Source: Maribacter sp. PR1
GTDB taxonomy: Bacteria > Bacteroidota > Bacteroidia > Flavobacteriales > Flavobacteriaceae
NCBI RefSeq assembly: GCF_028464145.1
Contig: NZ_JAQPCG010000002.1
Span: 1 to 64,000, forward strand
Length of the DNA stretch: 64,000 nt
Reading direction: 5' to 3'
Shown here: positions 1 to 64,000 of the stretch, in pieces
Numbering within the stretch: the first letter of the stretch is position 1
Layout of the letters: the number at the start of each line of letters is the position of its first letter
Position numbers and translations under genes: made by a program
Notes under the pieces: model-generated
The model's input: only the letters and a program-made list of their open reading frames with translations
Databases searched by the model: none
What the model was told of the DNA's origin: nothing

Positions 1-3000
1 GATTCCGTTTGCCAAAAGTTCCAGTTCAATCTCGTCAGAAAAGCCATTAAGGTCCACTTCAAAGGTCTCCGGGGCTCCCGACGATACAACTTCGAAATAG
101 GCCGTGTTCTCACAGGCAACTCCATTAGTTGTCTGGCTGACCGTCAAGGAATAATCCCCAAGAGCAGTTATATCCAAGGTTGGCTGGTTTCCTATCTCAT
201 TACCGTTTTCATCACTCCAACTGTAGCTTTCAAAAACACCCCCGTCAATGACCAAGTCCGGACTATCAGGACAAATGACATAGCGTTCTTCCATGTTCAT
301 TTGCGGCAATGGATTTACAATCAGGTTGAAACTGGATACGTCAAAACAACTTTCCAAATCAGTGTGCTGAACACGTGCCCACAGGGTTTCATTCAGGTTG
401 GTATTTTGATAATCGGCCTTTGAAAGGGGCGACAAATTGTTTAGGGCATCATTCGCGGAGCTATGATAGCTGACATCGTAAAACAAAGGGTCCTGACCGT
501 TCAATACCTCATCGTCCTTTTGGGAAAGGTCGAAAAAGTAACTACCCGTTTCGTCGGAATCACAGATGATGATATCCGATGCCGTATAGGCCGTTGGCGT
601 ATCAAATACCTTTACCTGAAAGAAACCCAGGTTGTAGCACTGTGAATTATTGGTATTCTCCAATCGGAAATGGATGGTCTGGGGATTACTCGTATTTTGA
701 TAATTCCCAGTAATTGGGTTTTGTGAATTTTCTGCATCGACTTGAGAAGTATAAAAAGAAATATTTGTACCCGAAGCTCCGTTCAAAATTTCATTTTCTT
801 TTTCGGCTAGGTCGAACAAAAAGAATCCATCATTGTTATCGTCACACACCTGCCAATCGGTAACCGAGGGTACTACAGGGGTATCATAAATAATCAAATC
901 AAAAGAGGTAGTATCATAACAACTGATATCGGAGGCATTCTCCACACGAACAAATACAGTGCTTTGATAGACAGTGCTTGAATAGGTATTGGTGTTCAAT
1001 GGGTTTGTGCCCGCATCCGCATCGCCCTGTGATCCGTGATAGCTGATATTCAAACTGTTTGGGTTTTGGGTACCGATAATTTCCACTTCCGTCTGACTTA
1101 GGTCGAAAACGGCTTCCCCATCATTGTTGTCATCACAAAGGGACAGGTCGGTCGGTCGGTTGGCAACGACTCCGGGAATCACTTCGATCATGAAGCTACC
1201 CGTTCGGTAACAGTCCGTATGGGTACTGTTCTGGAAGCGGATAAAAACCTCCTCCGCAGCTACCGTATTGGTATAGTTTACAGGCAATGGATTTGTCCCA
1301 GTATCGGCATCGGCCTGTGAGGCGAAATACAGGATTTCGAACTTTGTTTCGTCCTGACCATTGAAAATCTCCGCGTTCTTTTGGGAAAGGTCAAAAGTGA
1401 AAAGTCCGTCCGTATCGTCATCGCAGACCGTCCAATCGGTAATCGCGGGTACGTTAGGTGCTTCCCGGGCAATAATGTTGAACTGGGTGGTGTCATAGCA
1501 CTGTCCGTTACTTCTATTTGATACACGTATAAAAACAGGTGTTGTTCCATAATCAAAGGAATGAATGGCTTCCAAGGCATTGACATTGCTGTCCGCATCG
1601 GCCTGGGTCAAAAAATAGGCTACGCTAAAATCGTTCGAGTCTTGGGTACCCAAAACCGTCCTATCAAAAGAAGGCATGTCCAAATTATAACTTCCGTAGG
1701 AGGTGCATCCTATCAAATCCGTAGGCGTATTGGCCACAGGTGTTTCATAAATCGTAATGTCCTTAGTCTCGGTTTTTGTATCGGTGGCCGTATTCGCCGT
1801 AACATTTACGGTATACGTTCCGGGAGTTGCATAAATATGTACCGGTTCTTCATCCGTGGAGGTGTTTCCGTCCCCAAAATCCCAAGTAATCGAAGTAATG
1901 GGGCCTGAAGTCTGTACTGAAAATTCCGTACCCTCTCCCAGACAGAAATTTTGTGCCTCTATGCCTACATAAAAGAAACTGGTGATAAAAGGAGGTAAAC
2001 CCAACATACTTGTGGTACCGGCACCCAAATACACTCCCTCTTCCACCATATTACACCCTACCCCCAAAACCTCCGGATCGTTGACGACCATCAAAAAAGG
2101 CCTACCTAACCGGGCCACGTAGATTTTTCCGTCAATTCCCATTTGTATTGCCCCAGGAAAATCCGTATAATAATAGTCCGGGCTCAAATAATCTTGGGTC
2201 AACGTGGTACGGGAAGCCATAATGGTATTGCGGTCATAACTGCTTATGTCATACTGGTACACGCCACTGCGCGTACTAACGTACAATAAGTTGCCACTGG
2301 CAGAAAATTCAACACCATAAGCACGGTCGCGGTCATTTGTATCGTCAAAGGTTCCTTCCAAACTTAATGGGTCATAAACCAACCCAGTCGCAGTATCGAA
2401 CCTATACATCTCCAATTTACCATCTTGGCCATAGGCAGATGCCAACATACTTCCATCTTGGCTGGCTTTTATCTGTCCCACAAAAGAGTAGAATGTTGTT
2501 CCTAAAACAGGCATTGTGGAAACCACGGGAACCATATTGATGCCCGTATTATCTATTAAGTAGGCCAAAAATTGATTGGTATCGTCAGCACGGGTAATTA
2601 CCCAGATACTTTGCCCATCGGCATGTTCCACGGCGGTAATACGTTCGCTTATTGGGGTCCGTAACGGCACATTTTTTTCTGAAGTTACATCGCCCAGGCC
2701 GCCATTGAGCGTCATATCCACCACATTATAGGTGAGGCCATCGGGTCCATATTCATTATCAATGACAAAAACGTAGAACAAATTGGGGTCACCGGGATGG
2801 GGTACGATCATACCGGACTGTGAGGAAGAAGGGTCCCCCAACAATCCCGTACCATTGGGCATGGTATTATGGTTTCGATCCCAAATAGAAATACCATCTG
2901 TATAGAACAAGAGATTGCCCACATTATCCGAAATGGTAGCACACCCTTCACGTGTATAGATCTGCCCATCCACCAAGGGTACCGGGGTACCGGATCTGAA

Positions 3001-3150
3001 ATCCAGACCGGCATTCCTACCAAAGTACCAGATAGCGGCTTCTTGTTGGGCAATTGAAAAATAACCAAGGAAAAGAACTAAAAACGTAAGATAGATTTGG
3101 CGGATCAAAGTAGGTCTGGTTTCATGTTTAGGACTGTAAAATATGGCCAT
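1..3150 (-). CDS. T9SS-exported multidomain surface protein, C-terminus cut by window edge
   Basis: The frame is open from an ATG at 3150 to the window edge, giving 1050 residues with the C-terminus missing. An N-terminal signal peptide (residues about 12-35, ending ...FSIAQQ) is followed by a propeller-like region (about 36-390) with WYFGRNAGLDF and GKIYVARLG, typical of flavobacterial exported proteins. A PKD domain (about 400-470) carries WDFGDG near residue 423. Five tandem repeats of about 95 residues then follow, with a CDDDxDGxFxFDLSQK core near residues 478, 575, 673, 768 and 860 (first copy divergent). Proteins of this build usually end in a type B T9SS sorting domain (CHU_C), which would lie outside the window. 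The role is probably a secreted or surface adhesin; the ligand is unknown. A short intergenic space separates it from the divergent reductase gene. Confidence 0.85.
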   Translation of the reverse strand, partial: MAIFYSPKHETRPTLIRQIYLTFLVLFLGYFSIAQQEAAIWYFGRNAGLDFRSGTPVPLVDGQIYTREGCATISDNVGNLLFYTDGISIWDRNHNTMPNGTGLLGDPSSSQSGMIVPHPGDPNLFYVFVIDNEYGPDGLTYNVVDMTLNGGLGDVTSEKNVPLRTPISERITAVEHADGQSIWVITRADDTNQFLAYLIDNTGINMVPVVSTMPVLGTTFYSFVGQIKASQDGSMLASAYGQDGKLEMYRFDTATGLVYDPLSLEGTFDDTNDRDRAYGVEFSASGNLLYVSTRSGVYQYDISSYDRNTIMASRTTLTQDYLSPDYYYTDFPGAIQMGIDGKIYVARLGRPFLMVVNDPEVLGVGCNMVEEGVYLGAGTTSMLGLPPFITSFFYVGIEAQNFCLGEGTEFSVQTSGPITSITWDFGDGNTSTDEEPVHIYATPGTYTVNVTANTATDTKTETKDITIYETPVANTPTDLIGCTSYGSYNLDMPSFDRTVLGTQDSNDFSVAYFLTQADADSNVNALEAIHSFDYGTTPVFIRVSNRSNGQCYDTTQFNIIAREAPNVPAITDWTVCDDDTDGLFTFDLSQKNAEIFNGQDETKFEILYFASQADADTGTNPLPVNYTNTVAAEEVFIRFQNSTHTDCYRTGSFMIEVIPGVVANRPTDLSLCDDNNDGEAVFDLSQTEVEIIGTQNPNSLNISYHGSQGDADAGTNPLNTNTYSSTVYQSTVFVRVENASDISCYDTTSFDLIIYDTPVVPSVTDWQVCDDNNDGFFLFDLAEKENEILNGASGTNISFYTSQVDAENSQNPITGNYQNTSNPQTIHFRLENTNNSQCYNLGFFQVKVFDTPTAYTASDIIICDSDETGSYFFDLSQKDDEVLNGQDPLFYDVSYHSSANDALNNLSPLSKADYQNTNLNETLWARVQHTDLESCFDVSSFNLIVNPLPQMNMEERYVICPDSPDLVIDGGVFESYSWSDENGNEIGNQPTLDITALGDYSLTVSQTTNGVACENTAYFEVVSSGAPETFEVDLNGFSDEIELELLANGI

Positions 3151-3324
3151 TTATCCTATTGACATACTTCCTACTATAAAACGTAGGAAAAAACGGTAAA
3201 AGGAGCGCATCGATTTAATTGAATAAAACTTACTTTGCATAGATATTTTCATTTGTAACTATTACTACTTAGTCATAAGTGCTGATTTTTTCCTTTTCCC
3301 ATTTCATATACTTCCTTCTTTCCT

Positions 3325-3332
3325 TAATTTTG
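3325..3332 (+). promoter_or_regulatory. -7 box for the reductase gene
   Basis: TAATTTTG matches the Bacteroidota -7 consensus TAnnTTTG and lies 25 bases before the ATG at 3358. No convincing TTTG -33 element was seen at the usual distance. Confidence 0.45.
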
Positions 3333-3357
3333 CATTCTATTTCTAGATTGGATACTT

Positions 3358-4407
3358 ATGTCAAATTTTTACGCGTTAACCGTTAAAAACATAAAAAAAC
3401 TAACCCCCAATTCCGTGGCGGTCACTTTTGAGGTCCCGAAGGATTTGGTCCAGACTTTTTTATTCACGGCCGGGCAATACATCACTATAAAAAAAGAAAT
3501 TAAGGGAAAGGAATTACGTAGAGCATATTCTATCAGTTCCTCGCCCAAGAAAGACCATATTACAATTGGCATCAAGAAAGTAGATAATGGTGGATTCTCC
3601 CATTACGCCAATACCAAACTACAAGTTGGCGACACCTTGGATGTTATGCCCCCTGAAGGTCGGTTTTCATTTAAACCCACGGATAACCCACAACATGTAG
3701 CGGCCTTTGCAGCAGGTAGCGGTATTACCCCTATCATGAGCATTGCCAAGTCCGTACTGGATGGAAACCCGAAAAATACCTTTGTACTGGTCTATGGTAA
3801 CAAATCCTATGAGGAAACCATGTTCTATACGGATTTGGTAAAATTGGAATTAGATTATACCAATAGGTTTTTTATTTATTTCATTAATAGTCAAACGCGC
3901 GAGGATAAAGCGCTGTTTGGACGTATAGACACCTCTACGGTCAATTACGCGCTGAAGAACAAACATGCCAAAACGGATTTTGATGGATATTACCTTTGCG
4001 GGCCTCAACAAATGATAGAAAACGTAAAGGATACACTCTTGGATAATGATATTCCTGAGGACCATATCCATTTTGAACTTTTTACCGCCACCGAGATTAA
4101 GGATGAGATGCCAAAATTACCCGATGGACAAACCGCATTGAGCGTTATGTTGGATGACGAAGAGTTCCAGCTGACCATGGACAAGAAAACGACGGTGTTA
4201 GATGCGGTTTTGAAAGAAAATATCGATGCTCCATACTCCTGCCAGGGAGGGGTATGCAGTAGTTGCATTGCGAGAATAAAAGAAGGAAAGGCAGAAATGG
4301 CGGCCAATCAAATTCTTACGGATAGTGAAATTGAAGAAGGTTTCGTACTTACCTGTCAGGCCCATCCCACAACGCCTACCCTTAAAGTGGATTATGACGA
4401 CGTTTAA
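3358..4407 (+). CDS. FAD/NAD(P)H-dependent ferredoxin-type oxidoreductase (PaaE/HmpA-like)
   Basis: A 349-residue soluble electron-transfer protein. The order is an FAD-binding barrel (about 1-105, with flavin motif RAYSISSS), an NAD(P)-binding domain (about 110-240, with GSGITPIMSI) and a C-terminal plant-type 2Fe-2S domain (about 260-349, with CxxxxCxxC in YSCQGGVCSSC and a fourth Cys in LTCQAHP). This is the architecture of PaaE, the reductase of the phenylacetyl-CoA epoxidase, and of related flavodoxin/ferredoxin reductases. No paaABCD genes are nearby, so it more likely serves another oxygenase or desaturase, a common situation in Flavobacteriaceae. It is preceded by a TAnnTTTG box. The partner enzyme cannot be told from the sequence. 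Confidence 0.85.
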   Translation: MSNFYALTVKNIKKLTPNSVAVTFEVPKDLVQTFLFTAGQYITIKKEIKGKELRRAYSISSSPKKDHITIGIKKVDNGGFSHYANTKLQVGDTLDVMPPEGRFSFKPTDNPQHVAAFAAGSGITPIMSIAKSVLDGNPKNTFVLVYGNKSYEETMFYTDLVKLELDYTNRFFIYFINSQTREDKALFGRIDTSTVNYALKNKHAKTDFDGYYLCGPQQMIENVKDTLLDNDIPEDHIHFELFTATEIKDEMPKLPDGQTALSVMLDDEEFQLTMDKKTTVLDAVLKENIDAPYSCQGGVCSSCIARIKEGKAEMAANQILTDSEIEEGFVLTCQAHPTTPTLKVDYDDV

Positions 4408-4532
4408 TGCACCTGCACTTTACTTTTTCTTGTAACATATGCCGCTTAGAAGTAATAACATTCCCAAATTATTGAATTGGGCTAATTTGACGTAGTCCTT
4501 GCGTTACCTTTAGTCAATTTCTAACTTTAGAT

Positions 4533-6377
4533 ATGACTTGGGAAATTATTACCGTTTTTCTAATCATCGGCGCAGTGATTGTTCTATTTGCGTTCGATAT
4601 CTTCCCCATGGACAAAATCTCTTTTTTTATTATTGGGGCGCTTTTGTTATCGGGATTGGTGAGTCCGGAAGAAGCGGTTAGCGGATTTTCAAATAAGGCG
4701 GTAATTACTATACTCTGTTTAATGATTTTGGCCATTGGCCTGGAAGAGAACGGCGTAATCTCATGGTTTGCCAAAGGCTTGAAGGTTTTAAAAAATTGGC
4801 CTGCGGTTTTAGTAATGATTGTCATCATGATGCTGTCGGGTGGGATTTCTGCCTTTATCAGCTCCACCGCCGTAGTCATCGTATTCATTAAAATTGTAGC
4901 AGAGTTAAAGGCAAAATACGGTTTACTTCCCGGTAAACTACTGTTGCCCATTTCTTTCGCCAGTATCCTAGGGGGCAGTTGTACGCTAATGGGTACTTCT
5001 ACCAACTTAATTGTGAACAACATTTTTAGTCGCTATACGGATGATAAGCTGGGCTTTTTTGAATTTTCGCTAATGGGACTTGCCTTTTTAGGCACATCGA
5101 TACTGATTATTGTTCTGTTTTATAGCTTTTTACCCAAGGGAAAAGGAGAACAACTTTCTGAAAAATACAATCTAAACAAGTATATCTTGACGTTAAAAGT
5201 GAATCCGGATTCCCCGCTTGTAGGAATACCTCTAGAGAAATCCTTTATGTTCAAAGATCCCGAAATCACGGTATTGCGAATAACCCACAACAATCTTGAA
5301 GAAAATATATTAAATCCAAAGTTGAAAATCAGGATCGGTGACGTTATCCTTTTGCATTGCAGCCTTGAAAATCTCCAAAAAATGAGGGCAGAAGGTTACT
5401 TTGACCTTGAAATCGACGAAACTACCACAAGTACGTTTTCCAAAGGTACATCCGTAGAAAAAGTGGACAGGGAAGAAGGGGAAGATGACTCGAAGGAAAA
5501 AGTTGAGACTGTTCTTTTGGAATTACTTTTATTACCCGGGTCTCGGTTTTTAGGGAAAACACTTACCTCCCTTAAAAAAATGATTGTGCCCCGTGCCATT
5601 CCCATCGCCATAAATAAAAGAAAGCCCTTGACCAATCTTAAAAGCCGCCTACATTTAGATGACAAAACCATTACCAAACTCAAGGTCGGGGATAGATTAC
5701 TGATTCAAACCTCGGCCTCCTTTATACCCAATTTTGAAAACAGTAATAACCTTGCCGTCCTAAACCAATTTGATGGCGGCATGCCATCCACGCCCTATAA
5801 AAGAAATCTCTCCCTAATTATTTTGCTTGTGACCATATTATTGGCAGCTACAGGCGTACTTGAAATCATGCCCAGTGTTGTTTTAGGAACCTTGACCATG
5901 CTTTTGTTCAAATGTATTGAACTGAACAATATCTATGAGAAAATAAATTGGCAGATTATCTTTCTATTGGCAGGTATGATTCCCTTGGGCGTGGCCATGA
6001 CCAATGCCGGTGCGGACCTATGGCTAACGCAAGAATTGCTTAATCTTCTGGAGGGTCAAAAACCTATTATCATTATTGGTGTATTATTCCTAACGACCAT
6101 GCTATTCAGTGCCGTGGTCTCAAACAATGCTACTGCAATCATCATGGCACCTATAGCGATATCGCTTGCCAATGGATTGGCTTTGGATGTAAAGCCCTTT
6201 ATTCTTTGTGTCATGTTTGCCGCAAACTTCAGTTTTTTTACTCCGTTAGGATACCAAACCAATGCTTTGGTCTATAGTATGGGCATCTATAAGTTTAAAC
6301 ACTTCCTAATCTTGGGTGGGGTTATTTCCTTTGTATTGTTGATCCTGGGTACCCTGTTGTTAAGTACTATGTTATAA
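4533..6377 (+). CDS. SLC13-family anion/sodium permease with two TrkA-C domains
   Basis: A 614-residue inner-membrane transporter. Hydrophobic segments occupy roughly residues 1-205 and 425-614. The central soluble part holds two TrkA-C (RCK-C) type regulatory domains (about 210-290 and 325-405, each with a VGIPLEKS- or PGSRFLGKTL-like start and a IGDVILLH/VGDRLLIQ end). The motif GTSTNLIVNN in the first half and SNNATAIIMAPIA in the second are the paired substrate-loop motifs of the divalent anion:sodium symporter family. Likely substrates are sulfate or dicarboxylates, not resolvable here. Two TAnnTTTA-like boxes (4505 and 4522) precede the start, so the promoter is ambiguous. The gene converges on the patatin gene with only 13 bases between the stops. 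Confidence 0.85.
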   Translation: MTWEIITVFLIIGAVIVLFAFDIFPMDKISFFIIGALLLSGLVSPEEAVSGFSNKAVITILCLMILAIGLEENGVISWFAKGLKVLKNWPAVLVMIVIMMLSGGISAFISSTAVVIVFIKIVAELKAKYGLLPGKLLLPISFASILGGSCTLMGTSTNLIVNNIFSRYTDDKLGFFEFSLMGLAFLGTSILIIVLFYSFLPKGKGEQLSEKYNLNKYILTLKVNPDSPLVGIPLEKSFMFKDPEITVLRITHNNLEENILNPKLKIRIGDVILLHCSLENLQKMRAEGYFDLEIDETTTSTFSKGTSVEKVDREEGEDDSKEKVETVLLELLLLPGSRFLGKTLTSLKKMIVPRAIPIAINKRKPLTNLKSRLHLDDKTITKLKVGDRLLIQTSASFIPNFENSNNLAVLNQFDGGMPSTPYKRNLSLIILLVTILLAATGVLEIMPSVVLGTLTMLLFKCIELNNIYEKINWQIIFLLAGMIPLGVAMTNAGADLWLTQELLNLLEGQKPIIIIGVLFLTTMLFSAVVSNNATAIIMAPIAISLANGLALDVKPFILCVMFAANFSFFTPLGYQTNALVYSMGIYKFKHFLILGGVISFVLLILGTLLLSTML

Positions 6378-6390
6378 AAGGCATGCTTAA

Positions 6391-7215
6391 TCAGGACAAA
6401 AGCTTCTCGAATTGCTTGCTAGCACTTTCATACCCAATAGCATAGGCTTTTTCAATTCCTTTTCGGTCTAGAATACCTATATGTTCCAAGGATTTTGGTT
6501 CTATGACCAAATCACAGCTTTTTATTTTATCCCTGTTGATGGCATAAATCATCAAACCGGTCACTCTACCCGTGAGTTGTATGGAATTTGTGAGATTCTT
6601 TTTATTCAATTCCGATACAATGGAAACATTGCTCCCAATAATATAGTCTACCTTATCCTTAATGGGCTCCAAGGGAAAATTATTCATGATACCCCCATCC
6701 GCATATAAACTCCCCTTATAATTCACAGGGCTAAAAACAGGTGGTAAAGCTGCAGAGGCCAATAGCGGTTTTATGAGCTCCCCTGTATTTATACATAATT
6801 CCTCCCCCTTTTCCAGATTGGTGGCGACGACATAAAGTTGTTTTTTTAAATCTTCAAATGTGTTATGTGGGAAATAGGCTTTGAATATATCTTCATACCT
6901 ATCGGTATCTAAAAAACCGGCCTTACCAATCGATAAAAAATTGTATTTAAATAGTGGTGTTTCCTTAAAGAAACGAAGCATGTCCATAATTGGCGTTTCG
7001 TTAGCGTACAATGCCCCCACCAGCGCACCAACGCTGCTCCCTGCTACGACTGCCGCTTCCAAATCAAACTCCATCATGGCTTTTATGACACCAATGTGGG
7101 CCATACCACGGACGCCTCCCCCTGAGAGGACCAATCCAATTTTATTTGATTTCAGTGAATTGCTATCATTCATTTGCTCCAATAAAAATGCCGTATAAAG
7201 CTTTTGCTGCTCCAT
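6391..7215 (-). CDS. Patatin-like phospholipase (RssA type)
   Basis: A 274-residue predicted lipid acyl hydrolase. It has the glycine-rich oxyanion loop SGGGVRGMAHIGV (about 31-43), the nucleophile elbow GSSVG with Ser61, and the dyad Asp in YADGGIMNN (Asp173). Length and motif order match the stand-alone cytoplasmic RssA/YlbK-like family rather than outer-membrane PlpD proteins, since no beta-barrel follows. It lies 28 bases after the HtrA gene in the same direction and is probably co-transcribed, suggesting a link to envelope stress or membrane lipid turnover (inference). An alternative start at Met15 (7173) would begin just before the domain. Confidence 0.85.
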   Translation of the reverse strand: MEQQKLYTAFLLEQMNDSNSLKSNKIGLVLSGGGVRGMAHIGVIKAMMEFDLEAAVVAGSSVGALVGALYANETPIMDMLRFFKETPLFKYNFLSIGKAGFLDTDRYEDIFKAYFPHNTFEDLKKQLYVVATNLEKGEELCINTGELIKPLLASAALPPVFSPVNYKGSLYADGGIMNNFPLEPIKDKVDYIIGSNVSIVSELNKKNLTNSIQLTGRVTGLMIYAINRDKIKSCDLVIEPKSLEHIGILDRKGIEKAYAIGYESASKQFEKLLS

Positions 7216-7243
7216 ACGGCATTAAAATTAACCAAATACTCCC

Positions 7244-8761
7244 TTATGATTCTAATCCAAAAGCATAATAATATTTAGTTCCATCTTCATAAACACCCTC
7301 CAGCATAACGCCTCCTTTTTTGTTTTCAAGGATATTGGCCACATCTTCAACATCCTTTACGCGTTGCCCATCAATATGGGTAATAATAAAGCCTTCGCGC
7401 ATCTGCGTCTCACTTTTGATCTTACCAGGATATAACTTGCTTACCTGCACGCCACCATCCAAATTCAGTTTCTCGGCCAAATTTTTATCCAAGGTTTCAA
7501 AATCCGCACCCAAAACATTAAATACTTCTTTTTTCTCCTTTTTAACGATGCCAAATCCACCTTCCGAATTCATAAGGGTTACCTTAAACTCCTTCTCCTT
7601 ACCACCTCTATTTACCAAAAGTGTTACTTCATCGCCAGGTCTCTTACCCGCGATAATTTCCTGAAGCCTGGGAGAGGTGTGGGTCTCTATACCATTCACT
7701 TCTAATATAATGTCTCCAGCTTCTATTCCTGCCTTGTCAGCAGCACTTGCCTCACCAACTTGCTCAACCCAAACACCACTTGCAAAGTCAACATCCTTTT
7801 CTTTGGCTAAATTACTATCCATGGTACGAATACTTACGCCCAACATACCACGCTGTACATTACCGTATTTTAAAAGATCTTCTACCACTTTGGTAACAAT
7901 ATTACTAGGAACTGCAAATCCGTAACCGGTGTACGTACCGGTTCTACTGGCAATAGCCGTATTGATACCAACCAGATTACCATCTAAGTTCACTAAGGCA
8001 CCTCCACTATTCCCAGGATTGATGGCAGCATCGGTCTGTATAAAGCTCTCCACAGCAAATTGTTCTTTATTAATGTTTATACTACGTGCCTTGGCACTTA
8101 CGATTCCTGCTGTGACCGTAGAGTTTAAACCCAATGGGTTTCCTACTGCCAAAACCCATTCACCCACCTCTACATCATCTGAATTTACGAGGGACATGGT
8201 ACTTAGATTATCCGCATCAATCTGTAGCAAAGCCAAATCTGTTGTAGGATCGGTTCCGATTACGGTAGCTTTATAGGATTCATTGTCGTACAGAGTAACC
8301 TCAACCTCATCCGCGTTGTCGATTACGTGATTATTCGTAATGATATATCCCTTGTCATTAATAATAACACCAGAACCTGTCCCAACCCTAGGTCTGGATT
8401 GCATCCCTTCAGGAGTTTGACCTTTGAACATGTCGCCAAAAAACTCTTTAAAAGGATCAGGTAGTTCCCTTGCACCCTGATTTCCATATTCAGGAGACGA
8501 CTGGGTAGACTTAATATGGACAACGGCATCCAATACTTTTTTTGAGGTGTCCGTAAAATCCAAAGGCCTTATATTACCCTCATCATCTGCAGTGTACAAG
8601 ACATTTTTTCCTGAGACAGTTTCTACCGTGGTTACGCCATTAATTTCTTCTTTTTGGTTTAATTTGTTAATACCTATTACCCCAAGACTAACAGCAAGGG
8701 CTATTGCGGCAGAAAAGAAGTAAACCTTAAAACTTCCTTTGCTTGATTTGTTTGTATCCAT
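7244..8761 (-). CDS. htrA: HtrA/Deg-type periplasmic serine protease with two PDZ domains
   Basis: A 505-residue Do-like protease and chaperone acting in the periplasm on misfolded envelope proteins. A membrane anchor or signal (about 10-33) is followed by a trypsin-like domain with catalytic His145 (TNNHVID), Asp175 (TDLALLQI) and Ser252 (NPGNSGGAL), then PDZ1 (about 300-395, GMLGVSI) and a degenerate PDZ2 (about 405-505). It is first in a probable two-gene unit with the patatin gene. The upstream region carries a near match to a sigma-54 promoter (8796-8812), which would fit stress-controlled expression. The DegP versus DegQ subtype cannot be decided from sequence alone. Confidence 0.92.
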   Translation of the reverse strand: MDTNKSSKGSFKVYFFSAAIALAVSLGVIGINKLNQKEEINGVTTVETVSGKNVLYTADDEGNIRPLDFTDTSKKVLDAVVHIKSTQSSPEYGNQGARELPDPFKEFFGDMFKGQTPEGMQSRPRVGTGSGVIINDKGYIITNNHVIDNADEVEVTLYDNESYKATVIGTDPTTDLALLQIDADNLSTMSLVNSDDVEVGEWVLAVGNPLGLNSTVTAGIVSAKARSININKEQFAVESFIQTDAAINPGNSGGALVNLDGNLVGINTAIASRTGTYTGYGFAVPSNIVTKVVEDLLKYGNVQRGMLGVSIRTMDSNLAKEKDVDFASGVWVEQVGEASAADKAGIEAGDIILEVNGIETHTSPRLQEIIAGKRPGDEVTLLVNRGGKEKEFKVTLMNSEGGFGIVKKEKKEVFNVLGADFETLDKNLAEKLNLDGGVQVSKLYPGKIKSETQMREGFIITHIDGQRVKDVEDVANILENKKGGVMLEGVYEDGTKYYYAFGLES

Positions 8762-8795
8762 TTTTAATATTGTTTTTGTTTTACACCCTTCTTAA

Positions 8796-8812
8796 TGTCA
8801 ATACCCGTGCCA
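8796..8812 (-). promoter_or_regulatory. Sigma-54-like -24/-12 element upstream of htrA
   Basis: On the minus strand TGGCACGGGTATTGACA matches TGGCACG-N4-TTGC with the usual 10-base GG to G(C) spacing, except that the -12 GC is GA. It lies 35 bases before the htrA start, giving a predicted leader of about 25 bases. No TAnnTTTG box was found for htrA. Tentative, because the -12 C is normally important. Confidence 0.35.
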
Positions 8813-9142
8813 CTTGAAGCCTATCTAATGCTAAATATTTTTTAAAATTTCATAGTTTTTTAAGTGTTTTTTTAGACTTACCAGTCTGTTATCATCAAAA
8901 AACTTCCGGAATATTGAAAGGAATGTGCATTTTAACGACTTTTTCTTTGAGGATATGGTGTGACTATAAATTAGTCGAATCATTTTGAAGCGAACTAACA
9001 GACTTCCCGGTCGGTTTCTGTCATTTTGAATTATTAGTGGTTATTCCTTACTCCTTTTTTGATAAAATATATTAGGTCTTAAAACCTTTGCGATATTTTA
9101 TCGTATGTTTAAATAGTATTAAGAATATTAATGTCGTTTTGA
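8813..9142. other. Intergenic region without a recognisable gene
   Basis: About 330 AT-rich bases between the divergent htrA and the DUF2064-family glycosyltransferase gene. I see no ORF, RNA gene or strong hairpin. It must hold the promoter of the downstream six-gene locus; TATGTTTA near 9102 is a weak -7 candidate. Confidence 0.5.
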
Positions 9143-9823
9143 ATGCGAAGTACCGCTGTCCTTATTTTTGCCAACTCCTCTGAGGAAGAATTACAATATA
9201 AGCCCATACAACATGGAGAGGTGCTTTTTGATGCCTTAACGAAACAAACCCTGAAAAAAGTTGAAAAAACCTCCTTATCCTATTTCCATATAACAGAAGA
9301 GCAACAAGAAGGAAGTTCATTTGGGGAACGTTTTACCAATGCCATCCAAAATGTTTTTGATCTGGGGTTTGAGAAGGTTATTACTATTGGCAACGATACT
9401 CCACACTTACGCTCAAAAGATATAAGGAACGCTGCAGCAGCCCTTATTTCAGGAAAAACGGTAATTGGCCCTTCCCTTGATGGAGGATTCTATTTAATGG
9501 GAATTCATAGGGATAATTTTGACCCTGACCATTTTGTAAATTTACCATGGCAACAAATTGGGCTATACAACGCATTGCTGCAAAATCTTGAAAGGAAAAA
9601 TTGTACTATTTATAATCTGCCTGTACGGAGTGATATAGATGATTTTCAGGATATTAAAACATTATCCAATTACATTAAATCGTTGCCCGTTACAATTAGG
9701 GCCATTTTAAACGTATATCTTCGAATTGCAAATAGCATCTACCTCTTTGTAAAAGAATTTTACACTACATTTTATACTGAACTCCCTTCTAATAAGGGCT
9801 CCCCTTTGTTGTTTCAAGTCTAA
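9143..9823 (+). CDS. TIGR04282/DUF2064-family nucleotidyl-sugar-type transferase (arsenosugar-associated)
   Basis: A 226-residue GT-A-fold protein of the DUF2064 family, which RefSeq names (from memory) the TIGR04282 arsenosugar biosynthesis glycosyltransferase. Visible motifs are GNDTPHL (about 94-100), which supplies the metal/nucleotide region, and GPSLDGGFYLMG (about 113-124), the family signature, followed by DIDDFQDI. The body matches the usual length of about 200 residues, with an extra tail of about 25. It is first gene of a six-gene co-directional locus that ends with the ArsS-like radical SAM enzyme at 17126, 63 bases before the SusC gene. The family has been found repeatedly near ArsM/ArsS, but its acceptor is not established. 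Confidence 0.75.
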   Translation: MRSTAVLIFANSSEEELQYKPIQHGEVLFDALTKQTLKKVEKTSLSYFHITEEQQEGSSFGERFTNAIQNVFDLGFEKVITIGNDTPHLRSKDIRNAAAALISGKTVIGPSLDGGFYLMGIHRDNFDPDHFVNLPWQQIGLYNALLQNLERKNCTIYNLPVRSDIDDFQDIKTLSNYIKSLPVTIRAILNVYLRIANSIYLFVKEFYTTFYTELPSNKGSPLLFQV

Positions 9824-9833
9824 CTGAAAATCG

Positions 9834-9853
9834 TGGGTTATGATTTTAACCCA
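9834..9853 (+). other. Stem-loop between the glycosyltransferase and SusC genes
   Basis: A 7-bp perfect stem TGGGTTA/TAACCCA with a 6-base loop lies in the 63-base spacer. It has no T-tract, so it is not a standard terminator; it could mark an mRNA processing or attenuation point that sets different levels for the receptor genes. Confidence 0.35.
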
Positions 9854-9886
9854 TATCAACTTTGAAACTAACACTTCCACTTCAAC

Positions 9887-12800
9887 ATGAAATATGTAAT
9901 GTTGGTCATGACATTGTTCATGACTGCTTTAATTTTTGCGCAAAACACCGTTTCGGGTAGAGTAACCGATGCGGAGGGCGTAGCAATTCCCTACGTAAAC
10001 GTTTTACTTTCGGGAACTAATCAAGGAACCACTACGGATGAATATGGAAAATATACACTACAAGTAAATGATACTAGTGATATGTTGATCTTCTCCGTTT
10101 TGGGTTTCGAAACCCAAGAGGTTGCAATAAATAACGCTTCAATACTAAATATTTCCCTACTGGAATCTTCCGAGCAACTCGATGAAGTTGTTCTTACAGC
10201 CCTAGGTCTTAAAAGGGAGACCAAAGAACTGGGCTATGTGGTCCAAAGCTTAGATGCACAGGGAGTGACAGAAGTAAAAGCCGTTAACTTTTTGGACAAT
10301 CTCTCCGGGAAATTAGCTGGAGTGACCATTAATCAAGGGCCCACCGGGGTAGGTTCCACCTCAAAGATCACTATAAGAGGCGAAGCTTCCTTCTCCAACA
10401 ACAACCCACTTTTCATTGTTGATGGTGTACCTATTAATAATAACTCCGTTTTTAATTTTACGAACGAAGCAGCAGCAGGTTTTCAGGAGATAGATTTTGG
10501 AAATGGAGCCATGGAAGTTAATCCGGATGATATTGCAGAGGTCTCCGTTCTAAAGGGCCCGAGTGCAGCCGCATTATATGGAACCAGAGCTTCGAATGGC
10601 GTCATTATTATTGAAACTAAAAGTGGCAAAAACACCAAAGGGTTGGGAATTAGCTACAATACCAGCTTTTTTGTAGATACTGCCTTTCAATTGCCCGATT
10701 TTCAAAATGAATACGGCCAAGGTAACGCAGGTGAGTTTGCCTTTGTTGATGGGCTTGGTGGTGGCACCAATGATTTGATTTCCTACAGCTGGGGGCCCCG
10801 TTTGGATGTTGGGAACTTAATACCACAATTCGACAGCCCCGTTACCCTGTCCGATGGAAGCTCTGTTAGAGGAGGCGATACAGCACTTTATAACGGCCTG
10901 CCAATTACCCCTACTCCCTTTGAATCACACCCTGATAACTTAAAAGATTTTTATAGGACCGGGACTACTTTCATTAACAATATAGCGATAGGGTCAGGTT
11001 TTGATAAAGGCAATTATAGGCTTTCCTTCACAGATTTAAGGAGCGAATCCATTATTCCAGGTGTGAACTTAGACAGGCAAACCATTAATGCCCGTTTGAG
11101 TTTTACCCCTATTGAAAAATTACGAATCAACACGACGATAAACTATGTGAATTCCAAAAGCGATAACCGACCATCCAACGGTTATGGGTCCGAAAACGTA
11201 AATTACTCTTTAGTAGGCTGGGGGCCAAGATCCCTGAACATGGAAAGCCTCAGAGATTATTGGCAACCCGGATTGGAAGGCGTTCAGCAGTATTCCTTTA
11301 ACTATACTTATTTTGATAATCCCTTTTTCATCATGTATGAAAACAGGAACTCCTTTAATAGGGACCGTATCTTTGGTAACGTCTCCGCGAGTTATGATAT
11401 AACGGATCATTTAACCGCAGCTATAAGATCTGGAATGGATTATTCCAGTGAACTTCGTCAATTAAGGCGCGCTTTTAGCTCCAATAGGTTTCAAAACGGG
11501 GGTTATGCGGAGCACGAAGTTTTCTTTAGGGAAATCAACACAGATTTCCTTTTAAACTATACCAATCGTTTTAGCGATGTCAGCATCGATTTTAGCCTGG
11601 GAGGAAATAGATTGGATCAAAAAGCGTTCACCTCACAGTCACAAACAACAAGTTTGGCCCAGCCTGGAATCTTTAGGCTCTCGAATGCAGCATCACCGAT
11701 TGAGGTATTTGAGTTTGAATCGAATAAAAGGATCAACAGCTTTTACGGACTACTAAAACTAGGTTACAAAGATTTTCTGTTTTTAGATGTGACTGGTAGG
11801 AATGATTGGTCCAGCGCATTGGCCACACCATTTTCAGTCGACAATACGTCTTTCTTTTACCCTTCGGTCTCCTCTAGCTTTATTCTATCAGAGATTGTAG
11901 ACGTTCCACAGTTTATTTCTTTTGCAAAACTCCGTGCGAGTTGGGCTCAGGTGGGTAATGATACCAACCCTTATCAAACCACTGGGGCTTTTGTTGCCCA
12001 GACCCCTTTTAATGGTCAGCCTACTTTTAGTAATCAAAACACGATTGCCAACCCGAATTTGAAGCCAGAACGAACATCTTCCTTTGAGGTTGGGGCCGAT
12101 TTACGATTTTTTGGCGATCAGTTGCGTTTAGATATTTCCTATTATAATGCTTTGACCGAGGATCAAATTATTTCTCTGCCCATAGGAATCTCTTCCGGTT
12201 ATACCCAACAAGTGGTCAATGCAGGCAGTGTGCGTTCCAAAGGTTTGGAGATTATTACGGGAATCTCCCCCATAGTCTCAGAAAATTTCTCTTGGAACAG
12301 TACCCTGAATTTTAGTGCTAACCGAGCCATTGTTGAGGATTTACCCCAGGACGATGGCCGCTTGACCCTAGCATATTCAAGAATTTACGACAGTCAAAAC
12401 CAAACGGTATTTTTACAGGTTGAAGAGGAAGGTCGTGTAGGCGACCTTTACGGTACGGGGTATTTAAAAAATGATGACGGTGATTTTATACTAACTAACG
12501 AGGGTAGGTATATCCCTGATAACAATTTACAAAAATTGGGCAATTATAATCCTGATTTTATGTTGGGTTTCAACAACCAATTCAATTATAAAAATTGGAA
12601 CCTTGGCTTTCTATTGGATTGGCGCCAAGGAGGAATTATCGTATCACGCACAAGAGCTTTGGGTAATGTTGGCGGTCAATTGGCAGAAACAGCTTTTCGC
12701 CCAGAAGAAGGTATTGTCCCAGAAGGTGTTGTGAATACAGGAACCTTGGAGAGTCCCGTATTTGTGCCAAATACGGTCGCCGTATCTCCAGAGAGCTACT

Positions 12801-13090
12801 ACCGCCAATTTTATGATCGGAACCACGAGGAAAACAATACGTATGATGCTTCTTTCTTAAAGTTACGTCAGTTCTCAATTGGGTACACCTTTAAAGACCT
12901 TTCACTATTTAACCAAGATGCGGCCTTAAACATTTCACTCATTGGGAGGAATCTTTTTGCCTTAACGGAAAACCCCCATTTTGACCCAGAGCAATTGTCC
13001 GTACAAGGCCAAGGTTTTATAGGCGGTGTTGAGGATATGTCCTATGCTACTTCACGCAGTATTGGATTAAAGGCCGGATTTAATTTTTAA
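9887..13090 (+). CDS. SusC/RagA-family TonB-dependent outer-membrane receptor
   Basis: A 1067-residue outer-membrane transporter. After a signal peptide (1-18, ...IFAQ) comes a carboxypeptidase-regulatory-like domain (about 20-95, VSGRVTDAEGVAIPYVNV), then the plug (about 110-245) with PLFIVDGVPI and the SusC signature LKGPSAAALYGTRASNGV, then a 22-strand-type barrel to the terminal Phe. Length is normal. It is followed by its SusD partner with a TAATG stop/start overlap. SusC/SusD pairs import oligosaccharides, peptides or other large molecules with TonB energy. No glycoside hydrolase or polysaccharide lyase gene lies beside this pair, so a glycan substrate is not indicated; the neighbours point to an organoarsenical or related small compound (inference). 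Confidence 0.95.
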   Translation: MKYVMLVMTLFMTALIFAQNTVSGRVTDAEGVAIPYVNVLLSGTNQGTTTDEYGKYTLQVNDTSDMLIFSVLGFETQEVAINNASILNISLLESSEQLDEVVLTALGLKRETKELGYVVQSLDAQGVTEVKAVNFLDNLSGKLAGVTINQGPTGVGSTSKITIRGEASFSNNNPLFIVDGVPINNNSVFNFTNEAAAGFQEIDFGNGAMEVNPDDIAEVSVLKGPSAAALYGTRASNGVIIIETKSGKNTKGLGISYNTSFFVDTAFQLPDFQNEYGQGNAGEFAFVDGLGGGTNDLISYSWGPRLDVGNLIPQFDSPVTLSDGSSVRGGDTALYNGLPITPTPFESHPDNLKDFYRTGTTFINNIAIGSGFDKGNYRLSFTDLRSESIIPGVNLDRQTINARLSFTPIEKLRINTTINYVNSKSDNRPSNGYGSENVNYSLVGWGPRSLNMESLRDYWQPGLEGVQQYSFNYTYFDNPFFIMYENRNSFNRDRIFGNVSASYDITDHLTAAIRSGMDYSSELRQLRRAFSSNRFQNGGYAEHEVFFREINTDFLLNYTNRFSDVSIDFSLGGNRLDQKAFTSQSQTTSLAQPGIFRLSNAASPIEVFEFESNKRINSFYGLLKLGYKDFLFLDVTGRNDWSSALATPFSVDNTSFFYPSVSSSFILSEIVDVPQFISFAKLRASWAQVGNDTNPYQTTGAFVAQTPFNGQPTFSNQNTIANPNLKPERTSSFEVGADLRFFGDQLRLDISYYNALTEDQIISLPIGISSGYTQQVVNAGSVRSKGLEIITGISPIVSENFSWNSTLNFSANRAIVEDLPQDDGRLTLAYSRIYDSQNQTVFLQVEEEGRVGDLYGTGYLKNDDGDFILTNEGRYIPDNNLQKLGNYNPDFMLGFNNQFNYKNWNLGFLLDWRQGGIIVSRTRALGNVGGQLAETAFRPEEGIVPEGVVNTGTLESPVFVPNTVAVSPESYYRQFYDRNHEENNTYDASFLKLRQFSIGYTFKDLSLFNQDAALNISLIGRNLFALTENPHFDPEQLSVQGQGFIGGVEDMSYATSRSIGLKAGFNF

Positions 13091-14535
13091 TGATGAAAAC
13101 GATGAAAAAAATATATAGTCTAATGCTTTTGCTTGTTGCAGGAGGCTGTACACAGGATTTTGAGGAAATCAACACGAACCCCAATTCACCTGTAAGTGTC
13201 CAACCCAGCCTATTGCTAAGGCAGGTAATCTACGATTATGGAGAGCAAATGTCCTACGAGGGTTTTACAGCGGGGAATCTCTTGGGACAATATACCACAG
13301 CCTTAGATTTTAATCTGTTTGATAGGCATAATTTAAAATCGCCTCAATTGGGAGGAAATCCTTGGCCTATATTCTATAAAAACCTCAGGGATAACGAAAT
13401 TATATTGAATCTATCCCAAGAGAGTCCCTCCTTCAAAGTATATGAAGGCCCAGCGAGGATTTTGAAAGCCTATATGTCAGCGGCATTGACAGACTTGTTC
13501 GGTGATGTCCCGTACTTTGAAGCTTTTAAGGGGGATAAGGGTACGGTAACTCCTGTTTATGATAGCCAAGAGTCCATTTATATGGACGATAATGGGATTT
13601 TAGATAATCTAACTAAAGGAATATCGGCCATTCAAGCATATGACGGTGTTATTTCATTGGAAGGTGATATCCTATTCGAGGGCGACTTAGAAGGTTGGGT
13701 TCGTTTCGCCAATTCACTTAGGATTAAATATCTCATGCGTATATCGAACAAAATGGACGTAGCTACGGAACTACAAACCCTTTTCAACGACGCAAATTAT
13801 ATTCAGGACAATAGCCAAAATGCCGTCTTTGATTTTACGGGTGGTGCGCCTAATAATTTTAGATTGGCCCGATTACGCATTGGGGATTTCAACAATTTTG
13901 TAATGTCCGAAACCATGGATGAAATTTTAACCGATTTTGAAGACCCCCGAATTTCAAAACTTTTTAGACCTATTTCCAATAGCGATACGGGCGAGGAGTA
14001 TAATGGGCTCCTGAATGGTATCGATGCTTCTTCCACGCCTGTAAATTTATCGGACTATTCCTTGGTAGGAACCATTTTTAGGGAAAACACAGGGGTGTTG
14101 GATGCCAATTTTATGACCAGTATGGAAACCCATTTTCTTTTGGCCGAGGCCGCACAAAAAGGTTTTATTACTGCTGATGTAAATCAGTTATATGAAACCG
14201 GGGTTGCCGAGGCCTGTGCCTATTGGCAGGTTGAGCTTCCCAGTGGGTATCTAACTGGTCCCGGAGCTTTGGAAAATGGTGACCCTCTGGAAAATATCCT
14301 TTCCCAGAAGTGGATTGCCAATATGATTAATGGGTATGAAGGTTGGATAGAATACAGAAGAACGGGTTACCCACAACTAAAAACAATATCAGCAAGTCTA
14401 AATAACGATTTGATTCCTGTTCGGATGCCTTATCCGGCTGAGGAAGAAGCCCTGAATAATTCCAACTACACTAAAGCCGCCGAGAATACCGACGGCAACA
14501 GTATTAACGTAAACGTCTGGTGGGACGAAGAATAA
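13090..14535 (+). CDS. SusD/RagB-family surface lipoprotein (SusD-like_2)
   Basis: A 481-residue outer-membrane lipoprotein that forms the lid of the SusC channel. The start overlaps the SusC stop by one base, so translation is probably coupled. A lipobox ends at LVAGGC (Cys near residue 20), followed by TQDFEEINTNPNSP, the hallmark of the SusD-like_2 family (PF12771), and TPR-like helices (about 100-220). An alternative start at Met5 (MKKIYS) would give a cleaner signal peptide. The ligand is unknown. The family includes many pairs of unassigned specificity that are not in polysaccharide-utilisation loci. Confidence 0.93.
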   Translation: MMKTMKKIYSLMLLLVAGGCTQDFEEINTNPNSPVSVQPSLLLRQVIYDYGEQMSYEGFTAGNLLGQYTTALDFNLFDRHNLKSPQLGGNPWPIFYKNLRDNEIILNLSQESPSFKVYEGPARILKAYMSAALTDLFGDVPYFEAFKGDKGTVTPVYDSQESIYMDDNGILDNLTKGISAIQAYDGVISLEGDILFEGDLEGWVRFANSLRIKYLMRISNKMDVATELQTLFNDANYIQDNSQNAVFDFTGGAPNNFRLARLRIGDFNNFVMSETMDEILTDFEDPRISKLFRPISNSDTGEEYNGLLNGIDASSTPVNLSDYSLVGTIFRENTGVLDANFMTSMETHFLLAEAAQKGFITADVNQLYETGVAEACAYWQVELPSGYLTGPGALENGDPLENILSQKWIANMINGYEGWIEYRRTGYPQLKTISASLNNDLIPVRMPYPAEEEALNNSNYTKAAENTDGNSINVNVWWDEE

Positions 14536-14542
14536 AATAGAA

Positions 14543-15883
14543 ATGAACGATATGTTATTTTGGCAGTGGGCTTTGATTGTAGTATCTAGTTTGATACTGT
14601 TTTTCTTGTCTCCATTTGCAAAAAATACCAATCAGTTTTTTAATGCTGTTCAGAAGAGAAAAGCACCCAATACCTTGGTATTAATGGGCAGTTTGGTCAT
14701 TTCATGGATATTTGCCAAAAGCATAACCAATGCTGCGAACTTAGGGCTGGATTATGGATTTGTGGGTGGGGTTGCCTATGCGGCCTATTATGTATCCTTC
14801 GCCGTTGCAGGAATTGTTATTTATAGAATGCGTGTCTATGGTAACTATTCAAGTATACATCACTTCCTTACTTCAAAGTTTGGAAAGATGGCCGTAATGG
14901 TATTTTCTGTTTTGATAGCTATCCGATTATTCAATGAAGTGTGGAGCAATACCATGGTTATTGGTTCCTATTTTGGAGAAGTGGGAACGAGTACGTATTA
15001 CTGGAGTATCTTGGTATTTACCTTGCTTACTTTGGCCTATGTTATTAAAGGAGGAATGAGCAGCTCTATTTTTACGGATGTAGTACAAATGGTATTATTT
15101 TCCATCCTGCTCATTGTAATTCTATATACCATTTACGGTCCAAAAACTGATTTCACGGTCAAGGAGACCCTAAATTCTGGGGTTTGGTCCTTTGAAATGG
15201 GGTTAAATCTTTTATTTGCGGCACTAATTCAGTCCTTTAGCTACCCTTTTCATGACCCTGTTTTAACGGATAGAGGATTTATCAGCACCCCAAAGGTTAC
15301 CTTAAGAAGCTTTTTATGGGCCAGTTTGGTTGGAGCTGTTTGTATTGTTTTGTTTAGCACGATCGGGGTTTATGCACAATCCAGAGGAATTGTTGGTCAG
15401 GCTGCTGTTGAGGTGGGCAAGGCATTTGGTATTATCACCTTGTTGATTATCAATTTTATTATGATCACTTCAGCGGCATCAACATTGGATTCCACGTTTT
15501 CGTCGTTTTCCAAATTAATTGCGGTGGATTTAAATCTTGGCAATACGCTAAGCATAGGAAGGTGGTCCATGGTATTCATTGCGGTACTTGGTACGATACC
15601 CGTTTTTTTAGATGCTGAAATACTATCCGCTACGACCATAAGCGGAACCATGGTCATAGGGCTTACTCCAATCTTCATTTTTTGGAAAGGAAAGGTGCCA
15701 AAAATCAGTTTTCATCTAAGTGTTATTTGCGGACTGATATTTGGTCTTTTCCTGGTTTTTAATCGGTTCCCTGAACAATTCATATTTACGACCGGTAAAT
15801 ATGCCGATTTACTTTGGATCAATGTTTGGGGCATCTTATGTTGTACACTGTTATACTTTATACCTAAATGGCTAAAAAAATAA
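14543..15883 (+). CDS. Sodium:solute symporter (SSS family)
   Basis: A 446-residue inner-membrane protein with about 13 hydrophobic segments, shaped like SSS-family transporters that move sugars, sialic acids, nucleosides or organic acids with Na+. The N-terminal NTLVLMGSLVISWIFAKSI and the central YPFHDPVLTDRGF are conserved-looking loop segments. It starts 7 bases after the SusD stop and overlaps the next gene by 16 bases. The arrangement SusC, SusD, symporter suggests that the outer-membrane cargo is carried whole across the inner membrane. Substrate not predictable from sequence. Confidence 0.85.
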   Translation: MNDMLFWQWALIVVSSLILFFLSPFAKNTNQFFNAVQKRKAPNTLVLMGSLVISWIFAKSITNAANLGLDYGFVGGVAYAAYYVSFAVAGIVIYRMRVYGNYSSIHHFLTSKFGKMAVMVFSVLIAIRLFNEVWSNTMVIGSYFGEVGTSTYYWSILVFTLLTLAYVIKGGMSSSIFTDVVQMVLFSILLIVILYTIYGPKTDFTVKETLNSGVWSFEMGLNLLFAALIQSFSYPFHDPVLTDRGFISTPKVTLRSFLWASLVGAVCIVLFSTIGVYAQSRGIVGQAAVEVGKAFGIITLLIINFIMITSAASTLDSTFSSFSKLIAVDLNLGNTLSIGRWSMVFIAVLGTIPVFLDAEILSATTISGTMVIGLTPIFIFWKGKVPKISFHLSVICGLIFGLFLVFNRFPEQFIFTTGKYADLLWINVWGILCCTLLYFIPKWLKK

Positions 15884-17073
15884 AACATATTGGAACAAAG
15901 AAGGGGAAACTACTTCTATTTGGCGGTGTATATAGCAATTTACAGGCGCTGGAAAAGCTAATTTCAATAGCTAAAGAAGAGAGTATCCCTCCGGAAAATT
16001 GTATCTGTACGGGAGACATTACAGGATATTGCGCCCAGCCGGAAGAAACTGTACATACGTTTAAAAATTGGGGAGCTTTGAGTATTGCCGGTAATGTTGA
16101 ATTACAATTGGCCAATGACAGTGAGGAATGTGGATGTGATTTTAAGGCTGGTGGACGTTGTGACAGTTTTTCCAAAATGTGGTTTCCATATACAAAAATG
16201 AAATTGTCCGAAGAATCCCTGAAATGGATAGGCACTATACCCGAAAATATCAGTTTTGATTATGCCGGAAAAAAAATAACGGTAGTGCACGGTAATTATG
16301 GCAACGTATCCGAATTCGTATTCAAATCCAATGCCCAAGAAAGCAAGGAAACTTGTTTAAAAGCTACCCATAGCGATGTGGTGATTGCCGGACATTGTGG
16401 ACTTCCTTTTCATCAACGCATAAAGGAAAAATTATGGATAAATCCTGGGGTAATAGGGATGCCCGCGAATGATGGTACATCTAGGGTTTGGTATGTTCTT
16501 ATGGAGGATACAGAAGAAAATCTATCCTATTCCCATAAATCCTTTGAATATGATTTCCAGGCCGCTCAAAGGCTTATGTACCAAAACCATTTGCCCGAGG
16601 AATATGCGGACACCTTAGCATCCGGGATATGGGATAATATGGAAATACTTCCAGAAGTAGAAAAAATGGGACAAGGCATCCCTATTGCATTCGATAATTC
16701 AAAAAATAAAAATATACCACCTAAAACACAGAATAAAATGGCAGACTCGTATTATGACCCAAAAGATTTAAGAAAGTTTGGTAAAATAACCGAATGGAGC
16801 GAAGAACTAGGAACCAAGTTTTTTGATTACTATGGAAAGGTTTTTGAAGAAGGGGCCTTGAGTGCCCGAGAAAAATCCCTGATTGCCCTGGCTGTTTCCC
16901 ATGTTGTAAAATGTCCTTATTGCATCGATGCCTATACGAAGGACGGTCTACAAAAAGGAATTACCAAAGAAGAAATGATGGAAGCCGTACACGTTGGAGC
17001 AGCAATAGAAAGTGGTGCTACCTTAGTGCATGGAGTCCAAATGATGAACAAATACAACAAACTTTCTATGTAG
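15868..17073 (+). CDS. Fusion: Cys-rich degenerate metallophosphoesterase + carboxymuconolactone-decarboxylase-like (peroxidase-like) protein
   Basis: A 401-residue two-domain protein. Residues about 12-235 have a calcineurin-like phosphoesterase layout, but usual metal ligands are replaced: the DxH motif reads GGVYSNLQAL, GNH reads GNVE and GHTH reads GHCG, while TGDITGY and VVHGN are kept. It carries clustered cysteines (45, 47, 55, 88, 90, 98). Residues 291-401 form an AhpD/carboxymuconolactone-decarboxylase domain with CPYC (Cys349, Cys352) and a distal His in ATLVHG, like the arsenosugar-associated peroxidase-like family (TIGR04169, from memory). Met291 sits exactly where a stand-alone peroxidase-like protein would start, so two ancestral genes appear to have fused. 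It overlaps the symporter by 16 bases and precedes the ArsS gene by 52. The function is inferred to be thiol-based redox chemistry or binding of a soft element. Confidence 0.8.
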   Translation: MAKKIKHIGTKKGKLLLFGGVYSNLQALEKLISIAKEESIPPENCICTGDITGYCAQPEETVHTFKNWGALSIAGNVELQLANDSEECGCDFKAGGRCDSFSKMWFPYTKMKLSEESLKWIGTIPENISFDYAGKKITVVHGNYGNVSEFVFKSNAQESKETCLKATHSDVVIAGHCGLPFHQRIKEKLWINPGVIGMPANDGTSRVWYVLMEDTEENLSYSHKSFEYDFQAAQRLMYQNHLPEEYADTLASGIWDNMEILPEVEKMGQGIPIAFDNSKNKNIPPKTQNKMADSYYDPKDLRKFGKITEWSEELGTKFFDYYGKVFEEGALSAREKSLIALAVSHVVKCPYCIDAYTKDGLQKGITKEEMMEAVHVGAAIESGATLVHGVQMMNKYNKLSM

Positions 17074-17125
17074 AATTTCGTATCTACAATTAAAAGGAAG
17101 TTTTAATACTGAAAAACAAAAAATT

Positions 17126-18181
17126 ATGGCAACAAAGTCGTTGAAGGCGCAAGGAGATGAATTAGCAGTATCTAATAAACAATTGGAAATTTTGAACGGA
17201 GGTATTTTTGCAGATGGTGAGCTTCCCTATTTCAAGGATAAAATCGACCAAATTGGTCAATTTCCATTACGACCAAAAAAATTGGAAGTGCTACAAATTA
17301 ACGTGGGATATATGTGCAATCAGGTCTGTGAACATTGCCATGTGGATGCAGGGCCGGACCGTAAGGAAATCATGACCCGGGAAACCATGCGGCAATGTCT
17401 TGAGGTCATTAAAAACACGGGTGCACATACCTTGGACTTGACCGGCGGGGCTCCAGAAATGAATCCTGATTTTAGATGGTTTGTGGAAGAGGCTGCCAAA
17501 GCGGGCATACAAGATTTTATAGTTCGGTCCAATTTGACCATCATTAGGGCCAATAAAAAATATTATGACTTACCCGATTTCTTCAAAAAACACAATGTAC
17601 ACGTGATTTCTTCCATGCCACATTGGACGCGAGGAAAAACGGACAAACAAAGAGGTGATGGCGTTTTTGATAAATCGATAAAAGCGTTGCAGGAATTGAA
17701 CGAACGAGGCTATGGTATGCCAGAGAGCGACTTGCGCTTAGACCTCGTTTACAACCCATCGGGAGCCTATTTGCCAGGAGACCAGGCCGCCATGGAAAAG
17801 GATTTCAAAAAAGCATTGAAAGAAGATTTTGGAATACAATTCCATAATTTGTTCGCGATTACAAACCTCCCCATTGCCCGATTTTTGGACTATTTGATAG
17901 CCTCTGAAAATTACGAGGATTATATGTACGCCTTAGTAGAGGCTTATAACCCTTCCGCAGTGGCCCATGTTATGTGCACCAATACGATTTCAGTGAGTTG
18001 GGATGGTTGGTTGTACGATTGCGATTTCAATCAAATGCTCGACTTGAAAGTTGCTAGTAAAATCAAACATATTAAAGACTATAATGAAGATATTTTAAAC
18101 GATAGAAATATCATTATTTCACAACATTGCTACGGCTGCACTGCTGGTGCGGGAAGTAGTTGTCAGGGAACGGTGGCGTAG
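17126..18181 (+). CDS. arsS: ArsS-type radical SAM enzyme (arsenosugar biosynthesis family)
   Basis: A 351-residue radical SAM/Cys-rich protein of the TIGR04167 type. The 4Fe-4S/SAM motif CxxxCxxC is Cys64, Cys68, Cys71 (CNQVCEHCH), followed by the SAM-binding LTGGAPE. Further cysteines lie in AHVMCTN and LYDCDFN, and the C-terminal tail reads CYGCTAGAGSSC. Some relatives encode selenocysteine in this family; here all positions are Cys and no in-frame TGA is involved. In characterised systems ArsS attaches the 5'-deoxyadenosyl group of SAM to dimethylarsenite, starting arsenosugar synthesis. Last gene of the locus; it converges on the bestrophin gene with 40 bases between stops. ArsM, the methyltransferase that would feed it, is not in the window. 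Confidence 0.85.
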   Translation: MATKSLKAQGDELAVSNKQLEILNGGIFADGELPYFKDKIDQIGQFPLRPKKLEVLQINVGYMCNQVCEHCHVDAGPDRKEIMTRETMRQCLEVIKNTGAHTLDLTGGAPEMNPDFRWFVEEAAKAGIQDFIVRSNLTIIRANKKYYDLPDFFKKHNVHVISSMPHWTRGKTDKQRGDGVFDKSIKALQELNERGYGMPESDLRLDLVYNPSGAYLPGDQAAMEKDFKKALKEDFGIQFHNLFAITNLPIARFLDYLIASENYEDYMYALVEAYNPSAVAHVMCTNTISVSWDGWLYDCDFNQMLDLKVASKIKHIKDYNEDILNDRNIIISQHCYGCTAGAGSSCQGTVA

Positions 18182-18221
18182 TCTTGATTGGTTGTTTCCC
18201 AGCTTGAGAGATGTCTTGCTA

Positions 18222-19277
18222 TCAGAACTGTGTATGATGTTTTTCCGGATACTGCATTGGAATACTATCGATGGGCTCCCCTAAATTTTGTCTTAGATCA
18301 ATCTCTATTCCCCTTGCAATCGTGGAAATAGGTACATCATTGGCAGAACCTTCAAAGGGGTTTTCTCCAGTACGTCCAATACGTTCCATGGTGTGAAATA
18401 TCCAGGCAACGATAATATAAAAGGGAATCGTTGCCCAAACGAAGAATTTACCGATAACCGGATTCGATGTAGCAATTTCATTTCCAATTTCCCCAAATTG
18501 TGGTACAAGCGCCAAGGGAAGAATCAATATAAAGACCCACATAAAGTAATGGTTTAGTGTAGCAAAATGCCTAGGATATGGGAAATTCTTGATTCTTTCA
18601 CTTTGTCCTTGGAGCGTAAATAGTTCTTGCAAAACCCCTTCGAGCTCTAAAAAAGAAAATTCCCAAATTAACCCTTTCTCTTTCAGTTTTCTAAGGTGGT
18701 GCGATTGCAAATAAAGCAATGCTGTCTGTTTGTTGGCTTTTTGCGAAATAGAATCCAATTCATTTTTAGAAATATACGGCTGGAGATCATTTTCTAATTT
18801 ATTTTCCATTTCTGGTGGAAGTAATCCCCATTCGCGATCTGTCCTTTGCTTCAATATGGTTTCCCAAGGTTTTGTTGTTCGCATAGCATAACGCAATGCA
18901 GTCATCCAAGCAATATGCCGATAGGTCAATATCTTAATTTCCTGTTTTATTTGTTCTTCATCTACAGTTGTTTGACAGTATTCACTTGTAATCATATCCT
19001 GTAAAAACATCCCAAAGGTTCTGGAAGTGTTTACTATGCCTACCCAAATCTTTCGCGCTTCCCAAATTCGACCATAGGAAGAGTTGTTTTGAAACCCTAT
19101 AACAAAGGCAACTGCCGTTCCTATTAAGGCCAACGGTGTCCAAGGTATTTTTAGCCATTGCAAATCCAAAAAGAAGTAACCTGAAATGTAAATAACTATT
19201 ATCACTAAAAACAGCAGGGTTTCGAATCTGGTCCACAGGACCATTTCTAAAATGGAGTACTTTTTTTTCGTATGCAT
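18222..19277 (-). CDS. Bestrophin-family ion channel
   Basis: A 351-residue membrane protein of the bestrophin-like family (formerly UPF0187, YneE-like). It has paired N-terminal helices (about 18-37 and 43-62), the family stretch VIGFQNNSSYGRIWEARK (about 60-77) and a C-terminal helix pair (about 225-280). Bacterial members form pentameric anion or sodium channels in the inner membrane. It is divergent from the TetR gene at 19579 and shares an upstream region with TetR-type operators, which makes it the likely regulatory target. Confidence 0.88.
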   Translation of the reverse strand: MHTKKKYSILEMVLWTRFETLLFLVIIVIYISGYFFLDLQWLKIPWTPLALIGTAVAFVIGFQNNSSYGRIWEARKIWVGIVNTSRTFGMFLQDMITSEYCQTTVDEEQIKQEIKILTYRHIAWMTALRYAMRTTKPWETILKQRTDREWGLLPPEMENKLENDLQPYISKNELDSISQKANKQTALLYLQSHHLRKLKEKGLIWEFSFLELEGVLQELFTLQGQSERIKNFPYPRHFATLNHYFMWVFILILPLALVPQFGEIGNEIATSNPVIGKFFVWATIPFYIIVAWIFHTMERIGRTGENPFEGSANDVPISTIARGIEIDLRQNLGEPIDSIPMQYPEKHHTQF

Positions 19278-19412
19278 AAGGAAATCCTTTAATTGGTCCG
19301 TTCTAAAATAAGAATAGAATGATTAATTGTTGTAATATGTCTTCCAAAGATTAAAATCTAAGAACCCATTATTATAGTTTGAAAGGTTTTTGTCGCAAAA
19401 GTTTTACACTTT

Positions 19413-19431
19413 AACCGACCACCCGGTTTGT
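19413..19431. promoter_or_regulatory. TetR-type operator 1
   Basis: AACCGACCACCCGGTTTGT holds the inverted arms AACCG/CGGTT around ACCACC. It matches operator 2 in the core GACCAnnCGGT. Located in the bestrophin-tetR divergent spacer, 136 bases before the bestrophin start. Confidence 0.6.
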
Positions 19432-19539
19432 TTTCTATTTCCAAAAATAGGTAGTACACCTATATTATGAACTTTCACCGATTCTTTTGTTCACGATAAC
19501 CAAAGATTTTATTTTCAAGTACAAACCATCGGTTATTTG

Positions 19540-19558
19540 TACAGACCAAACGGTCAGA
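19540..19558. promoter_or_regulatory. TetR-type operator 2
   Basis: TACAGACCAAACGGTCAGA contains GACC-N4-GGTC and aligns with operator 1 in GACCAnnCGGT. A further imperfect copy, AACCATCGGTT, lies at 19524-19534 with one base less between arms. The site overlaps the furthest upstream possible tetR start, which argues for the internal start at 19579. Confidence 0.6.
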
Positions 19559-19578
19559 TTAACCCAAATCTTGAAATC

Positions 19579-20196
19579 ATGGAGAAAACATTAAAACGCA
19601 TGGCTACCATGCAACGTATGCAGACCACTGGATTGGAATTATTTTATAGTAATGGCTATTACAATACCAGTGTTGATGATATCTTGAAAAAACTCTCGCT
19701 TTCCAAAGGTGCCTTTTATTATCATTTTGAGTCCAAGGAGGATTTCTTTATACAAATCATTCAAAACCTCTTGGCCAGAAAAATCTACAGTGTGTTGATT
19801 GAACCTATAGAAGGTCATGATAATCCACTTGAACGTATTGAAGATTGCTTTGATGACGCCCTGGAAACCGCGGTTCATAACGAAATGGATTTTGGTTGTG
19901 TTCTTAATAATTTCTTGACCGAATTTCGCGGAAAGGACCAAAAAATCATGAAACATCTATTTGATATATTTTCCATTTGGGAAGTAAATCTAGTTTCGGC
20001 TTTACAAAAAGGAAAGTTCAATGGATATGTGGATCGACATGTGGATTGCGAAGCCGCAGCCACTTATTTAATTAGCTCTTATTTTGGTGTAAGGACTTTA
20101 ATGGTAGGCACTGCCCCCAGTGCAAGGAAATATAGATTTATGAGTCAATTGAGAATGTACCTTAAATCATTGGAGCCTAAGGCGATTGCGGTATAG
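19579..20196 (+). CDS. TetR/AcrR-family transcriptional regulator
   Basis: A 205-residue one-component repressor. The helix-turn-helix domain is about residues 7-55, with YNTSVDDILKKLSLSKGAFYYHF, the classic TetR signature (I..LSKGAFYYHFESKEDFF). The C-terminal helical ligand-binding part has no recognisable specificity. An ATG at 19537 in the same frame would add 14 residues but would place the operator inside the coding region, so 19579 is preferred. It probably represses itself and the divergent bestrophin gene. Stops of this gene and the GT9 gene are 4 bases apart. Confidence 0.88.
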   Translation: MEKTLKRMATMQRMQTTGLELFYSNGYYNTSVDDILKKLSLSKGAFYYHFESKEDFFIQIIQNLLARKIYSVLIEPIEGHDNPLERIEDCFDDALETAVHNEMDFGCVLNNFLTEFRGKDQKIMKHLFDIFSIWEVNLVSALQKGKFNGYVDRHVDCEAAATYLISSYFGVRTLMVGTAPSARKYRFMSQLRMYLKSLEPKAIAV

Positions 20197-20200
20197 AAAT

Positions 20201-21241
20201 TTAAAGTATATCCTTTATTTTGTCGTACACTTTTTGTGGTGAAATGGTTTCCATGACTTTATTATAACCCGCTGGAAACTTGTTTCCGTAAACCGACGTC
20301 GGAATTAGGGGAAACTTCTCCCTATCGGATAAAATTTGATTTACATAGTTTTGCCCAAAAGGTGTGAATCCTGCGTAAGGATGGGTAACACCCCATAAAG
20401 TAATAACCGGTATTCCAAACATTGCAGCCAAGTGACCGTTTCCGCTATCCATGGAAACCATTACATGTAAGTTGCTAATCACCCTTAACTCTTCCGGAAA
20501 AGTAAGCTTCCCTGCTGCTGATATACAGTTATTGAATTTAGACTCCCATTGTTCCAAAATTTCAGTCTCTTTTTTACCTCCCCCAAAGAGCAAGATTTGG
20601 GTGTGATTTAAATCATTTAAATAGGTAAGTAATTTTTCCATTAGATGGTGAGGATACACTTTTCCCTGAAATGCTGCGAATGGAGCAATTCCAATGGTTT
20701 TGTGGTTTCCTATCAACCATTTTTCCTTAATCCCTTTGGATAGGTCTAATTTTGGCAGTGTATGTTTTTCATTCAATGAAAATACAAAGCCAAGACTTTT
20801 AAATACCTCAACATAGCGTTCATGCATCGGTTTTAAAGGTTTTATCTCTTTTGATTTTCCTGAGGTAAGTTTCTTTTTTTCAGACCTACCCTTATTCATT
20901 TGCTTGAAGGGGATACCTTGTGTTAGAAAAAAGATCTTTAGGATGTTACTACGGAGCACGTTGTGCAAATCCGCCACTGCGTCAAACTCTAACTCTTTTA
21001 ATTGTCCAAATAATCGCCAAAGTCCTAAAATACCCTTATGCTTTCCCTTAGTGTCGGCAATCACCACATTAACATTGGGAATACCCGACACGATAGGCTT
21101 ATAAAATGCTTTAGTAAGAAAAGTGATTTTTAAATTTGGATATTCTTGGGTCAATGCAACAAGAACCGGTACCGTCATGGCCACGTCTCCCATTGCTGAC
21201 AGTCTAATGACCAATACCTGTTCGATTTTATTTTTGTCCAC
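20201..21241 (-). CDS. Glycosyltransferase family 9 (heptosyltransferase-like)
   Basis: A 346-residue GT-B enzyme. The N-terminus VLVIRLSAMGDVAMTVPVL and the C-terminal MSMDSGNGHLAAMFGIPVITLWG are the two hallmarks of GT9 ADP-heptose:LPS transferases; NHTQILLFGGGKKE lies between. The likely role is LPS core assembly at the cytoplasmic face of the inner membrane. It overlaps the DUF4254 gene by 14 bases. That pairing is common in Flavobacteriaceae, suggesting shared function. Confidence 0.88.
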   Translation of the reverse strand: MDKNKIEQVLVIRLSAMGDVAMTVPVLVALTQEYPNLKITFLTKAFYKPIVSGIPNVNVVIADTKGKHKGILGLWRLFGQLKELEFDAVADLHNVLRSNILKIFFLTQGIPFKQMNKGRSEKKKLTSGKSKEIKPLKPMHERYVEVFKSLGFVFSLNEKHTLPKLDLSKGIKEKWLIGNHKTIGIAPFAAFQGKVYPHHLMEKLLTYLNDLNHTQILLFGGGKKETEILEQWESKFNNCISAAGKLTFPEELRVISNLHVMVSMDSGNGHLAAMFGIPVITLWGVTHPYAGFTPFGQNYVNQILSDREKFPLIPTSVYGNKFPAGYNKVMETISPQKVYDKIKDIL

Positions 21242-21830
21242 GTAAGATGGGGTTTAGTTCCTCATCATTGTACATCTTCATTTGCTTATATACTTTCATA
21301 TACTTTTTACCCCCTTCAATATCATGGAGTAATTGATCAATAGCTGCGGATAAATCTTTTTTTTGTTCCAATAATACCTCCAATTTTGCTTTGCAAGTGC
21401 GAATGTGTTCACTGGATGCATCCAGTCGATTCACCTCTTCCCGCATATGATAAATTTTTAGGGCGAGGATTGATAGTCTGTCTATCGCCCAGGCCGGGCT
21501 TTCCGTATTAATGGTTGCATTTTCCCTAATTGTAACCGATTGGTATTTTTTTAAAAAGTAGCTATCAATATACTCCACAAGATCTGTCCTATCCTGATTG
21601 CTCGCGTCAATCTTTCTTTTTAATTGCAAGGCAGTTTTGGGTTGGATATTTGGATCCCTTATAATATCCTCATAGTGCCATTGAACAGTATCTATCCAAT
21701 TTTTTCTATAAAGTAGATGTTCAATATCACCTTTGGGATAAGGGTTATTAAATTCTTGGTCAACATCGTCCTTCTCATGATATTTATCAATACTCTCCGT
21801 AAAAATAGTGTATGCAAACTTGCTAAACAT
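21228..21830 (-). CDS. DUF4254 domain protein
   Basis: A 200-residue soluble, mostly helical protein of the DUF4254 family, recognised by its length, the NPYPKGDIEHLLYRKNWIDT stretch near residues 28-47 and SPAWAIDRLSILALKIYHM near 108-126. The function is unknown. It is translationally coupled (14-base overlap) with a heptosyltransferase-like gene, so a role in LPS core synthesis or its control is plausible. Confidence 0.75.
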   Translation of the reverse strand: MFSKFAYTIFTESIDKYHEKDDVDQEFNNPYPKGDIEHLLYRKNWIDTVQWHYEDIIRDPNIQPKTALQLKRKIDASNQDRTDLVEYIDSYFLKKYQSVTIRENATINTESPAWAIDRLSILALKIYHMREEVNRLDASSEHIRTCKAKLEVLLEQKKDLSAAIDQLLHDIEGGKKYMKVYKQMKMYNDEELNPILRGQK

Positions 21831-21858
21831 AGCCCTCGATTTAATGCAAAGATACTTC

Positions 21859-22800
21859 TTAATGTGAAATCAGTAGTCTCCCTATAAAACCAAGAATAGG
21901 AAGCGTAATGGATACTATCAATAGAATTTCCCTGAACTTTTCCCTTTTTATGGACTCTACATAGTTCGCTATAAGGATTACAGAAGGAAAAAAGGTAATC
22001 ATAATCGCATAAGATTTATTCGGGATAAGCAGAAGATTAACTAGCAGACCTAAGATAAAGGAAAGTACGACTAACCGAATCATGATAATTCTTCCAACGC
22101 CTGCCTTTCCTAATTTAAGAAATGCCCAAACACTTAGAACCACTGTAAGTATTAGATACAGAATAATTTTAATACTAGAAGCTATTTGTATTGGAAGAAT
22201 CACCCTAAAATCCAAGTAAAAATTATAGTGGTCAAAAATAAAATCAAGATTATCGAAGAGGGTTAAAAATCCTACCAGGATAATTATAAAACAAACGCCT
22301 GCCGAAAGCAAAACCAACCAGTTTCGAATGTTTTTGGGTTCATAAATATAAATAGCGGCCATGACCAGTATCAAATATAGAATAGCCCAATCATAGAAAA
22401 GACTAGCGACCAATATCCAAATACTGGCGTCGAATATTTTTAATTTTATTTCCCTAAGGGATTTAATACTTAAAATACGTCTAGTTGACAAGAGTAAAAA
22501 AAAAGTGCATAAAATGGCATTTGAATCCCCTAAAGACTCTGGAAAAGCTACTAGAAGTAACGTAAAAAAAAGGATGGCAAAAGAATTTGTACCTGTTAGT
22601 TTATTTCTTTTTACAATAAAATCCATAATAAGAACACAAAAAAGCAAAACAGCCAGAACCCCTACCTCCTTTAAGATATTTAAGTCCGAAAAATCACGTA
22701 GTAATAAATAGCTATGAACAATGGGGTAGAAAAAAAGGATAAAACCTAGAAGTATAATAAAATTTACTGGTTTTGTTTTACCAAAAATGCTTGAAATCAT
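21859..22800 (-). CDS. DUF6427-type polytopic membrane protein
   Basis: A 313-residue hydrophobic protein with about 10 predicted membrane segments and short loops. It starts MISSIFGKTKPVNF, as in the DUF6427 family of Flavobacteriaceae (family name from memory). The topology resembles polymerase- or mannosyltransferase-like membrane proteins, but no catalytic motif was seen. It is 28 bases upstream of the DUF4254 gene and divergent from the small DUF6341-like gene. Confidence 0.6.
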   Translation of the reverse strand: MISSIFGKTKPVNFIILLGFILFFYPIVHSYLLLRDFSDLNILKEVGVLAVLLFCVLIMDFIVKRNKLTGTNSFAILFFTLLLVAFPESLGDSNAILCTFFLLLSTRRILSIKSLREIKLKIFDASIWILVASLFYDWAILYLILVMAAIYIYEPKNIRNWLVLLSAGVCFIIILVGFLTLFDNLDFIFDHYNFYLDFRVILPIQIASSIKIILYLILTVVLSVWAFLKLGKAGVGRIIMIRLVVLSFILGLLVNLLLIPNKSYAIMITFFPSVILIANYVESIKREKFREILLIVSITLPILGFIGRLLISH

Positions 22801-22812
22801 AGATGATTTTTA

Positions 22813-22820
22813 TACTTTTG
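22813..22820 (+). promoter_or_regulatory. Promoter of the DUF6341-like gene
   Basis: TACTTTTG fits TAnnTTTG, with TTG at 22791-22793 about 19 bases upstream as a -33 element. The start codon follows at 22842. Confidence 0.55.
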
Positions 22821-22841
22821 CCTTGTAAATATAGGAATAAG

Positions 22842-23063
22842 ATGAAATCATTATTTGAAGGTATCGAGGATTTGTTCGTCAATGTACTTTTTGCTCCCTT
22901 GGATGCGTTGAGATTTACCGAAAGTTGGACACTTTCCAATGTTTTAAATTGGATTTTTATGTTAATCGGTTTTGTTGCATTTGTTTACTGGATGCTGGAG
23001 CTGAAAAAATATAATGACAACGGCGAAGAGGATAAGACAATAACTTCTCATTCCTACCTATAA
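22842..23063 (+). CDS. Small DUF6341-type membrane protein
   Basis: A 73-residue protein starting MKSLFEGIEDLFVNVLFAP, with one strong hydrophobic segment (about 30-52) and an acidic tail (NDNGEEDK). It resembles the short Flavobacteriaceae family DUF6341 (name from memory), which is usually found next to the DUF6427 gene and purD, as here. An upstream in-frame ATG at 22803 is rejected because the promoter -7 box lies between it and 22842. Function unknown. Confidence 0.65.
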   Translation: MKSLFEGIEDLFVNVLFAPLDALRFTESWTLSNVLNWIFMLIGFVAFVYWMLELKKYNDNGEEDKTITSHSYL

Positions 23064-23114
23064 CTACTCCCAAATAATCCTGGAAATTTTTGCTTCTTAG
23101 TAGTGAATGAACCT

Positions 23115-24386
23115 CTAAAGGTCAAATCCTATGTCCTTTCTATAGTTTATTCCTTCGAATTTCAGTTTTTCTACATTTTTGTATGACGTTTTCAAAGCTT
23201 CCTTGAAGTCCTTGCCATAAGAAGTTATGGCCAAGACCCTTCCCCCATTGGTCACTACTTTTTCGTTGTCCAAAATGGTCCCGGCATGGAAAACAAGGGA
23301 GTCCTCTATCTCGTTAATTCCCGTGATTTCCTTACCTTTCTCATAAGTTCCAGGATAACCTCCAGAAACAGTCATTACGGTCGTAGCGGAACGTTCATCT
23401 ATTTGTAAGTCCAATTCATTTAGAGAACCATTTGCCACTGCGCTCATCAATTCCACAAAATCATTCTTTATTCGAGGAAACACCACTTCGGTTTCCGGAT
23501 CTCCCATTCGAACGTTGTATTCGATGACCTTTGGTTCATCCCCTACCTTTATCAATCCAATAAAAATAAACCCCTTGTAAGGAAGGTTGTCCATTTTAAG
23601 CCCATCTACGGTAGGCTTAACCACTTGGTCGTGGATTTTATCCATGAAAACCTTATCGGCGAATGGAACAGGGGATATTGCACCCATACCACCCGTATTA
23701 AGTCCAGTGTCTCCTTCCCCTATTCTTTTATAATCTTTTGCAGTTGGTAAAATTTTATAATGGTTTCCATCAGTCAAAACAAAGACACTTAATTCTATGC
23801 CGTCCAAAAACTCCTCGATGACCACTGTAGTACTGGCCTTACCAAACTTTTTGTTGACCAACATGGAGTTCAACTCTGTCTTGGCCTCCTCCAAATCCTT
23901 AAGAATTACAACACCCTTGCCGGCAGCCAATCCATCAGCTTTTAGGACATACGGTGGAGTAAGTCCTTCAAGGAATTTAAATCCTTCCTCCACCGATTCT
24001 TCTGTGAAACTTTGATACTGCGCTGTTGGGATATTATGGCGCATCATAAACTCTTTGGCGAACTCTTTACTGCCTTCTAATGTAGCTGCCATTTTCTGTG
24101 GGCCAACCACTGCTATATCTTTTAGTTCCGTATCCCCCAAAAAGAAATCATGGATACCATTGACTAAAGGGTCTTCCGGTCCCACCAAAACCAAGTCAAC
24201 TTTTTTTTGAAGCACAATTTTCTTTATTGCATCAAAATCATTTACACCAATTGGTATGTTTTCTCCAAGTTCCGAAGTTCCTGCATTCCCAGGAGCAATA
24301 AATAACTTTGATAATTTTTGACTTTGAGATAATTTCCAGGCCATTGCGTGTTCACGACCTCCCGACCCCAGAATTAGTATGTTCAT
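23115..24386 (-). CDS. purD: Phosphoribosylamine-glycine ligase
   Basis: A 423-residue GAR synthetase, the second step of purine biosynthesis. The start MNILILGSGGREHAMAWKL is the family N-domain signature. An ATP-grasp domain occupies about 105-325, with ADGLAAGKGV and YNVRMGDPETEVV. Normal length. Convergent with the DUF6341-like gene and followed on the same strand by the polysaccharide cluster. Confidence 0.97.
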   Translation of the reverse strand: MNILILGSGGREHAMAWKLSQSQKLSKLFIAPGNAGTSELGENIPIGVNDFDAIKKIVLQKKVDLVLVGPEDPLVNGIHDFFLGDTELKDIAVVGPQKMAATLEGSKEFAKEFMMRHNIPTAQYQSFTEESVEEGFKFLEGLTPPYVLKADGLAAGKGVVILKDLEEAKTELNSMLVNKKFGKASTTVVIEEFLDGIELSVFVLTDGNHYKILPTAKDYKRIGEGDTGLNTGGMGAISPVPFADKVFMDKIHDQVVKPTVDGLKMDNLPYKGFIFIGLIKVGDEPKVIEYNVRMGDPETEVVFPRIKNDFVELMSAVANGSLNELDLQIDERSATTVMTVSGGYPGTYEKGKEITGINEIEDSLVFHAGTILDNEKVVTNGGRVLAITSYGKDFKEALKTSYKNVEKLKFEGINYRKDIGFDL

Positions 24387-24428
24387 TTCGTTGGTTTTGG
24401 CAAAAATAAGGTTTGCTTTCCAATAATA

Positions 24429-25406
24429 CTATTTAGAAGAAAAATCCCGATGCTCCTTTTTCTGTAACTCCTCCGGAGAAAGCGATTTAAAATAATCGTA
24501 TACGATTTTAAGTCCCTCTGATCGACTCACTTTTGGTTCCCAACCAAGGAGTTCTCTTGCCTTAGTAATATCGGGCTGTCGTTGTAAGGGGTCATCTTTT
24601 GGTAAAGGACGATAAACAATTTTCTGAGTGGTGCCTGTCAACCTTATAATTTCCTCTGCAAACTCCTTTATGGTAGTTTCATTCGGATTTCCAATATTGA
24701 CTGGGCCGGGATAGTCACTAAATAACAATCGGTATATACCTTCTACCTGATCATCTATATAACAAAAAGAACGGCTTTGGGAACCATCACCAAAGACCGT
24801 TAAGTTCTCACCGCGTAACGCCTGACCCATAAAGGCCGGGACTACCCGACCATCATTTAATCGCATTCGTGAACCGTACGTATTGAAAATCCTTACAATT
24901 CTTGTTTCAAGCCCATGATGTCTATGATATGCCATGGTAATGGATTCCATAAACCTTTTGGCCTCATCATATACCCCCCTTGGTCCCACAGGACTTACAT
25001 TGCCGTAATATTCTTCATTTTGTGGATGTACCAAAGGGTCTCCATAGACTTCGGAGGTAGAGGCCACCAAAATTCGGGCACCCTTTTCTTTGGCTAAGCC
25101 TAATAAGTTTAACGTACCCAAAGATCCTACTTTTAACGTCTTAATAGGGATTTTCAAGTAATCTATTGGACTTGCCGGAGATGCAAAATGAAGGATATAA
25201 TCCAAAGTACCAGAAACGTGAACAAACTTGGTAACATCATGATGATGAAATTCGAAATTCTCCAAAGGGAATAGATGAGCGATATTGTCCAAATCGCCGG
25301 TAATGAGATTGTCCATACCTATAACGTAAAACCCTTCCTTTATAAACCGATCACATAAATGCGAACCCAAAAACCCAGCAGCACCGGTAATTAATATTCT
25401 TTTCAT
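24429..25406 (-). CDS. uxs: UDP-glucuronate decarboxylase (UDP-xylose synthase)
   Basis: A 325-residue short-chain dehydrogenase-type enzyme that converts UDP-glucuronate to UDP-xylose. It shows the NAD-binding [14 protein letters not shown] (7-20), the catalytic STSEVYGDP and YDEAKRFME (YxxxK), and [11 protein letters not shown], all typical of UXS1-like enzymes. It follows the sugar transferase gene without a gap and is the last gene of the polysaccharide cluster. No UDP-glucose dehydrogenase lies in the window, so UDP-GlcA must come from elsewhere. Confidence 0.88.
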
Positions 25407-26762
25407 CTAATACGCTTTTTCTTCACCTTTAAAGGCATTTACCACAGTTTGCACAATAATCTTAACGTCTAGAAAAAAAGACCAGTTTTCAACGTAGAAA
25501 ATATCAAACTTAATTCTGTTCTGGATATCACTTTCCTTTTCAATTTCCCCTCTATATCCCCGTATCTGTGCCAGACCTGTAATGCCTGGCTTAACAAAGT
25601 GCCTAAGCATATACTTATCTACCCTGTTCGCATACTCATCCGTGTGCTTTACCATATGCGGCCTTGGTCCAACCACTGACATATTTCCGAATAGTACGTT
25701 GTAAAATTGTGGAAGCTCATCTATACTAGTTTTCCGTATAAACTTTCCTATTCTTGTGACTCGCATATCATTTTTAGCCGCTTGCTTGTCATCAGAATCC
25801 TCATTCACCGTCATTGATCGAAATTTAAAACACTGAAATTCTTTATTATCGAACCCAGTCCTTTTTTGTATAAAAAATACAGGTCCTTTAGATTCTAATC
25901 TAATCAATAAGGCTAGCAAGGGTCCTAACCAAATTAAGATGCCGAAAATAACGAACAAAGAAAAACCAATGTCAAAAGTCCTTTTTAAAAATGCATTTAA
26001 TGACGTATGCAAAGGAATGTCCCGCAGGGATAATATCGGCAAATAGTCATAGTATTCAAACTTCAATTTTTTAGCAAAAATGTTTTTATTGTCCGGTAAA
26101 AACTTAAGTGTTTTTAAATTGTTATCCGCAAAGTTTACAAAAGAAGCTATTTCATCATTTTTTAATTCTGAAACCGAGCAGTATATTTCATCAATATTAT
26201 TATTAACAATATATCTGAAGCAGGTTATAATATCAAAATTTTGATCCCTGGTAGAAAACTGCCTTTTAAACTTATAACCGTATTCCTTTCGTTCCTCGAA
26301 AACTTCAATGAGTTGGTTGGCCTTTTTACTTTTTCCAATAACTACAACGTTTCTAATGTTTCCCTTCCATAAACTTCTGTATTGCATTAACAAAATATAG
26401 TTGAGAAACTTTAAGGCAAAAACACCAACAAATACCAGTAGAAAATATTTTCCCAATGCCAACCTACTCATCAAAGGTTGTTTAAAGAAACCTATATAGG
26501 CGTATAAAACCAGAAAAAAGAAAACGAATTGAGTAAATAACTTTCTCAGTATTATAACTACCTTAGAGTATCTATGAACCTCATAGAATTCATTTTTAAA
26601 GGAAATAATAATCCAAGCAATAGAAATGTAGCTATGAAATAGCCAAGGGTTTTGGAAATTTATGGGAAGAAAATAGGTAAACAGATTGATTACCAGCAAA
26701 TCCGTGAAATAGGATAGTGGAGTGATAAATCCGGAATATCTATGCTGCTGGCTTAAAAACAT
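25407..26762 (-). CDS. Polyprenyl-phosphate sugar-1-phosphate transferase (WcaJ/CpsE-like)
   Basis: A 451-residue membrane enzyme that starts repeat-unit synthesis by loading a sugar phosphate on undecaprenyl phosphate. Four or five N-terminal helices (about 15-125) precede a CoA-binding-like domain (about 135-240) and a final helix (about 270-295). The bacterial sugar transferase domain (about 265-451) has KSKGPVFF-type ESKGPVFFIQKR, FKFRSM, IRKTSIDELPQF and VGPRPHMV. These are canonical. It ends directly at the uxs start codon, so the two are co-transcribed. Confidence 0.92.
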   Translation of the reverse strand: MFLSQQHRYSGFITPLSYFTDLLVINLFTYFLPINFQNPWLFHSYISIAWIIISFKNEFYEVHRYSKVVIILRKLFTQFVFFFLVLYAYIGFFKQPLMSRLALGKYFLLVFVGVFALKFLNYILLMQYRSLWKGNIRNVVVIGKSKKANQLIEVFEERKEYGYKFKRQFSTRDQNFDIITCFRYIVNNNIDEIYCSVSELKNDEIASFVNFADNNLKTLKFLPDNKNIFAKKLKFEYYDYLPILSLRDIPLHTSLNAFLKRTFDIGFSLFVIFGILIWLGPLLALLIRLESKGPVFFIQKRTGFDNKEFQCFKFRSMTVNEDSDDKQAAKNDMRVTRIGKFIRKTSIDELPQFYNVLFGNMSVVGPRPHMVKHTDEYANRVDKYMLRHFVKPGITGLAQIRGYRGEIEKESDIQNRIKFDIFYVENWSFFLDVKIIVQTVVNAFKGEEKAY

Positions 26763-27497
26763 TTATATTCTTCGGAAGACTAATTTCGTTTTACATTTAA
26801 AAAAATCAAAAATAATTAAGAGTAGGGAAAGTGGGTAAAAAAACAAATACCTTTTAACCAATTTAGGTTCATCATAGATTCGATATAGCCATCTCAAATT
26901 ATATTTATTAAAAAAACTGGGGTAATATTCTATTCCAGATGTTGTTTGATGAATGAAACCTCCGCAAGTATAACCGCACCCAACCCATCCTGCTTTATAT
27001 AAATCCAATAAGAAAATTTCTTGAAAAGGGGTCCCCATACCTACTACTAAAATGTCTGGGTTTAAAGTAATAATAGTCTTAATAGTATTTTTTCTTTCTT
27101 TCTCGTTTTCAAAATAACCATTTCTATTGCCAACAATATTCATTTTAGGAAAATTTCTCCTAACTATATGGATAAAACTTCCTATCGCCTCTTTTGTTGA
27201 ACCGATAAAATAAACACTTTTGTTTTTTTCAACAGAGTCAATAAAAACCTTCTTTGCCAAAGAGGTCATATCAAAACTCTTTCTTGAGACTTTTACCCCT
27301 AATAGGCCAAGAATACTTACGAGAAGAAACCCATCCACATAAATAAAGTCAAAATTTTCTAATATTCCTCTATTTCGAATCTTTAAATAAGAAAACGGGT
27401 TAATAAATGTATGTAGTCCATTTTGTTTGTAACTCTGTTCTTTGTTTGTTCTTTTAATTGTTTCTATTAACTTATTCATATTTGTGAAATCTGGCAA
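26763..27497 (-). CDS. WecB/TagA/CpsF-family glycosyltransferase (GT26)
   Basis: A 244-residue GT26 protein that typically adds the second sugar to the lipid-linked repeat unit. Recognised from NGYFENEKER, the ILVVGMGTPFQEIFL core (about 155-169) and the C-terminal RWLYRIYDEPKLVKRYL, which binds the membrane. The N-terminal motif FINPFSYL is a shorter variant of the usual start. It abuts the initiating transferase gene, as expected for the first two steps of assembly. Confidence 0.85.
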   Translation of the reverse strand: MPDFTNMNKLIETIKRTNKEQSYKQNGLHTFINPFSYLKIRNRGILENFDFIYVDGFLLVSILGLLGVKVSRKSFDMTSLAKKVFIDSVEKNKSVYFIGSTKEAIGSFIHIVRRNFPKMNIVGNRNGYFENEKERKNTIKTIITLNPDILVVGMGTPFQEIFLLDLYKAGWVGCGYTCGGFIHQTTSGIEYYPSFFNKYNLRWLYRIYDEPKLVKRYLFFYPLSLLLIIFDFFKCKTKLVFRRI

Positions 27498-28744
27498 CTC
27501 GTTCCGTTTTTATTATTGGAAACATAATAGGTCAAGACTAAAGAGAAGATAACAATTCCTTTGTGCGTTTCTATATAAGATTCTAACAAACCAAAAAAAA
27601 GAAACAAAATAAGCACCGCCAAAAGATGATAATCTTGAATATTCAAAGCATGTCTAAAACAATAAACAAATATCGACAAAAAGCAGATTACTCCAAAAAT
27701 TCCAGACGCCATAAAACTTTCTAAATATTGATTATGTGCATCGTACCATTTTTCGACGCCCTCTTGAAAATTTAAAATTTTAAATTGATGGGTTAATTCA
27801 TTACGAACATCACCTATGCCAACTCCAATAAAGAAGTTCTCTTTAATAATATTTATACTAGCGTTAATTTTCTTTTTTCGAGTTACTATACCCCCTACTT
27901 TGTTCTTTTCCATATCTCCAACTACCAACTCCTTATAAGTTTTTACAAAACGTTGTCTAAGGACTGGCACTGTCTTAAAAATAGTATAAAAAAGAAGACT
28001 CAAAATTACAATAGAAAATAGTAGTCCTAAAAACTTAAATCTCTTAAACCCCAGATAAATGGTATAGGTGGTGGAAAAAATAGCCAAAAACAATAATAAG
28101 CCCCTTGAACTGAGTAGTATTATAAAGAGAACTTGCAGCACCAAGCATAATAAATAAAAGGGGGGAATTAGTTTTCTGTGAAAAAATGCGCCAATTATAT
28201 TAAGCACAATTAATAAAGAAAAATAGTTCGGCCCAAATTCAAGATGACGGCTTAGGTGGTAATTATTATATCTCCAATCGAGCCATCGTTGTATCGGTAT
28301 ATCGTTATTAGTTAGAAAAATAGCATTCTTTAAAAAGCAGTAGACGCATGCAAAAGTAGTTGCTAATATGAAAATTTTTATTAAGAACGTCTTACGGGGC
28401 AGGGCTTTGTCGTTTAACATCAATATCAAAGGAAAGGCTATCAAAGACATAGACCTCATCATTATTCTAACCCCACTATTAATATCCTCTGTATATAATA
28501 ATGAACCTAATCGTGTTAAAAATAAGAGAAAAAAGAACAGATATAAATAACTAAAAAAAACCTTCCCCGTTTTAAAATATTTAAGCAGTACCAACCCCGT
28601 AGAAGCAATAATGAACATGCTATTAATATTAATCGAAAAAGGGTAAGATACTACGATTCCTAAAAAGGATAAATAAATTAAATTATCAATTAACTTTTCG
28701 TGTGGCCAATAAACCGATAAATTATGCTTGAGAGCCATTTGCAA
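27476..28744 (-). CDS. O-antigen ligase/polymerase family protein 1 (Wzy/WaaL-like)
   Basis: A 422-residue polytopic membrane protein with about 10-12 helices and a large periplasmic loop (about 245-340). The segment VGIGDVRNEL ... YDAHNQYLESFMASGIFG is the O-antigen ligase (PF04932) signature. It overlaps the next gene by 22 bases and the previous by 23. Together with the related upstream protein it probably supplies the polymerase and the ligase of this cluster; which is which cannot be decided here. Confidence 0.82.
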   Translation of the reverse strand: MQMALKHNLSVYWPHEKLIDNLIYLSFLGIVVSYPFSININSMFIIASTGLVLLKYFKTGKVFFSYLYLFFFLLFLTRLGSLLYTEDINSGVRIMMRSMSLIAFPLILMLNDKALPRKTFLIKIFILATTFACVYCFLKNAIFLTNNDIPIQRWLDWRYNNYHLSRHLEFGPNYFSLLIVLNIIGAFFHRKLIPPFYLLCLVLQVLFIILLSSRGLLLFLAIFSTTYTIYLGFKRFKFLGLLFSIVILSLLFYTIFKTVPVLRQRFVKTYKELVVGDMEKNKVGGIVTRKKKINASINIIKENFFIGVGIGDVRNELTHQFKILNFQEGVEKWYDAHNQYLESFMASGIFGVICFLSIFVYCFRHALNIQDYHLLAVLILFLFFGLLESYIETHKGIVIFSLVLTYYVSNNKNGTSCQISQI

Positions 28745-30002
28745 TCTTTAAATTATGAGGTTTAATCTTATATACCTCTAAATACATCAGAAGACCAATT
28801 AAAATGAAAACAATTGTTTGCGAGGTAAAAAAGTAATAGTTGTTTAAAAGAAAAGAACAGATTTCGAGTAAGAAAACCGATACAAAAATCATTCTTTGAT
28901 AGTTCACTTTTTGGTCTATTATAGGTGGTTTTCTAATGAACCTAAACAGGGTTCTGAATAAAACAATTTGATATACTATAAAAAGGAATAAACCTATAAT
29001 TCCTCCTTCGGCAAAAAACAAAAGAAAGTTATTATGTGCGGCTACCCCATCCTTATTGGAAATGCCAAAATAAAAATCATTGAAACCGCCTAAGCCAATA
29101 CCAATAGTCTTTTCAAAGGTCGTCATTTCCAAAACAGAATTCTCAATAATTACAAACCTAGTATTACTAGATGGGTCCTTGAATGCATTTTCCGAGACTA
29201 CCAGTTTTTTGAGTCGCGGAGAAACATCTGTTTTAGCGACTAATAGATACAAGCCAAAAAACACCAAAAGAATCATCATCAAAGATTTTAAAAACTTAAA
29301 TGCCCTTTTCTCTTTAAAAAAATAATAGGCCAAAAAAGAAAGAAAAAGAAAGGCCAAAGGCATCCTTGAATGTGTGTTGAAAAACAGATAGAACAAAAGC
29401 AAAAAGCCTATGAAAGTAAAAAGATTCTTTTTGGGCACTAAGAAGTATTCAATCCAAAGTATAATCAGTATGACTAAAAACATGGAATTTGCGAGTGGAT
29501 GCCCTAGAAAAGATCCTGAAAACCGATATGCACCATTCATAAATCTAATGTCCAAAAAAAAGACTTCAAAAAAGCCAAAAAATATGGCTATAAAAAAAAG
29601 GACCAGGATAAAAACCCTCATTTTGTCATTAAAAGCAGTAATACCCCGTTTATTTAGATATATATAGGTTAATATAGCTACCAGATAATACATCGTAAAA
29701 CGAATTAAACTGGGTATAACTTCAATAGGAGAGTTAAATAAAAAACCAATAACAAAGAGCCATAAAATTAGTATTGCATAGAGATTTAAAGGTAGAAACC
29801 TAACAATTTTTCTTCTTTGGGCAAAGGCAAAAAATGAAATTAAAAAAATCAAAAATGCATAGAGAATATTTGTTGTTTGGGCAAAATTAAAAGGAAGGGC
29901 TTTACTCACCAGAAGTTTGTCTACAAAATATGTAAAGGAACTAATAGCAATCACAACTAAAACCAGTGAAAACTTATTTATTTTCATATTGTAAACGTTC
30001 AT
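28722..30002 (-). CDS. O-antigen ligase/polymerase family protein 2 (Wzy/WaaL-like)
   Basis: A 426-residue membrane protein with about 11 helices and the family motif GIGLGGFNDFYFGI ... AAHNNFLLFFAEGGIIG near residues 300-345. It shares overall layout with the protein encoded just downstream but has little obvious identity, so this is not a recent duplication. It begins 41 bases after the putative glycosyltransferase gene at 30044. An alternative start at MKINKF (residue 6) is possible. Confidence 0.8.
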   Translation of the reverse strand: MNVYNMKINKFSLVLVVIAISSFTYFVDKLLVSKALPFNFAQTTNILYAFLIFLISFFAFAQRRKIVRFLPLNLYAILILWLFVIGFLFNSPIEVIPSLIRFTMYYLVAILTYIYLNKRGITAFNDKMRVFILVLFFIAIFFGFFEVFFLDIRFMNGAYRFSGSFLGHPLANSMFLVILIILWIEYFLVPKKNLFTFIGFLLLFYLFFNTHSRMPLAFLFLSFLAYYFFKEKRAFKFLKSLMMILLVFFGLYLLVAKTDVSPRLKKLVVSENAFKDPSSNTRFVIIENSVLEMTTFEKTIGIGLGGFNDFYFGISNKDGVAAHNNFLLFFAEGGIIGLFLFIVYQIVLFRTLFRFIRKPPIIDQKVNYQRMIFVSVFLLEICSFLLNNYYFFTSQTIVFILIGLLMYLEVYKIKPHNLKIANGSQA

Positions 30003-30043
30003 TGCAAAACCTATTGTATTAGAGTTTGTGCTAATTTTTTCTT

Positions 30044-31270
30044 CTACTGCGTCAGTAAGGTCTTTAGATTGCTTACTATGGTTCTAGCAGATGACGGAGT
30101 GTTTTTTGACAAAAAATCGTTATTTGAATTTTTAGCGTAATTTACCTTTTGTGTCTGGAACTTCATAACTAATAATTCCTTTAGTTGTTTTTCTGAGAAT
30201 ATTTTAACAATGTGGTCGTTTTTGAGAAATCCGTTTTTAACCTTCCAGAAAGGAAAATTAATCATTAGTGATACTACTTGGACGCCATAGTTAAGACCTT
30301 CTACTATACATGTAGATAAATTGCTTAGTAAAATTCCGTAATTATCAATAGTGTTTATGAATGGTTCGTTTTTAACAATCTTCACATCCTTGATGTTTTG
30401 AAACTGCTTGTAGTCCTCTTCCTGCTCTCTTGGATGCAATTTTATATAAAGAGGCACCCTTTCACTAGGATACATTTCTTTAAGACACTTATTTATCAAA
30501 AGAATATCTTTAATTTGAAATTCATGATATGAAAACATCCCATGCCACTTATAGGCCGACGTTATGAAACACACCGATTTTGGATATTTGGGGATGAAAG
30601 ATTTATCCTTTTCCTTAAAGTAGGTTATCATGCGGGGCAAACCGGTATTAAAAACTTTAACTTTCTTTAAAGTGTATTTCTTAATCTCATCTGAGGAAAA
30701 CTTCCCAATGGTATATACGTGGTTTAGGTTTCCACAAGCGATTGTGCTCGGCAAATAAGGACTTAGTGCTGTTTTAGCGAACGTCTTTGAGATAAAAAGC
30801 ACTAGTCTCTTAGAAAAATACTCTTTAAAATCTGATAGTTTATTATTCGATTTTAAAAATACGTCTGAGAAATTAAAGGCAATAGGAGGGTTAATCAATC
30901 CATCCAAAATCATTGAGCAGGTTTTATTTTGCTTATTTGCATAATAAATAAACTGACGCTGAATGGCACCATCGTTGCCAAACACAAAGGAATCATAATT
31001 TGCAGTAATATCCTTTATTGGTTTTCTTAATTGATATATAACCTCTATTCTTTTGAACAAGGAAATATTATAAAATGATTTTGACAGCTTTTGATTAGAA
31101 AAGGGTAAAGTTTTAATTTCTTTTGGGTACTCTAGGTTTTGAAAAAAAAAATTATTGGTATTCAAATAATCGCAAACAAAACCCTCTTTGACAAGTAAGT
31201 CTATAACTGGGTTCATATTTAGGAGATGCTCCTTGTTTTGTGGGACGAACAATATTTTTTTAACACTCAT
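30044..31270 (-). CDS. Putative GT-B glycosyltransferase with HP motif
   Basis: A 408-residue soluble protein not clearly assigned to a CAZy family. The N-terminal KILFVPQNKEHLLNMNPVI fits a Rossmann half, and the C-terminal half has YIKLHPREQEEDY (about 293-305) and a serine-rich turn LLSNLSTCIVEGL (about 338-350). An HP pair and a downstream Ser/Thr turn recur in CMP-sugar using transferases (sialyl-, Kdo-type) and in CDP-glycerol transferases. Its start overlaps the neighbouring gene by 4 bases (ATGA). It is probably a transferase for one of the acidic sugars made by this cluster. Confidence 0.5.
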   Translation of the reverse strand: MSVKKILFVPQNKEHLLNMNPVIDLLVKEGFVCDYLNTNNFFFQNLEYPKEIKTLPFSNQKLSKSFYNISLFKRIEVIYQLRKPIKDITANYDSFVFGNDGAIQRQFIYYANKQNKTCSMILDGLINPPIAFNFSDVFLKSNNKLSDFKEYFSKRLVLFISKTFAKTALSPYLPSTIACGNLNHVYTIGKFSSDEIKKYTLKKVKVFNTGLPRMITYFKEKDKSFIPKYPKSVCFITSAYKWHGMFSYHEFQIKDILLINKCLKEMYPSERVPLYIKLHPREQEEDYKQFQNIKDVKIVKNEPFINTIDNYGILLSNLSTCIVEGLNYGVQVVSLMINFPFWKVKNGFLKNDHIVKIFSEKQLKELLVMKFQTQKVNYAKNSNNDFLSKNTPSSARTIVSNLKTLLTQ

Positions 31271-32364
31271 TTATTTCTCTTTTGTTTCCCAGTATTTTTC
31301 AAAGTGCCATCCAATAATTTAATATTTTTTCTTCCTAGAAAGACATCGTTCCATATGGATAATCTTGGTGATATATAATTTAATCTATGTTCAAAATACG
31401 GAAAAAGAACATGAACGCTTTGTACGCTAAAAAGTGCTGCATAAATCAGCAGGGAAGAACCGATACCGTAAACGTTTACGTCTTTCCTTTTTATAAATAC
31501 CGCCTCCAGAGATAATTGACCGCCAATCACTGTTACGTCAATATCTAATTCGCTAAATATTGCCAAAATTTCTTCAATCTCCTTTTCATCCTGAAAAGGA
31601 TGAAACTTGATGGCTATCTCGTTAAAAGCAAAATATTCCTTACTAAACCACCGAACAAAATGATAAAGATCTTTTTCTCTAACTACATTTTGATTTTTTA
31701 CTGCATCAAAAACAAAAATTTCATTAAATGAAATGTCCGAGTAATTATAAAGACTATCATCACCAATTCCTACTAATATTCTATTTGAGTTCTCTTGATT
31801 TAAATATGATTTTTCCGATAAGCAATATATTTTTGATTTCTCTTCTTTCAAATTAGATAGAAATCCGCCAGGTACGTACCTTAATCGTTTAGCACAGAAA
31901 ACAGGAAATAATTTGAAAGCCGATTCTAATACTTTAATATGTAAAGGTATCTGTTTCGGAAATTTTTTTAATAGTTCTTGCTCTGACAGATAGGCGTCCA
32001 AACCGTCTTCAATATAGTTTACACAAACACATTTTGGATGTGAAAAAAAAGCCCTGTATAAAGGAACTCTAGAGTTCGGGCAAAAATAGGTAAAGGCATC
32101 GTCAATATTTTCTTCTATAATTGAATCTATTTCATAAAGGACTTTTCTATTTGCCCTAAACCTTAGATTAGGTAATTTTTTTAAGGTATTGAATGGGTGA
32201 TAATATATGTATTTGGGGAGTTTTACCGTTTTTACTGCAAGAGGAGTAGTAACACCTCTTGAAAGAATAAAAACAACTTTTTCTTTATTGATATTTCCAT
32301 TCTCAACAATTAAGGTTGCCGTTAATAAATTTATATTACTATGTATGTGAAATAAATATTTCAT
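31267..32364 (-). CDS. Putative polysialyltransferase/GT52-like glycosyltransferase
   Basis: A 365-residue protein resembling bacterial sialyl/polysialyltransferase-like enzymes. The N-terminus MKYLFHIHSNINLLTATLIV is a GT-B-like start. The C-terminal half shows the HP motif (IAIKFHPFQDEKE) and the serine motif (NVYGIGSSLLIYAALF) that bind CMP-sugar in GT38/GT52/GT80 enzymes. It lies in a cluster with two cytidylyltransferases, which fits a CMP-nonulosonate donor. It overlaps the flippase gene by 26 bases. Family assignment is from motif pattern only. Confidence 0.55.
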   Translation of the reverse strand: MKYLFHIHSNINLLTATLIVENGNINKEKVVFILSRGVTTPLAVKTVKLPKYIYYHPFNTLKKLPNLRFRANRKVLYEIDSIIEENIDDAFTYFCPNSRVPLYRAFFSHPKCVCVNYIEDGLDAYLSEQELLKKFPKQIPLHIKVLESAFKLFPVFCAKRLRYVPGGFLSNLKEEKSKIYCLSEKSYLNQENSNRILVGIGDDSLYNYSDISFNEIFVFDAVKNQNVVREKDLYHFVRWFSKEYFAFNEIAIKFHPFQDEKEIEEILAIFSELDIDVTVIGGQLSLEAVFIKRKDVNVYGIGSSLLIYAALFSVQSVHVLFPYFEHRLNYISPRLSIWNDVFLGRKNIKLLDGTLKNTGKQKRNK

Positions 32365-33763
32365 AAAATATTGAAAATAATAAAAACAATATACTTACCG
32401 GAATTATCAATCTTTTCTCAAAAGAATAGAAAGATTCGTTGATTTCTTTATAATTTTTTCTCACGACATAAACCGTAAAGAACAATAAGTACGCAATACT
32501 ACTTGAAAATGGCAATGATTTAATCGATAAATATGGAAACAATAAATAAAAAAGTGCAATGGTCACAACCCCTGTTATAATAATCCGTACATACCCAATG
32601 ATTAAATTGTTCATAAATGTAAATAATTGGGTGTGCATTGCCGTATATCTTTCGATAAGTAAGAACATTGCCATTAGAAAAAATACAGAAGCATCGATTA
32701 GATGAACTTTTGAACCGATGAAATCTAAAAGTGTATTCCCTAAAAACAAAAGGAAAATTAATCCTGAAATTATAACCAAATAAGAAAACCCCATGGAAAA
32801 ACGTACCTTTTCAATCATTTCCGAAATCTTTCCTTGACCCCTTAATTTCGTAAATTCTGGAATTTTGGAGTAAAAGGGAGCCCTTGAAACCTCTTTTAAT
32901 TGCGCAAATATTTTATCTGTTAGTAAATACGAATTTGCAATATCTAAAGGCACGAGATTAGCTATTAAAAGATTAAGGCCCTGTTGCGTTCCTGTTCCTG
33001 ACAAGCCCACAATAAAAGACCTCCATGATAAATTAAATACCATTTTATCTATACTTCTTTTCGTAACAGATTCCATAATGTCTTTCTTTTCAACCAGAAC
33101 TCGTTTGGTCAAAAAATAATAGTTAAAGAAGTTTAATATTATCCAAAAATTAAGGACAATCATAAAATTCAATAAAGTAGGGCTGATCAGCATAATAACC
33201 ACTAATGAAAGAGACGATAATCCCTTCAATAGAACTTCCCATCTTTTGACTAAGGCCACCTTGTTAAGGCCTATTAAACATGAAATATATAGGTTGCTGT
33301 ATAAAAAAAATGAGCACCCAATTACCATTGCCACACTGGCATACCAAAAGTCTAAATTGCCCGAAATAGAACTTTTTAAACTGAAATAGGTAATTGTTGA
33401 AATCAGTATAAGAGAAATAATGAAAATGTATCTATAGTATAACTTTGATCTTTGAAAAATTCGTGAAATCAATTTAAAATTTGGAAGGTCTTTGTTTTTG
33501 GAAGTAGAGTTTAATTCGTCTAAGTTTTCTACCCCTGCATTTGCATAAGCAAATAGCCTAGATAAATTTTCCTTTAGTCCAAAATCAAATATATTCTTCA
33601 ATTGTATAATCGTTGCTAGTATCAAATATATTTTAGTTTCAATACTGGAAAATTTTACCAATATCAAGGGTAGCACAATAATAGTATTGGTAGATATGGT
33701 TATTAAGCTCGCCCAAGTAGTTAAGGTAGGGGAGTTCCATAAGCGATTAAAAAAAATAATCAT
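32339..33763 (-). CDS. Wzx-type polysaccharide flippase
   Basis: A 474-residue membrane protein with about 12 helices in the polysaccharide transporter/MATE-like fold. The layout of paired helices with a conserved-looking charged loop (SRAPFYSKIPEFTKLRGQGK, about 295-314) matches Wzx proteins that flip undecaprenyl-linked repeat units to the periplasm. With the initiating transferase and Wzy-like proteins it defines a Wzx/Wzy-dependent pathway. Confidence 0.8.
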   Translation of the reverse strand: MIIFFNRLWNSPTLTTWASLITISTNTIIVLPLILVKFSSIETKIYLILATIIQLKNIFDFGLKENLSRLFAYANAGVENLDELNSTSKNKDLPNFKLISRIFQRSKLYYRYIFIISLILISTITYFSLKSSISGNLDFWYASVAMVIGCSFFLYSNLYISCLIGLNKVALVKRWEVLLKGLSSLSLVVIMLISPTLLNFMIVLNFWIILNFFNYYFLTKRVLVEKKDIMESVTKRSIDKMVFNLSWRSFIVGLSGTGTQQGLNLLIANLVPLDIANSYLLTDKIFAQLKEVSRAPFYSKIPEFTKLRGQGKISEMIEKVRFSMGFSYLVIISGLIFLLFLGNTLLDFIGSKVHLIDASVFFLMAMFLLIERYTAMHTQLFTFMNNLIIGYVRIIITGVVTIALFYLLFPYLSIKSLPFSSSIAYLLFFTVYVVRKNYKEINESFYSFEKRLIIPVSILFLLFSIFYEIFISHT

Positions 33764-33806
33764 AGTATATATTACCGTTAACTATTAACCAAAAAGGTTT
33801 TTAATC

Positions 33807-34409
33807 CTAGAAAAAAGGTGGCCGTGTGTTAAACTTATCAAGTTTATCATTATTATATGCCACAAAATGAATTCCATTTGAATTTGCGGCCTCAAAATCG
33901 TTTATAGAATCACCTATTAAACATGTTTCTTCTTTGTCCAACTGATGTTTGTTAATTAACGTGTTTACAAGGATGTCTTTAGGAGTAGGTGATCCGTGAA
34001 TTGAGATAAAATATTGGTCGATTTCTAGTTTATTACATAAATAATTCAATTCATTTTCATCAGAACCAGAAACTATATGAAACTTGTAATTGGTATAGTT
34101 TTCCTTTATAAAATTAAGGCTTTCCATTATTAGGTTGTTTTTATCGGTCAACCTATCCTTCATAATAAGGGAAAAATTATTAGCGTATTCCAACACCTTG
34201 TTTTCATGGATTTTTTTTCCAAGTATTACCTCATAAAAATGTCTTATTTTAACGTAACGAGAAAGACCTCCGTTAGCTCGATGATAATTTATTAATTCGT
34301 CTACTTTGTCTTCTGGATAATTTTTGAAGATTTCTTTAAATCCAAAATCCCTCATACTCATGGATTCAAGAATTACCCCATCAAAGTCCCATAATATTGT
34401 CTTACTCAT
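33807..34409 (-). CDS. HAD-family phosphatase
   Basis: A 200-residue haloacid-dehalogenase-type phosphatase. Motif I is LWDFDGVILES (6-16), motif II HIVSGSDENE, and the terminal acid motif IGDSINDFEAANSNG. The size and cap type are those of PGP/beta-PGM-like enzymes, not of KdsC. It overlaps the cytidylyltransferase gene by 8 bases and follows the aldolase gene, so it may dephosphorylate a phosphorylated ulosonic acid intermediate (inference). Confidence 0.85.
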   Translation of the reverse strand: MSKTILWDFDGVILESMSMRDFGFKEIFKNYPEDKVDELINYHRANGGLSRYVKIRHFYEVILGKKIHENKVLEYANNFSLIMKDRLTDKNNLIMESLNFIKENYTNYKFHIVSGSDENELNYLCNKLEIDQYFISIHGSPTPKDILVNTLINKHQLDKEETCLIGDSINDFEAANSNGIHFVAYNNDKLDKFNTRPPFF

Positions 34410-35145
34410 CTCTTTCTAGTCTCAAAATTTCGGCCTCAACTTTTAATACGTCCTCTGGACAATCCACTGCCAATGAATTGCCGGATGTTTCTACCATTTT
34501 TATAGGAATACCTAAATCGAAAAAACGAAGTATTTCTATATCTTCAAAATCTTCATAGGTTGATTTGATGTTTTTCTTTCCAAAAGCTTTTAGTTCCTTA
34601 TTGTTAAAACCATAAATACAAACTTGCTTTTTATATATAGGCAATTCATTTTTATTGCTTTTCATTCCCGGGATTGGAAGCCTAGACATATAAATCAGTT
34701 TATTTTTGTCATTAACTAGAACTTTGGGGATATTTACATTATTCACATCTTCATCTATTCCAATAGAACACATTCCGTTGATAATATAATCCTTGTTCTT
34801 CTTCTTTGTTTCCGCTACTTTTAAAATATCCTTATAATTAAGTAAGGGTTCGTCTCCTTGAACATTGACGTAGATATCTGCATCTATTTGTTTAGAAAAC
34901 TCCCATACTCTATCAGTTCCGGTCAGGCAGTGTTCAGAAGTCATTACTGCATTATATCCATAAGATTCAGCTAATTCCTGTATTCTTTGGTCGTCTGTAG
35001 CAATATAAGTATGCTTTTTCCCAAGTGCTTTTTCTACAATCATTGCCACCCTAATGATCATTGGAATTCCAACTAGCTCAATTAATGGCTTACCAGGAAA
35101 TCTTGACGACTTATAACGGGCCGGTATTACCCCTACTATTCTCAT
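34402..35145 (-). CDS. KdsB-like CMP-sugar synthetase (cytidylyltransferase)
   Basis: A 247-residue enzyme of the CMP-Kdo synthetase family: GVIPARYKSSRFPGKPL at the N-terminus, HTYIATDDQRI, CLTGTDRVWEF and YVNVQGDEPLL. These bind CTP and the ulosonic acid. The housekeeping KdsB is normally elsewhere, and this copy sits between an aldolase and a HAD phosphatase with 1- and 8-base overlaps. It probably activates a cluster-specific ulosonic acid. It is distinct from the PseF-type enzyme at 40186. Confidence 0.85.
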   Translation of the reverse strand: MRIVGVIPARYKSSRFPGKPLIELVGIPMIIRVAMIVEKALGKKHTYIATDDQRIQELAESYGYNAVMTSEHCLTGTDRVWEFSKQIDADIYVNVQGDEPLLNYKDILKVAETKKKNKDYIINGMCSIGIDEDVNNVNIPKVLVNDKNKLIYMSRLPIPGMKSNKNELPIYKKQVCIYGFNNKELKAFGKKNIKSTYEDFEDIEILRFFDLGIPIKMVETSGNSLAVDCPEDVLKVEAEILRLERDE

Positions 35146-36701
35146 TAAATTATACTGTAGATTGAAGTTGTTTTGACTTTTTTATATTTAGTAGGAGTTA
35201 TAGCAATTATTTTTAGTTGTTTAGATTTCAAAGCATCATTAAGAATATTTTGATTTTCCTGAGCTAATACAAATTGTATTTGATCGATAGTTGTATCATA
35301 ACCATCAAAACCGGCAAGATAAATATTCTTAACCCCTAAATCTAACGCTATCTGAAAACTTAAGGTCATGGGGGAATCCTTTGATGCTCCGGTGAAATCA
35401 ATAGCTTCCAATTCTACTGAAACTCTTTTAACTTCATCAGGTATTATCGTTCCCATATTTCTTGGAAAAGGGGGGTAAACACAGGTCTTTTTCTCTAGCT
35501 TGGCCACATCTCCAAGTGTTTTCAAAAGCTTTTCGCTTTCAAAACCCGCCAATGCATAGTATTGTTTATTTTCTATATCTATATACGTGGAAACGTTACG
35601 TGCTCCCGCATGAATAATGCAGAAATTATTTTTCTCTTCTACTAGTTTTTTAATGGCAACATTATGATTAAGGGCAGATTTTCCTCCCCCCAAAATTACT
35701 GCAGAATCAAAAGTTTCTTTGAGTGATAAAACCGGTAATTTCATGTTGTCTTCTAAAGAATCCTTTTGATTGTTCAATGCATTTAGAATACTTCCAATCG
35801 GATAACGATTCATGCCTACCCACTCCATAACTTGTTTTTGGGGCAGGGAAAAGGCCCCGGAGAACATATATGGTAAATTAGTGCCCCAACCATATCTAAT
35901 TTTTAAGCTTTCAAAAGCTCCAACAACCCTGCTTAACGGTGTGAATTTTATTTTTCGTATATTCTTGCTATCTAAATAAGTTAGCAATAATTCCGTTCTT
36001 AGGTTTCCCGCACCCCTTCCCATTCCGGTTATAGTCGCATCCACCATGGCACAACCGCCCTCTATTGCCATTAAGGTATTTGCCAATGCCATTTCCAAGT
36101 TATTATGACCATGAAACCCAAGGGTCACATTAGTCTTGGATTTTACCAGTTCTATAATTTCATCCACTTCTTGGGGCATGATTCCCCCATAGGAATCTAC
36201 CATGTAAAAATAATCTATCGTATCGTCAAGTCCATTGAGCATATCCAAAAAGGAGGGATCATTTTTCCAACTGGACATATACATAACATTAAAGGCAACT
36301 TCAAAACCCATTGTTTTTACTGCCTTAGCAAGAGTTATTGCTCGTTCAAAATTTGCAGGATCAATAGCCATTCTTACCATGGATATATAAGGGATGCATG
36401 ATGTCAAAAGGCTATCCAAATGCTCAACCCTAATATTTTTTTCATCTAGGATAATCACCAGCTTCTTGGAAGGCATGGCTTTTTTTAAAGCTTCCATCAC
36501 GTAGTCGGGACAGTAAAAATACTCTCCTAAATACCCATTAAGAGGGGTGCTTCTATACCCTATCTCTACATAATCAATAGGGAGCTCCTCCATTGACCTG
36601 CAATATTCTTCTACCAAATCTTTACTAAAATCCCAATTGGTGTAATAGCCTCCATCTCTTAGGGTGCAATCCAATATTTGCAGGTTTTCTATAGCTCTCA
36701 T
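35145..36701 (-). CDS. HMGL-type aldolase fused to a MAF/DUF115-like domain
   Basis: A 518-residue two-domain protein. Residues about 5-290 are a DRE-TIM metallolyase related to 4-hydroxy-2-oxovalerate aldolase and HMG-CoA lyase: LDCTLRDGGYYTNWDF (metal and catalytic loop), FGFHGHNNLEMALAN-like GFHGHNNLEMALAN (His ligands) and GMGRGAGNLRTE. Residues about 330-518 begin SAVILGGGKSALNHNVAIK and contain AGFDGYDTT, resembling the DUF115/MptE-like domain of Maf flagellin glycosyltransferases. A pyruvate aldolase next to a KdsB-like enzyme suggests synthesis of a 2-keto-3-deoxy acid sugar. The second domain may bind a nucleotide sugar. The reaction is not established. Confidence 0.7.
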   Translation of the reverse strand: MRAIENLQILDCTLRDGGYYTNWDFSKDLVEEYCRSMEELPIDYVEIGYRSTPLNGYLGEYFYCPDYVMEALKKAMPSKKLVIILDEKNIRVEHLDSLLTSCIPYISMVRMAIDPANFERAITLAKAVKTMGFEVAFNVMYMSSWKNDPSFLDMLNGLDDTIDYFYMVDSYGGIMPQEVDEIIELVKSKTNVTLGFHGHNNLEMALANTLMAIEGGCAMVDATITGMGRGAGNLRTELLLTYLDSKNIRKIKFTPLSRVVGAFESLKIRYGWGTNLPYMFSGAFSLPQKQVMEWVGMNRYPIGSILNALNNQKDSLEDNMKLPVLSLKETFDSAVILGGGKSALNHNVAIKKLVEEKNNFCIIHAGARNVSTYIDIENKQYYALAGFESEKLLKTLGDVAKLEKKTCVYPPFPRNMGTIIPDEVKRVSVELEAIDFTGASKDSPMTLSFQIALDLGVKNIYLAGFDGYDTTIDQIQFVLAQENQNILNDALKSKQLKIIAITPTKYKKVKTTSIYSII

Positions 36702-36794
36702 CTTGTAATCTACTATTAATTTATAAGCCTGTTAGTGATTTCTAAATATAAGTTTGTTAGTGTTTTTTTCAGACTAATCAATATGTTTTAATTT

Positions 36795-37823
36795 TTAAAT
36801 TTCATCTTCCTTAATAATATGTTCGAACGAAAGTCTATCCCCAACACCAAGATCTTTGTTCACCCGTTTTCCCAAGACATCGTAATAGTATTTAGGTTCT
36901 AATCCAAAACTTGGTCTAACACTTTTTATGTTATCCTTGGTAATAAAATCTCCGTTATTAATATTTGATGAAACGTATAGCGACCTTCCGAACCTCCTAC
37001 CGGAAATTTGTTTTTGGGTAAGCTCATAGGTTTCCTCTCCAAGAGCAGATTCTGCACTTCTAACATCCATAACCATTTGGGTAAATTCCTTTTCATCCAT
37101 AGAAAAGGATGCATCTGGCCCACCTATACTATGATCTAATATAAAGTGCTTTTCAATGACCTTTGCTCCCATTGCTATGGATAGAATAGGAACAATACTT
37201 CCAATCGTATGATCTGACAGACCTACTTTTGTATGAAAATCTTGTGCGAATTTTTTAATCATTTTTAGGTTTGCCTCCTCGATTGGTGCTGGATAAGATG
37301 ACGTGCACTTTAATAAGGTTATATCGTTATTCCCTTCATTTCTACAGGTCCGAATGGCTAATTCAATTTCATCATACGTTGCTATACCAGTTGAGATAAT
37401 CATTGGTTTTTTTTTGGATGCCACGTATTGAATTAAAGGAATATCATTTATTTCAAAAGATGCTATCTTATAAATGGGGCAGTTCAATTCTTCCAAAAAA
37501 TCAACTGCGGTAAAATCAAACGGAGTGGAAAAACATACTAACCCTTCTTTTTTACTTATTTCAAAAAGTTCTTTGTGCCATTCCCAGGGCAAAGATGCCT
37601 CCTCGTATAACTCATAAAGTCCCTTTCCGTCCCATATTGTTCCGCCTTGAACTATAAAATCTTCTTTTTCCGATTTTAAGGTCATGGTAGATGGTTTATA
37701 AGTCTGCATTTTTATGGCATCCGCCCCAGCTCTTTTAGCAGCTCTAATGGTCTCCGCAGCAATCTCGATATCACCTCCGTGATTGGCAGATAGTTCAGCT
37801 ATTATAAAACATTTATCACTCAT
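36795..37823 (-). CDS. pseI: Pseudaminic acid synthase (NeuB family)
   Basis: A 342-residue enzyme that condenses phosphoenolpyruvate with the 6-deoxy-AltdiNAc sugar to pseudaminic acid. It starts IAELSANHGGDIEIA, has DAIKMQTYKPSTMT, LKCTSSYPAP and VGLSDHTIGS (barrel motifs with metal-binding His), and ends in an SAF/antifreeze-like domain (about 285-342). The Q-T-Y/TMT pattern and length favour PseI over NeuB or LegI. It overlaps the PIG-L gene by 4 bases. Confidence 0.88.
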   Translation of the reverse strand: MSDKCFIIAELSANHGGDIEIAAETIRAAKRAGADAIKMQTYKPSTMTLKSEKEDFIVQGGTIWDGKGLYELYEEASLPWEWHKELFEISKKEGLVCFSTPFDFTAVDFLEELNCPIYKIASFEINDIPLIQYVASKKKPMIISTGIATYDEIELAIRTCRNEGNNDITLLKCTSSYPAPIEEANLKMIKKFAQDFHTKVGLSDHTIGSIVPILSIAMGAKVIEKHFILDHSIGGPDASFSMDEKEFTQMVMDVRSAESALGEETYELTQKQISGRRFGRSLYVSSNINNGDFITKDNIKSVRPSFGLEPKYYYDVLGKRVNKDLGVGDRLSFEHIIKEDEI

Positions 37824-38536
37824 ACTGCTTCTATATTTCTAACAATGTTAAATGCCTCAGCATATTTTATACCGTTTGCTATCCCCCATCTTTGAGCTTG
37901 AATTTTAAGTGCTTCCGGAGATCTTGGGTGTGGGTAGGGTCTTTTCTCAAATTCGTATGACTCCATTCCTTTTATCTTTGCCAATATTTGTTCTTCTGAA
38001 ACCTCAATAAATAAATTTGGAATAAAATGTTTTGGGTCACTACTCGCCCTCCATTCTGTTCCAGATGGTGTTTCAAATGTAATTATGGTCTTGACTTTTT
38101 CACTTGTCATGGGACGGCAAGCTGTTATTACAGCTTCAAATGTTCTTTGGTGATCAATATTTACATCTCCACCGTGGTGAGTAAAAATCACCTCGGGTAC
38201 AAATTCTTGCTTTTCTTTTTCAATTACCTTGATTATATCAAGTAAAGGTATACTATCAAAACGATTATCTGGAAAATCATAAACCCCCACCGAGTTATAG
38301 CCTATGGCTTCTTGTGCTTGGATTATATTTTTCTTATGTATTTCCAATTCACTTTTCCACTCTCCGATCTTTCTTTGATTGCTTCTTGAGGTAATTCCTT
38401 CTCCAAGTATTACCACCCTACATTCAATACCATATTCACTAATTAAGCGTTTCATACTTGCTCCAAGGCCCAATAATTCATCATCTGGGTGAGCTACCAC
38501 AACGAGAACTTTCTTATTTCTTAACGATTCTAACAT
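37820..38536 (-). CDS. PIG-L/LmbE-family N-deacetylase
   Basis: A 238-residue zinc-dependent deacetylase. The metal and catalytic motif is VVAHPDDELLGLG (13-25, HPDDE), with the third ligand region FTHHGGDVNIDHQRTFEA. The family removes acetyl groups from N-acetylated sugars such as GlcNAc-PI, GlcNAc-Ins and bacillithiol precursors. It sits between formyltransferase and pseI with overlaps of 23 and 4 bases, so it probably removes an N-acetyl group from the nonulosonate pathway so that another acyl group can be added. Confidence 0.85.
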   Translation of the reverse strand: MLESLRNKKVLVVVAHPDDELLGLGASMKRLISEYGIECRVVILGEGITSRSNQRKIGEWKSELEIHKKNIIQAQEAIGYNSVGVYDFPDNRFDSIPLLDIIKVIEKEKQEFVPEVIFTHHGGDVNIDHQRTFEAVITACRPMTSEKVKTIITFETPSGTEWRASSDPKHFIPNLFIEVSEEQILAKIKGMESYEFEKRPYPHPRSPEALKIQAQRWGIANGIKYAEAFNIVRNIEAV

Positions 38537-39194
38537 TTGCTTTCAGTTCATTTAAAGTTACTCTTTCTACTTCATAGAATTCAAGTTTCAATGCTTCAGT
38601 TTCAATATAAGCAGGAGGATACCCTTCACAATCCAACATTCTTATGTAGTCATAAACTTTATTGAGACATGATAGTTTTGATATATCACTTTGATGAGGT
38701 TTTCTTCTTTTAAATTCAAGTATTTCTCCTTCTTGATTATTAGGTTTTATATTATTTTCTATAATTTGAGAAATCATATGTCCTATCACTTTACTGGCTC
38801 TTAAAAAGATGTCTTTTGCTGTTCCTTCCAAACTCAAATTTTTCTTTAAGTAAATAGGACCACTATCTATTCCTTTCTGTACTTTTAAAGCAGATATTTT
38901 TGTGCTAAGATAGCCTCTTACTATAAGGTTTTGTAAAGGACTTCCACCTCTTCCAAATGGCAAATCAGTCATGTGGAATACTATACATTCGTAATTATCA
39001 AAGATATAATCAGGAATCATGTATGACCAGTGCGGAATAAATATTTTGTCCGGGTTAATCTCCTTCAAAGTATCAACCAGTAGTTTTTCTTTTTTATTTA
39101 TTAAGTGCCATCTGTGAGTTGGAAACTTTGACGCCAGTGAATAAAAAAGCCCAGCATGCCAGTCCTTTTCACTTAAAAATAAAAAACTACTCAT
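38514..39194 (-). CDS. Formyltransferase-family protein
   Basis: A 226-residue protein of the methionyl-tRNA/sugar N-formyltransferase fold. The core FHMTDLPFGRGGSPLQNLI (about 93-111) corresponds to the HPSLLPxYRG loop, and GIDSGPIYLK gives the catalytic Asp. The Asn usually two residues before the His is not present, which is odd for an N10-formyl-THF enzyme. It probably N-formylates an amino sugar in the pseudaminic-type pathway, working with the adjacent PIG-L deacetylase. It overlaps both neighbours (1 and 23 bases). Confidence 0.75.
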   Translation of the reverse strand: MSSFLFLSEKDWHAGLFYSLASKFPTHRWHLINKKEKLLVDTLKEINPDKIFIPHWSYMIPDYIFDNYECIVFHMTDLPFGRGGSPLQNLIVRGYLSTKISALKVQKGIDSGPIYLKKNLSLEGTAKDIFLRASKVIGHMISQIIENNIKPNNQEGEILEFKRRKPHQSDISKLSCLNKVYDYIRMLDCEGYPPAYIETEALKLEFYEVERVTLNELKANVRIVKK

Positions 39195-40189
39195 TACTTT
39201 AATAATATAAATTTTGTTTCAAAATTGCTTGCCTTCTCACTATCAAAACCAATTTTTTCAAATGTTTTAAAAGATGCTAAATTGGTGTTTTTAACCAAAC
39301 CAACGAAATTTCCATTTTTAAACTTTTTTAGCCCCATATTTATTATTTTTCTTCCAAATCCTTTACCTCTGAATTTAATGCCTATAGAATAATCTATCAC
39401 CCATTGCTCTATCTGATTTCTGTCAAATCTTATCTGGCCTATTGGTGTCTTTTTATAATAAAGAATATACATCCTTGTATTTTCTGAGCTCAATTTGCCA
39501 TTGAGCCAAACCAAATGATCTTTCCATAAGATTGGCTGTGAATTAAAAGAGTTATTTCTAACATCCTCATCATTAGCCCAATAAAAAAGTAGCTCAGCAT
39601 CATGCTTTTCAGCAACTTTAAGCACGTAGTCGTTTATTTTAGAGTGTATTACCACATCCGTATATTTTTTTTCAAAGAAGCAATGTTCTTTTAATGTAGC
39701 CTCTCTTTTGAAACCAGCGTTCTCAATAGCTTCATATAACTGTGGTCTCAAGTCAAAAGCATACGTGTAAATTTTATGAAAATTTAACTCTTCAAAAGCT
39801 ACCTGTTCAATTAAATATAAATAAGTGCTCCAATGAAAATAGAAGTAGTCTTTTTCAAAATCTGTATTTATTACAAAGGACAACTCAGCATTCTTATCAC
39901 TCCAATTTATATGAACTAGACCGCCATAACCTATGCATTTTTCCCCTTCTAAATATGAAAACAATATTTGATTCGGTTGCTCTTGTACAAACAAATCAGC
40001 AATTATATCCCTAAAATAAGCTTCCTGTTTATCTTTGGTTAGTGGTTCTTTTTGTCTTAAATGGTAAATTTGTTCATTTCGCCATTTCATGATTTCTAAT
40101 CTATCTTCATACCGAATAGGAACAATTTTATTGTTTCCTTGTTGAAACTGGTTACATTCTAAAAAAGGGTATGTCTCTGGAAATCTCAT
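39194..40189 (-). CDS. Tandem GNAT acetyltransferase (PseH-like + PseG-tail-like)
   Basis: A 331-residue protein with two acetyl-CoA-dependent GNAT domains. The first (about 15-170; MKWRNEQIYHLRQ, ENAGFKREATL) is RimJ/PseH-like and would acylate the 4-amino group of the UDP-altrosamine intermediate. The second (about 172-331; YWANDEDVRNNSFNSQPI, GIKFRGKGFGRKII) resembles the GNAT domain often found C-terminal to the PseG hydrolase. No PseG domain is present here. It overlaps pseF by 4 bases and the formyltransferase gene by 1. Confidence 0.75.
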   Translation of the reverse strand: MRFPETYPFLECNQFQQGNNKIVPIRYEDRLEIMKWRNEQIYHLRQKEPLTKDKQEAYFRDIIADLFVQEQPNQILFSYLEGEKCIGYGGLVHINWSDKNAELSFVINTDFEKDYFYFHWSTYLYLIEQVAFEELNFHKIYTYAFDLRPQLYEAIENAGFKREATLKEHCFFEKKYTDVVIHSKINDYVLKVAEKHDAELLFYWANDEDVRNNSFNSQPILWKDHLVWLNGKLSSENTRMYILYYKKTPIGQIRFDRNQIEQWVIDYSIGIKFRGKGFGRKIINMGLKKFKNGNFVGLVKNTNLASFKTFEKIGFDSEKASNFETKFILLK

Positions 40190-40872
40190 TTTTTAGCTAT
40201 CCTGTATTTTAACTCTGCCATTTTCCAATCCGATTCATTATCTATGTCTTGAACCTCGAGTTCAGATAATTCTACATAAGAAGTTTCTTTGGTAACTAAA
40301 GACTTTAGTTTCAAAATTCTATTTGATTTAAACCAATAAAACTGTCCTGCATCATGATAGGCTTTTTCCATACTCTGGCTCCTCGTTCTTTCGTGTTCTG
40401 GATGAAAATAATTCAACTTTCCTTGAGAAATTTTAAATGCCCTTTGAATTGGAAATGAAAAACTAACAATTGGAATTACTGAATCCGCTCCAGTTTCTTC
40501 TAATTTTAAAAAAGCACCTTTAAGCTTTTCTTCATTCGTTAAAGGAGCGCAAGGATAAATACAGCAAACGTTTTCAAAACTTTTTCGTTGTTCTAAGTAC
40601 TTTAACAATACTTCTTCTAATACATCAAAGGTGGTTGAAAAATCATTTGAGTTTTTTGAACTTCTAATAAAAGGGACCTTAGCTCCATACTTTTCAGCTA
40701 TTTTTGCAATTTCCATGTCGTCAGTGGAAACCATAATTTCGTCAAATAATTTGCTATTTATAGCAGCTTCAATTGAATAGGCTATAATTGGTTTTCCTAA
40801 AAATTCCCTGATGTTTTTTCTAGGAATCCTTTTGCTTCCTCCCCTTGCGGGTATAATCGCGAGATTAGCCAT
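40186..40872 (-). CDS. pseF: Pseudaminic acid cytidylyltransferase
   Basis: A 228-residue NeuA/PseF-type enzyme making CMP-pseudaminate. It has the CTP loop IIPARGGSKRIPRKNI (5-20), STDDMEIAKIAEKYGA and CCIYPCAPLT, with YHDAGQFYW, a stretch typical for PseF. The length is normal. It overlaps pseC by 8 bases. It is separate from the KdsB-like cytidylyltransferase at 34402. Confidence 0.9.
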   Translation of the reverse strand: MANLAIIPARGGSKRIPRKNIREFLGKPIIAYSIEAAINSKLFDEIMVSTDDMEIAKIAEKYGAKVPFIRSSKNSNDFSTTFDVLEEVLLKYLEQRKSFENVCCIYPCAPLTNEEKLKGAFLKLEETGADSVIPIVSFSFPIQRAFKISQGKLNYFHPEHERTRSQSMEKAYHDAGQFYWFKSNRILKLKSLVTKETSYVELSELEVQDIDNESDWKMAELKYRIAKK

Positions 40873-42019
40873 CGATAAATGTTAAAACTTTTTCTATGAC
40901 GAAACCTTGCTCGTCATTAGTTAAACTTGGATACATTGGTAAACTTATGCACTTAGAATAATAGTCTTCCGCATTACCTAAATCTGCATTGGCATAACCT
41001 ATCCTACTATAATAAGGTAATTTATGAACGGGGATATAATGTATTTGAGTAAAAACATTCTGCTTTCTTAGATAGTCATACAGACCTTTTCTGTTCGAAA
41101 CTTCAATTACGAATAAATGATATGCATTGCAGGTTCCCTTAGGCAAACTTTGGTATTTTATTTTACCATTAAAAGCATTTTTATACTTTTCGGCAATTTG
41201 ATTTCTCCTGATAACGCCTTCATTGTTTTTAGCAAGTTGCGTTATTCCTAAAGCAGATTGAAAATCAGTTAATCTGTAATTGTAACCTAGTTCTTGCATT
41301 TCATAATACCACCCGCCATGATTTTCCGACATGTCTTCTTTGGTAATTCCGTGTGTCCTTAAGGACAATAATTTTTTATGTAATGTGTCGGAATTGGTGG
41401 TTACCATACCTCCTTCCCCGCAGGCAATATGCTTTACTGGATGAAAGGAAAATATTGCTAAATCAGCGTAATTTCCATTACCGCATCTTTGTAATGTACC
41501 CTCTGAATCCGTAAAACAACCTCCTGGAGCATGGGCGGCATCTTCAATGAGCCATAAGTTATGCGCTTTGGCCAAATGTCTAAATTCTTCTAAATTTACC
41601 GGTAAGCCAGCAAAATCCACTGGAATAATACCTTTAAAAAACCCATGAGGTTTACTTTCTATCAGTTTTTTTACACTTTCCAAAGATAGCAGGTACGTAT
41701 CCGGATCAATATCAGCAAACCAAACCTCTCCTTGAGCGTATCTAACACAATTTGCGGATGCTGCAAAAGTGATAGGGGTAGTAATAACACGCTCGCCCTT
41801 CTTGAGACCTAACGCTAGAACTGCAAGGTGCAAACCAGCGGTTGCATTGCTAACTGCAACAGCATGCTTGGCTCCAACGTATGAAGCAAATTTTTCCTCG
41901 AACTCGTTTATTTTTGGTCCCTGGGTTAAAAAATCACCTGATAACGTTGAAATGACGGCGTCAATGTCATCCTGCCCAATACTTTGCCTACCGTAAGGTA
42001 TGATTGCCCTATCCATCAC
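40865..42019 (-). CDS. pseC: UDP-4-amino-4,6-dideoxy-N-acetyl-beta-L-altrosamine transaminase
   Basis: A 384-residue PLP-dependent aminotransferase of the DegT/DnrJ family. IPYGRQSIGQDDIDAV is the PseC-like start; IEDAAHAPGG binds PLP, and SFHPVKHIACGEGGMV holds the Schiff-base lysine. It converts the 4-keto product of PseB to the 4-amino sugar. Overlaps pseB by one base and pseF by 8, giving the standard order pseB-pseC-pseF. Confidence 0.92.
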   Translation of the reverse strand: MMDRAIIPYGRQSIGQDDIDAVISTLSGDFLTQGPKINEFEEKFASYVGAKHAVAVSNATAGLHLAVLALGLKKGERVITTPITFAASANCVRYAQGEVWFADIDPDTYLLSLESVKKLIESKPHGFFKGIIPVDFAGLPVNLEEFRHLAKAHNLWLIEDAAHAPGGCFTDSEGTLQRCGNGNYADLAIFSFHPVKHIACGEGGMVTTNSDTLHKKLLSLRTHGITKEDMSENHGGWYYEMQELGYNYRLTDFQSALGITQLAKNNEGVIRRNQIAEKYKNAFNGKIKYQSLPKGTCNAYHLFVIEVSNRKGLYDYLRKQNVFTQIHYIPVHKLPYYSRIGYANADLGNAEDYYSKCISLPMYPSLTNDEQGFVIEKVLTFIDG

Positions 42020-43032
42020 TAAACTTTAAAAGTTGGGTCAACATGTTCCTTTATAAGGTCCCTTAAACTTTCTACGCTTTCCCATTCCTGATTATCCCCG
42101 GAATTATAACTGAAGTTGGGGCTTACTTTTTTCGCATTGAATGTTGAGGTAAAATCTTCTATAACCCAATTATGCGTTGCGGGGAGTATTGCGTAATATT
42201 TTCCCAAATCATAAGTATAAAATGAATCCGAGGGGGTAATCATTTCCTCGTGGACCTTTTCACCCGGCCGAATACCTACTACAGGTTTTTGACATTCTGG
42301 CCCAATTGCTTCAGCAACGTCCATGATACGATAAGACGGAATTTTAGGCACATATATTTCACCTCCCCAAGCATTTTTTAAAGCATGCATAACCATATCT
42401 ACACCGCCTTGTAGAGAAATGTTAAAACGTGTCATTTCAGGGTCTGTTATAGGCAGTGACCCTTCCTTTTTCTTGTTAATAAAGAAGGGAATTACAGAAC
42501 CATTTGACCCCATAACATTACCATATCTTACTACCGAAAACCTAATAGGACTATCCCCTTTAATATTATTAGCTGCGACAAATAATTTATCGGATGTTAA
42601 TTTAGTAGCACCATACAAATTAATGGGTGCACAAGCTTTATCCGTAGATAATGCAACAACTCCTTCCACATTCGTGTCAAAACACGCGTCTACTACATTT
42701 TGTGCCCCTCCTATATTTGTTTTTATACACTCTTCCGGATTATATTCTGCTAAATGTACATGTTTCATAGCTGCGGCATGAATCACATAATCTACACCTT
42801 TAAAGGCCCTAATTAATCTGTCCTTGTCTCTTACGTCGCCAATAAAAAAGCGAATTTGGGGGAATTTCTCAATCGGGAATTCTTGAGCCATAACAAATTG
42901 CTTTTGCTCATCTCTTGAAAAGATAATTAATCTTCTGATTTCCGAATGATTATCAAGTATATGTTTCGTCAACGCCTTTCCAAGGGAACCTGTTCCTCCT
43001 GTAATTAAAAGTGATTTTCCTGTAAAATTCAT
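42019..43032 (-). CDS. pseB: UDP-N-acetylglucosamine 4,6-dehydratase (inverting)
   Basis: A 337-residue SDR-type dehydratase that starts the pseudaminic acid pathway. It has the NADP loop ITGGTGSLGKALTKHIL, the catalytic STDKACAPINLYGATK (Tyr-x3-Lys) and VRYGNVMGSNGSVIPFF, characteristic of PseB/FlaA1. First gene of the 18-kb minus-strand cluster, preceded by a good TAnnTTTG box (43082-43089). Confidence 0.93.
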   Translation of the reverse strand: MNFTGKSLLITGGTGSLGKALTKHILDNHSEIRRLIIFSRDEQKQFVMAQEFPIEKFPQIRFFIGDVRDKDRLIRAFKGVDYVIHAAAMKHVHLAEYNPEECIKTNIGGAQNVVDACFDTNVEGVVALSTDKACAPINLYGATKLTSDKLFVAANNIKGDSPIRFSVVRYGNVMGSNGSVIPFFINKKKEGSLPITDPEMTRFNISLQGGVDMVMHALKNAWGGEIYVPKIPSYRIMDVAEAIGPECQKPVVGIRPGEKVHEEMITPSDSFYTYDLGKYYAILPATHNWVIEDFTSTFNAKKVSPNFSYNSGDNQEWESVESLRDLIKEHVDPTFKV

Positions 43033-43081
43033 TATTTTAAAATAGAACTTTTATATAAACTGCTGCTTTTAGGTCTCTTTA

Positions 43082-43089
43082 CAAAGGTA
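43082..43089 (-). promoter_or_regulatory. Promoter -7 box of the polysaccharide cluster
   Basis: TACCTTTG on the minus strand matches TAnnTTTG exactly and lies 50 bases before the pseB start, which predicts a leader of about 43 bases. The -33 element is weak. Confidence 0.6.
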
Positions 43090-43413
43090 GAATAATTATT
43101 CGCGAATTAAATTTCCTACTCTCTTAAATTTATATGGTTATTACGTAGAAGTCCGCTCGAAATTACTCATAAAATTATTATGCTATCTTTTTTAGAAAAG
43201 TTGATTAAATCTTTATTAAGTGCCTTTTCATTAATCAATATTAGTCGCAATGATTTGTAAATATGGGATTCTAATTCAATGTGCTCTCCTTAAGCTTAGA
43301 ATGGCGCCAACACATCTTCGAAACAGAGTAAAATGAAGATAAAATATTTAAACATTAGCTATGCTTATTATAATATGAAATCGTTCAGTTTTCATAAGAA
43401 GGTAACACTATGG
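43090..43413. other. Intergenic region upstream of pseB
   Basis: About 320 AT-rich bases separate the Wzz-like gene from pseB. No ORF with family features, no RNA gene, no JUMPstart/ops-like element and no strong terminator hairpin were seen. A long untranslated leader or a second promoter could lie here. Confidence 0.4.
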
Positions 43414-44412
43414 CTATTCAGATATTTCATTTGACTTCCTATTCAAATAAGTTAAAAAAGATATTAAAAAGAATAAGGACACAAGCACTAAAGGAATCAA
43501 AATGATTTTCTTCGCGAAAAATGCCTTTTGTACAACCTGTGATTTGCCAAAATTAATGATACTAACTGGCTCGTCGCTTTCTTCTAGTTCCAGTTTCTTA
43601 GTTTCAATGTCTTTTATAAGTAGATTCTTATACTCAAAAAGGTCTGCAATATTCATTTGCTCTTGATTATCCAAAACTATACGCTCACTCAACGAATTAT
43701 TTCTTTCAACGGCTAGACCATTAGTATAATTAGTAATAATTTCATCAACTTGTTGTAGTAATTTTTGATTGGCTTCAATTCTACTGGAGGCGTTTTCACG
43801 ATAAACCATGATGAGTTTATCGAAATATTCGTTGGTATTAATGTAATCCATCAACCTTTTAGCGAATTCATTACCTATTTCCGGATTATTATAAAAAAAT
43901 GTAATTCGATGATTAAATGAGCTTTTATTTTGTAATTCTGCTCGCAAAATATCAGCAATAGCATCCGTATTTTCAAAACTTTGGAGTAACTCTAAATACT
44001 GTAAATCGTTTTCGGTGTTATCCTCCTCGACAACCCTGCTAATCTCGACTTTTAACCCGGAAAATTCTATGTTTTCAACACCAATAGATTCGAAAAACAA
44101 AGTATCTTTTGCGATTATTTTAGATTGGATTTCGTCAATGACATCGTAAAGATAATTTTTACTCTCCATGTTAGGCTTTACAATAACCTCTATCTTTAAC
44201 TTTTTAGAAATAATCTGGGTTAAACCGTAGCCTATAGCCAATCCAAGGATTACTAGACCAATTAGTATATAAACATTTCTTTTTAGGTATAGAAATACTC
44301 TTAGGATAAACCTGAAGATTGAATTAAAACCTCTTCCAATTAATTGAAATAATTGCCCCAAATCAATTTCATCGGAACTATTCTGATTATTTGCTAATTG
44401 ATTCTCTGCCAT
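43414..44412 (-). CDS. Wzz-like chain-length determinant protein
   Basis: A 332-residue inner-membrane protein with two transmembrane helices (about 38-60 and 300-322) flanking a periplasmic coiled-coil-rich region (about 65-295), the Wzz/polysaccharide co-polymerase topology. It has no C-terminal tyrosine kinase domain. The usual proline-rich motif before the second helix is not obvious. The gene lies just upstream of the cluster promoter and 2 bases after the preceding coding region, so it is probably co-transcribed with the genes upstream yet acts with the polysaccharide cluster. Confidence 0.75.
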   Translation of the reverse strand: MAENQLANNQNSSDEIDLGQLFQLIGRGFNSIFRFILRVFLYLKRNVYILIGLVILGLAIGYGLTQIISKKLKIEVIVKPNMESKNYLYDVIDEIQSKIIAKDTLFFESIGVENIEFSGLKVEISRVVEEDNTENDLQYLELLQSFENTDAIADILRAELQNKSSFNHRITFFYNNPEIGNEFAKRLMDYINTNEYFDKLIMVYRENASSRIEANQKLLQQVDEIITNYTNGLAVERNNSLSERIVLDNQEQMNIADLFEYKNLLIKDIETKKLELEESDEPVSIINFGKSQVVQKAFFAKKIILIPLVLVSLFFLISFLTYLNRKSNEISE

Positions 44413-44414
44413 TG

Positions 44415-46094
44415 CTATGAATTAAAAATTTGTTTTAGTATTCTATCCGTAATTAAATAGGTTGGCTTTACACCCGTCGTTCCCAACCCGCCAGAGGCTA
44501 AAGTGCTACCCGTTTCCAAAGGGTTATCCGAAGCATAATATGCATATCTCACTTTTACGTCCTCCCTTATGCTCTTCCTAATTTTGGAAGCGGATTGTAT
44601 TGCTTTTTGATAATGTACTCCTTCCATTTCCAAACCTATAACATTCCATGTAGACTTATGAAAAAACTTCAGTATATCCCTATTTTGCAGGGAAGTTCCC
44701 AAAACTGTAACCATTGTCCCTTCAAATACTTTTAGATTATGTCCGTCAAAGTCAGCTGCACATAATTCATTTTTAAAAGGATAATTGTCTGCCGTTCCCT
44801 CAAAAATATGCGCGGAAGGAATCATTAAATCTCCTTTGCCCCCTTCCAAAATACCTGCCTTACCCATAATGGAAAGCGATACTATATTGAGAAACTCGTC
44901 CTTTTTTTCTTTTTCAAAAGGTTTAAGTAGTTCATCAATGGTCTCATAGGCCTGTTCCCCAAAGGCATAATCCATAACAAATATAACAGGTTTTTTTGCT
45001 TCTTTAGTTCCTGAAAAGTTATAGGAACAAGCTTTGTCTTTGAACTTGGCTGTATCGAATATTTGTACATCGATATTTGTTCCCGAGGTATCATCAATTG
45101 ATATCATACCGTTTGCCGTTGCCACTTCCTTTACCTTATTTCGAAGAACTTCGTTACCTGTAGCGCTTAGAGCTTCAAAAACCTCCAATCGATTTGAATC
45201 AGGGAACTCATTTTTTAGGGCTTCCAGGGCAAAAAAAGAATTCATAACACTGTGCATGTTGGCAGAGATGATATGAATAGGCCTTTGCAATAAATTGTTT
45301 TTGTCCAACACCTTCTTAATACGATTAGCCCATCGCTCACCATGAATATGGTGTCCTAAGCGTTCCCTAAGCAATGTGCTGAACGTAATAGCCCGTTTTT
45401 CTCCCGTCAGTTCTTCCTCAAGTGCCAATTTTCCTAACCAATAAATTATTCTTAAAAAACGCTCGGGATTAGTTTCAGTACTCAACTTATTATAGACCCC
45501 CAAAACCTCCTCAAAAGACCTACCTAGAATATTTGCAGTATGGATTAAAGCAATTTCTCTTTCAGATTGCTCCAACTCATCCTTTTCCAATGCCTTTTCT
45601 AACTTGGTCCAGTCTCGTATAGTTTTTTCCGTTTCAGGAATGAGTACCCTTTCACATATCTTTTCGGATTCTATGAACAGGAAAGTTAAATGGGTAAGTA
45701 TGTCATAAATGTCAGAGCGACCTCTAGTAATCTCTATGTTCATCTGCTCGTCGTCTATCCTGTAGCAGTTTCGCCTTCTTTTTGGCGGAATAATGGGATC
45801 TATATGGGAAATTCCATAACCTTCGTCGGAAGTTAAGTTTATAAACCTACATTGCTCTATCCCTTCCGGTAGTCGTTCAAGTACATATAGGAGTCCGTTT
45901 AATTCCGCTTTTTCCTCACCTAAGGAACCGTAAATTTCCGGTCTAATGAGCAGGAGGGCATTCTTTAGAGCTTCACCGGATACTCCTGTAGGTTTATAGA
46001 AACCTCTATTGAACAGGTGACGCATAGTAATATACATGCGTTCAATTGCATTGGTCGACTCTTGCGCCCTGGTTGTTGTGACTGCTTTGCCCAT
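44415..46094 (-). CDS. Conserved Bacteroidota protein with nucleoside-phosphorylase-like C-terminus
   Basis: A 559-residue soluble protein with no signal peptide, corresponding I believe to DUF6909. The N-terminal half is helical and without known motifs. The C-terminal part (about 270-559) contains MIPSAHIFEGT, AADFDGHNLKVFEG, VIGLEMEGVHYQKAIQ and YAYYASDNP. The order EMEG then SD recalls the PNP/MTA-SAH nucleosidase fold, where these residues bind ribose and base. Function unknown; a nucleosidase-like or nucleotide-binding role is an inference. It sits between the GH3-family and Wzz-like genes, with 55 bases to the former. Confidence 0.6.
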   Translation of the reverse strand: MGKAVTTTRAQESTNAIERMYITMRHLFNRGFYKPTGVSGEALKNALLLIRPEIYGSLGEEKAELNGLLYVLERLPEGIEQCRFINLTSDEGYGISHIDPIIPPKRRRNCYRIDDEQMNIEITRGRSDIYDILTHLTFLFIESEKICERVLIPETEKTIRDWTKLEKALEKDELEQSEREIALIHTANILGRSFEEVLGVYNKLSTETNPERFLRIIYWLGKLALEEELTGEKRAITFSTLLRERLGHHIHGERWANRIKKVLDKNNLLQRPIHIISANMHSVMNSFFALEALKNEFPDSNRLEVFEALSATGNEVLRNKVKEVATANGMISIDDTSGTNIDVQIFDTAKFKDKACSYNFSGTKEAKKPVIFVMDYAFGEQAYETIDELLKPFEKEKKDEFLNIVSLSIMGKAGILEGGKGDLMIPSAHIFEGTADNYPFKNELCAADFDGHNLKVFEGTMVTVLGTSLQNRDILKFFHKSTWNVIGLEMEGVHYQKAIQSASKIRKSIREDVKVRYAYYASDNPLETGSTLASGGLGTTGVKPTYLITDRILKQIFNS

Positions 46095-46149
46095 AAGAGA
46101 TTTCCCGCAAAACTACGATTAATATTTGTTTTTGTCTTGTAGTTTCTTG

Positions 46150-47643
46150 CTAACTAAATGCTGTCAATTTATCAGCTACGCTTCTATCATTGGCCAAACG
46201 TTGAACCTTATTCTGACCCCCCAGTTTACCTATAGAGTTCATATAAGCTTTGAATCCTCCTATTTGGATTGGGGTAACCTTTAAACATTGCAAGACCTTA
46301 CCTTCAATTAAATCAAAATAATAACTATTTTGTTGCTGCAAAGCTTCATCCAAGATTGTTATAAATTGATTCATGTTCGAAGGTTCGTTTTCGAATTCAA
46401 TGAACCACTCGTGATAAGGAAGCTCATCGTTTTTAGGCGTAATCTGAGGCGCCACGGTAAACTCATTGATTTTGGCATCGGTTTCTTTAGTAGCTACCAA
46501 CATGGCCTCTTCAACTTCCTTAGCGATGACATGCTCCCCAAAGGCAGATATAAAATGCTTCACCCTTCCAGAAACAACCACTTTATATGGTTTTAAGGAA
46601 ACAAACCGAACGGTATCTCCTAAATTATACCCCCAAAGACCTACATCCGTAGAGATAACCATAACATAGTCCATACCTATTTGCACTTGTTCGATGGTTA
46701 GCCTCTTCCTATTTTCGTCATAAAATTCATCAACACGAACAAATTCATAAAAAATACCGGCGTCCAATAACAATAGCATGCCTTTTTCGGTCTGTGAGTT
46801 TTGGTAAGCGAAGAAGCCTTCACTTGCTGGAAAAAGCTCAATACTCGCAACCTTTCGCCCAATAAGCTCCTCAAACTTCTTTCTATAAGGTTCATAATTA
46901 ACACCCCCATAAATAAACAGTTCAAAATTCGGGAACAAATCACCAATATTTTGATTGGTTTTTTCTTTTAATCTTTCGAAATACATTTGAACCCAAGAAG
47001 GAATACCGGCAATAACGGTCATGTTCTCCGCTTTGGTTTCATCGACTATGGCATTTACTTTCGTTTCCCAGTCCTCAATGCAGTTGGTCTCCCAACTTGG
47101 TAATCGATTCTTTTGCAAATAATTGGGCACGTAATGTGCTGAAATACCAGAAAGCCGCCCTAGCTTTACCCCATTTTTTTCCGTTAATTCTGGACTTCCC
47201 TGTAAAAAAATCATCTTTCCATCCACAAATTTGGAATTACCCGTTTCATGTATATAGTTGAGTATGGCATTCCTAGAAGCCTCTACCTGATTTTTAATGG
47301 ATGATTCCGTAATCGGTATGTATTTCGCTCCCGAAGTAGTCCCGGAAGTCTTCGCAAAATAAAGCGGTTTTCCAGGCCATAAAATATTTTCCTGACCAGC
47401 AACTACAAGATTTACATACTCCTTTAACTCCTCATAGTCTCTTATGGGGACTTTATTGATAAAATCTTCGTGAGAATTTATGGTATCAAAATCGTGATCT
47501 TTTCCAAACCTCGTGGTTCTCCCTTTTTCTATTAAATCCTTAAAGACCTTTTGTTGGGTATCATGAGGGTTATTGACCCATTTTAAGGTCTTGGACGCAA
47601 TTCTTTTGGCGAAAATTTTTGCTGCGAACGACTTTAGGGACAT
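46150..47643 (-). CDS. GH3-family (auxin-responsive GH3-like) adenylate-forming protein
   Basis: A 497-residue member of the GH3 acyl-acid amido synthetase family, better known from plants and common in Bacteroidota. The ATP-binding region shows FAKTSGTTSGAKYIPIT (about 93-109) and the acyl-adenylate motif ELFPASEGFFAYQ, with LWGYNLGDTVRFVS and VVSGRVKHFISAFGEHV in the C-terminal part. It probably activates a carboxylic acid with ATP and joins it to an amine; the substrates are unknown in bacteria. Six bases separate it from the upstream M23 peptidase gene. Confidence 0.9.
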   Translation of the reverse strand: MSLKSFAAKIFAKRIASKTLKWVNNPHDTQQKVFKDLIEKGRTTRFGKDHDFDTINSHEDFINKVPIRDYEELKEYVNLVVAGQENILWPGKPLYFAKTSGTTSGAKYIPITESSIKNQVEASRNAILNYIHETGNSKFVDGKMIFLQGSPELTEKNGVKLGRLSGISAHYVPNYLQKNRLPSWETNCIEDWETKVNAIVDETKAENMTVIAGIPSWVQMYFERLKEKTNQNIGDLFPNFELFIYGGVNYEPYRKKFEELIGRKVASIELFPASEGFFAYQNSQTEKGMLLLLDAGIFYEFVRVDEFYDENRKRLTIEQVQIGMDYVMVISTDVGLWGYNLGDTVRFVSLKPYKVVVSGRVKHFISAFGEHVIAKEVEEAMLVATKETDAKINEFTVAPQITPKNDELPYHEWFIEFENEPSNMNQFITILDEALQQQNSYYFDLIEGKVLQCLKVTPIQIGGFKAYMNSIGKLGGQNKVQRLANDRSVADKLTAFS

Positions 47644-47649
47644 ACGTGT

Positions 47650-48519
47650 TTAATTAAAATCTATAAAGTTTTGGGGGTCTACTGGATTTCCTTCGTCCCA
47701 TAACTCAAAATGCAAATGGGGCCCTGTGGTAAATTCACCTGTATTACCCACGGAAGCAATTACCTCTCCTCCGCGAACCACGGTTCCCTGAAATTTAGCC
47801 AAAGAACCATTATGCTTGTAAACACTTAACAAACCGTCTGGGTGTTCTATGATAATTACATAACCGGTATCAGCCGTCCATTCCGAAAAAATAACGGTTC
47901 CGTTGGCAACCGCCTTTACCGGTGTATCCCTGGGAGCTACAATATCTACTGCATAGTGTTTACGCTCCAAATCATAATTCATGGAGACCGTTCCGGAAAC
48001 AGGTGGAAAAAGAACTAAATTTTTTCTGTTTGGATCTCTTTCGAACAAATTGTACTTATCCTCTAAAGCCACTTCAGCCCTTAACATAGAATCCTCTCGA
48101 ATGGGCGTTAAATCCACAGATGCAGGGTCTATCTTAAATTGCTCAAACAAGGAGTCCCTGTTTATCTCATTATTTTCAATGTCCCCCTTAAGAACCATTC
48201 TAATGTTATCTAAATACCTATTGGTATAATTTAAGGTTCTAACTAAGGAATCCGTTTTATAGGTAAGTTCCGTTGCTTGCCTTTTTAATTTTGTCGAGGA
48301 ATATCCAGGGATATATTCCCGTAGTGGGGTAAAGGCAATCAGAAGTATGGTAAGGCCTATTAAAGCAATCATAAAAAGAGAACCTGTAACAAAAACGTTT
48401 AGTCGGCTCAATTTAAACGAGATTTTCTCTTCAAAAGTGCTTTCGTTCAGGATTACCAAGCGATACTTATGAAGCAACTTTCGTTTAATCTCTTTTCTTC
48501 TCTTTACTTTTTTGGCCAT
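47650..48519 (-). CDS. M23-family peptidoglycan endopeptidase, membrane-anchored
   Basis: A 289-residue protein with a basic N-terminus (KKVKRRKEIKRKLLHKY), one transmembrane helix (about 45-67), a short coiled-coil-like stretch (about 80-125) and a LytM/M23 domain (about 165-289). Zinc ligands are seen in RKHYAVDIVAP (His, Asp) and GPHLHFELWD (HLH). It cleaves peptide cross-links in peptidoglycan or regulates such cleavage. First gene of a four-gene minus-strand group (M23, GH3, DUF6909-like, Wzz-like). Confidence 0.92.
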   Translation of the reverse strand: MAKKVKRRKEIKRKLLHKYRLVILNESTFEEKISFKLSRLNVFVTGSLFMIALIGLTILLIAFTPLREYIPGYSSTKLKRQATELTYKTDSLVRTLNYTNRYLDNIRMVLKGDIENNEINRDSLFEQFKIDPASVDLTPIREDSMLRAEVALEDKYNLFERDPNRKNLVLFPPVSGTVSMNYDLERKHYAVDIVAPRDTPVKAVANGTVIFSEWTADTGYVIIIEHPDGLLSVYKHNGSLAKFQGTVVRGGEVIASVGNTGEFTTGPHLHFELWDEGNPVDPQNFIDFN

Positions 48520-48678
48520 TGTAACAAAGATATACTTAGAAATGAAAAAAGCCGTTATAACAAATAAAAATAAGCAAAACTAGAAATTGAATTATATACT
48601 TTTAATCTGTATCGATAACAACAATTTTAATATAATCAGACAAGCGTTAATATTCTAGTTAGGTAAACTAGTTTTTAG

Positions 48679-48686
48679 TACATTTG
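48679..48686 (+). promoter_or_regulatory. -7 box of tatA
   Basis: TACATTTG matches TAnnTTTG and lies 24 bases before the tatA start at 48710. No clear -33 element was seen. Confidence 0.5.
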
Positions 48687-48709
48687 TTATTCGATAAAAG
48701 ACTTATATT

Positions 48710-48895
48710 ATGACATTAGCAAATATATTTTTGGCAATAGGCCCTTGGCAAATAGCGATAGTGGTACTAGTGGTTCTTTTACTTTTCGGAGGCAAAAAGA
48801 TACCGGAATTAATGCGTGGATTGGGAAGCGGGATTAAAGAGTTCAAGGATGCCTCTAAGGAGGATGAGACCGTCGATGACACCAAAAAGGAATAA
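48710..48895 (+). CDS. tatA: Sec-independent translocase protein TatA
   Basis: A 61-residue TatA/E protein. A single membrane helix (about 12-28) is followed by the [20 protein letters not shown] amphipathic helix, with the invariant FG at the hinge, and a charged tail. It forms the pore of the twin-arginine pathway for folded proteins. tatC is not in the window. Followed by a strong terminator and preceded by a TAnnTTTG box, so it is monocistronic. Confidence 0.95.
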
Positions 48896-48924
48896 TAGTA
48901 TCTTTCTTTATAATATTTATTTAG

Positions 48925-48952
48925 CGCTAACCTCATGAGGTTAGCGTTTTTT
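48925..48952 (+). terminator. Rho-independent terminator after tatA
   Basis: Arms CGCTAACCTC and GAGGTTAGCG around a two-base centre (functionally an 8-bp stem with a 6-base loop), followed by six T. Placed 30 bases after the tatA stop. Confidence 0.9.
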
Positions 48953-49115
48953 CATTGTGAAAATTCTTGTGTTAATTTTTTTGAATCCCCACTATATCAA
49001 ACTCTACACGACAAAAAAACTACCTTTCACAACAAAAAATAAAACATATTCTTCTTTACATCTATTTTCGAAAATAAATCTTCCTTTAATCTGTTATTCA
49101 ACAAGATAGTGGACG

Positions 49116-49127
49116 ATTGTCGACAAT
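49116..49127. promoter_or_regulatory. GTCGAC-centred palindrome upstream of the PorE-like gene
   Basis: ATTGTCGACAAT is a perfect 12-base palindrome ending 15 bases before the ATG at 49143. GTCGAC is followed by xATAxxxxxTTTATA, the same pattern and spacing as at 51750, suggesting one shared factor. Confidence 0.4.
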
Positions 49128-49142
49128 ACGATTTTTATAAAC

Positions 49143-51626
49143 ATGAAAAATATATTATCCATTGGGATTTTTCTTTTATCCATTGCAGTAGTTTCCCAGG
49201 ACTTTCAAGGTGATTTAACTTCTGATAATGATAAATCGCCCATTGACGCACAGAACAGTATATCGTATAACCAAAGCGGAAATACTGATAGGGGGTTCCA
49301 AGAAGCTTCAAAGTCCAATAATATTCCTCAAAGAACACTAACCAATATCGAAGGGGCAATGGAAGGCTATTACGTTGTTTCCGGTGTTTTTAGCAAATCC
49401 AACAAATTAAATAGGCAAGTTAGACAGTTAAACCGTAAAGGGTTTGATTCCGGATACATTCAAAACCCCGAGAACAAGTTATACTACTTATATCTAAATC
49501 GCTACGACAATTGGCAAAAAGCCATCGCCGACTATAATACAGGTTTTAATGGTAAATATGACAAAGAAACCTGGATTCTGAATGTTGAGAATAATAGTTC
49601 ACCTATAAAAGAAATAGCATTAGAAGAGGTGACCTATGATATGCTTCAAGAAAGTAAAAGCGTAAATGAAGATTCGAATTTGCAAATGACTTCCCTAGAC
49701 AAGAAACAAATAAACACAAAACCCAATAAAACCCAGTTAATAAAGCGTGCTGACGAATATTTCGATAAGATGTGGTATGCTGAGGCAGCCAAGCTTTACG
49801 AAATGGCCCTTAACAAGAATAAGGACAACTATTCCTATGAAGTATTGCAAAAAATTGGAGATGCCTATTATTTCAATACCAATATGGAGCAGGCATACAA
49901 GTGGTATAACATTATGTATGAAAACTATAGTGCCGAAATGTCCTCAGATAATATATTTAAGTATGCGCACTCCTTAAAAGGAACCGGTAAATATGGTCGA
50001 TCCAAACGTCTTATGCGCCTTTATACTAAAAAGAACTCAGCACAACTTGGGAACGCCGACCTGAGTCCGGAGCAAAGAGAGATAATGTTGGATCGCTTAC
50101 TAAGCATGACCGACAAATTTGACGTAAAAAATATAAGTATAAATACCAAATATTCTGAATTTTCTCCTGCTTTCTACAATGAGGGTGAAGTCGTATTTGC
50201 TTCTTCCATGGATTCTTCCGTATTTAATACCAGACGGTACAAATGGAACAACCAACCTTACTTAGATTTGTACACCGCCAAGTTAAACGAGGAGTCACAA
50301 GAACTTAAGGACGCGGTAAAGTTTTCAAAAAAAATAAATACAAAGTACCACGAGGCTTCAGTCGCCTTTACTCCCGACAACAAAACCATGTTCTTTACCC
50401 GAAATAATTATGGAAAAAAGCTGAAAAGGGACAAAAATGGCATAAACAACTTAAAAATATACAGGTCCGAAAAAATAGATGGTGAATGGACGGAGGCAAA
50501 AGAAGTTTCCTTCAATAGCGACTCCTACTCCACGGGTCACCCCGCAATAAGTCCGGATGGCAAAAAATTGTACTTCGTGTCGGATATGCCGGGCAGCATT
50601 GGTGAAACGGATATTTTTGTGGTAGATAGAATGGAAGATGGGTCATTCTCCGAACCTCGAAACTTAGGCCCCGGAATAAATACCGAGAAAAAAGAAATGT
50701 TCCCTTTTGTTAATAATGAAAAACTATATTTCTCCTCCAATGGTTATGTTGGAATGGGTGGGTTAGATGTCTATGAAGCACCCTTTGACAAAGAGGGTGG
50801 ATTTTTAAAGGTTAAGAACCTTGGTAAACCTATTAACAGCAACAAGGATGATTTCTCCTTTATTATTAAGGAAGAAAGTAAAATGGGCTTTTTTGCTTCA
50901 AATAGAGGGGGTGGAAAAGGGTTTGATGACATCTATTCTTTCAAGACCTTAAAAATAGAAGAGGTTCCGGCCATTAATAATGTGATAGCCGGCGTGGTAA
51001 CAGAATTGATTACCGGGGATATCATGCCGAAAGCGCTCGTTACCTTGTTGGATGAAAATAACATAAAGCTTAAAGAAATCGAGACAGAAGAAGATGGAAG
51101 TTTCATCTTTGAAGATTTGGATGCCAATACTAAATATACCCTTAAATCTACCAAAGGATCATATTTTGATGATGAAAAGGAAATTACTACAGTGGATAAT
51201 GACACTATAAATGTTGACATACAAATGAGGAAACTTAAGGAGATGATTGCTGTAGAAAATGGTATTCGAAAGCTTAAGACGGAAATGATTCATTTTAACT
51301 TCGACAAATACGACATACGACAGGATGCCTCGAAGGAACTGGACAAGTTGGTCAATGTAATGAAAGAATATCCCAACATGGTTATTAAGATTGAATCCCA
51401 TACGGATTCCAGGGGTAGCAAGGTCTATAACAAGTACCTCTCCGATAAAAGGGCAAAATCAACACGTGAATATATCATTTCCCAAGGTGTAGCTGCGGAA
51501 AGAATTCAAAGTGCCATTGGATATGGTGAAGAAAAGTTATTGAATAATTGTAATGGCAGCGTTCGTTGTACGGAACAAAAGCACTATTTAAACCGTAGGT
51601 CAGAGTTTATCATAGTGGACATGTAA
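49143..51626 (+). CDS. PorE-like OmpA-family protein (SPOR-like, TPR, PD40 propeller, OmpA)
   Basis: An 827-residue exported envelope protein. The order is: signal peptide (1-18); SPOR-like domain (about 72-155, GYYVVSGVFSKSNKLNRQ); TPR helices (about 200-290, DEYFDKMWYAEAAKLYE); WD40-like PD40 repeats (about 330-600, HPAISPDGKKLYFVSD); carboxypeptidase-regulatory-like domain (about 620-695); C-terminal OmpA domain (about 715-827, IESHTDSRGSKVYN), which binds peptidoglycan. The TPR-propeller-CRD-OmpA series is that of the T9SS component PorE and flavobacterial paralogues often paired with PorP/SprF. No sprF lies adjacent here; one is at 58574. Flanked by its own terminator. Confidence 0.85.
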   Translation: MKNILSIGIFLLSIAVVSQDFQGDLTSDNDKSPIDAQNSISYNQSGNTDRGFQEASKSNNIPQRTLTNIEGAMEGYYVVSGVFSKSNKLNRQVRQLNRKGFDSGYIQNPENKLYYLYLNRYDNWQKAIADYNTGFNGKYDKETWILNVENNSSPIKEIALEEVTYDMLQESKSVNEDSNLQMTSLDKKQINTKPNKTQLIKRADEYFDKMWYAEAAKLYEMALNKNKDNYSYEVLQKIGDAYYFNTNMEQAYKWYNIMYENYSAEMSSDNIFKYAHSLKGTGKYGRSKRLMRLYTKKNSAQLGNADLSPEQREIMLDRLLSMTDKFDVKNISINTKYSEFSPAFYNEGEVVFASSMDSSVFNTRRYKWNNQPYLDLYTAKLNEESQELKDAVKFSKKINTKYHEASVAFTPDNKTMFFTRNNYGKKLKRDKNGINNLKIYRSEKIDGEWTEAKEVSFNSDSYSTGHPAISPDGKKLYFVSDMPGSIGETDIFVVDRMEDGSFSEPRNLGPGINTEKKEMFPFVNNEKLYFSSNGYVGMGGLDVYEAPFDKEGGFLKVKNLGKPINSNKDDFSFIIKEESKMGFFASNRGGGKGFDDIYSFKTLKIEEVPAINNVIAGVVTELITGDIMPKALVTLLDENNIKLKEIETEEDGSFIFEDLDANTKYTLKSTKGSYFDDEKEITTVDNDTINVDIQMRKLKEMIAVENGIRKLKTEMIHFNFDKYDIRQDASKELDKLVNVMKEYPNMVIKIESHTDSRGSKVYNKYLSDKRAKSTREYIISQGVAAERIQSAIGYGEEKLLNNCNGSVRCTEQKHYLNRRSEFIIVDM

Positions 51627-51654
51627 AAATATGGCTCAGTAAATTTAATCAACC

Positions 51655-51690
51655 AAAAGGGGAAGCTTATTAATGAGCTTCCCCTTTTTT
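51655..51690 (+). terminator. Rho-independent terminator after the PorE-like gene
   Basis: An 11-bp stem AAGGGGAAGCT/AGCTTCCCCTT with an 8-base loop is followed by a T-run. Begins about 30 bases after the stop. Confidence 0.9.
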
Positions 51691-51749
51691 ATTCCCTTTT
51701 CTTAGTTTACTATTTAGGTTTTAAGGACAATACTAAGCAAGACTTCCGT

Positions 51750-51759
51750 TCGTCGACGA
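51750..51759. promoter_or_regulatory. GTCGAC-centred palindrome upstream of the small membrane protein gene
   Basis: TCGTCGACGA is a perfect 10-base palindrome. It is followed at the same distance as at 49116 by a TTTATA stretch (51768-51773), which probably includes the -7 region (TACTTTAT). Confidence 0.4.
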
Positions 51760-51888
51760 TAATTACTTTATATGGATATTGTAAAATATACCTCCTTTTT
51801 AAAAGAATATTTCTTCCGTTGGTCTAATCTTTTTAGTGTTTTGCAAATAGTTTTAGAAGTTTGTTCCACTAACAATAAAAATATAATT

Positions 51889-52065
51889 ATGGGGAAATTT
51901 TTACTTCTTAAGGAAATTTATCTTGAAGCATTTAGAAATTGGAAAATCCTAATTCTAGAAAATTATTTCAAGATTTTTTCCTGGTTGTGTTTTGCCTTGC
52001 TGTTGATAGCGGCTTACGCACTTATTTTCAGAATTTCTACCGGGTTCGCATTTAGTAATATATAA
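51889..52065 (+). CDS. Small single-helix membrane protein (DUF6747-like)
   Basis: A 58-residue protein with the N-terminal stretch KEIYLEAFRNWKILILENYF, one membrane helix (about 28-47) and a short tail (FRISTGFAF). It recalls a short Flavobacteriaceae-specific family (I believe DUF6747). An ATG at 51772 in frame would add 39 residues that look unlike the family and overlap the probable promoter, so 51889 is preferred. Function unknown. It ends at a bidirectional terminator shared with the DUF4837 gene. Confidence 0.6.
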   Translation: MGKFLLLKEIYLEAFRNWKILILENYFKIFSWLCFALLLIAAYALIFRISTGFAFSNI

Positions 52066-52120
52066 AATATATCCCCCGGATTGATAAACTACTTATGTTT
52101 TCAATGAATTTATAAAATGT

Positions 52121-52153
52121 AAAAGGCCTAAGAAGTATTCTTAGGCCTTTTTT
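52121..52153. terminator. Bidirectional terminator
   Basis: AAAAGGCCTAAGA and TCTTAGGCCTTTT form a stem of at least 11 bp with A-run and T-run on the two sides, between the convergent small membrane protein gene and DUF4837 gene. Confidence 0.9.
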
Positions 52154-52179
52154 GTTTCTTGAGTTGATTGTCTGTCTAA

Positions 52180-53175
52180 TTAATTCTCCTTATCATTAAA
52201 TCTAACCGTTTTTAATATCGCTTCCAGCTCAAACATAAAGTCTCTCTTTTGGGTAGCTGGGGCAAAAGTAAATCCTTCCAAAACCAACTTTCTATTATTG
52301 GGTTCATCATTAATGATATACGTCAAAAATGGTCCCGCCATTGGATATTCGGACATTTCCCATCTTCCTCTTACTTCTGCAGCCTTTCTTCCGGCTATTT
52401 CTGCCGGGAACACGTATGGTGAAAATGCCTTTTCCGTAATCATATGATTGTCTTTACCAGGAATATCCTCACCGGGTATATACAACTGACCAATAGAGTC
52501 CCTCATATTGACAATATCCTGAACAAAAGTAGAATCGTTCTTAAAGGTATTCCAAGGAACACTATACGCAATAATGTTCATATTACCCTTCTGGATTTGT
52601 CTGTCAATCCATACAAAGTTGTCTTCCTCCCTTCCCACTTTATATATTGAAGGTACATTTAACGTTATTCCAAGTCTTTCCTGTAATGCCTTTTCCTTAC
52701 TTAAGGATTTAACAAATCTCCTTTGTGCCTCTTGTAACTCCAATGCTTTGAATTCTTCCTTGAATTCAGGGGCCTTTTCATCCAGGTTTTCTATTATTTC
52801 TTCTTTGCTCCTGCCCTTAATCACCCCGATGAGCTGAGGTTTGGCATACATGTCACTTTTCATATGTGCAATGTCCAAGGTATCTTCCATTACATATAGA
52901 ACAGCCCTTGTATTTCTCACTGAACCCGAAAAGACCTGATGGGGTATTTGGGTAATGCTAAATTGTGCTTCATCCCATGATAGTCCAAGGGCGGGAGCAG
53001 CAAAATGTCTCCTTATGTTATCCCCAACTTCACCTTTCCATAATTCATTGTCAACGACTACGGTTAGTGTATTATAGGCGCCGATAGATTCCGGTAAATA
53101 ATCCTTTTTTTTCCCTTCCTTACAGGAAACAATAAAAACTAAAGTTAATAGGAGAAGTGTGCTTAATTTTTTCAT
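52180..53175 (-). CDS. DUF4837-family lipoprotein
   Basis: A 331-residue lipoprotein: signal with lipobox FIVSC (Cys18), followed by KEGKKKDYLPESIGAYN and a long conserved-looking globular domain with VGREEDNFVWIDRQIQKGN. DUF4837 is Bacteroidota-specific and of unknown function. It follows the LysM transglycosylase gene by 14 bases in the same direction, a conserved pairing that suggests a cell-wall role. Confidence 0.85.
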   Translation of the reverse strand: MKKLSTLLLLTLVFIVSCKEGKKKDYLPESIGAYNTLTVVVDNELWKGEVGDNIRRHFAAPALGLSWDEAQFSITQIPHQVFSGSVRNTRAVLYVMEDTLDIAHMKSDMYAKPQLIGVIKGRSKEEIIENLDEKAPEFKEEFKALELQEAQRRFVKSLSKEKALQERLGITLNVPSIYKVGREEDNFVWIDRQIQKGNMNIIAYSVPWNTFKNDSTFVQDIVNMRDSIGQLYIPGEDIPGKDNHMITEKAFSPYVFPAEIAGRKAAEVRGRWEMSEYPMAGPFLTYIINDEPNNRKLVLEGFTFAPATQKRDFMFELEAILKTVRFNDKEN

Positions 53176-53189
53176 TTTCTATTTATAAT

Positions 53190-54821
53190 TTACGAAGAAC
53201 AATCACACAATTTCAATTTTGTGCCCGGTTTTAGATTGTTACCACTAATACCGTTCCATTCTCGTAAATTTTCAATACTAACTCCCGGATATTTTTTGGA
53301 AATGGTCCAAAGGGAGTCTCCGCTGCGGACTTCATGGACTTTAGTATTACTGGAAATAGTCGATTTGGATGGGGTGCCTTTTGGTTTAACCGAAGCTACT
53401 GAATTTCTTCTTGGAAAAATGGTCAATCGCTGTCCTATTCTTAAATCATTGCTCCTTAAGCCATTCCATCGTTTTATCTGACTTACCCCAACACCATAGC
53501 GTTCCGCAATTTTACCTAGGTAATCTCCGCTACGAACCCTATAGCGTATACGTTCCTCTTGTGCTTGTTTTACTAACTGTGGCAAAGGACTTTCTTTGCT
53601 TTTAAGTTCTTTCTCCACATGCGCATAAATAGCCGTTTCGTTTGCTACAAATTTGCCCATGTGACTAACCGGAAGCCTTAAGGTGTAGTTTTTACCTTCT
53701 ACAAAAGGTATGGCGTTTAACTTATAAGATGGGTTTAAAATTTTCAGTTCTTCCTTACCAATCCCCACCAATTCAGAAATCTGGTCAAAAGTTATCAGAT
53801 TCTTAACATGTACGGTGTCGGTTTCAAAATAAGGTCTATCCACCTTTTTTCCTTTTAACCCGTGTTCTTCCGCATATTCAAAAATGTACATCGTTGCCAA
53901 AAAGGCAGGTACGTAGCCTGCGGTTTCTCTTGGGAGGTTTCTCCTTATATTCCAGTAATTCTTATATCCTCCGGATCGCCTTATTGCCTTATTTACATTT
54001 CCAGGACCGGAATTGTAGGCCGCAAGGGCCAAATCCCAATCCCCAAAAATATTATAGAGCCTGGCTAGATATTTACAAGCTGCCTCGGTAGATTTTATGG
54101 GGTCACTTCGTTCATCCACATAGCTGGTAACATCCAATTTGTACATCTTACCTGTGCCGTACATGAATTGCCAAAGACCTGTTGCTCCTACCCTCGATCT
54201 CGCTTTAGGATTTAAGGCAGATTCTACGATGGACAAATACTTCATTTCTAAAGGTATACCATGGTTGTCCATTTGTTGTTCAAAGAGCGGGAAATAAAAC
54301 TGACTGGCCGTAAGCATACGCTGCATTAGACCTCTTCTTCTGGTAAGAAATGACTTTATTACATTTTCCAATGACGGATTATACGCCACATTGAAAGGTG
54401 TTTTCTGGTTGAGCTTTTCCAACCTTAACTTTAGGGTGTCCGTATTTAAACCCAGAACATAGGTTGAATCTGGTTCTAACGTGGTCACATCCTCATAAAT
54501 AGCATCGAAAAGAGGTGCGTTGGCTATAAGTTCTTTCATCCAAAGACTATCGTATCTTGCCGCTAGCGGATTATCCTTTAGGTCGTACTTTTTTTGCTCA
54601 TCAGATTTTATAAGGATAAAATCATTATCTGGAATAGAGTCTACGGCCGATAAGTCGATAACCTGTTCTGCCTGCAATGTGGTAGAATCGTTCTCTACCC
54701 CCTTTATGGGTGTTTTTTGATTATTGGTGACTATCGTTGTATCCTTTTGTTGTGCCATAAATAGCGATGGCAGCAAAAAAAATACAACAAAGACAATTCT
54801 ATGGATGTTCAAGTTGTTCAT
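53190..54821 (-). CDS. MltD-like lytic transglycosylase with LysM domains
   Basis: A 543-residue murein hydrolase. Signal peptide (about 5-25, ...SLFMAQQ), then an SLT domain (about 165-310) with catalytic Glu in SIVESALNPKARSRVGATGLWQF-type sequence (VESALNPKARS, GATGLWQFM) and AAYNSGPGNVNKAI. Two clear C-terminal LysM modules bind peptidoglycan (YRVRSGDYLGKIAERYG; HEVRSGDSLWTISKKYP). An upstream ATG at 54863 would add 14 residues before the signal peptide and is less likely. It cleaves glycan strands, giving 1,6-anhydromuropeptides. Confidence 0.9.
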   Translation of the reverse strand: MNNLNIHRIVFVVFFLLPSLFMAQQKDTTIVTNNQKTPIKGVENDSTTLQAEQVIDLSAVDSIPDNDFILIKSDEQKKYDLKDNPLAARYDSLWMKELIANAPLFDAIYEDVTTLEPDSTYVLGLNTDTLKLRLEKLNQKTPFNVAYNPSLENVIKSFLTRRRGLMQRMLTASQFYFPLFEQQMDNHGIPLEMKYLSIVESALNPKARSRVGATGLWQFMYGTGKMYKLDVTSYVDERSDPIKSTEAACKYLARLYNIFGDWDLALAAYNSGPGNVNKAIRRSGGYKNYWNIRRNLPRETAGYVPAFLATMYIFEYAEEHGLKGKKVDRPYFETDTVHVKNLITFDQISELVGIGKEELKILNPSYKLNAIPFVEGKNYTLRLPVSHMGKFVANETAIYAHVEKELKSKESPLPQLVKQAQEERIRYRVRSGDYLGKIAERYGVGVSQIKRWNGLRSNDLRIGQRLTIFPRRNSVASVKPKGTPSKSTISSNTKVHEVRSGDSLWTISKKYPGVSIENLREWNGISGNNLKPGTKLKLCDCSS

Positions 54822-54939
54822 AGGGCGTAAAATTTCGTAGCGGGACCAACGAAAATCGTACATTTTTCCTTTAGAATAAAATTTAATTTCTTAAAATGTC
54901 GATTATATCGATGAACCCCGTTTATCGATAACGCCTTGG

Positions 54940-56130
54940 CTATTCGTTTATTGCGGCAATTCCAGGAAGTGTTTTACCTTCTAGGCTCTCGAGCATAGCT
55001 CCACCACCGGTAGATACATAACTTACCTTATGCTCAAAGCCGAATTGTTTTACAGCGGCCACCGAATCTCCCCCTCCTACGAGTGAAAAGGCCCCGTTTT
55101 GGGTTGCTTCATCTATGTAATTACCAACGGCTATTGTTCCCTTGGCAAACTTTTCCATTTCAAAAACCCCGACCGGGCCATTCCAAAGTATGGTTTTAGC
55201 TCCAAGAATGACTTTTTTAAAATTTTCAAGTGTTTCTGGTCCCGCATCCAATCCTTGCCATCCGTTTGGTATTTTATCCACCTCAACAACTTTAGTATTG
55301 GCATCTGCAGAAAAATCGTCGGCAGCCAATACATCTCCGGGAATATGAACGTTTACTCCCTTTTCCTTTGCCTGTTTTAGAATATCCATGGCCAAGTCCA
55401 TTTTGTCGTCCTCACAGATAGAATCTCCTACATTTCCTCCTTGTGCCTTTATAAAGGTATAGGTCATACCACCACCTATAATCAAGTCGTCTACCTTATC
55501 CAAGATGTTTTCAATTATGGTAATTTTAGACGAAACTTTTGCCCCTCCAAGGATTGCCAATACTGGCTTTTCCCCAGTTTGCATTACTTTTTCAATAGCG
55601 TCTATCTCCTTTGCCAATAAATACCCAAAACATTTAGCATTAGGAAAAAACTTTGCCACAACCGTTGTGGAAGCATGTGCTCTGTGAGCGGTTCCAAAAG
55701 CATCATTGATATAAAAGTCTCCTAGCTTTGATAATTTTTCGGCAAATGCCTCATCCCCTTTTTCCTCTTCCGCATAATATCTCAGGTTCTCCAAGAGAAG
55801 GACCTCTCCGTTCTTTAAATCGGCTACAGCCTTTTCTGCGGATTCGCCTATGCAATCATCCACAAATTTTACGGTCACTCCAATAATATCCGAAACTTTT
55901 GAACATATGTGTTTTAAGGACATATCAGGGTTTCTTTCTCCTTTTGGTCTTCCCAAGTGACTCATAAGTATTGCTGACCCTCCGTCTTCTAAGACTTTTA
56001 TTATGGTAGGCTTGGCCGCCTCTATCCTATTGGTGTCGGTGACTTCAAAATCATTATTTAAGGGAACATTAAAATCTACCCTTATTAGCGCCTTTTTATT
56101 TTCAAAATTATAATTGTCTATTACTTTCAT
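54940..56130 (-). CDS. pgk: Phosphoglycerate kinase
   Basis: A 396-residue glycolytic kinase, two-domain family. It has the N-terminal [17 protein letters not shown], and the nucleotide-binding [21 protein letters not shown] and [11 protein letters not shown]. Normal length with all signatures. It has its own promoter box (56155-56162) and is divergent from holB. Confidence 0.98.
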
Positions 56131-56154
56131 GAACTATTGCTTTAAAATAAGAAG

Positions 56155-56162
56155 CAAATGTA
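56155..56162 (-). promoter_or_regulatory. Promoter -7 box of pgk
   Basis: TACATTTG on the minus strand (TAnnTTTG), 24 bases before the start codon. A TTTT at about 19 bases further upstream could serve as -33. Confidence 0.6.
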
Positions 56163-56231
56163 AAGATTAAAAGGTGGAGTTAAAACACTACCGTTCAATT
56201 TATGACTATTCTATAATGACCTAAAAACAAC

Positions 56232-56239
56232 TATATTTG
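56232..56239 (+). promoter_or_regulatory. -7 box directly before holB
   Basis: TATATTTG matches TAnnTTTG and ends 5 bases before the ATG at 56245. If used, transcription starts at or next to the start codon and the mRNA is leaderless. Confidence 0.45.
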
Positions 56240-56244
56240 AAACC

Positions 56245-57405
56245 ATGCTTTTTATGGACGTTTTAGGGCTTGCTCACATAAAAAAACATCTCACTTCAAG
56301 TGCCGATGCTGGACGAATTCCGCATGCCCAATTATTTGTAGGGCCTGAAGGTTGCGGTACTTTGTCGATGTCCCTAGCTTATGCCCAATATCTCATTTGC
56401 GGTAATGCCAATGGAGAAAATGAAGGAGGCAATACTACTTGCAATTTAAAGTTCAATTCCTTTACGCACCCAGATGTTCATTTTGCATTTCCTGTTGCCA
56501 ATACGGCGCAGGCCAAAAGTCATGCAGTCAGCGACCACTTTATTAAGGAGTGGCGAGATTTTATGAAGGATCAGCCTTATGGGAATCTTTTTGATTGGTA
56601 CAGGTTGATTGACATTGAAAAGAAACAGGGGCAAATAGGGGTCGATGAAGCCAAGGAAATCGTGAAAAAACTATCCCTAAAATCTTATGAAGGGGGGTAT
56701 AAGGTAATGATTGTATGGATGGCCGAGAAAATGAACACAGCAGCATCCAATAAGCTGCTAAAGTTGATTGAGGAGCCTCCAGAAAAAACTGTTTTTTTGC
56801 TATTGTGCCAAGATGAGGAGCAGATTTTACAAACCATACGCTCACGGTGTCAAATTTTACATTTTCCACCTTTGGCGGAGGACAATATAGCGACTGCGTT
56901 ATTAAACAAGGGAGCCTCCAAACAAGAAGCGATACAAATTGCGCATGAGGCCAACGGGAATTTTAACAAAGCCCTAGATTTGCTTAACAAGGATTCCGAA
57001 GATTTGGTGTTCGAAAAATGGTTCGTTCAATGGGTTCGAAGTGCCTTTAAAGCAAAAGGGAACAAGGGCGCAATTCACGAATTGATACTTTGGAGTGAGG
57101 AATTGGCAAAAACAGGGAGGGAGACCCAAAAAAAATTTCTTCATTATTGTATCATGGTGATGCGGCAAGCTATGTTGATCAATTATGGTGTTCATGAGCT
57201 TTCCTACATGAAAATACATGCCGATGGATTTCAACTGGAAAAATTTGCGCCTTTCGTTCACGAAAATAATATCCTTACAATAACCGAAGAACTGGAAAAT
57301 GCTATTTACCACATAGAAAGAAATGGAAATGCGAAAATTATTTTTACCGACCTTTCCATTAGGCTTACACGACTCTTGCATAAAAAACCAACTAAAATAA
57401 GTTGA
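56245..57405 (+). CDS. holB: DNA polymerase III delta' subunit-like protein
   Basis: A 386-residue AAA+-type clamp-loader protein. The start MLFMDVLGLAHIKKHL and GRIPHAQLFVGPEGCGTLSMS carry a degenerate Walker A in which the lysine is replaced, as usual for the non-ATPase delta' subunit. It also has KLLKLIEEPPEKTVFLLL and SRCQILHFPPL (sensor/SRC region). An alternative Met at 56254 exists, but MLFxxxLG is the usual family start. Followed 3 bases later by the DoxX gene. Confidence 0.9.
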   Translation: MLFMDVLGLAHIKKHLTSSADAGRIPHAQLFVGPEGCGTLSMSLAYAQYLICGNANGENEGGNTTCNLKFNSFTHPDVHFAFPVANTAQAKSHAVSDHFIKEWRDFMKDQPYGNLFDWYRLIDIEKKQGQIGVDEAKEIVKKLSLKSYEGGYKVMIVWMAEKMNTAASNKLLKLIEEPPEKTVFLLLCQDEEQILQTIRSRCQILHFPPLAEDNIATALLNKGASKQEAIQIAHEANGNFNKALDLLNKDSEDLVFEKWFVQWVRSAFKAKGNKGAIHELILWSEELAKTGRETQKKFLHYCIMVMRQAMLINYGVHELSYMKIHADGFQLEKFAPFVHENNILTITEELENAIYHIERNGNAKIIFTDLSIRLTRLLHKKPTKIS

Positions 57406-57408
57406 ACC

Positions 57409-57807
57409 ATGAACCTATTTGAACAAAATGCCACTGAAATATTATTGTTGATTTTCTTGACAATTACCTTTTTACAAAGTGGATTGGATAAGGTTTTGGA
57501 TTGGAAAGGGAATATAGAATGGTTAATAGGGCACTTTTCGAAAACAATCTTCAAGAATATTGTTCCTTTTTTATTGAGTATTGTACTCTTCATGGAGGTT
57601 TTGGTCGGTATACTGAGTATTTTCGGAGTTTACAGTATACTTGCCAATCAAGACTCTACTCTTGCGTTTTACGGAGCTATTTTGGGGTGTATTACTTTGT
57701 TGACGCTTTTATTGGGGCAACGTATAGCAAAGGATTACGAAGGAGCCAGGACCATTGTGGTTTATCTTATTCCTACCGTTTTTTTAATCTTCTTGCTGCA
57801 AAACTAA
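57409..57807 (+). CDS. DoxX-family membrane protein
   Basis: A 132-residue protein with four hydrophobic helices (about 10-25, 47-65, 72-95, 108-128) and the SGLDKVLDWKGNIEWL stretch following helix 1, typical of short DoxX/DoxD-like proteins. Function unclear; possibly quinone-linked. Co-transcribed with holB and followed by a terminator. Confidence 0.75.
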   Translation: MNLFEQNATEILLLIFLTITFLQSGLDKVLDWKGNIEWLIGHFSKTIFKNIVPFLLSIVLFMEVLVGILSIFGVYSILANQDSTLAFYGAILGCITLLTLLLGQRIAKDYEGARTIVVYLIPTVFLIFLLQN

Positions 57808-57834
57808 AAAACCTTCCAAAGAAGGAAGGTTTTT
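57806..57834 (+). terminator. Terminator after the DoxX gene
   Basis: ACCTTCC/GGAAGGT stem with a 6-base loop, flanked by A-run and T-run; it can act in both directions and also closes transcripts from the tRNA side. Confidence 0.85.
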
Positions 57835-57836
57835 AG

Positions 57837-57907
57837 AGGCATCGAGCGGATTCGAACCGCTGTACAAGCTTTTGCAGAGCTCTGCCTAGCCACTCGGCCA
57901 CGATGCC
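57837..57907 (-). tRNA. tRNA-Cys (anticodon GCA), copy 1
   Basis: On the minus strand a full cloverleaf: acceptor GGCATCG/CGATGCC (7 bp), D-arm GCC/GGC, anticodon stem GAGCT/AGCTT with loop CTGCAAA (GCA, standard T33), T-arm AGCGG-TTCGAAT-CCGCT and discriminator U73. CCA is not encoded. Confidence 0.93.
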
Positions 57908-57974
57908 CTTTGGAAATCGATTGCAAATTTAATAAAAATTAATCCTTTCCTTTTAAAGAAACGAAGTTTGTTTA

Positions 57975-58012
57975 AAATAAAATCCATGACAAAATTGTCA
58001 TGGATTTTATTT
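57975..58012. terminator. Long inverted repeat between the two tRNA-Cys genes
   Basis: An 18-bp perfect stem (arms 57975-57992 and 57995-58012) with two central bases, core TCCATGACAA/TTGTCATGGA and A/T-rich flanks. It fits a bidirectional terminator that separates the two tRNA genes, though it is longer than most. Confidence 0.65.
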
Positions 58013-58034
58013 AGCTCTGTTTTCGAAAAATTAG

Positions 58035-58105
58035 AGGCATCGAGTGGATTCGAACCACTATAAAAACCCTTGCGAGGTTTTGCCTAACCATTCGGCCACA
58101 ATGCC
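58035..58105 (-). tRNA. tRNA-Cys (anticodon GCA), copy 2, with C33
   Basis: A cloverleaf on the minus strand: acceptor GGCATTG/CGATGCC (one U-G pair), D-arm GCC/GGC, anticodon stem AAACC/GGTTT, T-arm AGTGG-TTCGAAT-CCACT, discriminator U73. The loop reads TCGCAAG, so position 33 is C instead of the near-universal U and 32/38 could pair as U-G. It may be functional, impaired or specialised. Confidence 0.75.
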
Positions 58106-58151
58106 ATAATATTCAAATGCAAAGCTAAAGGAAAAATTTAATTTCAAAAAA

Positions 58152-58523
58152 CTAGAGCGTATCCTTTTGTCGTTTAAATGAAAGGTTCACCGAAACTTTT
58201 TCCACATCGCCATTGATGGGTGGATTTACTTTAGCTACATTTATTTTTGATTTTTTTACCATAGGTAGTTCTTTAAAAATCCTATCTCCTATTCTTTTGG
58301 CTACATGCTCCAAAAGTTTTGAAGGAACTCGCATTTCTTCCTCTACAATTCGGTTGATGTAAACATAATCCACAGTATCCTTTAACTGATCGGATTTTGA
58401 TGCTTGTAAAATATCGGCCTTGACCTCAACGTTTACCAGGTAATCACTGCCAATCTTTGTTTCTTCAGAGAGACATCCGTGATACGAGTATACCCGAATA
58501 TTGTCCACGCGTATTGTTCCCAT
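58152..58523 (-). CDS. folB: Dihydroneopterin aldolase
   Basis: A 123-residue folate-pathway enzyme converting 7,8-dihydroneopterin to 6-hydroxymethyl-dihydropterin and glycolaldehyde. Signature pieces are VYSYHGCLSEETKIGSDY (with the catalytic-region Tyr/Glu), DYVYINRIVEE, LLEHVAKRIGD and VAKVNPPING with the active-site lysine. Length is normal. Downstream of the tRNA genes' transcription direction is not needed for function; it stands alone on the minus strand after sprF. Confidence 0.92.
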   Translation of the reverse strand: MGTIRVDNIRVYSYHGCLSEETKIGSDYLVNVEVKADILQASKSDQLKDTVDYVYINRIVEEEMRVPSKLLEHVAKRIGDRIFKELPMVKKSKINVAKVNPPINGDVEKVSVNLSFKRQKDTL

Positions 58524-58573
58524 TATTCAAATTATAAGTTGAGGTAACAAAACTACAAGAAAGATAAGGATTA

Positions 58574-59518
58574 TTAATAGGTACACCTACAATTACTAAT
58601 TCCCTGGAATAAATCAACTCCTAATGTGACTACATGGGTACCTGAACTATATCCTAAAATCTCATTAAGAATAATTTGATAGGAATAGCCAAAATAGAAA
58701 TTACTCTTTTTTAGTCCGGCAATTGGGGCAATATAAAGTGGGTTTCCAATTTGATCGTTTAGAAATCTATAGGTCACTCCAGCATAGTAGTAATCTTCAA
58801 AATCGTACCATCTAAATTTTACGTTTAAGTCGGTTACTGAACGGCCATCACTTTCAAAAAGCTGAAAGAAGACGGAAGGCTCAATCTCCAAATTACTGGT
58901 TCTATTCTTGGTGTACCTATAACCTGTATATAGGTAATAGTTTCTTAACCTGTTCGGCTCAAAAATAGGGTTGAAACTGCTCAAATCCTTGTCCAATAAG
59001 TTTGACGCATTGGCACTTATGTAAAATTTATCGTATCGATACAATACACCCACGTCGAAATTGTGGTTTGTTGTTGCTCTATCGTCCGTGACGGTGGGGT
59101 CAAAAGAATCGAAATTCTCAATATCAATCCTAAATTGATTAAAGTTATAGGATAACCCGAAGGATAAAAACTCATCTTCATACCGGTCTAACGTTAAGTG
59201 GTGAGCAAAAGAAACACGGGCTCCCCTTTGTTTGGTTTCCCCGTTACTATCGTTATAGAGCATAGCTCCAATACCTGATTTCTCTCCAATGCGCATATCC
59301 GCTGCCAAAGATTGTGTGTCCGGGGCATCCTTTATTCCAACCCATTGTGTAAGTCCATTTATCCGAATCTTAACATGGTCCCCTATGCCAGCATAAGTAG
59401 GAGACATAACAAATGGGTTGTCTGCCAAGTATTGTGACAATTGCGGTATGGTTAGCTCCTGACCCTTTACTGCAAAGGCACCTATTAAAAAGGCTAAGGT
59501 CAATAGTCTGTTACGCAT
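58574..59518 (-). CDS. sprF: PorP/SprF-family T9SS outer-membrane protein
   Basis: A 314-residue outer-membrane beta-barrel. After a signal peptide (1-19, ...VKGQE) comes LTIPQLSQYLADNPFVMSPTYAGIGDHVKIR, the opening of the PorP/SprF family (shown here as LSQYLADNPFVMSPTYAG), then YYYAGVTYRF. SprF helps T9SS deliver SprB to the surface in gliding bacteria. It starts 22 bases after the SprB-like stop, the same order as sprB-sprF of Flavobacterium johnsoniae. An in-frame ATG at 59590 would add 24 residues overlapping the SprB reading frame and is less likely. Confidence 0.88.
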   Translation of the reverse strand: MRNRLLTLAFLIGAFAVKGQELTIPQLSQYLADNPFVMSPTYAGIGDHVKIRINGLTQWVGIKDAPDTQSLAADMRIGEKSGIGAMLYNDSNGETKQRGARVSFAHHLTLDRYEDEFLSFGLSYNFNQFRIDIENFDSFDPTVTDDRATTNHNFDVGVLYRYDKFYISANASNLLDKDLSSFNPIFEPNRLRNYYLYTGYRYTKNRTSNLEIEPSVFFQLFESDGRSVTDLNVKFRWYDFEDYYYAGVTYRFLNDQIGNPLYIAPIAGLKKSNFYFGYSYQIILNEILGYSSGTHVVTLGVDLFQGISNCRCTY

Positions 59519-59540
59519 AATAATTCTTAGGTTAAGGTTT

Positions 59541-62500
59541 TTATCTATATAAGGTAAAATGGCCAACAAATTCACGGCTATCTTCTTCACCGTTCAATTG
59601 AATTACGTACCAATAGTCTCCTGTTGGTAACTCTTTGCCTTCGTATTTTCCATTCCAACCTTGTGCGTCATGGGCCTCTCTGGAAACTACTCTACCATAA
59701 CGATCATAAATCTTGATTAGTATCTCTGGGAACTGTTCTATATTTCTGGGTATCCAATAATCATTTTCCCCGTCACCATCTGGTGTAAAGAAATTTGGAA
59801 TTTCGATATCTATGAACTCCATGAATATAGTCCCAATCATCTCACATCCGTTTTCGTCTACCACTCGCACCTCATAAGTATCGGTCCGGGTAATATAGAA
59901 AGTGTTGTCGTTGCCATTGTCAACACCATCAAAATAATAGGTATATTCTGGCCTTCCTCCATCCGCTATCGCCGTAATTTCATTAAGGCTTTGCTGTTCC
60001 AGCACCAATGTCAATGGCTCAAAGTTTTCTATGGTGAAATCTGCCGTTTGTATACATCCGTTTGCATGTGCAATGGTAATGTAGTGGTCACCCGGTGCAA
60101 TGTTCGTGAAATCCGGATTTAATTGAAATGCAGATGGGTCTACAGAATCCAGTGCATAAAGAACATCTCCAATTACGCTTTCATCCTCCAGTGTAATATT
60201 CACGTAATTATTAGGAACATTGCCCGTACATTCATAAATCGGCTCTACAGTAGCATTAAGGTTAACCCCTGGTACTATCTCTACGACTACGTTTGTCTCA
60301 CAACCGTTGGCATCCCTTACGAATATTAAGTAATTTCCTGAAGCCATATCCATAAAGTCCACCCTATCCTGTACAAAATCAGCATCATTATTAGAATTTA
60401 ATGCAGAGCTATATGGAGCCGTTCCTCCAGAAATATTCAAGGAAATTGTTCCGTCTTCGCTACCCACACAGATTTCAGGGGTTGTTGTAGCATCGACCAT
60501 CAACATAGACGGCTCAGTAATTGTATACTCCAAATACTCGAAACATCCATTCTGATCTTGAGCTATCACGATATAGTCCCCTGGCTCCAGGTCGGTAAAT
60601 GTATTTACAGTATCAAACTGGTTGAGGTTTGGAGAAATGGCATATTGGTATCCTCCAGCACCACCTGACAGTGTAACCGTTATGCTACCATTACCTTCAC
60701 CTTCACAGGTGACGTTTACCACATCATCGGTGTAGGATAATGGTGCAGGTTCTACAATGATTACTTCTTCAGGTAAAGTTGTACAATCTTCACTCGTTAC
60801 AGAAACATAATAGGTTCCTGCGGTTAAATTTCTGAATTCACCAATAGAAGTAGGTCCTGCAATACGAGATGCTATGCTCAAGGAGGCGTCCGTAAATAGT
60901 TCAAACTGATAATTACCAAGGCCTCCATAGGCCTCCGCATATATTACTGCCGTACTCTCTCCGGTGCAATTGATGTATGCAGCCGAAGAATCTATCAATA
61001 GCTCCAATGGGTCAATCATATCCTCAGTTATTGCATTGGACTGAACTGCCTCGCACCCATTAACGGCATCCCTTACAAAGTACTGATAAGTACCTGCCCC
61101 AAGTGTTCCTGTTGCTGGGAGCCCCATCGGATTGCTTGTCATTGGTATATATGTGATACCATCAACACTGTATTCATATGTACCACTACCACCAGTAGCT
61201 GTCAATTCAAACTCCACTCCTGTGGCACAGGTCAAAGGATCGGTCCTTATCAATTGTGCACTAACGGGTGTAGGTTCAATGATTTCTACAGTATTTGTTG
61301 TAACATCACAATTCCAACCATCGATTACCGTAATACTATAAATACCAGCACCCAAATCATTAAAGTCGGGACTTAATTGAGAAGCCGTAGAAAACTCTAT
61401 GATGGTTCCCGCATCATCATAGTAATTCAATTGATACTCATAAGAGCCGCTTCCTCCTCCAGTTACTATAGCTGATACTGTAGCACCCATATCGCCATAG
61501 CATGCCAAATTCGTTACCAATGGCGTTGCATTTGCTGTGATTGGAGTCGCTGGGTTAAGTACTTCAGTATCCGTATATGGACAACCGGCTTGATCTGTAA
61601 CTGAAATATCAAAATTACCAGCTGATAATCCACTGAAGGTTATCGCCTGTACTCCGGTCGCCAAATAGGTTTGACCCGTAGTAGTGTTGGTCATTGTTAT
61701 ATCGTAAGGAGCATAACCTCCAATAGGGTCTATCAATATCTCTCCTTGGTCATTAGTACAAGTTGCCTCTAATAATGGATTTACAATTGCTGTAAGTGCC
61801 GTGTCCGGTGAAGCTATGGTTACTATATTAGTGTCCTCCGAACAGAAAGGCACATCTGTTTCGGTTATTGAAACGAAATAATTGCCACCGGAAAGACCTC
61901 CAACAACTCTTGGGTTGACCGAAGTATCCGTGCTCACCACTCCTCCAATAGGATTACCGGCTGCATCGAATATTTGATAATCATAGTTGCCAGTATAGAC
62001 TGTAATGTTGATCTCCAATTCTCCGTTAGTATCCCCAAAACAAGTTACTGGCGTAACAGCTGTCGCTGTTGCTCCAATGAAATCAAAAGGTTCAACATTA
62101 TAAGCTGGTGTATCGTAATAACAGCCTGTATCCGTATCCGTAACCCTGAAAGTATAAGACCCTGTTGCAATTAAATCGAAGGTCGCAGTGGTAGCCGTAA
62201 TTCCTGTTTGGACCGCGTTGGTGTTACCTATCGGCAACAATTCGTAGGTGTAATTATGGGCCAATCCATTATCCGAAACCGTAATGGTAACCGATTCTGA
62301 ATTGGTACATGATATATCGACATTCGTGGCAATTGTGGCCGTGAAACGATTTATAGGTTGAATAGACACCGTGTCCGTAGCTGGGCAACCATTAGTGTCC
62401 CTTGCATACACTGTAATAGTTTGAACCAATCCGTTATCGGCAACACTAAAAGTGTTTCCGGATTGATAGTTTACGTTATCCAAACTATATAAATAGGGTC

Positions 62501-64000
62501 CTGTACCAGAAGGTATTCCTGGAGTAGCGGCACCATCTTCTACATTTACCGTAATGGTTGCTGTGTTAATGCTATTATCAGCAGCACAATCAAATGTTGT
62601 TGCCGTAGCACTAATCACCAATGGTTCAGGTTCCGTAATGGTTTCCGGTTTTATGTCTTCACATCCAAGGCCGGACACGACTCTCACTTGGTATTCTCCA
62701 GCGGGCAGATTGTTGAACAATGGATTACTTTGTAAAGGTCTGCTAGGTGCTCCAGCACTTACCCCAATCAATTCATATTGATAATCAGGATTTCCATCCG
62801 TAGTAGGATCTAGAATAGCCGTTAAACTGCCATCACTACCTCCATTACAACTTACGTTGATAATGGTAGCGTTCAATAATACGGGCGTAATTGGTGCAAC
62901 CAGTTCTTGTGAAATAGTTTTTTCACAAACAGGGTTGGTAGTGTCCAAATCTCGTACAACAAAATCATACGTTCCAATTTCAGTAAGGTTTACAAAGACA
63001 CCTGACGCCTGAGTAACTACATTACCTAATGGTGTTGTCATTACAAACTCCAAGTTTGTAGAGCTACCCATAACGTTAACCGTTATTTCGCCTTCAGGAT
63101 TCACCGTACAATCTATTGCCTTAACAACCGTAGCCGTCAAATTCATTTCTTCATACAATAATTCAGCCGGTGTGATAAATGAACAACCCCATTGATCTGT
63201 AACTTGGACCTCATAGCTTCCGGCTCCAAGACCTGAGAATACTGGTGTATTCTGTGGTGCTCGGAAATTGGAGCCATTGAGTCTTAATTGATAGGTATAG
63301 TTGGAGCCCTGCCCCCCAGTAACCCCTACAACTTCAATTTCGCCTTCTAGGTTAGTACAGTTCTCCTGATTTATCTGTAAGCTTGCGTTTATCGGCGTTG
63401 GATCATCCAAAACGATAGTATCATCTATCAATTGCTCACAACCTTGAGCATCCCTTACCCATGCTTGATAGGTTCCCGCAGAAAGTCCTCCCAATGAAGG
63501 AGAAGCCAAATAGTCCGTCGGAGCACTTGGAGCCGCTACGCCAATATAGTAGGTGTAACCTCCCCATCCACCGGCAACGTCAATGATTTCTATTGTACCG
63601 TCATTACTTGGAACACAAGTAATATCCGTAGTATTAACCGCTCCGGTAATAGCAGCTGGTGGTCCGGCTATAGTAAAGGCCTCTGTATTCACACAGAAAG
63701 GATTATTGTCCTGTGAAATGGAGACATAATAGCTTCCCGCAGGTAAATTGATGTCTGCTGTGGGACCATTGGTTGCCTCTGTATTTGAGGTAACAACCGT
63801 ATCATCCAAAGTATCTACCAAGGTGCCATTGGTATCGTATATAGTCCAAGTAAATCCTCCCGGATAAGTCGCATCCACCAGTTCAAAGTTTACGGCACCC
63901 GTAGCGGTTCCAAAACATACGACATCACTGGTTTTCGTTACGTTAATGGTAAATGTGTTTGGTTCTAATAAGGTTTCCGAAGCAGAGATAATACAACCTG
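59541..64000 (-). CDS. sprB: SprB-like gliding motility adhesin, N-terminus beyond window
   Basis: The reading frame is open from the stop at 59541 through position 64000, giving about 1,486 residues without the N-terminus. It consists of tandem SprB-type repeats of about 85-95 residues, each with a Cys-x-G-x-x-(D/N)-G core and a GGxxxYxY segment (for example CNGGSDGSLTA, CYGDMGATVSAIVTGGGSG, CEGEGNGSITVTLSGGAGG, CVGSEDGTISLNISGGTAP). The C-terminus is a type B T9SS signal (IEIPNFFTPDGDGENDYW ... YDRYGRVV ... GDYWYVIQL). SprB is the mobile surface filament of gliding flavobacteria. The GTG at 63878 is inside a repeat and is not the start. Confidence 0.9.
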   Translation of the reverse strand, partial: GCIISASETLLEPNTFTINVTKTSDVVCFGTATGAVNFELVDATYPGGFTWTIYDTNGTLVDTLDDTVVTSNTEATNGPTADINLPAGSYYVSISQDNNPFCVNTEAFTIAGPPAAITGAVNTTDITCVPSNDGTIEIIDVAGGWGGYTYYIGVAAPSAPTDYLASPSLGGLSAGTYQAWVRDAQGCEQLIDDTIVLDDPTPINASLQINQENCTNLEGEIEVVGVTGGQGSNYTYQLRLNGSNFRAPQNTPVFSGLGAGSYEVQVTDQWGCSFITPAELLYEEMNLTATVVKAIDCTVNPEGEITVNVMGSSTNLEFVMTTPLGNVVTQASGVFVNLTEIGTYDFVVRDLDTTNPVCEKTISQELVAPITPVLLNATIINVSCNGGSDGSLTAILDPTTDGNPDYQYELIGVSAGAPSRPLQSNPLFNNLPAGEYQVRVVSGLGCEDIKPETITEPEPLVISATATTFDCAADNSINTATITVNVEDGAATPGIPSGTGPYLYSLDNVNYQSGNTFSVADNGLVQTITVYARDTNGCPATDTVSIQPINRFTATIATNVDISCTNSESVTITVSDNGLAHNYTYELLPIGNTNAVQTGITATTATFDLIATGSYTFRVTDTDTGCYYDTPAYNVEPFDFIGATATAVTPVTCFGDTNGELEINITVYTGNYDYQIFDAAGNPIGGVVSTDTSVNPRVVGGLSGGNYFVSITETDVPFCSEDTNIVTIASPDTALTAIVNPLLEATCTNDQGEILIDPIGGYAPYDITMTNTTTGQTYLATGVQAITFSGLSAGNFDISVTDQAGCPYTDTEVLNPATPITANATPLVTNLACYGDMGATVSAIVTGGGSGSYEYQLNYYDDAGTIIEFSTASQLSPDFNDLGAGIYSITVIDGWNCDVTTNTVEIIEPTPVSAQLIRTDPLTCATGVEFELTATGGSGTYEYSVDGITYIPMTSNPMGLPATGTLGAGTYQYFVRDAVNGCEAVQSNAITEDMIDPLELLIDSSAAYINCTGESTAVIYAEAYGGLGNYQFELFTDASLSIASRIAGPTSIGEFRNLTAGTYYVSVTSEDCTTLPEEVIIVEPAPLSYTDDVVNVTCEGEGNGSITVTLSGGAGGYQYAISPNLNQFDTVNTFTDLEPGDYIVIAQDQNGCFEYLEYTITEPSMLMVDATTTPEICVGSEDGTISLNISGGTAPYSSALNSNNDADFVQDRVDFMDMASGNYLIFVRDANGCETNVVVEIVPGVNLNATVEPIYECTGNVPNNYVNITLEDESVIGDVLYALDSVDPSAFQLNPDFTNIAPGDHYITIAHANGCIQTADFTIENFEPLTLVLEQQSLNEITAIADGGRPEYTYYFDGVDNGNDNTFYITRTDTYEVRVVDENGCEMIGTIFMEFIDIEIPNFFTPDGDGENDYWIPRNIEQFPEILIKIYDRYGRVVSREAHDAQGWNGKYEGKELPTGDYWYVIQLNGEEDSREFVGHFTLYR

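Follow-up and report, generated by a model that had tools for sequence, protein, structure and literature searches.

A candidate organoarsenical uptake block linked to the arsenosugar enzyme ArsS in Flavobacteria

ArsS and PNP both act in arsenosugar formation, the former on a dimethylated trivalent arsenical. The described arsenosugar-biosynthesis set consists of ArsM (NF038099), ArsS (TIGR04167), TIGR04169, TIGR04282, and PNP. The window analyzed here, a 64,000-nucleotide stretch of a Maribacter sp. PR1 contig, encodes ArsS and TIGR04169 above their cut-offs, and another contig of the same genome carries TIGR04282 together with a PNP-like gene. It differs from the described set in that no ArsM was detected in its genome and in that it incorporates an importer block. 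This block resembles the SusCD polysaccharide utilization loci, as SusC and SusD likewise open a run of genes on one strand in which a Na+ symporter provides the inner-membrane step. However, profile scans of the six proteins of the run detected neither the carbohydrate-active hydrolase or lyase that defines such loci nor any other carbohydrate-degrading family, as the first-pass annotation had stated for hydrolases; its link is with ArsS. According to a passage of a 2025 review, written about cells after human intake, it is largely unknown how small organoarsenic species are taken up (PMC12608789). In our literature search, which lay mostly outside subscription journals, no paper recognizable by title or abstract joined SusCD/SSS uptake with arsenosugar genes.

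Gene content of the locus

Six open reading frames (ORFs) lie at positions 9143-18181, all on the + strand like the other window features given with coordinates below. Their successive spacings, calculated from the ORF coordinates, are 63, -1, 7, -16, and 52 bases, and the six genes are tightly packed. This arrangement of six genes with small gaps or overlaps had been read correctly at first pass, as had the identities of SusC, SusD, the SSS symporter, the phosphoesterase/peroxidase-like fusion, and ArsS. The exception is gene 1 (9143..9823), which had been labeled as the TIGR04282 glycosyltransferase of arsenosugar synthesis and turned out to encode a variant DUF2064/TIGR04282 paralog, here called DUF2064v (PF09837, 76.1 bits). 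It scores 103.2 bits against the TIGR04282 cut-off of 134, and aligns with profile positions 63-189 only and not over the full length; when 54 variants were aligned with 110 canonical proteins, the variants were seen to have no KTRL loop. The true copy, above the cut-off at 207.8 bits, is on the other contig (G000:C18:429286-429837), where it adjoins rhodanese and PNP genes. The identification of gene 1 as the arsenosugar enzyme was thus ruled out. DUF2064v ends in a C-terminal NKGSP motif (codons at 9791-9805); a DNA or RNA element at this place was excluded, as the codons vary freely among 57 genes. An Rfam scan of the 64-kb window returned two tRNAs and nothing else.

The next two genes form a SusC/SusD pair: a SusC-type TonB-dependent outer-membrane transporter (9887..13090; TIGR04056, 582.5 bits, cut-off 368.25) and, adjacent to it, a SusD-like surface lipoprotein of the SusD-like_2 family (13090..14535; PF12771, 298.9 bits). 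They are followed by an SSS-family Na+/solute symporter (14543..15883), which we used as the marker gene of the block. This protein shares PF00474 and TIGR00813 signal with SSS (SLC5-type) symporters, but it falls below both curated cut-offs, only marginally for PF00474 (22.1 bits, gathering cut-off 22.8) and widely for TIGR00813 (36.4 bits, cut-off 184), and is therefore probably an outlying member of the family; its relatives carry PF00474 in part. The nearest solved symporter was a choline transporter chain found by profile (9rws_A, E 1.1e-8, residues 13-194 only), while a search with the single sequence gave no hit among solved chains at E values of up to 10. Solved symporters gave no lead to the cargo; the choline transporter match, partial as it is, counts against an arsenical.

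The fifth ORF (15868..17073), matched by the Metallophos_2 and TIGR04169 profiles, overlaps the symporter gene by 16 bases and joins a degenerate metallophosphoesterase domain (residues 1-285, 15868..16722; PF12850, 41.9 bits, cut-off 27) to a TIGR04169 (CMD/AhpD-like) peroxidase-like domain (16738..17073; 196.8 bits, cut-off 120). The first domain has the fold of the SapH/YfcE-like metallophosphoesterases (3qfm_B, SapH, E 5.7e-14; 3rqz_C, E 6.6e-13), but the catalytic two-metal set (D-x-H, G-D, G-N-H, G-H-x-H) is incomplete. In all 37 genomes that carry the symporter (see below), the Asp and His of motif I are replaced by G20 and Y22 and G-N-H reads G-N-V/I; the second His of GHTH is also replaced in the alignment to 3rqz. 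With D50, N76, H141, and H176 retained, half of the metal site is gone. Unlike the SapH/YfcE-like enzymes, the protein possesses four extra cysteines, C55 (codon at 16030-16032) and C88, C90, and C98 (C-x-C-x7-C, 16129..16161), which are invariant in 37/37. Its fold matches also include VPS29, a non-catalytic member of the metallophosphoesterase family. Since the motif I ligands are lost, it is unlikely that the fusion acts as a phosphodiesterase remodeling phosphodiester arsenosugars; some residual phosphoesterase activity through the remaining metal site is possible. The sixth gene (17126..18181) encodes ArsS, the arsenosugar-biosynthesis radical SAM enzyme (TIGR04167, 439.2 bits, cut-off 300), in which C64, C68, and C71 of the radical SAM motif C-x3-C-x2-C are invariant among 14 aligned sequences.

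Recurrence of the block beside ArsS

The symporter was found in 30 of the 199 genomes of the window's family, always as a single copy and, the window's own genome excepted, with 67-77% identity. All 30 genomes encode ArsS, which lies at most 7.3 kb from the symporter in 29 of them, and SusCD precedes the symporter in 27. Seven further symporter genomes, five of which belong to four other families, also all encode ArsS (adjacent in 4/7), so that arithmetic on the positions gives a distance of at most 7.3 kb in 33/37 genomes overall. The co-occurrence of SusCD and SSS genes with ArsS expected from the first-pass annotation was therefore recovered in relatives (29/30 and 4/7), and the contrary outcome, ArsS loci devoid of SusCD-SSS genes in all close relatives, was not observed.

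Two main layouts were seen, with the block before ArsS in 7 genomes and after it in 19, and in many genomes the block, ArsS, rhodanese, TIGR04282, and PNP form one gene run. TIGR04282 is above the cut-off in 30/30 symporter genomes of the family, and 26/30 have a second match below it. The phosphoesterase gene adjoins the symporter gene in 37/37; it forms a single ORF with TIGR04169 in 5/30 family genomes (G000, G075, G056, G164, and G176), and TIGR04169 is a separate gene in most relatives seen. In three genomes (G002, G121, and G168), only the symporter and phosphoesterase genes follow ArsS, without SusCD, an arrangement that fits a small cargo. The SusC-SusD-symporter-phosphoesterase block is no local accident.

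Proteins of the SusCD and SSS types abound, and in four genomes, G087 of the same family and G267, G506, and G556 of other families, the block stands apart from ArsS, as might be expected of an ordinary importer of an unrelated nutrient that became tied to ArsS through descent and operon drift. We regard this explanation as very unlikely. It accounts poorly for the two layouts around ArsS and the frequency of linkage, for the presence of ArsS even in the four unlinked cases, for the agreement between the window's close relatives and distant families, and for the ArsM association described next.

Missing ArsM and the predicted cargo

Among genomes encoding ArsS, the arsenosugar-type ArsM (NF038099) was detected in 15/30 with the symporter and 101/118 without it (p=8.9e-5); when NF008823 was also accepted, the counts were 16/30 and 111/118 (p=4.9e-7). 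A completeness filter applied by hand left out 18 of the 148 genomes (17 less than 90% complete, and G057 for contamination), after which any ArsM was present in 16/29 genomes with the symporter and 98/101 without (p=9.6e-8). G121 was scored as positive here despite one internal stop in its NF008823 match; scored as negative, it gives p=1.6e-8. The window's genome itself lacks ArsM, with 22.3 bits as the best NF038099 score and NF008823 unmatched at an E threshold of 1e-15. A second set, of named genomes, gave 7/13 and 35/37 (p=0.002); it comprised 50 of 80 genomes, with all block carriers except L110, whose contig is cut off, and mostly isolates among the block-less ones, and its 13 symporter genomes include at least four that also belong to the first set. 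Winogradskyella thalassocola DSM 15363 (L086/G589) and W. vidalii HL634 (L068/G583) are examples of isolates in which the block was present and ArsM went undetected. DUF2064v was ruled out as the source of the link, as ArsM was missing from 1/8 genomes having DUF2064v without the symporter versus 2/59 (p=0.32).

In a 96-genome tree, which includes 67 symporter-less genomes and among them all three complete ones without any ArsM, eight of ten inferred ArsM losses fell on symporter lineages making up about 25% of the branch length (binomial p=4e-4). It should be noted that the trees were built from the cluster's own genes and not from species markers. An independent-pairs test found 3.1 pairs in the expected direction versus 0.2, which is too few (median p 0.25), and on the ArsS-only tree, poorly resolved with 6 of 76 inner branches starred, the pairs test was not significant. 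Half of the symporter genomes retain the arsenosugar-type ArsM, and four genomes (G046, G098, and the named genomes L124 and L125) have ArsS with neither ArsM detected nor the symporter seen.

The link between the symporter and missing ArsM favors organoarsenical import, the part of the earlier proposal of import and remodeling that gained support; the remodeling part lost ground with the motif I ligands. That ArsM is so often missing beside an uptake block in ArsS-bearing marine bacteria suggests that ready-methylated arsenic is taken from the surroundings. The loss pattern places the entry of the cargo most likely after ArsM and before ArsS, and the cargo is most likely a ready-methylated arsenical, the first choice being dimethylarsinate (DMA) or a dimethylated species readily converted for ArsS.

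On the basis of gene content, recurrent ArsS linkage, the co-loss pattern, and the conservation of cysteines and metal-site residues, we give about an even chance to the block serving to acquire organoarsenicals and supply them to ArsS. With transport direction taken from family knowledge, SusC/SusD would bring an arsenical that is scarce and already methylated through the outer membrane, powered by TonB, and the SSS protein would couple its passage through the inner membrane to Na+. The phosphoesterase-like protein, which carries the cysteines and is translationally overlapped with the symporter, may be the recipient, perhaps reducing the arsenical or passing it on as a thiolate. Adenosylation by ArsS would follow, and the conserved steps of PNP and TIGR04282 would lead onward toward an arsenosugar. 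Such an importer would render the cell's own arsenite methyltransferase (ArsM) dispensable, which would explain its frequent absence.

The single gene run with ArsS, rhodanese, TIGR04282, and PNP, together with the resemblance of DUF2064v to the pathway's own enzyme, could also be expected if the block imported a non-arsenic co-substrate for a later step, such as a glycosyl or lipid acceptor or a P- or S-containing precursor. This seems quite unlikely to us, as it fails to predict the loss of ArsM with retention of ArsS and TIGR04282.

If the block does import organoarsenicals, genes could be named for a poorly known process and ArsS genomes without ArsM accounted for; marine cross-feeding of methylated arsenic would be implied, and block-bearing, ArsM-less strains would be expected to form arsenosugars when given dimethylarsinate but not when given arsenite.

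Sister cassettes and a candidate regulator

Related cassettes, whose outer-membrane receptors are accompanied by DUF2064v, were found with other inner-membrane importers. In genome G063, which has neither ArsM nor the symporter, the corresponding place in the ArsS cluster is taken by another importer, made up of a TonB-type receptor and an ABC transporter, in line with the main reading. Sister cassettes termed type C occupy the same chromosomal site. Their SusC and SusD are 42-44% and 38-41% identical to those of the window and are paired with an ABC importer as well as a protein of the nucleoside-hydrolase family (PF01156 in both loci scanned, L274 and L278); the L278 cassette also encodes an S-methyl-5-thioribose-kinase-like protein.

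These enzymes fit a 5'-modified riboside, and a sugar-like molecule would suit SusCD and an SSS symporter, so the cargo could instead be an organoarsenical riboside in finished form (an algal arsenosugar or arseno-nucleoside) that is salvaged, the freed arsenic re-entering at ArsS. Such a cargo would bypass ArsS and ArsM alike, yet ArsS (37/37) and TIGR04282 (30/30) are kept, although a shared operon makes part of the ArsS retention trivial; moreover, neither a nucleoside hydrolase nor a kinase is encoded in the window's block, whose phosphoesterase has lost motif I. We consider riboside salvage unlikely. A brown-algal arsenosugar, brought up at first pass, likewise fits the gene-loss pattern less well as cargo than a compound used by ArsS, such as dimethylarsinate.

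Returning to the uptake of a methylated arsenical, a broader reading can be put forward tentatively, at somewhat less than even confidence: this would be the first recognized dedicated methylated-arsenic importer, and Flavobacteria would import organoarsenic against a gradient through exchangeable cassettes marked by the DUF2064 variant (SusCD with SSS, or receptor with ABC transporter). Their gain would let lineages drop ArsM and rely on methylation by algae or neighboring organisms, so that dependency would have evolved around an element that is toxic. An importer of this kind need not serve ArsS, because G001 and G129 carry sister cassettes with related SusCD and have no ArsS; eight ABC-type cassette genomes (G630, G793, G693, G672, G718, G666, G814, and G719) were left out of the ArsS check.

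A TetR-family regulator gene (19561..20196; PF00440, 48.7 bits) keeps the same chromosomal site in several relatives, and a copy with 75-78% identity adjoins the ABC-type cassettes in 5/5 loci (L274-L278), making it a possible candidate regulator.

The symporter block and its genes

The six open reading frames read from the window (9143..18181, all on the forward strand) stand as first annotated, separated by 63, -1, 7, -16, and 52 bases, and Pfam and NCBIfam uphold the identities of SusC, SusD, the metallophosphoesterase-TIGR04169 fusion, and ArsS. The SSS symporter (14543..15883) is an outlying member of its family in both databases. The first-pass annotation placed gene 1 in TIGR04282; it does not belong there, scoring 103.2 bits against a cut-off of 134 because its N-terminal third is without a match, and we treat it as a DUF2064 member named DUF2064v. 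The canonical arsenosugar run in related loci comprises TIGR04169, ArsS, a rhodanese-domain protein (NF045521), TIGR04282 over its cut-off, PNP, and the arsenosugar-type arsenite methyltransferase ArsM NF038099; within the block, only ArsS and TIGR04169 belong to this set. SusCD systems serve the uptake of scarce nutrients, and the block works like such nutrient loci but without a carbohydrate-active enzyme, none being found in the locus, as had been claimed. A bestrophin-family gene (18222-19277, reverse strand) lies between ArsS and TetR; among the related loci scanned, such a gene at ArsS was found in the window's own stretch only.

Linkage of the symporter to ArsS

The co-occurrence of SusCD and symporter genes with ArsS, proposed as a check on relatives, is borne out. 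We surveyed 199 Flavobacteriaceae genomes, nearly one per genus, in which ArsS was found over cut-off in 148 and NF038099 in 116, all 116 with ArsS. The window's symporter matched a single copy in each of 30 genomes (67-77% identity, the window itself excluded), with no match up to E 1e-10 in the rest of the 199. All 30 carry ArsS, within 7.3 kb of the symporter in 29, and TIGR04282 over cut-off; in the remaining genome, G087, an intact block lies ~180 kb from ArsS. The block precedes ArsS in 7 genomes, as in the window, follows it in 19, and is unlinked in 1; in three (G002, G121, and G168), the symporter and phosphoesterase follow ArsS without SusCD. SusCD thus lies ahead of the symporter in 27/30, and DUF2064v, a TIGR04282 match under cut-off, is present in 26 of these 27 and in none of the three lacking SusCD (26/30 overall).

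In a named set of 80 ArsS loci (up to 10 kb either side, some shortened by contig ends), 13 had the symporter, including loci of Maribacter, Flagellimonas, Winogradskyella, Algibacter, Cochleicola, Marinirhabdus, and Flavobacterium. A phylum-wide draw found it in 9/395 genomes, of which 7 were new: 2 within the family and 5 from four other families (55-60% identity). All seven encode ArsS over cut-off, adjoining the block in four (G279, G477, G368, and G379) and elsewhere in three (G267, G506, and G556). ArsS is therefore present in 37/37 symporter genomes and close by in 33. The block is real, conserved, and suggestive as to function. A different outer-membrane barrel protein (PF25183, 1037-1039 aa) occurs near ArsM or DUF2064v in some ArsS clusters (L054, L064, and L078).

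The phosphoesterase-like gene adjoins the symporter in 37/37 genomes, mostly with a small overlap. Its domain, predicted with good confidence, resembles SapH and 3rqz; relative to 3rqz, D-x-H of motif I is replaced by G-x-Y and GNH by GNV or GNI, and the last residue of GHTH is G, with metal-site residues D50, N76, H141, and H176 kept. C55, C88, C90, and C98 are invariant in all 37, over five families, and 32 also conserve C45 and C177. A protein with these cysteines would be a fitting candidate for thiol-based handling of arsenic. Besides G368, 5/30 family genomes have the fusion to TIGR04169, and both domains are present in 105 of 120 relatives listed, of 2,893; the fused C-terminal domain is not well predicted (mean pLDDT 74.1, <50 over most of residues 287-401). 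A partial family member (P0104) is recorded as coming from the brown alga Ectocarpus sp.; its source is probably DNA of an alga-associated bacterium.

Absence of ArsM and a proposed point of entry

NF038099 is present in 15/30 symporter genomes vs 101/118 symporter-less ArsS genomes (p=8.9e-5). Among the 32 without it, the other ArsM kind, NF008823, is over cut-off in 10/17 symporter-less genomes vs 1/15 symporter genomes (G121). The match in G121 (C1:464811-465596) has one internal stop, and this gene is possibly in the process of loss. Any ArsM is thus found in 16/30 vs 111/118 (p=4.9e-7), or 16/29 vs 98/101 in complete genomes only (p=9.6e-8), and in 7/13 vs 35/37 of 50 named genomes partly overlapping the first set (p=0.002). 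Within Winogradskyella, ArsM is missing in 3/4 species with the block (L068, L069, L070, L086) and present in 4/4 without it (L074, L101, L104, L107). Neither kind was found in the window's genome, nor was ArsM found in the distant symporter genomes G506 (61 bits) and G368 (43 bits); G379 and G556 have it, and the G267 match (188 bits) is under cut-off.

On a 96-genome tree built from ArsS, TIGR04169, TIGR04282, and PNP, parsimony placed 8 of 10 ArsM losses on lineages inferred to bear the symporter, which make up 6.2 of 25.1 branch-length units (binomial p=4e-4); the other two fall on G063 and on the pair G046 and G098. A more cautious independent-pairs test pointed in the same direction (3.1 vs 0.2 pairs), with significance out of reach (median p 0.25), and likewise fell short on an ArsS-only tree. 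DUF2064v in genomes lacking the symporter served as a control and was not tied to ArsM loss (1/8 vs 2/59, p=0.32). ArsM can be dispensable in genomes with the importer block.

A passage of PMC12159101, citing Cheng et al. 2021, describes ArsS as adenosylating arsenic during arsenosugar formation. In the pathway, ArsM acts before ArsS, whose exact substrate we take to be a dimethylated trivalent arsenical. In genomes with the block, ArsM can be lost whereas ArsS and TIGR04282 are kept; on the simplest reading, the cargo enters between ArsM and ArsS and would be a dimethylated arsenical. Some SSS proteins transport small anions, and a small cargo suits the symporter-phosphoesterase pair found without SusCD in three genomes.

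Sister import cassettes

G063, one of the two other losses, carries ArsS but lacks the symporter and both kinds of ArsM; the genes between its DUF2064v and rhodanese encode a TonB-type receptor, a solute-binding protein with two permeases and an ATPase, and a radical SAM protein. This type of solute-binding protein occurs in 11/397 family genomes, in six cassettes with the TonB-type receptor (type B; L269-L273 and L170) and five with SusCD in its place (type C; L274-L278), all 11 headed by DUF2064v. DUF2064v heads exchangeable import cassettes in which SusCD or a TonB-type receptor is combined with either an ABC transporter or the SSS-phosphoesterase pair.

Type C SusC and SusD are 42-44% and 38-41% identical to those of the window, and 5/5 type C cassettes occupy the window's own chromosomal site, alongside counterparts of the window's TetR (75-78% identity) and heptosyltransferase-like gene (56-58%). 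The neighbors of the G672 type B cassette (L272) are 81-99.7% identical to the ArsS-block flanks in its congener G010 (L131). A riboside is in play as the type C cargo: the last gene encodes a nucleoside-hydrolase family protein in the 2 loci scanned, and the cassette in L278 is followed by a gene for a protein resembling methylthioribose kinase (103.7 bits against a cut-off of 275). ArsS over cut-off is lacking from at least two of the type C genomes, G001 and G129; this kind of importer is therefore wider than ArsS, which counts against a purely ArsS-bound function.

In G693 (L271), the type B cassette, with its own radical SAM gene, leads directly into rhodanese, TIGR04282, and PNP, with no ArsS at the locus. 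Finally, the C-terminal end of DUF2064v bears a near-invariant N[KR]GSP motif (9791-9805 in the window and in 56 other genes), replaced by LRGPP in type C; across the 57 genes, it is kept as protein while its codons are free to vary.
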